This document shows, one piece after another, positions 1 to 24,096 of a DNA stretch of 24,096 nucleotides. Within the stretch, counting starts at the first letter, position 1; every line of letters begins with the position of its first letter. The translations under genes were made by a program, and so were the position numbers. Origin of the DNA: Aliarcobacter butzleri (GTDB lineage: Bacteria > Campylobacterota > Campylobacteria > Campylobacterales > Arcobacteraceae); assembly GCA_012522985.1 (NCBI GenBank), contig JAAYJJ010000036.1:1-24096 (forward strand). Reading direction: 5' to 3'. The notes below the pieces were generated by a model. It did not search any database, was not told the origin of the DNA, and saw nothing but the letters and a program-made list of their open reading frames with translations.

Positions 1-34
1 CATAAGGTATAAATTTATCGCCTATAAGTATCAT
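1..34 (-). CDS. Start of an unidentified gene, cut by the window edge
   Basis: Only the first eleven codons are present, reading MILIGDKFIPY on the minus strand. The ATG shares its A with the TAA stop of the upstream small protein (TAATG). A good ribosome binding site, AAGGAG, lies five bases before the ATG inside the last codons of that gene. Overlap plus strong site suggests translational coupling in the ribA-rsmG transcription unit. Too little sequence remains to name a family. Confidence 0.55.
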   Translation of the reverse strand, partial: MILIGDKFIPY

Positions 35-243
35 TATTGCTCCTTTAAACACTCTTTTGAGCAAAAATATTTTCCATTACTTACTATAGACTCTTGTTTA
101 GTGACATATGTTCCACATCTACTACACTCATATAATGTATCACTAATATCTTTATTTTTATCCTCGATAGCTTTTGGTTTTTTATAAAATATAAAATAAA
201 GCAAAACTAGAATTACTATTAAAATAATTATCTTAAATATCAC
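34..243 (-). CDS. Small single-pass membrane protein with a Cys-pair (zinc-ribbon-like) tail, PP0621-like
   Basis: A 69-residue protein. Residues 1-20 form one hydrophobic helix (MIFKIIILIVILVLLYFIF), followed by a basic KKPK stop-transfer segment, so the tail probably faces the cytoplasm. The tail holds CSRC and, about 18 residues on, CSKEC. This spacing resembles a small treble-clef or zinc-ribbon site and recalls the PP0621 family of small uncharacterised proteins. The GTG start overlaps the rsmG stop (GTGATATTTAA), indicating coupling to rsmG. The function is unknown. Zinc binding is inferred only from the cysteine spacing. Confidence 0.75.
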   Translation of the reverse strand: MIFKIIILIVILVLLYFIFYKKPKAIEDKNKDISDTLYECSRCGTYVTKQESIVSNGKYFCSKECLKEQ

Positions 244-813
244 CTATCTTCCTTATATATAGATATTGTCTATCATCTTTTTTAAAAATCTCTTTTTCTT
301 CAAGAGTTATTTGCTCCAACTCTTCATAAATATTGCTTCCCTTATAAAATAGATATTTTGTATTTTTATCTCTTAAATGAGAGGTAATATCTAGTAAAAG
401 TTTAGTATTAGTTACTGCTCTTGATGTAATAAGCTCTATAGGGTGATCTAATATTACATCTTCTATTCGTTGTTGTAAAATAACTAAATTATTAAGTCCT
501 AAGCTTGATTTAACAAAATTCAAAAAAGCCACTCTTTTAGCTCTAGGTTCTACAAGAAAGCCTTTTATATCACTTCTAGCCATAGCCAAAATCATCCCTG
601 GATACCCAGCACCAGTTCCTACATCCAAAAAGCTCTTAAACTCATCTATATACTTTAAAGGGTAGATAGAATCAATAATATTTTCTTCTATGCTAGCCCT
701 ATAAGCCTACCACTTAGGTTATGAACCCTACCCCATTGACCAAGTAAAGAGATAAAAACCTCACACCTTTGTTTAAACTCAAGATCAAGTTTTATTGATA
801 GATTATGATACAT
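233..813 (-). pseudogene. rsmG: 16S rRNA (guanine527-N7)-methyltransferase RsmG, frameshifted
   Basis: RsmG puts a methyl group from S-adenosylmethionine on N7 of G527 in 16S rRNA; its loss gives low-level streptomycin resistance in other bacteria. The gene reads from ATG at 813 (MYHNLSIKLDLEFKQ) through the conserved WGRVHNLSG, then shifts frame near 706-711. It continues as AYRASIEENIIDS into the SAM-binding motif LDVGTGAGYPG and runs to a TAA at 235-233. The upstream part is open in one frame and the rest in another, so either one base is lost or two are gained at the junction. A short ORF could start at the TTG at 628, but it would lack the N-terminal third and is unlikely to be the real product. 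It lies 8 bases after ribA and overlaps the next small gene. True decay and sequence error cannot be told apart here. Confidence 0.85.
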
Positions 814-821
814 ATCTACTC

Positions 822-1397
822 TTATAGAAGATGTCCCATACAACACTTTTTGGTGTTTAGATACTCTTTATTGTACTCTGTAACTTTTGTAATAGCTGGT
901 ATTCTTTGAGTTACTTCTATACCTATACTTTTTATATACTCTATTTTTTGTGGATTATTTGTAATTATCTTCATAGACTTCACACCTAGATCATTTAATA
1001 TATATTTAACTATACTATAATCTCTTTCATCTTCTTTAAATCCTAGTTCAAGATTGGCTTCTATGGTATTTCTTCCTTGATCTTGCAAAGCATAAGCATT
1101 GACTTTACCAACAAGTCCTATATTTCGCCCCTCTTGTCTATGATATATAATAAGACCACCCTCTTTTGCTATAAAACCAAGTGCAAGATCAAGTTGATTT
1201 TGACAATCACACTTCAAACTTCCCAAAGTATCCCCTGTTAAGCACTCTGAATGTACTCTAACATATGGACTTTGTAAGTTTGTAAAATCTTCACTCATTA
1301 TAGCAAGATGTTCTTGACACCCATCTTTGTAGGCTTTTATCAAAAACTTACCATGCTTTGTAGGTAGTTTTGCTATATTTGATACTTCAATACTCAT
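822..1397 (-). CDS. ribA: GTP cyclohydrolase II
   Basis: This enzyme opens GTP to 2,5-diamino-6-ribosylamino-4(3H)-pyrimidinone 5'-phosphate, formate and pyrophosphate, the first step of riboflavin synthesis in the cytoplasm. The 191-residue length matches stand-alone RibA (E. coli 196), not a RibB-RibA fusion. The zinc site is seen in HSECLTGD and LKCDCQ (Cys52, Cys63, Cys65), and the substrate loop in HRQEGRNIGL (86-95). It is divergent from hemB across a 59-base gap and is followed by rsmG 8 bases later. The ATG at 1397 fits the family N-terminus. The identification is secure. No FMN riboswitch is visible upstream. Confidence 0.95.
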   Translation of the reverse strand: MSIEVSNIAKLPTKHGKFLIKAYKDGCQEHLAIMSEDFTNLQSPYVRVHSECLTGDTLGSLKCDCQNQLDLALGFIAKEGGLIIYHRQEGRNIGLVGKVNAYALQDQGRNTIEANLELGFKEDERDYSIVKYILNDLGVKSMKIITNNPQKIEYIKSIGIEVTQRIPAITKVTEYNKEYLNTKKCCMGHLL

Positions 1398-1424
1398 CTA
1401 TTTTTTAACCTTTAATCATTCATT

Positions 1425-1433
1425 TGATATAAT
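1425..1433 (+). promoter_or_regulatory. Extended -10 promoter for hemB
   Basis: The 9-mer TGATATAAT is a perfect extended -10 (TGnTATAAT) and ends 23 bases before the hemB ATG. An AAGG ribosome site follows in the predicted 16-17 base leader. No -35 is evident, as is usual for the vegetative sigma factor of Campylobacterota. The same AT-rich stretch probably also serves ribA on the other strand. Confidence 0.6.
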
Positions 1434-1456
1434 ATTAACAAAAAAAGGCAAATAGA

Positions 1457-2437
1457 ATGTTTAAAAGATTTAGAAGAACTAGAATTAATCAAACTTTAAG
1501 AAACCTACTCCAAGAGACAACACTATCAACAGATGACTTTATATATCCACTTTTTGTAAGAGAAGGCAAAGGTATTAAAAATGAAGTCTCCTCTATGCCA
1601 GGGGTATTTCAAATGAGTATAGATGAGATAGTAAAAGAGTGTTATGAGCTAGATTCTTTGGGTGTAAGAAGTGTAATACTTTTTGGAATACCAGATATCA
1701 AAGACTCCATAGGAAGTGAGTGTTTATGTGATGAAAGCATTATAAGTAGGACAATCCAAGCTATTAAAAAGGAGTTCCCACACTTTATGGTTGCTACTGA
1801 TCTATGTTTTTGTGAGTATACTGATCATGGACACTGTGGTATATTAGATCCAAAGAGCCAAACGGTAGATAACGATGCTACTTTAGAAATCTCTGCAAAA
1901 CAAGCTTTAGTTCATGCAAGAGCTGGAGCTGATATGATAGCACCAAGTGGGATGATGGATGGAATTATTTATACTCTAAGAGAGGCTTTAGATAAAAATG
2001 GATTTGAAAATCTACCTATTATGAGCTATAGTACCAAATTTGCAAGTAGCTATTATGGACCTTTTAGAGATGTAGCAGAAAGCACTCCTAGTTTTGGAGA
2101 TAGAAAAACTTATCAAATGAACCCTGCAAATAGACTTGAAGCTATAGAAGAATCCCTAGAAGATGAGGCTCAAGGAGCTGATATTTTGATGGTAAAACCT
2201 GCTTTATCCTATCTTGATATTATAAGAGATATCAGAAATAGTACAAATCTTCCACTAGCCGTATATAATGTAAGTGGTGAATATGCTATGCTTAAACACG
2301 CTGGAAATGCTGGACTTATAGACTATGAAAAAGTTATGATGGAGACTTTACTCTCTTTTAAAAGGGCAGGAGCAAATATCATTATTACATACCATGCAAA
2401 AGAGGCTGCAAGGATTTTGAATACAAAAAATTGTTAG
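1457..2437 (+). CDS. hemB: Delta-aminolevulinic acid dehydratase (porphobilinogen synthase)
   Basis: HemB condenses two 5-aminolevulinate molecules to porphobilinogen in haem synthesis. The 326-residue length is typical. The active-site Schiff-base lysines are visible: Lys194 in [16 protein letters not shown] and Lys247 in [10 protein letters not shown]. Cys117, Cys119 and Cys127 in [14 protein letters not shown] form the zinc-type metal site, so this is the Cys-rich zinc version rather than the magnesium-only Asp version. The gene has its own promoter and is divergent from ribA. The following 101 bases before comEC hold the comEC promoter but no convincing terminator. Confidence 0.97.
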
Positions 2438-2500
2438 TATGTTATCTTAGATAGTAAATTGTAATAAAAAAAGATATAAAATATAAAAAGCAAAGTGATT

Positions 2501-2529
2501 TTGTGATATAATATATTAAATTATCACAA
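2501..2529 (+). promoter_or_regulatory. comEC promoter embedded in an inverted repeat
   Basis: An extended -10 TGATATAAT (2504-2512) lies inside an 8-bp perfect inverted repeat: TTGTGATA (2501-2508) and TATCACAA (2522-2529), with 13 bases between. The arms are centred 21 bp apart, two helical turns, and straddle the -10 and the likely start site. That suits a repressor site, but a chance repeat in AT-rich DNA is possible. The downstream arm abuts the AAGGGG ribosome site. Confidence 0.4.
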
Positions 2530-2538
2530 GGGGACTAC

Positions 2539-3792
2539 TTGCTTAAGCCTCTAACACTTTTAAATAGCAAACTAGAGTGGATAATACTACTTTCTAGCTT
2601 TGCTATTATTTTTGCTTTTAATCTTTTTGATAGATATCAAAACTATCTGGAGTTTAAAAGTGATTTTTACTTTGATACAAAAGCTATTATTCTAAACACC
2701 TATCCAAAAGCTACATATACACTACTCAAAATCCAAACAGATGATTTTATAGCATTTACATCTACAAATAATCAAAACTTATCACAATATGATCATATAA
2801 ATATCTCACTTATTAGTAGTGATATATCTTTTATTGGCTATTTAAGAGGATTTTTAACTAAAAACTTTTTTATAGAAAAGCTTGAATATAGTGATGATAG
2901 TATATCTGGATTTTTAGCAAATCTTATATCAAATCAACACCAAAACCAAACTATGAGTATGTTTTATAAGGCTTTATATCTTGCCATACCTCCATCAAAA
3001 GAGCTAATTAACTTCTTTAATAACTATGGTATGTCTCACCTTATAGCAATAAGTGGATATCATCTAGGAGTTTTAAGTGTGATATTTTATTTTTTATTTA
3101 ATCTTATCTATTCACCTTTGCATCAAAAATATCTACCCTATAGAAATAAAAAATTTGATATTATGGTAGCTGTTATTGTTGTCTTGTTTTTTTATCTTTT
3201 GCTTATAGGTATGGTGGCTTCTTTTTTAAGATCTTTTATTATGTTTGTATTTGGATTTTTGCTTCTTAGAGCCAATATTAAAATACTCTCTTTTGAAAAC
3301 CTACTTTTAACTTTGCTAGTGATTCTTACATTTTTTAATCACTATATTTTTAGTATTTCATTGTGGTTTAGTGCTGCTGGGGTCTTTTATATATTTTTAT
3401 TTATTCATTATTACAAAAACATCAATAAATATATTTTATTTTTCTTCTTTAACTTCTGGATATACCTATCTGTTAATCCTATTACTCAATACTTCTTTGG
3501 TGCTGTGTCCTTTTATCAACTAAGTTCACCTTTTTTAAGTCTTGTTTTTACGATTTTTTATCCACTTTCACTTTTTTTGCATATATTAGGTTTTGGAGAT
3601 AGTTTTGATAAGCTTATATTACTTTGGTTTAGCTATGATGTGCATAAAATAGATCTTTTTGCTTCTATATACTTTATAATTCCATATATTTTATTATCAC
3701 TTTATGCTATATATTCTAAGTTGGCTTTTAGGTTTGTTGAGATTTGTTTTGTAAGCTTTAATCTTTGGTTGTTTGTATCGCTATTGCTGTGA
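2539..3792 (+). CDS. comEC: ComEC/Rec2-family DNA-uptake channel, short form
   Basis: ComEC forms the inner-membrane channel that carries single-stranded DNA into the cytoplasm during natural transformation. The protein has 417 residues and an N-terminal membrane helix (about 14-30), then a soluble domain. The competence-domain signature HLIAISGYHLGVLS (about 167-180) follows, then many hydrophobic helices to the C-terminus. It lacks the C-terminal metallo-beta-lactamase nuclease domain of long ComEC proteins (about 700-800 residues), as is usual in Campylobacterota. The TTG start at 2539 is supported by AAGGGG five bases upstream; no nearer ATG suits. The TGA stop is immediately followed by a heptamer repeat. 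No other competence genes are in the window. Confidence 0.88.
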   Translation: MLKPLTLLNSKLEWIILLSSFAIIFAFNLFDRYQNYLEFKSDFYFDTKAIILNTYPKATYTLLKIQTDDFIAFTSTNNQNLSQYDHINISLISSDISFIGYLRGFLTKNFFIEKLEYSDDSISGFLANLISNQHQNQTMSMFYKALYLAIPPSKELINFFNNYGMSHLIAISGYHLGVLSVIFYFLFNLIYSPLHQKYLPYRNKKFDIMVAVIVVLFFYLLLIGMVASFLRSFIMFVFGFLLLRANIKILSFENLLLTLLVILTFFNHYIFSISLWFSAAGVFYIFLFIHYYKNINKYILFFFFNFWIYLSVNPITQYFFGAVSFYQLSSPFLSLVFTIFYPLSLFLHILGFGDSFDKLILLWFSYDVHKIDLFASIYFIIPYILLSLYAIYSKLAFRFVEICFVSFNLWLFVSLLL

Positions 3793-3836
3793 GTCAATAG
3801 TCAATAGTCAATAGTCAATAGTCAATAGTCAATAGT
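3792..3836. repeat. Six-copy heptamer tandem repeat (AGTCAAT)
   Basis: Six perfect, head-to-tail copies of AGTCAAT start at 3792, 3799, 3806, 3813, 3820 and 3827, followed by a partial AGT. The first A is the last base of the comEC TGA stop. The array lies between the convergent comEC and antitoxin genes, so a change in copy number would not alter either protein. The rest of the gap (3837-3932) is AT-rich with no clear gene or hairpin. Confidence 0.95.
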
Positions 3837-3932
3837 TGTTAGTGGTGCTATGTGTTAAGAACTAAAAAATTATACTTCTTTTGCTTTATAATCATAAAAA
3901 AGCCTTAAAAGTTAAAACATATAATATATTAA

Positions 3933-4217
3933 CTATGCAGAAATCTGTATCGTTACACCAAAAGATTGCATGATTTTCATAATAGTATCAAATTTTGGTT
4001 TTGTTCCTTTATGAAACGTTTTATACAAACTCTCTCTTCCTAAACCAGTCTCATTAGCTATTTGACTCATTCCCTTAGCTTTTGCTATATTTCCAAGAGC
4101 CTCAAGCAATTCGTCCATATCTCCATCTGCTAAAATTTGAGACAAATATTCAGCTATAACTTCTTTGTTATCTAAATATTGTGTTATATCAAAATCTGTA
4201 AGCTCTATTTTACTCAT
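3933..4217 (-). CDS. higA: HigA-type antitoxin (XRE helix-turn-helix)
   Basis: A 94-residue protein from the ATG at 4217; an in-frame TTG lies two codons earlier, at 4223. The ATG is preferred because AAGGAG lies seven bases before it. The N-terminal half resembles the tail seen in putative addiction-module antidote proteins (ITQYLDNKEVIAEYLSQ). The second half is a helix-turn-helix: MSQIANETGLGRESLYKTF, then FDTIMKIMQSFGV. It should bind and neutralise the toxin encoded just upstream and repress the shared promoter. The start overlaps the toxin stop by eight bases (ATGAGTAA). The toxin-first order is typical of higBA. Confidence 0.9.
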   Translation of the reverse strand: MSKIELTDFDITQYLDNKEVIAEYLSQILADGDMDELLEALGNIAKAKGMSQIANETGLGRESLYKTFHKGTKPKFDTIMKIMQSFGVTIQISA

Positions 4218-4509
4218 TGTCAAGCTCCTTTAAAATATCATTTGCTTTTTTGATATCATCATCTTGTGATGATTTATCTCCACCAACTAATAAAACAATA
4301 ATCTTTCCACTTCTATGAGTATAATAAACTCTATAGCCTGAACCAGTTGGTATTCTAAGCTCATATATACTATTTCCGACAGATTTATAATCCCCAAAGT
4401 TACCAATCTTCATCCTCTCGACTCGCCGAAGTATAGTAACTTTACCCTTACTATCCTTGAGTTTTGATATCCACTTTGAAAAGATATTTGTTTGCTTAAC
4501 TATATACAT
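4210..4509 (-). CDS. higB: HigB-type toxin (RelE/ParE superfamily, phage Gp49-like)
   Basis: A 99-residue basic protein with the family layout. It opens with VKQTNIFSKWISKLKDSKGK, followed by RRVERMKIGNFGDYKSVG. The core strands are YELRIPTGSGYRVYYTHRSG and IIVLLVGGDKSSQDDDI. Members are ribosome-dependent or free mRNA interferases that halt growth when the antitoxin is lost. Key residues seen are the Arg and Tyr of the GYRVYY strand and Lys in GGDKS. It is transcribed with, and overlaps, the antitoxin. The predicted promoter places the transcription start at or within a base or two of the ATG and there is no ribosome site, so the toxin message may be leaderless. Target specificity cannot be read from sequence. 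Confidence 0.92.
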   Translation of the reverse strand: MYIVKQTNIFSKWISKLKDSKGKVTILRRVERMKIGNFGDYKSVGNSIYELRIPTGSGYRVYYTHRSGKIIVLLVGGDKSSQDDDIKKANDILKELDNE

Positions 4510-4514
4510 AAAGT

Positions 4515-4543
4515 ATTGTATCCGAAAAGATACATTTTGTCAA
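4515..4543 (-). promoter_or_regulatory. higBA promoter with autoregulatory operator
   Basis: On the minus strand a perfect -35 TTGACA (4543-4538) is followed by a 17-base spacer and a -10 TACAAT (4520-4515). An inverted repeat, TGTATC (4517-4522) and GATACA (4529-4534) with six bases between, fills the spacer and overlaps the -10. A HigA dimer bound there would block RNA polymerase. The start site would fall near 4508, at the toxin ATG. Confidence 0.75.
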
Positions 4544-4657
4544 TATAACTCTTGTGTTAAAATCTATATACAAAAACAAACTAGCTTTCTATTTAATACT
4601 ACTTTAAATAGAGTTTTAGTATATTATCACTTTATTAGAATTATGTAAGGTTTTTTT

Positions 4658-5935
4658 GTGAATAATGAGATATTTGACTATACAGCTATAAGTGATGATT
4701 GTATCAAATGTGGTAAATGTAAGCCTGTTTGTACCATCTTCAATATCAACCAAGACGAAGCGACAAGCCCACGGGGTTTTATAGATCTTTTAGGAGCTTA
4801 TAAAAGAGGTGAACTAGAACTTGATAGAACTGCAAAAGATATATTTGAAAGCTGTTTTTTATGTACAAACTGTGTAGAGGTTTGTCCAAACTCTTTGCCA
4901 ACAGATATGATTATAGAACAAGTAAGAAGTGATATAGCCAAAAAATATGGTATTGCTTGGTATAAAAGAGCATTTTTCTATCTTCTAAGACATAGAAAAG
5001 TGATGGATTTAGCTGCAAAGTTTGGATATGTTTTCCAAACATGTGGGATTAAGATAAATGAAGCCAAACAAAGCGCGGTAGCTAGGTTTGACTTTGGTTT
5101 ACCACTTATCAAAAACAGAGCCTTGCCTTTTGCAAAAAGAATCTCTTTTTTAAACAAATATGATGAAAATATAAGCCATAATGGAGATAAAAAGGTGGCT
5201 ATTTTTATAGGATGTATGGCAAATTATAGCTATACAAATATAGGTGATAGTCTGCTTTATATCTTAAAAGAGCTTAAAATAGATGCCTTTATACCTAAAA
5301 AGCAGCTTTGTTGTGGAGCTCCTGCTTATTTTACAGGGGATTTTGATACTGTTGATTATCTAGTTAAAAAAAATATAGAGTATTTTGAACAGTGGATAGA
5401 TAAAGTTGATGCTATTATTATACCTGAAGCTACTTGTAGTGCTATGATCAAGATAGATTGGGAACACTATCTTCACAACCAACCAGATTGGAAGCAAAGA
5501 GCCAAAAAGCTCTCATCTAAAATCTATATGGCAACAGAATATCTTGCAAATAAAACAGATCTAAAAGAGCTACTAAAATCAAAAGGTAAACAAATAGATG
5601 AACTAGTAACTTATCATGATCCTTGTCATGCTAAGAAAATGCAAGGTATAGAAAAAGAGCCTAGAGATCTTATCAAACAAAACTACCGCTTTACAGAGAT
5701 GAGTGATCCAAATAGATGTTGTGGTTTTGGTGGGGTTACTATGCAAAGTGAAAAATACCATTTTGCTCAAGCAGCTGGTAAACCAAAAGCGGCTATGATA
5801 AGAGATAGCAAGGCTACAATAGTAAGTGCAGAGTGTAGTGCATGTAGAATGCAAATAACAAACTCTTGCCATCAAGCTGATGTAGATGTAGTATTTCAAA
5901 ATCCTATAGAACTTATAGCTAAAGCCCTACAATGA
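4658..5935 (+). CDS. (Fe-S)-binding protein with two CCG domains, glycolate oxidase GlcF / GlpC / LutA type
   Basis: A 425-residue protein. Two 4Fe-4S ferredoxin motifs sit at the N-terminus: CIKCGKCKPVC (Cys15, 18, 21, 25) and CFLCTNCVEVCP (66, 69, 72, 76). Two cysteine-rich CCG domains follow: GCMANY with LCCGAPAYFTGD (218-219), and HDPCHAKKMQG with RCCGFGGV (354-355). CSAC comes at 393-396. This is the electron-transfer subunit layout seen with FAD-linked 2-hydroxyacid dehydrogenases or anaerobic glycerol-3-phosphate dehydrogenase. No flavin partner is next door, so the substrate is unknown. The GTG start at 4658 has TAAGG seven bases upstream; a possible -10 TATATT lies at 4620-4625. Its stop overlaps the lgt start (ATGA), so the two are co-translated. 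Confidence 0.88.
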   Translation: MNNEIFDYTAISDDCIKCGKCKPVCTIFNINQDEATSPRGFIDLLGAYKRGELELDRTAKDIFESCFLCTNCVEVCPNSLPTDMIIEQVRSDIAKKYGIAWYKRAFFYLLRHRKVMDLAAKFGYVFQTCGIKINEAKQSAVARFDFGLPLIKNRALPFAKRISFLNKYDENISHNGDKKVAIFIGCMANYSYTNIGDSLLYILKELKIDAFIPKKQLCCGAPAYFTGDFDTVDYLVKKNIEYFEQWIDKVDAIIIPEATCSAMIKIDWEHYLHNQPDWKQRAKKLSSKIYMATEYLANKTDLKELLKSKGKQIDELVTYHDPCHAKKMQGIEKEPRDLIKQNYRFTEMSDPNRCCGFGGVTMQSEKYHFAQAAGKPKAAMIRDSKATIVSAECSACRMQITNSCHQADVDVVFQNPIELIAKALQ

Positions 5936-6756
5936 TAGATAAATGGCAAAACATATATAGCCTCTTTGATCCAGTAGCCTTTTATATAGGTAGTATTGCT
6001 GTACATTGGTATGGGATTATGTATGCTTTTGCTTTGCTTATTGCTATATTTGTTGCTGGGTGGATTATCAAACTAGATAAGATAGATATCAAAAAAGAGA
6101 TTTTTGATGGATATATTTGGTGGGCTGAAATAGGTGTTATTTTAGGTGCTAGAATAGGATATATAGTTATTTATGATAAAAATAGCTTATATTACCTTAG
6201 CCATCCATGGCAAATGTTCAACCCCTATATAAACGGTACTTGGACTGGTATTAGCGGCATGAGTTATCATGGAGCAATAGCTGGTTTTTTAATAGCTAGT
6301 TTTTTATATACCAAAAAACATAAGCTTAGCTTTTGGAAACTATCTGATATTGCTGTTGTTGCTATACCTGTTGGATATATTTTTGGAAGAATTGGTAACT
6401 TTTTAAATCAAGAGCTAGTAGGAAGAGTTACAGATGTGCCATGGGGTATTTATGTAGGCTCTCTTCTTAGACATCCATCTCAACTATATGAAGCATTTTT
6501 AGAAGGTGTAGTTGTATTTATAATACTTTTTTACTACAGAAATAAAAAAAGATTTAATGGAGAATTAACTCTTTTATATGCTATATTATATTCAATAGCA
6601 AGAATAGTATCAGAAATCTATAGAGAACCAGACTTTCAAATAGGGTTTTTATATGGGACTTCGTGGCTAACTATGGGAATGCTTAGCTCTTTTGTAGTAT
6701 TTAGTTTAGCAATAGCTTTATACTACTATATATACTCTAAAATTATAAACAGATAA
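5932..6756 (+). CDS. lgt: Prolipoprotein diacylglyceryl transferase
   Basis: Lgt moves diacylglycerol from phosphatidylglycerol to the lipobox cysteine of prolipoproteins, the first step of lipoprotein maturation in the inner membrane. The 274-residue protein has about seven hydrophobic helices. It contains the Lgt signature GRIGNFLNQELVGRVTD (152-168, with Arg153 and Asn156), the essential-type His113 in YHGAIAGF, and RHPSQLYE (180-187). The start overlaps the upstream Fe-S gene by four bases. Later steps of the pathway are represented here by lnt, and the lptE product is a likely substrate. Confidence 0.96.
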   Translation: MIDKWQNIYSLFDPVAFYIGSIAVHWYGIMYAFALLIAIFVAGWIIKLDKIDIKKEIFDGYIWWAEIGVILGARIGYIVIYDKNSLYYLSHPWQMFNPYINGTWTGISGMSYHGAIAGFLIASFLYTKKHKLSFWKLSDIAVVAIPVGYIFGRIGNFLNQELVGRVTDVPWGIYVGSLLRHPSQLYEAFLEGVVVFIILFYYRNKKRFNGELTLLYAILYSIARIVSEIYREPDFQIGFLYGTSWLTMGMLSSFVVFSLAIALYYYIYSKIINR

Positions 6757-6796
6757 ATAAAAATTTTGATTGTTTTATATTAAGTTAGCACCAAAG

Positions 6797-6872
6797 TGGT
6801 GGCGCGGGGCAGAATCGAACTGCCGACACAAGCATTTTCAGTGCTTTGCTCTACCGACTGAGCTACCGAGCC
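6797..6872 (-). tRNA. tRNA-Phe (GAA)
   Basis: The minus strand folds as a 76-base tRNA with encoded CCA. The acceptor stem is GGCTCGG with CCGCGCC. The D arm is GCTC-AGTCGGTA-GAGC, the anticodon stem-loop AAGCA-CTGAAAA-TGCTT (anticodon GAA), the variable loop GTGTC, and the T arm GGCAG-TTCGATT-CTGCC. The discriminator is A. All stems pair except one acceptor position, U4 against C69 (bases 6869 and 6804). A C-to-A change at 69 would restore pairing. Confidence 0.95.
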
Positions 6873-6899
6873 ATCTACTTCTCTTCTTAAGAGGATGAA

Positions 6900-6905
6900 A
6901 TTATA
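6900..6905 (-). promoter_or_regulatory. Probable -10 box for tRNA-Phe
   Basis: A consensus TATAAT on the minus strand is placed so that transcription would begin near 6892, about 20 bases before the mature tRNA 5' end. No -35 match is seen at the usual distance. Confidence 0.4.
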
Positions 6906-6911
6906 CTCTAC

Positions 6912-6946
6912 ATAAGCTTAAAATACTCTTAAAGCTTATCTTTTTT
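6912..6946 (+). terminator. Possible weak intrinsic terminator on the plus strand
   Basis: ATAAGCTT (6912-6919) and AAGCTTAT (6932-6939) form an 8-bp stem with a 12-base loop, followed after one C by six T. It faces plus-strand transcripts leaving lgt. It overlaps the last codons of the minus-strand flavoprotein and is GC-poor, so the match could be accidental. Confidence 0.25.
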
Positions 6947-8092
6947 AACTGTTTTATTTTTTAGATTAGAAGAAGCCACATATGCACTACTAAAAGCCCA
7001 CTGAAGATTGTAGCCACCAAGCTCCCCAGTTACATCTACTGCTTCACCTATAAAATAGAGGTTTTTTATAAGTTTACTTTGCATAAACTCATCTAAAAAC
7101 TCTACATCAATACCACCTTTAGTAACTTCAGCCTTACTATAACCAAAGTTTCCTGCTGGAGCAAAGGAGTAGTTATGTATAGATAGTAGCTTATCAAACT
7201 CTTTATTAGTTAGTTTATATAATGCCTTATCCTCTAAATCAATACTTTTTAAAAAACTACTTACAAATCTTTTTGGCAAAGGCAGGGCATTGGATATACT
7301 TTGTTTGGAGTTTTTATAGTTTTGTAAACTATTTTTTGGCATAAAATCTATACTTAAACTCCCTTTTTGCCAATATAATGAACTACTAAGTACTGCTGGA
7401 CCACTTATACCTTTGTGAGCAAAGAGTAAAGATCCATCTATTACTTTTGTGTCTGTTTTAATAGCTACATCCAAAGAAAGTCCACTAAGATCTTTGAACC
7501 AAAACTGCTCTTTTTGTACTGTAAATCCTACAAGTGCTGGATTGGTTGGCTTTATAGGATGTTTAAAATATTGTGCTATTTTATAAGCTATATCACTAGC
7601 TCCTAAAGTAGCAAAGCTAAGTCCCCCACTTGCAACTATTAAGTTTTTGCAAAAAAAGCTTTTGTCTTTGCTTTTTAGCTCAAATACTCCATCTTTATAT
7701 CCAATATCCTCTATAGTAGTATCTAAAAAAAACCTACATTTTTTTGTGCTTTTAGATAAAAACTCTATTACTTCATCACTACTTTTACAAAAAAGGGTTC
7801 CTTTTACTATTTTGGGATTTAAAATTGGCTCTATTTTATAGCTTTTTAGAAGCTTTAAAAGCTCCTTTTCTCCAAAAACATCTAAAACTCTATCCACAAA
7901 CTCCTTATTACCCAAAAAATAAGAGCTATTCATATATTTATTTGTAATATTACATTTACCACCGCCGCTTATCTTGACTTTTGCTGCAATTTTAGGATTG
8001 CTATCTATTATAGCAGTAGTTGGAGAGTTTAAAAAACTAGCACAAAACATCCCACTTGCACCAGCACCTAGTATAATATGTTCATATATCAT
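6929..8092 (-). CDS. HI0933/BaiN-like NAD(P)/FAD-dependent flavoprotein
   Basis: A 387-residue flavoprotein of the HI0933/BaiN family (TIGR00275 type). The N-terminal dinucleotide-binding motif is ILGAGASGMFCA (7-18), followed by the family hallmark KISGGGKCNITN (40-51). The C-terminal FAD contact is GEAVDVTGELGGYNLQWAF, close to the chain end. Biochemical roles of most members are unknown; BaiN reduces bile-acid intermediates in clostridia, which is not a likely role here. The ATG at 8092 overlaps the sensor-kinase stop by 11 bases, so it is probably the last gene of the Spy/two-component operon. That may reflect compact packing rather than shared function. Confidence 0.9.
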   Translation of the reverse strand: MIYEHIILGAGASGMFCASFLNSPTTAIIDSNPKIAAKVKISGGGKCNITNKYMNSSYFLGNKEFVDRVLDVFGEKELLKLLKSYKIEPILNPKIVKGTLFCKSSDEVIEFLSKSTKKCRFFLDTTIEDIGYKDGVFELKSKDKSFFCKNLIVASGGLSFATLGASDIAYKIAQYFKHPIKPTNPALVGFTVQKEQFWFKDLSGLSLDVAIKTDTKVIDGSLLFAHKGISGPAVLSSSLYWQKGSLSIDFMPKNSLQNYKNSKQSISNALPLPKRFVSSFLKSIDLEDKALYKLTNKEFDKLLSIHNYSFAPAGNFGYSKAEVTKGGIDVEFLDEFMQSKLIKNLYFIGEAVDVTGELGGYNLQWAFSSAYVASSNLKNKTVKKDKL

Positions 8093-9320
8093 TTTTTTCT
8101 CTTATAGTAAAAATAACCTTTTCATCTTTGTATTGATATTCTAGCTCATATCCATTGGCAATAAGTAAATTTTTAGTTATATATAGTCCCAAACCAAAAC
8201 CTTCATCACTATTTTTATTCTCTTTATTAAAAGGCTCAAAATACTCATCTATCTCTTTTTGCAAAGGTAAAGAGTAGTTTTCTATATAGATAGTTTTATC
8301 TTTATTGTAGATAGTAGCTCTATTATTTAGTGAATATTTTATAGCATTGTCTATTAGGTTTTTTAATGCTATACTAAAAAGCTTGAAATTAACTCTATAC
8401 TTTATATCTTCTATATCTATTTGTAAATCTTGACTATCATGATATGATATATCAAGTGCGTTATCTATCAAATCAGATAAATAATACTCTTTTTTTTCTA
8501 ACTCTTTTTTTGAAGCTATTATCTCCTCTATAGAAGCAAACTCATTGATAAGACTTTCTAACCTATAAAAAACTTTTGCAAAATCCTCTTTTTTACTCTC
8601 TTCAAGCTCTAGTAAGAATTTACCCTTAGTTATAGGAGTCTTTAACTCATGCATAATATTTCTAATAAAGATATTTCTAGCCTCTTTGATTTGCTTTAAC
8701 TTCATAGCACTTTTTTTAAACTCTTTTGCTAATAAGGTTACCTCATCTTGTGAGTCACTATTGCAACACTCAAAATCAAAATTCTCTTCACCTAGACTTT
8801 GGACTTTGTTTTTTAAGATCTTCAAAGGATATAATTTTCTAAAAATAGTTATCCCAGATAGTATCAAAGCAAATAAAATAAGTCCAAATATAGCTACTAT
8901 AAATAGAGTATTTTGCTTAATCGTAAAATCATTATCTTTTATAAGTAGTGTTTGCCTTGGAGTTGTAAGATAGATATAGTAGTTGTTATTATATCTTAAA
9001 AGTTCAAAATCAATATGTTTATGTTTTTTAAAATAAAATTCCTCTATACTAGCTTTATTTAAAATATCTTTTTTTAACTCTATACCTTCAATAAGCTCAA
9101 AATTAAGCGTTTTTAGATTTTGTTTAAAATCACTACTAATATTTGCTTTTCTTTTTCACTCACTTCTTATCATTTTGGTAATTGAGTAATATCTTTGTTT
9201 ATAGTACTCTTCATTTTGTTCATAATCAAATTTTATAAATATAAAAAAACTAAAAATAACTAAAATAAAAAATAGAAAAAATATAGTCCCTAAAGTAAAA
9301 AATATAGAATCCTTTTTCAT
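8082..9320 (-). pseudogene. Membrane sensor histidine kinase, interrupted by an in-frame TGA
   Basis: Read from ATG at 9320, one frame runs 412 codons to the TGA at 8084-8082, broken only by a TGA at codon 55 (9158-9156) in SITKMIRSE-stop-KRKANISS. Segment order: TM1 about 6-30, an extracytoplasmic loop about 31-135 carrying the stop, TM2 about 136-157, and a HAMP-like linker. The H-box is MHELKTPITKGK (His224, with the Glu and Thr of the phosphatase motif), then the N-box LKNLIDNAIKYS and the G-box GFGLGLYITKNL. It resembles ArsS-type kinases of Campylobacterota. The start overlaps the response-regulator stop (ATGA). Restart at an internal TTG (8867) would give a kinase with no sensor domain. 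One substitution, for example TGG to TGA, would explain the stop. Confidence 0.85.
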
Positions 9321-9994
9321 TGCATAAACCTATATCCCATACCTCTTATAGTTTGTAAATATCTAGGATTTTTAGGATCATCTTCTATTTTGTGCCTAAT
9401 TCTATTTATAATTACAGCCAATGATCCACTATTTTCTTCATCTCCTAGCAAACTACTACAATTTTCAAAAATCTCTTCTCTACTTATAACAAAACCTTTT
9501 CTTTGTATAAAAAGAGAAAAAACTTCATACTCTGCGACTGTAAATTTGATAAATTCACCATTTTTTGTAATCTCTTTTTTAAGCTCATCAAGCTTAAATA
9601 TTTCATTATTTGTATTATTGTTTTCTTCTTGGAGATTATATCTTCTAAGTATTGTTTTTATTCTCACCTCAAGCTCTCTTGGATCATAAGGTTTTGGCAA
9701 ATAATCATCAGCTCCTAACTCTAAGGCTGTTACCTTGTCTGTTATATCACTTCTTGCACTTGATATAATAATAGGAATATCATATTTTTTTACTATCTCT
9801 TTACATACTTCAAGTCCATCAAGTCCTGGTAATGTTAGATCTAATATCACTAAATCATATTTTTTTAAACTTATTGCACTAAGTCCTATAAAAGGATCTT
9901 CATAATTTGTAACATTGATATTAAACTTCTTTAGATATGAAGTTAGCATAAAAGCCAACTCCATATCATCTTCTATCATCACTATTACAATCAT
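9317..9994 (-). CDS. OmpR/PhoB-family response regulator
   Basis: A 225-residue two-domain regulator. The receiver domain has acidic residues Glu8, Asp9 and Asp10 (MIEDDME), phospho-acceptor Asp52 (LVILDLTLPG), Ser79 and Lys101 (LPKPYDPRELEVR). A winged-helix DNA-binding domain occupies about 125-225, ending in the typical IRGMGYRF. It lies between a Spy-like periplasmic protein and its kinase. The ATG shares its A with the upstream TAA (TAATG), and its own stop overlaps the kinase ATG. It likely controls the operon and envelope targets, but the signal is not readable from sequence. All catalytic residues are intact, unlike the neighbouring kinase gene. Confidence 0.95.
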   Translation of the reverse strand: MIVIVMIEDDMELAFMLTSYLKKFNINVTNYEDPFIGLSAISLKKYDLVILDLTLPGLDGLEVCKEIVKKYDIPIIISSARSDITDKVTALELGADDYLPKPYDPRELEVRIKTILRRYNLQEENNNTNNEIFKLDELKKEITKNGEFIKFTVAEYEVFSLFIQRKGFVISREEIFENCSSLLGDEENSGSLAVIINRIRHKIEDDPKNPRYLQTIRGMGYRFMQ

Positions 9995-10578
9995 TATCTA
10001 TTGTAGCCTTTTTGTTTTTTGCTATTTTTGTTGTTCATATATGGGTTTTTATTTACAAATCTCATATAATCATCAATCTCTTTTTTTAGTTCTGCTTTTT
10101 GCTCACTAGATAAAACTTTATAGATTTTATCTATCATATTTGCTTTAGATTCTGCCATAATCTCTTTTCTATTTTGAGTTTGTATAAATCTTTTTTTATC
10201 AAATTTATCTGATGTAAAAGCTGTAGAGATATCTGTTTTTTCTCTTACATCTTGAAAATGCTCTTCTATAATAGAGTTGATCTTCTCTTCTTGCTCTTTT
10301 GTTAAATCAAGACTCAAAATAGTTCCCATTAGATATCTCATACCCTTTTTACCACTATGCATCATATTGCCACCATACATCATATAATTATCATTTTGTT
10401 GAAAGTTAGGACAATTTCCTTGCATATTATAAGCAACGCAATTTCCTTGGTTATAACCAGATCCACCTTGCCCCTGATACATTTTTGCACTTGCCACGCT
10501 TCCAAAACCTATCAAACTAACTAATGCTACTACACCACAAGCTTTTTTACCTGCGTTTAAAATATTTTCTTTTTTCAT
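9994..10578 (-). CDS. Spy/CpxP-like periplasmic protein, Met/Cys-rich N-terminus
   Basis: A 194-residue protein from ATG 10578, chosen because AAGGAG lies six bases upstream; a longer reading has no such site. Residues 1-31 form a signal peptide ending VASA, with probable cleavage before Lys32. The first 50 mature residues are rich in Met, Tyr, Gly, Asn and Gln. They include two cysteines (GNCVAYNMQGNCP) and the clusters MMYGGNMMHS, which suggests metal binding, for example copper. The rest is helical and carries two LTxxQ-type motifs (DLTKEQEEKI and LSSEQKAEL), the mark of Spy/CpxP/CnrX-like chaperone-sensors. It sits first in an operon with a response regulator and kinase, as CpxP relates to CpxRA. 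The exact stress is inference. Confidence 0.85.
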   Translation of the reverse strand: MKKENILNAGKKACGVVALVSLIGFGSVASAKMYQGQGGSGYNQGNCVAYNMQGNCPNFQQNDNYMMYGGNMMHSGKKGMRYLMGTILSLDLTKEQEEKINSIIEEHFQDVREKTDISTAFTSDKFDKKRFIQTQNRKEIMAESKANMIDKIYKVLSSEQKAELKKEIDDYMRFVNKNPYMNNKNSKKQKGYNR

Positions 10579-10604
10579 CTTCTGCTCCTTGTTTTGATAA
10601 TAGA

Positions 10605-10613
10605 AGTATAACA
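10605..10613 (-). promoter_or_regulatory. Extended -10 promoter for the Spy/two-component operon
   Basis: The minus strand reads TGTTATACT, a TGn-extended -10 box, 26 bases before the Spy-like ATG. Transcription would start near 10598, leaving a 20-base leader with the AAGGAG site. It lies in the gap after the helicase stop, so the operon can be expressed separately from the upstream housekeeping directon. Confidence 0.45.
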
Positions 10614-10637
10614 ACTCTTTTTTAACCTAATAAAACA

Positions 10638-12593
10638 CTATCTTAATGAAATATTAATGAGTTTATATCCAAGCTTTGCATAGCCCTCTTTTCTTTTTTT
10701 GTAAGTGCTTAATAAAATAGGATTTTTTACATCTAATATATCTATACATAAAGTATCTTCTATAGATGTACTTCGCCCTATTCTCCCTAAATACTGTATA
10801 ATTCTACCATAATATGATATAGGTGTAGCAAAAATAATAGTATCTAAATGCTCTAAATCCACCCCTTCACCAAAATACGCACTACTTGAGAGAATAAAGT
10901 TTGATTTATCTAAAATAGCTTGATTTTGACTTTGCTCTTTTTTGCTTTGGCTTCCGTGGATTACTACAAACTCTAGATTTTCTCTTTTTAAAAGCTCTTG
11001 TAATATCTCTATATGCTCTACTCTATCGCTAAGAAGAATAACATTTCTATCTTTGTATTTAATGGCTTGATCGACTATTAAAGAGTTCCTTTTCTCATCT
11101 TTTATAAGTTCAGCTAAAATTTCACTATAATTTTCACTATTTGATACAAAATCACTCTCTATTAGATGTACTAGCTGATTTTTGGATTTTTTGATAAAGC
11201 TCTCCTCATAAACAATCTCCCCTATTTGATGAAAAAGCAAAGGCTCTAAGCCATCTTTTCTATATGGAGTAGCACTAAGTCCCAAAGCATATCTACCTCT
11301 AAACTCTTTGATAATAGATTCAAAACTATAAGCTGGTATATGATGACACTCATCAATAATCAAAAAAGAGTACTCTTTGATAATATCAAGATTATTTTTT
11401 ATACTTTGAATAGTAGCTATATCTATAGTTTGGTTTAAACTATTTTTACTTTTTCCCAATATTCCAAACTCTTTTTTATCCACACCAAAATATTCACTAA
11501 GTCTTACAACCCACTGATCAAGTAACATAGATTTATTTACCAAAATCAACACATTACAAACACGAAGCTCTATCATCTTAGCTCCAATCAAAGTTTTGCC
11601 AAATCCCGGTGGTGCTACACATATACCATAGTCACTCTCTATAAGTTGTTCTATAGCTTGTTGTTGATTATTTCTTAGTCCATATTTGACACTATAAGGC
11701 TCTTTTTTGATAAGGACTCTATTATCTATGATATTATATTTGATTTTATAAGCATTTAAAATATCAAATAAGCTATTTTTAAATCCTCTAGGAACTATAA
11801 GTTCATCTTTTGTTTGTTTGTAGTTTTTGATTAGTTTTGGGGTATTATAGAGTGGTTCTCTAAGCCTTCTTAGCATTTGATAAGCTGGATTTTCAAAAGT
11901 AAGCATAGCTTTAATCTCTTTTAATAGTAAAAAATCTATATTATTAGGTATATGTATAGCACTATCTAGTACTAGATTTATATTTTTATTTATGATTTTT
12001 AAAACTTTAAAATGCGTTATTTTATTTAAGCTATTTAAAAATCCCCATTGAGATCTAAAAGGCTTATTTTGATTTTTATCTACAAATAGTCTAAATCCTT
12101 GTTCTATATCTTTTAGGTTTAAAGGTAGAGAAAATTTTTTATAAAAATCTACATTTATATCTTCTAAAAGAGCTTTTATAGTAAATTTAATCTTTTTATA
12201 TATAGAAAAATCATAATCATACTCAAAAAAAATCCAAGCATTTACCCTTTTGTGATTTGGATATTCTATAAAAATATCTATTTCTGATTGTTTTAATAGA
12301 TTTAAAACCTTTTCTAAATCTTCTTTATTTATACTAAACATAATAAAATTATATTTAGTATATAGGCTCTCTTCATAAATAAGTTTATGATATCCCAAAA
12401 GATGTGATTTAATCTCTTCTTGGGAGTATTTTTTTGTACTATTTTTTAAAAAAAGAGTATAAAATATCTCTATTTTTTCTTGAGTAGAAAAGCTCTGAGA
12501 TAATCTAAACTCTATATCTCTTATCTCCTCTTCTAGCCTCTTTTTTTCCTGATAAAGTAGCTCTAATCTTGTTTTTAACTCACTACTCATCAC
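10638..12593 (-). CDS. SF2 helicase fused to a degenerate TOTE-type archaeo-eukaryotic primase domain
   Basis: A 651-residue protein. Residues 1-33 look like a short coiled coil. Residues about 38-215 match, by eye, the primase-like (AEP) domain of TOTE conflict-system helicases. The matches are STQEKIEIFYTLF, IKSHLLGYHKLIYEESLY, IFIEYPNHKRVNAWIFFE, and LPLNLKDIEQGFRLFVD leading to QWGFLNSLNKIT. The position of the catalytic DFD reads SIN (MFSINKEDL, 85-93), and the SGxGAH loop reads HKRVNA, so priming activity is probably lost. The helicase half has Walker A APPGFGKT (327-334), DECHH (414-418), SATPYRKDG (440-448) and motif VI QYLGRIGRS (600-608). It starts at GTG 12593 or ATG 12590, with AAAGG overlapping the folC stop. 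It is the last gene of the yajC-to-folC directon. The biological role is unknown. Confidence 0.88.
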   Translation of the reverse strand: MMSSELKTRLELLYQEKKRLEEEIRDIEFRLSQSFSTQEKIEIFYTLFLKNSTKKYSQEEIKSHLLGYHKLIYEESLYTKYNFIMFSINKEDLEKVLNLLKQSEIDIFIEYPNHKRVNAWIFFEYDYDFSIYKKIKFTIKALLEDINVDFYKKFSLPLNLKDIEQGFRLFVDKNQNKPFRSQWGFLNSLNKITHFKVLKIINKNINLVLDSAIHIPNNIDFLLLKEIKAMLTFENPAYQMLRRLREPLYNTPKLIKNYKQTKDELIVPRGFKNSLFDILNAYKIKYNIIDNRVLIKKEPYSVKYGLRNNQQQAIEQLIESDYGICVAPPGFGKTLIGAKMIELRVCNVLILVNKSMLLDQWVVRLSEYFGVDKKEFGILGKSKNSLNQTIDIATIQSIKNNLDIIKEYSFLIIDECHHIPAYSFESIIKEFRGRYALGLSATPYRKDGLEPLLFHQIGEIVYEESFIKKSKNQLVHLIESDFVSNSENYSEILAELIKDEKRNSLIVDQAIKYKDRNVILLSDRVEHIEILQELLKRENLEFVVIHGSQSKKEQSQNQAILDKSNFILSSSAYFGEGVDLEHLDTIIFATPISYYGRIIQYLGRIGRSTSIEDTLCIDILDVKNPILLSTYKKRKEGYAKLGYKLINISLR

Positions 12594-12600
12594 TAAAATT

Positions 12601-13740
12601 CTACCTTTGATAAATCTTTAAAAACTCTTCAACAACTTTAAATGAACCAAAAACCAATATCTCTTTTTCTTTTGGTAAAGAGGAAAAAATCTCATATTTG
12701 ATATCAAGCTCTTTTAGTGTTTGTTGTAGCACTTCTAAACTCAAAGCTCTAACATCATCTATCGGTATAATAAGAACATATTCAATAATAGGCTTTAAAG
12801 TCTTTAATACAGTTTTATAATCTTTGTCTTTTAAAGTATTATAGAGTAATATTACCTTTTGATTAGCAAACTCTTTAGCTAAAACCTTGGCTCCTAGAGG
12901 ATTATGTCCTACATCTATAGCGATATTTGCTGCTATTTTTGGACATCTTCCTACTATAATAATATCTTTAAAGATCTCCAAATCTATCTCTATATCCATA
13001 TACTCCAAAGCTGCTAAAACCGTTTGAAGGTTGGTATTTAAAAACTCTTGAGTAAATATAGTATAATTTTTTCTTGCTATAGGAAAATCATCAATCTTAA
13101 AAAACTTTTGATTTTTATTTTCTACTACACTCTTTGCTATATCATATACTTCATCGTGTATTTGCTTAGCTACTATTAAAGCTTTATCAACACTATTTAC
13201 CTTTGTAGTAACTATACTTTCTATACTACTACCCAAAAACTCCATATGATCATAATCTATTGTTGTAAGAAGTGAAAGATCTGCTTTTATAACATTTGTC
13301 GCATCATATTCTCCACCAAGTCCAGCTTCAAGTACTAAAAAATCTTTTTCATCACTAAGCAAGAGTGCTAACAGTGTAGTATATTCAAAATATGAAAGAT
13401 TATCTATAAGCTTATTAGGCAAAATCTCTAAGAGCTTTTGATGAGCCTCTTGCAAAACTTCATTACTACTATCTTTTCCATCTATCCAGATTCGCTCACG
13501 AAATTCCATAATATGAGGTGAGCTATAGTGTAATACCTTTTTGCCTAGTTTTTGTAAATAAGTAGCTAGTATTCTACCTGTACTTCCTTTGCCATTTGTG
13601 CCTATTAGATGTATTACATATTTTGGCTTTGCAAAGGGCTTTAAGTATTGCCAAGCTTCAAATACAGTATCAATATTAATTTTATTAAAATATAGTGTTT
13701 TTTCTTCTAAAAACTTATATATATCTATCTCTTTTTTCAC
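12601..13740 (-). CDS. folC: Folylpolyglutamate synthase / dihydrofolate synthase
   Basis: FolC adds glutamate to dihydropteroate and to folates, using ATP. The 379-residue protein, slightly shorter than E. coli FolC (422), has the Mur-ligase-type P-loop GTNGKGS (47-53) and SSPHIMEFRERIWIDG. It also has the central EAGLGGEYDATNVI and TTIDYDHMEFLG, and the C-terminal DVGHNPLGA. The GTG start at 13740 overlaps the lptE stop (GTGA). The next gene starts seven bases after the stop. Placement after leuS and lptE fits the Campylobacterota arrangement. Confidence 0.95.
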   Translation of the reverse strand: MKKEIDIYKFLEEKTLYFNKINIDTVFEAWQYLKPFAKPKYVIHLIGTNGKGSTGRILATYLQKLGKKVLHYSSPHIMEFRERIWIDGKDSSNEVLQEAHQKLLEILPNKLIDNLSYFEYTTLLALLLSDEKDFLVLEAGLGGEYDATNVIKADLSLLTTIDYDHMEFLGSSIESIVTTKVNSVDKALIVAKQIHDEVYDIAKSVVENKNQKFFKIDDFPIARKNYTIFTQEFLNTNLQTVLAALEYMDIEIDLEIFKDIIIVGRCPKIAANIAIDVGHNPLGAKVLAKEFANQKVILLYNTLKDKDYKTVLKTLKPIIEYVLIIPIDDVRALSLEVLQQTLKELDIKYEIFSSLPKEKEILVFGSFKVVEEFLKIYQR

Positions 13741-14237
13741 TTTTTAAAACTCTGTACTGCTATTTTTCCCAAAATATCTTCCAATGCCTTTGATGTTGCT
13801 TGTTTTATGGCATTGAATCTTTCAGTATCACTTATAGTTGAAACACTTCCAACACTAAAATCATACTCTCCATTACTACTTACTCTTCGTTGTGTTTGTT
13901 CATTTTGATATATTAACTCAACACTTACCTTAGCTCTATATGTTTTTACATAACCTTGTGTATCATACTCTACCACCTTAAAATATGGTGTTCCAATAGA
14001 GACTGTTACTATAGTATCAGCTAAATTTTTATTATCTGTTAGTTCCAAATCAAGATTTGAAATCAATATCCGTGCAACATTATCTTGTAAAATAACACTA
14101 TTTTGTGGATTTTCTAAAGATGTAATACTAGTTAAATATACTAAACCATAAATTTGCTCTTTTGTATAGTGTGTTACAGGTTTATAACCACACCCCACCA
14201 AAAAAAACAAAATTATTAGTATTAGAGATTTTTTCAT
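13737..14237 (-). CDS. lptE: LptE-like LPS-assembly lipoprotein
   Basis: A 166-residue protein with a lipoprotein signal peptide: MKKSLIL, a hydrophobic stretch, then lipobox LVGC with Cys16 as the lipidation site. The body (YLTSITSLENPQ, ARILISNLDLEL, and strand-rich segments to the C-terminus) is weakly conserved, as usual for LptE. LptE plugs the LptD barrel that inserts LPS in the outer membrane. The naming leans on position: lptE directly follows leuS here with one base between, the same order as in E. coli, and the size fits. Lgt and Lnt encoded in this window would mature it. Confidence 0.8.
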   Translation of the reverse strand: MKKSLILIILFFLVGCGYKPVTHYTKEQIYGLVYLTSITSLENPQNSVILQDNVARILISNLDLELTDNKNLADTIVTVSIGTPYFKVVEYDTQGYVKTYRAKVSVELIYQNEQTQRRVSSNGEYDFSVGSVSTISDTERFNAIKQATSKALEDILGKIAVQSFKK

Positions 14238-14238
14238 A

Positions 14239-16680
14239 CTATTTAACTACTATATTAATAAGTCTATTTGGTACTAAGATCTCTTTTACTATCTCTTTAC
14301 CATCTATCCATTTTGCACACTCTTTTTTGGCAAACTCTAAAGTCTCATCTTTTGAAAGAGTCTTATCTATTTGAAGTTCAGCTCTTTTTTTGCCATTGAT
14401 TGTAACAGCATAATTAACCATCTCTTCATCAAAAACCTCTTCTTTTATCTCTAAAATCTCTTTAAAGTTACTAAGATTATAAAGCCTTTGAGATATATCA
14501 TTACAAACATGAGGTATAATAGGCTCTAGGATATTTGTTAAGATATAATAAGCCTCACTCCAAACTTTATCATTTTTTTGATCATTTAATGCATTCATAG
14601 CTTCCATAGTTGCAGCTATTAGGGTGTTGTATGTAAAAGTTTTTGTATATACTTCATTTGATTTTTTTAACGCCTCATATACTTTTTTTCTTGCAAACTT
14701 CTCTTCTTTTGAAAGTGTAGTATGATCTAAATCTTTAAACTCTTCAAATTCAAAACCAAAAGATTTATCATAAAATCTTCTTATAAACTTAAAAGCTCCC
14801 TCTACTGCACTATCATTCCACTCTAGCTCTTTGGTTGGAGGAGCAGCAAAAAGTATAAAAAGTCTAGCAGTATCAGCCCCATACTCCCCTATAATAGCAT
14901 CTGGATCTACAACATTGCCCTTACTTTTGCTCATCTTTGCACCATCTTTTAAAACCATACCTTGAGTAAGTAGGTTTTTAAAAGGTTCACTACTAGTTGT
15001 ATATCCTAAATCTCTTAGTGCTTTTGTAAAAAACCTAGCATAAAGTAGATGAAGTATAGCATGTTCTATACCACCTATATAGTGATCAACGTCCATCCAA
15101 TATTTACTATCATTTTTATCTATTCCAACATTTTGCCATTTTTTATAATCTGTTGCATATCTTAAAAAATACCAGCTTGATTGGACAAATGTATCCATGG
15201 TATCTGTTTCTCTTAGAGCATCTTTGCCACATTGTGGACATTTGCAATGTTTCCAAGAAGGATGTGATTCAAGTGGATTTCCCTCACCTGTAATATCTAC
15301 ATCATCAGGTAGTGCAATAGGTAGATTTTCTATCTTTTCTGGTACAAGTCCACAATCACTACAATGTACAAAAGGTATAGGTGCTCCCCAATATCTTTGT
15401 CTGCTTATTCCCCAATCTCTAAGTTTAAAGTTTATAGTTCTTTTTCCAAGACTATTTTTTTCAAAATACTCTATAATAGCTTCTCTAGCTTCACTACTTT
15501 TTAGTGAGCTAAACTCTCCACTATCGACTAAAACTCCATCATCAGTAAAACACTCTTCGCTATTTTCTTCACTAGCTACTACTTTTTTGATAGGAAGAGT
15601 ATATTTTTGAGCAAACTCATAATCTCTTTCATCATGAGCTGGTACTGACATAACAGCACCACTTCCATAACTACCAAGTACAAAGTTTGCTGCATATACA
15701 GGAATCTCTTCTTGTGTTAGAGGGTGAATAACAGTTATATCTATATTAATACCCTCCTTTTCTTCACTAATTCTTTGCTTTTCTGGAGTATTTAACATAG
15801 TTTTTAATCTAACTAAATTATCTTCATCTAATAAAGAGTTTTCTACTATATATTTTACTATCTCATGATCAGGAGCTATTGCACTATAACTTACACCATA
15901 TATAGTATCAGCTCTAGTTGTAAAGACTTTAAAACTTTGGAATTTATTATTTAGTTTCTCTTTTGAGCTTTGAGTTAGTTCAAATGTAAACTCCAAACCA
16001 CTACTTTTGCCTATCCAGTTTTCTTGCATAGTAAGTACTTGCGATGGCCATCCCTCTTTTAGATCTTCTAAAGACTCTAACAGTTCATTTGCATATTTAG
16101 TAATAGCTAAATAATACCCTGGCATCTCTTTTTGAACTACTTTTGTACCACATCTCCAGCAACACTCATCTTCTACTTGCTCATTTGCCAAAACAGTCAA
16201 ATCATGAGGACACCAATTTACAGTTGTTAGTTTTCTATATAAAATACCTGCTTCATAAAGCTTAATAATAAACTCTTGTTCCCATTTGGTATAAAGCTCA
16301 TCACTTGTAGCAAAAGTTTGGTTTTTACTAAAAGAAAGTCCCAAAGACTTTAACTCTTTTTGCATATATGCTATATTTTCATAAGTCCATTTTTTAGGGT
16401 GTAGTTTTAAGTTAATCGCAGCATTTTCTGCTGGCATTCCAAAACTATCCCATCCTATAGGATGAAGTACATTATACCCCGCTTTTCTATAATATCTTGC
16501 TATAGCATCCCCTATAGTATAGTTTCTAACATGTCCCATATGTATCCTACCACTTGGATATGGAAACATACTTAAAATATATTTTTTCTTTTTATCTTGT
16601 TCAAAACTTGGCTCAAAAGAGGAGTTTTTATCCCAATACTCTTGCCAAGTTTTTTCTATAATTTGAGGGTTATATTGCAT
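14239..16680 (-). CDS. leuS: Leucyl-tRNA synthetase
   Basis: This class I enzyme charges tRNA-Leu with leucine. At 813 residues it is a normal bacterial LeuS. The HIGH motif is HMGH (47-50) in [14 protein letters not shown], and KMSKS lies at 582-586 ([11 protein letters not shown]). Cys clusters CPHD...CCWRCG and CSDCG...CKCPQCG mark zinc-type insertions. The CP1 editing domain is present, with [12 protein letters not shown] (the threonine-rich editing loop) and [15 protein letters not shown]. The ATG at 16680 has TTGGAG upstream. It stands 18 bases after a small membrane-protein gene and one base before lptE. Confidence 0.97.
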
Positions 16681-16698
16681 TTACTACTCCAAAACTTA

Positions 16699-17043
16699 TT
16701 AATATTCATCTTTATCATGTGTTTTTGCACTCTCTACCAAAGTAAGTGCAACTGAAAACAGATTTGCAGCAATTGCCCCAATTGCTAATGCTATAGCCAA
16801 AGAGAGATGATCTGTTGATGTCATCACTACAAAAGCAGGGATCAAATGCAAATCAGCTACTAGCGAACTTGCTAAAAGTTCTGCTGATAATAGATTTTTA
16901 ACCCCTATTTTTAAAATAGTAGATATTACATTTACTCCAGCAGCTATAAACAATAAAATCACATCTGGCTCATACAAAAACCCCGCAGTTGTTGTCAAAG
17001 ACATCAATGAAAAAAATACAAAAATCACCTTACCCCAGTCCAT
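16699..17043 (-). CDS. Small membrane protein, DUF6394-like
   Basis: A 114-residue hydrophobic protein with about four membrane helices (roughly 5-22, 27-48, 52-75 and 80-103) and a short charged C-terminus, TLVESAKTHDKDEY. It resembles the DUF6394 family that sits between secF and leuS in Campylobacterota. Gaps to secF (14 bases) and leuS (18 bases) imply co-transcription. A role near the Sec machinery is possible but rests only on position; no function is known. Confidence 0.8.
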   Translation of the reverse strand: MDWGKVIFVFFSLMSLTTTAGFLYEPDVILLFIAAGVNVISTILKIGVKNLLSAELLASSLVADLHLIPAFVVMTSTDHLSLAIALAIGAIAANLFSVALTLVESAKTHDKDEY

Positions 17044-17057
17044 TTTCTCTCCTTAAA

Positions 17058-18029
17058 TCAGACTACACCTTTTTCATACATAGCTCTTATTCTCTCTTTT
17101 TCTTTTTGTCTTTTGATTTTTTCTACCTCTTTTTGTTTGTAATTTACTATACTAAATCTTAAAACTGGTAAAAGTGATGAAGCTACAAAAATAGAGCTAT
17201 ATGTTCCAACGACTATTCCAACAAATAGTGTAAAAGAAAAACCACTAATTATCTCACTTCCAAAGAAATACAAACACATAACAACAAGCAAAGTTGTAAA
17301 AGATGTTAAAGTTGTTCTTGATAGTGTAGCACTCACAGAATCATTAATAACCTCATCAAGATCTGTAGTTGATAAAACTGGTATTTTTTCTCTAATTCTA
17401 TCAAATACAATAATAGTATCATTGATAGAGTATCCCAAAATAGTAAGAAGTGCTGCTAAAATATCTAGATTTACCTCTATACTAAAAAGTGATATGGCTC
17501 CTAAAGCTATGATAATATCATGAGCTGAAGAGACTACAGCTGCAATTGCAAACTTCCACTCAAATCTAAATCCAACATAAGCTAATATCATCGCTAAAGC
17601 TAAACATAAAGCAATAATCCCTTTTTCTCTAAGCTCACTTCCAGCTTTTGGTCCTACCATATCTACTCTTCTTAGCTCAAACTCACCTGTTGAACCTAAT
17701 ATTTGAGTTACTTGCTCTCCTATATCAGCACCCATTTCGCTAGTACTATTTGTTATTTTAATAATAACCTCTTCTTTTGTTCCAAACTCTGTAACAACAC
17801 CATTTTTAAACGCCTCATGCTTTGATAACTCTTCTCTTATCTGATCTATAGGAGCTGTTTTAGTGTATTTTACTTGGATAATAGATCCACCCACAAAATC
17901 AATACCAAAGTTTAATCCTTTTGTAGCCAAAAGCCCTAATGAAGCTAGTACAAAAACTAAAGAGATTCCAAGGAATTGGAATCTATATTTCATAAGATTA
18001 TATACTCTATTTTCTTTAAAAAATTCCAT
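17058..18029 (-). CDS. secF: Protein translocase subunit SecF
   Basis: SecF works with SecD to drive late steps of preprotein export across the inner membrane with the proton-motive force. The 323-residue protein has TM1 (about 16-34), then the SecD/SecF hallmark FGIDFVGGSIIQVKYT, a small periplasmic domain, and five more helices. Family motifs include LGYSINDTIIVFDRIRE and the conserved SVSATLSRTTLTSFTT. It follows secD by four bases. The ATG at 18029 gives a typical N-terminus. The basic C-terminal tail (KEVEKIKRQKEKER) is cytoplasmic. Confidence 0.97.
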   Translation of the reverse strand: MEFFKENRVYNLMKYRFQFLGISLVFVLASLGLLATKGLNFGIDFVGGSIIQVKYTKTAPIDQIREELSKHEAFKNGVVTEFGTKEEVIIKITNSTSEMGADIGEQVTQILGSTGEFELRRVDMVGPKAGSELREKGIIALCLALAMILAYVGFRFEWKFAIAAVVSSAHDIIIALGAISLFSIEVNLDILAALLTILGYSINDTIIVFDRIREKIPVLSTTDLDEVINDSVSATLSRTTLTSFTTLLVVMCLYFFGSEIISGFSFTLFVGIVVGTYSSIFVASSLLPVLRFSIVNYKQKEVEKIKRQKEKERIRAMYEKGVV

Positions 18030-18033
18030 CTAT

Positions 18034-19605
18034 TTATCCTTTGATTCCAAACCATTTTTTGTTGTTTTTATCTCTTGCTATCTTTTGCATTAAAGCTATA
18101 TAAACACCATGAGTTCCCAAAATTGCTGTTAGCATAGATGCTAATATACCTATACTCATAGTTATAGCAAATCCTTTTATTGGACCTGTTCCATATGCAT
18201 AAAGTATCAAAGCAGCTAAAAGCGTAGTGATATTTGAGTCCAAAATAGCTCTCATAGCATTTTTATATCCCTCTTCTATGGATTTGGCTACTGATTTGCC
18301 CTCTTTTAGAAACTCTCTTATTCTTTCGTTGATAATAACATTGGCAGCAACAGCCATACCAATAGTAAGTACTATTCCAGCCATCCCTGGTAAAGTCAAA
18401 GTTGCTCCAAAAAATGCCATAACAGCAATAATAATAAATATATTAGATATAAGTGCTAGATTTGCTATAATACCTGCTATTCCATAATATAGTATCATAA
18501 ATCCCATAACAGTAACAAAACCACCAACCAAAGCTATCGTAGATGTTCTTATACTATCAGCTCCCAAACTTGGTCCAACTGATCTTTTTTCTACCATCTC
18601 AACTGAAGCTGGTAAAGCCCCACTTCTAAGAGCAATAGCTACATTTCCTGCTTCCATAACTGTAAAGTTTCCACTTATTTGTCCACTTCCACCGCCTATT
18701 CTTTCTCTTATAACTGGAGCAGAATATACCTCTCCATCAAGAACGATAGCAAGTCTTGTACCTATGCTATTTGTAGTAAAATCAGCAAATATCTTTGCTC
18801 CAGCACTACTTAGTGTAAAGCTAATAATAGGTTGATTTGATTGATCAAAAGCTACTCTTGCATCTACTACATCAGATCCTGTTAAAATAGGAAGTTCTTT
18901 TAGTAGATATTTAATATTTTTATCTTTTGCATCTGGCTTTATAACATCACCATAATCTCTAGCACTTTTATCGTTTAGTGTATATACTTGCTCTTGTCTT
19001 GACTCATCTACTACCATAAGTTCCAAATTTGCTGGTTTTGCTATCAAATCTCTTGCATGTTTTTCATCTTCAGCTGTTTTAATACCAGGGAGTTCTACTA
19101 CTATATCGCTCTCACCTTGTCTTGTAACAGAAGGTTCAGCAAGTCCAAACTGATCAAGTCTATTTCTCATAGTCTCAACTGCTTGAGATACCGCCATATC
19201 TTTAACTAAGATTATCTCTTGTTCACTTAGCCTTAAAGTATAGTTTAGATTGCTATCTTTATCAAAAACTAAACCTTGTATTGCTTTTAACTCTTTTTCA
19301 AGATGCTCTATCTCATCGTGATCTAATAAAACAAATTTTATCTCATCTTCATCAAATCTAAGATCTTCTAGTAACACTCCCTCTTTTTGAGCAAAATACT
19401 TTAAGCTTGTTGATATTGATTTTATTTTACTCAGTACTGCTTCTTCAGTTTTTACTCCAAGTCTCATATGCAAACCACCTTGTAAATCAAGCCCTAAAGA
19501 GACTTTTTGCCCTGATTGTGTTTGCAAAATAGATGGTAGTGTAAAAACTAAACCAAAAACACTACACAATAAAAATATTACCACTCTATAATTTAAAAAC
19601 TTCAC
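18034..19605 (-). CDS. secD: Protein translocase subunit SecD
   Basis: A 523-residue partner of SecF. TM1 is near the N-terminus and is followed by SLGLDLQGGLHMRLGV. The large periplasmic P1 domain includes ETMRNRLDQFGLAEPSV and GESDIVVELPG, then IGTRLAIVLDGEVYSAPVI and SGALPASVEMVEKRSVGPSLG. The C-terminal helices carry MAVAANVIINERIREF and the DSNITTLLAALILY segment. The GTG start at 19605 is supported by AAAGGA six bases upstream. A perfect palindrome lies three bases before that site and covers the yajC stop. Confidence 0.97.
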   Translation of the reverse strand: MKFLNYRVVIFLLCSVFGLVFTLPSILQTQSGQKVSLGLDLQGGLHMRLGVKTEEAVLSKIKSISTSLKYFAQKEGVLLEDLRFDEDEIKFVLLDHDEIEHLEKELKAIQGLVFDKDSNLNYTLRLSEQEIILVKDMAVSQAVETMRNRLDQFGLAEPSVTRQGESDIVVELPGIKTAEDEKHARDLIAKPANLELMVVDESRQEQVYTLNDKSARDYGDVIKPDAKDKNIKYLLKELPILTGSDVVDARVAFDQSNQPIISFTLSSAGAKIFADFTTNSIGTRLAIVLDGEVYSAPVIRERIGGGSGQISGNFTVMEAGNVAIALRSGALPASVEMVEKRSVGPSLGADSIRTSTIALVGGFVTVMGFMILYYGIAGIIANLALISNIFIIIAVMAFFGATLTLPGMAGIVLTIGMAVAANVIINERIREFLKEGKSVAKSIEEGYKNAMRAILDSNITTLLAALILYAYGTGPIKGFAITMSIGILASMLTAILGTHGVYIALMQKIARDKNNKKWFGIKG

Positions 19606-19618
19606 AGTTATCCTTTGT

Positions 19619-19642
19619 CAAAGTAAGCTATAGCTTACTTTG
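19619..19642. repeat. 24-bp perfect palindrome between yajC and secD
   Basis: Each 12-base arm reads CAAAGTAAGCTA toward the centre. As RNA it forms a 10-bp stem with a TATA loop. It spans the yajC TAA stop and ends three bases before the secD AAAGGA site. No T-run follows on the transcribed strand, so it is not a standard terminator. It may tie secD translation to yajC or shape mRNA decay. Confidence 0.85.
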
Positions 19643-19910
19643 TTTCTTCATTTAGTAGTCTTACTACATACTCTTTTACTAGTTTTACCTCTACATTATC
19701 ACTAAGTTTTATTCTAAAAAACTCATCTTCTACTTTAACAACTTCAGCTATTAAGCCACCACTTGTTACAATTTTATCGCCTTTTTTAAGATCCTCTATC
19801 ATCTGCTTGTGTTTTTTTGCACTTTGTTGCTGTGGTCTGATGATAAGAAAATAAAAAATTGCAAATAATACAATTAGAGGTAACAATGAACCCAATAAAT
19901 CTCCGCCCAT
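19635..19910 (-). CDS. yajC: Preprotein translocase subunit YajC
   Basis: A 91-residue single-pass inner-membrane protein that associates with SecDF. The helix LLPLIVLFAIFYFLIIRP is followed by the YajC signature RPQQQSAKKHKQMIEDLKKGDKIVTSGGL. The ATG at 19910 is backed by AAAGGAT a few bases upstream. The 5' end overlaps the divergent lnt start by 25 bases, an unusual head-to-head overlap, so each promoter must lie in or beyond the other gene. The first gene of the yajC-secD-secF directon. Confidence 0.95.
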   Translation of the reverse strand: MGGDLLGSLLPLIVLFAIFYFLIIRPQQQSAKKHKQMIEDLKKGDKIVTSGGLIAEVVKVEDEFFRIKLSDNVEVKLVKEYVVRLLNEETK

Positions 19911-21160
19911 TTAATATCCTTTTTTTAAAAAATTTGAACTATTTTAGCGAAACAAACATAATAAAAGGCTTTTTAGCTGCATTTGCTTGTAGTATATTTA
20001 TATATTTGGATTTTTTCAATATAAATAGCTCTATTTTAAATACATTTTTTGCACTATTTGGGCTATATATGGCTATAAAACTAGATAAAAAATCACTTTT
20101 TTTTATGGGTTTTTTTATAGGTGTTTTTTGGTTTTGGTGGATTGGACTTAGCTTTAGATTTTATGATTTATCATATCTTATACCTTTAGTTATACTCTTT
20201 TTTGGACTTTTTTATGGAGTATTGTTTTTTATTACAAGCTATTTTGATAGGTTTTATGCTAGATTTATAGCATTGTTTTTGCTCTCAAGCTTTGAACCTT
20301 TTGGATTTAATTGGTTTAAGCTAGAGATCATATTTATCAATAGCTATATAAATAGCTCTAAAATATCACTTTTTTTAGTACTTGCTCTTTTTACACTTTT
20401 ATTGGCTTTAAGAAAAAAGATAGGCTTTTTTAAGCTATCTCCTTTACTTTTAATATTTCTTTTGATATTTAACTATCCAAAAGAGCCAAAAACTCTAGCA
20501 AATATCAATGTCAAACTAACATCTATGAATATACCTCAAGATCTTAAATGGCAACAACTCTATAAAAATACCCTAATAGAAGAAAATCTAAAAGAGATCT
20601 CAAATGCCATAGATGAAGGATATGATCTAGTAGTTTTACCTGAAGCTACCTTTGCTTTAGCACTAAATAAAAGCCCTATTCTTCTAGATAAGCTACAAAC
20701 TCTTAGTCAAGATATTGATATTATAGCTGGAGGTATATTTTATGATGGAGAAAACTACAATAACTCTACTTACTATTTTTCAAAGCGTGATATGCAAATA
20801 GCAAATAAAATGGTACTTGTTCCTTTTGGAGAGGCTTCACCCTTGCCACCAAAGATGGCTCAATGGATAAATGATATTTTTTATGATGGTGCAAAAGACT
20901 TTATAGCTGCTTCATCTCCTAGTGATTTTGAAATCAAAGGATATAAGTTTAGAAATGCCATCTGCTATGAAGCTACAAGTAAAGAGCTTTTTATGGATAA
21001 TCCAGATTATATGATAGCTATATCAAATAATGCTTGGTTTACTCCTAGTATAGAACCAACTTTGCAAAAACTTCTTATGAAACACTATGCCAAAAAGCAC
21101 AATACCCTCATCTATAGTGTAACAAATGGATCACAAAGTATGATTATAACTCCATATTAA
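19886..21160 (+). CDS. lnt: Apolipoprotein N-acyltransferase
   Basis: Lnt adds the third acyl chain to the N-terminal cysteine of lipoproteins at the periplasmic face of the inner membrane. From ATG 19886 (AGAGG six bases upstream) the protein has 424 residues. About six membrane helices occupy the first 200 residues, then a nitrilase-fold domain. The catalytic triad is visible: Glu253 (VVLPEATFAL), Lys308 (ANKMVLVPFGEASPLP) and Cys360 (NAICYEATS). The chain ends shortly after NGSQSMIITPY, shorter than E. coli Lnt (512) but close to Campylobacterota forms. It is divergent from yajC with overlapping 5' ends, an arrangement also found in Campylobacter. Confidence 0.92.
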   Translation: MNPINLRPFNILFLKNLNYFSETNIIKGFLAAFACSIFIYLDFFNINSSILNTFFALFGLYMAIKLDKKSLFFMGFFIGVFWFWWIGLSFRFYDLSYLIPLVILFFGLFYGVLFFITSYFDRFYARFIALFLLSSFEPFGFNWFKLEIIFINSYINSSKISLFLVLALFTLLLALRKKIGFFKLSPLLLIFLLIFNYPKEPKTLANINVKLTSMNIPQDLKWQQLYKNTLIEENLKEISNAIDEGYDLVVLPEATFALALNKSPILLDKLQTLSQDIDIIAGGIFYDGENYNNSTYYFSKRDMQIANKMVLVPFGEASPLPPKMAQWINDIFYDGAKDFIAASSPSDFEIKGYKFRNAICYEATSKELFMDNPDYMIAISNNAWFTPSIEPTLQKLLMKHYAKKHNTLIYSVTNGSQSMIITPY

Positions 21161-21194
21161 ACTCTATTCTTAAAAATAAAATTAACAAAGTTTG

Positions 21195-21203
21195 TGATAC
21201 AAT
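21195..21203 (+). promoter_or_regulatory. Extended -10 promoter for mfd
   Basis: TGATACAAT is a TGn-extended -10 that ends six bases before the mfd ATG. Transcription would then begin at or next to the ATG. No ribosome binding site precedes the start, so a leaderless message is likely. Confidence 0.5.
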
Positions 21204-21209
21204 TAAACT

Positions 21210-24096
21210 ATGAAAAACATTTTTGCATTTTTAAAAAATATAAAACAAACAAAAGAAAAACTTGATCTTTTAATAGTTAGTGATGAAAAAGAGGCTCTTA
21301 AAGCCAAAGATATAGCAAAATATTTTGCTTATAAGCCTTTTTTATTGCCTGATTTTAGGGCAAATTATGGTGATGATCTATTATCTTTTAAAGAAGAGCT
21401 TAGCTCAATAAGTAAAGAGCTATTACTTTATCATAGATATCAAAAATCAAACAAGCTTCTTATCTCTCCAGCTAGAACTATAACTCACCTTCTACCTAAA
21501 AAAGAGTGTTTTGATAGCTTTGATATAGCTTTTGCAGATAAAATAGATATCAAAGAGCTTAAATCAAAGCTTTTTAATTGGGGATATTATTTTGTTGATA
21601 TAGTTACTAGTAGTGGTGAGGTCTCTATAAGAGGTGATATTATTGATATTGCAATAGATGATGAAAAAGGCTATAGAATATCACTTTTTGATGATGAGTG
21701 TGAGGGGATAAGAGAGTTTTTACTTGAGGATCAAAGATCATCAAAAGATGAGCTTGAAAAAATTACTATTTTTCCATCATTTTTAGCACTAAAACAGAGT
21801 GATTTTGATAAAATCTCTCAAAAAATAGAAGAAGATTCCTCAAATATCTTTATCAAAGATATTCACTCTTTAGGATTTTGGCATCTTGATGAGCTTGGAG
21901 ACTTCTATACCAAAAACCTTATCTCAGCTATAAGTCAAGAAGCCTATGATGAGCTTGATGAAATCTATATTTTTGAAGATAAAAGAGTTCCAAAAGATGA
22001 GATGGAGTCTATCTTTATAATACCAGATGATTCATCATATAAAGAAGTAAAACCTATAAATTTAAAAGAGTTTTTAAGCTTCCATACTGAAAAAAAGATA
22101 ACTATCATCTCTAGCTCTGAAGCAAAAATAAAGTCTTATGATTTAGATTTAACAAACAAAGATATAAACTATATATTTGATGATATGATTATTAACCTTG
22201 CCTCAAAAGAAGAGGTGATTTTATCTTTAAACCTAGCACACAAAAAGAAAAAACCAAAAAGAGCAAGACTTGTAATAGATGAGCTACAAATTGGGGATTT
22301 TGTAGTACATGAAACCCATGGAATAGGTAAGTTTATAGCTGTTGAGCCTGTAAAAGTCCTAGGTGCAACAAAAGAGTTTGTAGTACTAAGCTATCTTGGT
22401 GATGATAGGCTTTTAATACCTGTTGAAAATCTAGAAAGTATAGATAGGTTTGTAGCTGATAGTGGTAGTGTAGCTATTTTGGATAAGCTAGGCAAAGGTA
22501 GCTTTGCTAAAATCAAAGATAAAGTAAGAGATAAACTCTTTGCTATAGCAAAAGATATTATTGATTTAGCAGCAGCTAGGGAGCTTCAAGAGGGTATTAA
22601 GCTTCAAATACCATCTCAAATCCTATCTACTTTTCAAAATAGTGCTGGATTTGAGTATACAAGTGATCAAAAAAGATCTATAACTGAGCTTATTGATGAT
22701 CTAAAAAACGGACTTGTTATGGATAGGCTTCTTAGCGGTGATGTAGGCTTTGGAAAGACTGAAGTTGCTATCAATGCCATCTATACAGCAGCTTACAATG
22801 GATATCAAGCACTTTTTATTTGCCCTACTTCTTTACTAGCAAACCAGCACTATATATCTATTAAAAATAGACTAAAACCTTTTGGTATAGATGTAGCCAA
22901 ACTTGATGGTAAAACCACCACAAAAGAAAAAAACCTTATTTTACAAAGACTAAATAATCAAGAGCTTTTAGTAGTAGTTGGAACTCACTCACTACTTAAT
23001 ATAACTGCACCAAAACTTGCACTTATTATCATTGATGAAGAGCATAAATTTGGTGTAAAACAAAAAGAAAAGCTAAAAACTCTAACAAATAATGTTCATC
23101 TTTACTCTATGAGTGCCACACCAATTCCACGAACTCTAAACCTAGCCCTAACAAAGATCAAAGGTATGAGTAGTCTAACAACTCCACCAAAAGATAGAAT
23201 AGGTACAAGAAGCTTTGTAAAAGAATATGATGATAAGCTAATAAAAGAGATAATCTTACGAGAAAAAAGACGAGGTGGGCAGCTTTTTTATATCTATAAC
23301 AATATAGCTACTATAGAAGATAAAAAATATGAACTTTCAAAAATAGTTCCAAACCTAAGTATAGATATTATACACTCAAAAGTCTCTTCTAAAGATGCCC
23401 AGCATTTGCTAGAGAGCTTCTCTGATGGTAAAATAGATATACTTTTAGCTACTTCTATAGTAGAATCAGGACTTCACTAACCAAATGCAAACTCTATCAT
23501 TATAGATGGTGCAGATAGATTTGGTATAGCAGATCTTCATCAGCTTCGTGGAAGAGTAGGACGAGGAGATAAAGAGGGATTTTGCTACTTTTTAGTTGAA
23601 GATAAAAACAAAATAACATCTGATGCTATCAAGCGACTTGTTGCACTAGAGTCTAACTCCTATCTTGGAAGTGGTACAGCACTAGCTTTTCATGATCTTG
23701 AAATCAGAGGTGGCGGTAATATCATAGGTGAAGCCCAAAGTGGACAGATCAAACAAGTAGGATATGCTCTATATATCAAAATGCTTGAAGATGCTATTAT
23801 GAGCTTAAGTGGTGAATCAAAAGAGCAAGAAAAGCATATAGATATCAAACTTGCTATTAGTGCTTATATTAGTAGTGAGTTTATAGCTGAGGATAGGTTA
23901 AGGTTAGAGCTTTATAGAAGACTTAGTAAATGTAAAACAAAAGAAGAACTTTATGAGATAGAAAATGAGATAGAAGATAGATTTGGTAAACCTGATCTTT
24001 ATACAAAACAATTTTTAGAACTTATTTTAATCAAAATAACAGCCATAGCAAAAAACATCAAAACTATAAGTAGTTATGAGCAAAATATCACATTTA
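21210..24096 (+). pseudogene. mfd: Transcription-repair coupling factor Mfd, in-frame stop, 3' end outside window
   Basis: Mfd removes stalled RNA polymerase from damaged DNA and recruits UvrA. The frame gives a UvrB-like N-terminal part and the RNA-polymerase-interacting region LQIGDFVVHETHGIGKFIAV. Translocase motifs follow: GDVGFGKT (510-517), DEEH (609-612) and SATPIPRT (from 635). At motif V the expected GLDIPNAN reads GLH-stop-PNAN: codons 756-757 are CAC TAA (23475-23480). The same frame stays open to 24096, through LHQLRGRVGRGDKEGFCYF, LEIRGGGNIIGEAQSGQI and the start of the C-terminal domain. The break is thus a local substitution, not a frameshift. About 962 codons are in view, near full length for the phylum. 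A product ending at 756 would lack motifs V and VI and should be inactive. Confidence 0.88.

Follow-up and report, generated by a model that had tools for sequence, protein, structure and literature searches.

Some of the genes considered here carry the database label 'TOTE conflict system archaeo-eukaryotic primase domain-containing protein', which suggests a primase with a role in defence, yet the catalytic motif I pair is gone from every family orthologue scored and the genes sit in a housekeeping slot. What, then, is a protein of this kind, and what might its primase-like domain do? We approached this question through the gene found in the window, by which we mean the whole 24,096-nucleotide stretch of Aliarcobacter butzleri DNA that was analysed, and through its relatives in what the names on the nearest of them suggest is the family Arcobacteraceae.

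Architecture and setting of the gene

The gene is a single minus-strand open frame encoding 651 amino acids from a GTG at 12593 or 650 from an ATG at 12590; judged from the starts of its relatives, the ATG is more likely. It follows folC, putatively named from its own sequence and the gene order leuS-lptE-folC, after a gap of 8 bases. The features are:

10638..12593, minus strand: whole gene (coiled coil, dead Prim-Pol, XPB/UvsW-like N-terminal domain, SF2 helicase)
12498..12590, minus strand: N-terminal coiled coil, residues 2-32 (helix 2-32 in the model)
11976..12494, minus strand: Prim-Pol (AEP) domain, residues 34-206, catalytically degenerate
12408..12449, minus strand: short loop, residues 49-62, with about 28 more residues in other forms (DSSP loop 50-57 in the model)
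12327..12335, minus strand: motif I position, S87-I88-N89 instead of DxD, from alignment to intact relatives
12237..12257, minus strand: motif II position, NHKRVNA, residues 113-119, with Asn118 where His is expected
12078..12089, minus strand: motif III, L-F-V-D172, kept
11715..11987, minus strand: domain resembling the N-terminal domain of T4 UvsW / XPB, residues 203-293
10653..11696, minus strand: SF2 helicase core, residues ~300-647, motif residues intact, with R-x-D after SATP (XPB RED-like)
12601..13740, minus strand: folC, directly upstream on the same strand, with Mur ligase Pfam matches

The preliminary description had placed the gene in a housekeeping directon without giving a strand, and this holds: the minus-strand run includes yajC, secD, secF, a DUF6394 gene, leuS, lptE and folC. 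Downstream lie a weakly LTXXQ-like gene (below the Pfam cut-off) and a response regulator. A search of the same genome found the helicase gene in single copy. A Pfam scan of 21 neighbouring genes in the window revealed no TPR, OB, TBP or Cas families, and no defence genes other than a small addiction module 6 kb away. That module (3933-4509, minus strand) consists of a Gp49-like gene and a HI1420-type antidote. Two in-frame stops were seen elsewhere in the window. An mfd-like gene has a TAA at 23478-23480 (plus strand), beyond which the frame is open to the window end, and which may reflect either an error in sequencing or a disrupted gene; the apparent N-terminal part of a histidine kinase gene (called at 8082-8867) has a TGA at 9156-9158 (minus strand), upstream of which the frame is again open.

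An AEP domain of TOTE type had been proposed earlier, and Pfam bears this out. The whole protein matches PF22548 at 39.5 bits (E-value 6.1e-10), above the cut-off of 27 bits, and residues 1-301 searched alone match at 7.9e-11 over residues 38-198. A chance match was considered and rejected. Structure prediction, which the preliminary description had suggested as a check, yields a Prim-Pol fold with an N-terminal alpha/beta part and an RRM-like part.

Between the Prim-Pol and the helicase, the stretch at 11715-11987 (minus strand) is UvsW/XPB-like and lies outside all Pfam matches. The protein thereby joins an XPB-type N-terminal domain to an SF2 core, a fold match that says nothing on function. 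As had been claimed, the helicase half keeps its motifs: G332-K333-T334, D414-E415-x-H417, A441-T442 and Q600...R604...R607 are invariant in a 62-row alignment. An R-x-D after SATP occurs in 170 of the 184 proteins scanned, which include some near-duplicate rows, with K, R, Q, G or A in the middle; it reads RKD in the window's protein, where XPB has RED, and may correspond to that motif. Compared with XPB (archaeal XPB-Bax1, TFIIH) and T4 UvsW, the window's protein adds a coiled coil and a dead Prim-Pol in front. A similar coiled-coil stretch begins the AEP-less orthologues of ~475 amino acids, where it leads straight into the XPB-type domain, and a coiled coil opens all forms seen.

The order Prim-Pol then helicase within one protein is also that of the CAPP_A type 3 'CAPP-Helicase', as described in the parts of PMC8211822 available to us. 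Unlike CAPP-Helicase, the window's protein has lost the motif I pair and the motif II His, apparently leaving it without the catalytic residues for polymerase or primase activity, and its gene lies in a chromosomal housekeeping slot; the absence of Cas families nearby does not set it apart, as non-CRISPR CAPP-Helicase members do not require such neighbours. The likeness to TOTE systems (TPR, OB, TBP, Effector; stated in a section of PMC12458937 citing Aravind 2022) lies in the PF22548 match, whereas the catalytic residues and the neighbouring TPR, OB and TBP families are missing. The available portions of PMC8211822 concern active polymerases and do not mention a dead form, those of PMC5862659 contain nothing on dead or Campylobacterota forms, and our searches of openly licensed papers listed none that describes a helicase fused to a dead Prim-Pol.

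Catalytic residues and constraint in the Prim-Pol domain

The section of PMC10345425 consulted defines Prim-Pols by three motifs: I (hhhDhD/E), II (sxH) and III (hD/E). Synthesis by MpCAPP is abolished by D177A+D179A, as given in an excerpt of PMC8211822, and since these residues align with the site lost here, the mutant data would bear on the lost motif I. Alignment to intact relatives supports the replacement of DFD by SIN (S87-I88-N89) and of the SGxGAH loop by HKRVNA, the motif II stretch reading NHKRVNAW (113-120) with Asn118 in place of His. The loss extends beyond the window's gene, to which the preliminary description had confined it, and by these alignments concerns the whole family. 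A motif I DxD is present in none of 76 scorable single-locus family orthologues; the first position is never Asp, the second is acidic in two (L082 and L084, both of the window's genus), and the motif II His is missing in 73. These counts leave out L099, L170 and L177 (partial), L171-L173 (second copies), and L169, L174 and L175 (no GKT pattern). By comparison, outside relatives have the motif I pair and the motif II His intact in 66 of 66 scorable cases among the best 80 of 288 loci; from 73 outside loci we dropped L072, L049, L047, L054 and L069, as well as L022 and L028, which have gaps at motifs I and II.

The replacement of motif I varies. The preliminary description had asked whether SIN is invariant, and it is not: the window's genus has SIN, CVD, CIN and SID, and other family members have mostly ExL, ELN or EIA. 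In the full-length dead genes, the first position is Glu in 64/72, the second is acidic in 0/72, and 69/72 lack the motif II His. Motif III is Asp in 4/4 genes of the window's genus and, elsewhere, Asp in 58/72 and Glu in 5/72. Three genes (L160, L166 and L168) retain the motif II His with motif I gone, its first position being Q or K, a hint of stepwise Prim-Pol decay. Thus, degeneration has not been uniform. The S/C-x-N/D of the window's genus against the mostly E-x-L/N of the others, together with the His in three genes outside that genus, suggests that the loss of the family's catalytic residues probably took more than one step. An alternative DxD was sought as well, and none takes over: D126-Y-D128 (within WIFFEYDYDF) was rejected as a substitute metal pair because L082 and L083 have EYD at this position and P0004 has GYN, although L084 shares the DYD.

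The description of the window's protein as a compact, catalytically dead derivative likewise stands, as a loop is trimmed in its genus. The ~28-residue segment missing from the window's protein carries the GRxDV and GYxP elements, corresponding to CAPP R126 and Y138 (CAPP numbers are counted on the alignment, anchored at D177); Y138 is the CAPP residue that contacts the initiating base. Of the 72 full-length dead genes, 70 keep the R126 equivalent, and all 72 have H153 and an aromatic residue at Y138; retention of the individual loop positions (R, D, Y/F, P) ranges from 66 to 72 genes. In the window's genus this segment is deleted, yet residues such as H64, L65, G67, W120, F122, L158 and W183 remain.

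Because dS is saturated in distant pairs, selection was assessed in close pairs only (28 disjoint pairs, 27 full-length and one compact). The helicase had the lowest pooled dN/dS, 0.087, followed by the stretch between it and the Prim-Pol (0.136), the dead Prim-Pol itself (0.168) and the coiled coil (0.356). The dead Prim-Pol had a dN/dS below 1 in all 28 pairs and above that of the helicase in 24 of them. Thus, it is under purifying selection but less constrained than the motor. The single compact pair, from the window's genus, gave an AEP value of 0.12, and the intact forms (two pairs) gave nearly equal values for AEP (0.085) and helicase (0.074).

Genomic slot and history of the family

The family search matched 96 of 104 genomes, 92 with the orthologue, whole or partial; the weak-only matches in the other four are taken to be other helicases. 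Of the 76 non-partial AEP-bearing family genes, 34 come after folC and the other 42 after an M23 peptidase-bactofilin pair, itself preceded by folC in those of the 42 loci with enough flanking sequence. The preliminary description was right that the gene follows folC in the window; the idea that it always does so in Campylobacterota was rejected, with seven intact relatives outside the family, described below. The M23-bactofilin pair between folC and the helicase gene (42/76; for example, L083, on the reverse strand, and L117) is missing from the window and from 29 of 30 genes of genus g2. The AEP-less genes of one genus (n=8) have neither folC nor the pair within flanks of 164 to 1946 bases; L122, an AEP-less gene of another genus, occupies the folC/M23-bactofilin slot. 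No orthologue was found in four of the 20 genera (g4, g6, g7 and g12) in the search of 104 genomes, and the AEP domain is dispensed with altogether in one clade of 11 genes. Thus, neither the domain nor the gene is indispensable.

Of 397 genomes drawn from the phylum, seven outside the family had a gene matching strongly (E 4.1e-73 or better), intact in each case; weaker matches (E 4.6e-16 or weaker) are taken to be other helicases. Together with second copies in family genomes (L171-L173), these (L179-L185) make ten intact copies, all ten with DLD and SGxGxH. AbiEi/AbiEii-like genes adjoin six of the ten (L171-L173, L179, L181 and L182), with AbiEii matching Pfam at 2.8e-32 and AbiEi_4 below cut-off; the flanking sequence examined for L180, L183, L184 and L185 contained no AbiE. 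The intact copies beside AbiE have the same domains as the window's protein, from which they differ in their intact DLD and SGNGIH, their sporadic occurrence, their length (732-760 amino acids) and their AbiEi/AbiEii neighbours. Such a Prim-Pol-helicase with AbiEi/AbiEii may constitute a separate defence unit, and the scatter of the intact copies suggests that they are mobile. Truncated or broken second helicase copies occur in two family genomes (L174 and L175); that of L175 also adjoins an AbiEi/AbiEii pair. Among the copies next to AbiE, L173 differs in gene order.

In a tree of the helicase part (18 chosen outside rows; partial L170, L176 and L177 left out, as was L185), the family genes group into a single clade whose sister is that of the sporadic intact copies. 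The compact form (4 rows) and full AEP excision (11 rows) each map to one change. FastTree flagged long branches. A more careful tree of 52 rows that we selected, with L168 flagged, agrees: it recovers the grouping with support of 100/98 and needs three changes across four states, the minimum. The dead state is found in 76 genes over 12 genera.

Possible roles of the dead domain

By sequence and model, the family carries a predicted Prim-Pol pseudoenzyme on an XPB-like SF2 helicase encoded at a fixed chromosomal position, with the Prim-Pol fold persisting despite the catalytic loss. Its closest kin outside the slot, among the best 80 of 288 loci, are intact Prim-Pol-helicases of the CAPP-Helicase/AEP-TOTE kind. 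The best explanation of the whole, to which we give about an even chance, is a domesticated helicase that uses its dead Prim-Pol as a non-catalytic module. The family gene would descend from a mobile, defence-type enzyme; by analogy with XPB and UvsW, the helicase may still translocate on DNA or remodel it at junctions, for chromosome maintenance. In most of the family, the Prim-Pol probably holds the template strand, because the loop equivalent to the CAPP primer-initiation residues is kept there. This argument does not transfer to the window's protein, since its genus has deleted that segment; there, the smaller core would more likely position the helicase or dock a partner.

The graded series of forms could also mean that the dead Prim-Pol is a functionless passenger, eroding from active to dead to compact to gone. 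Its clean excision in one clade, its faster evolution than the helicase, the His kept in three genes and gone in others, as stepwise decay would give, and the Pfam score of relative L083, 25.2 against the cut-off of 27, all fit such decay. We nevertheless regard it as improbable: dN/dS is well below 1 in 28 of 28 pairs, excision and trimming each happened once in the sampled tree, the dead state has lasted across the 12 genera, and the loop residues are near-invariant in the 72 full-length forms. That near-invariance would also be needless in a mere scaffold, a domain with no nucleic-acid role in which only core residues matter and which would give the protein its shape or serve as a docking site. 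This reading, which we find unlikely, draws on the window's genus, where the primer-initiation loop is gone while the core residues named above stay, and on the coiled coil at the start of all forms seen.

Residual catalysis at a rearranged site, for example one-metal nucleotide binding through the motif I Glu, would make use of that Glu in 64 of 72 full-length dead genes, of the motif III Asp (58/72) or Glu (5), and of the His in the three that keep it. It is highly improbable, in that no second position is acidic in the 72, the His is gone in 69, the three His keepers carry Q or K in the first motif I position, and the window's genus has S or C there, with a nearby DYD that is not conserved. 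Finally, the gene might still be an anti-phage effector, now chromosomally fixed. It is related to conflict-type genes (PF22548; CAPPs of the helicase type occur in mobile elements, according to an extract of PMC8211822), six intact sister copies adjoin AbiE, and PADLOC models match the protein (PbeA at 3.2e-15 over the helicase, PrimPol at 2.8e-5). Set against this are the fixed slot with folC, M23 peptidase and bactofilin, the presence of the gene in 92 of 104 family genomes, and the 21 scanned neighbours with no defence gene but the addiction module 6 kb away; we give this reading little credence.

Returning to the domesticated helicase, we tentatively propose, at somewhat less than even confidence, a family-wide turn of a mobile defence-type primase-helicase into a core helicase, in which the pseudoenzyme Prim-Pol would read or clamp the template for the XPB-like motor. 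With its intact, dead, trimmed and absent domains, the natural series sets the catalytic function of a Prim-Pol apart from template binding, and it illustrates how domestication of a conflict gene may proceed. If the template-clamp reading is true, the series of intact second copy, dead, trimmed and domain-free forms would let the role of the domain be measured.
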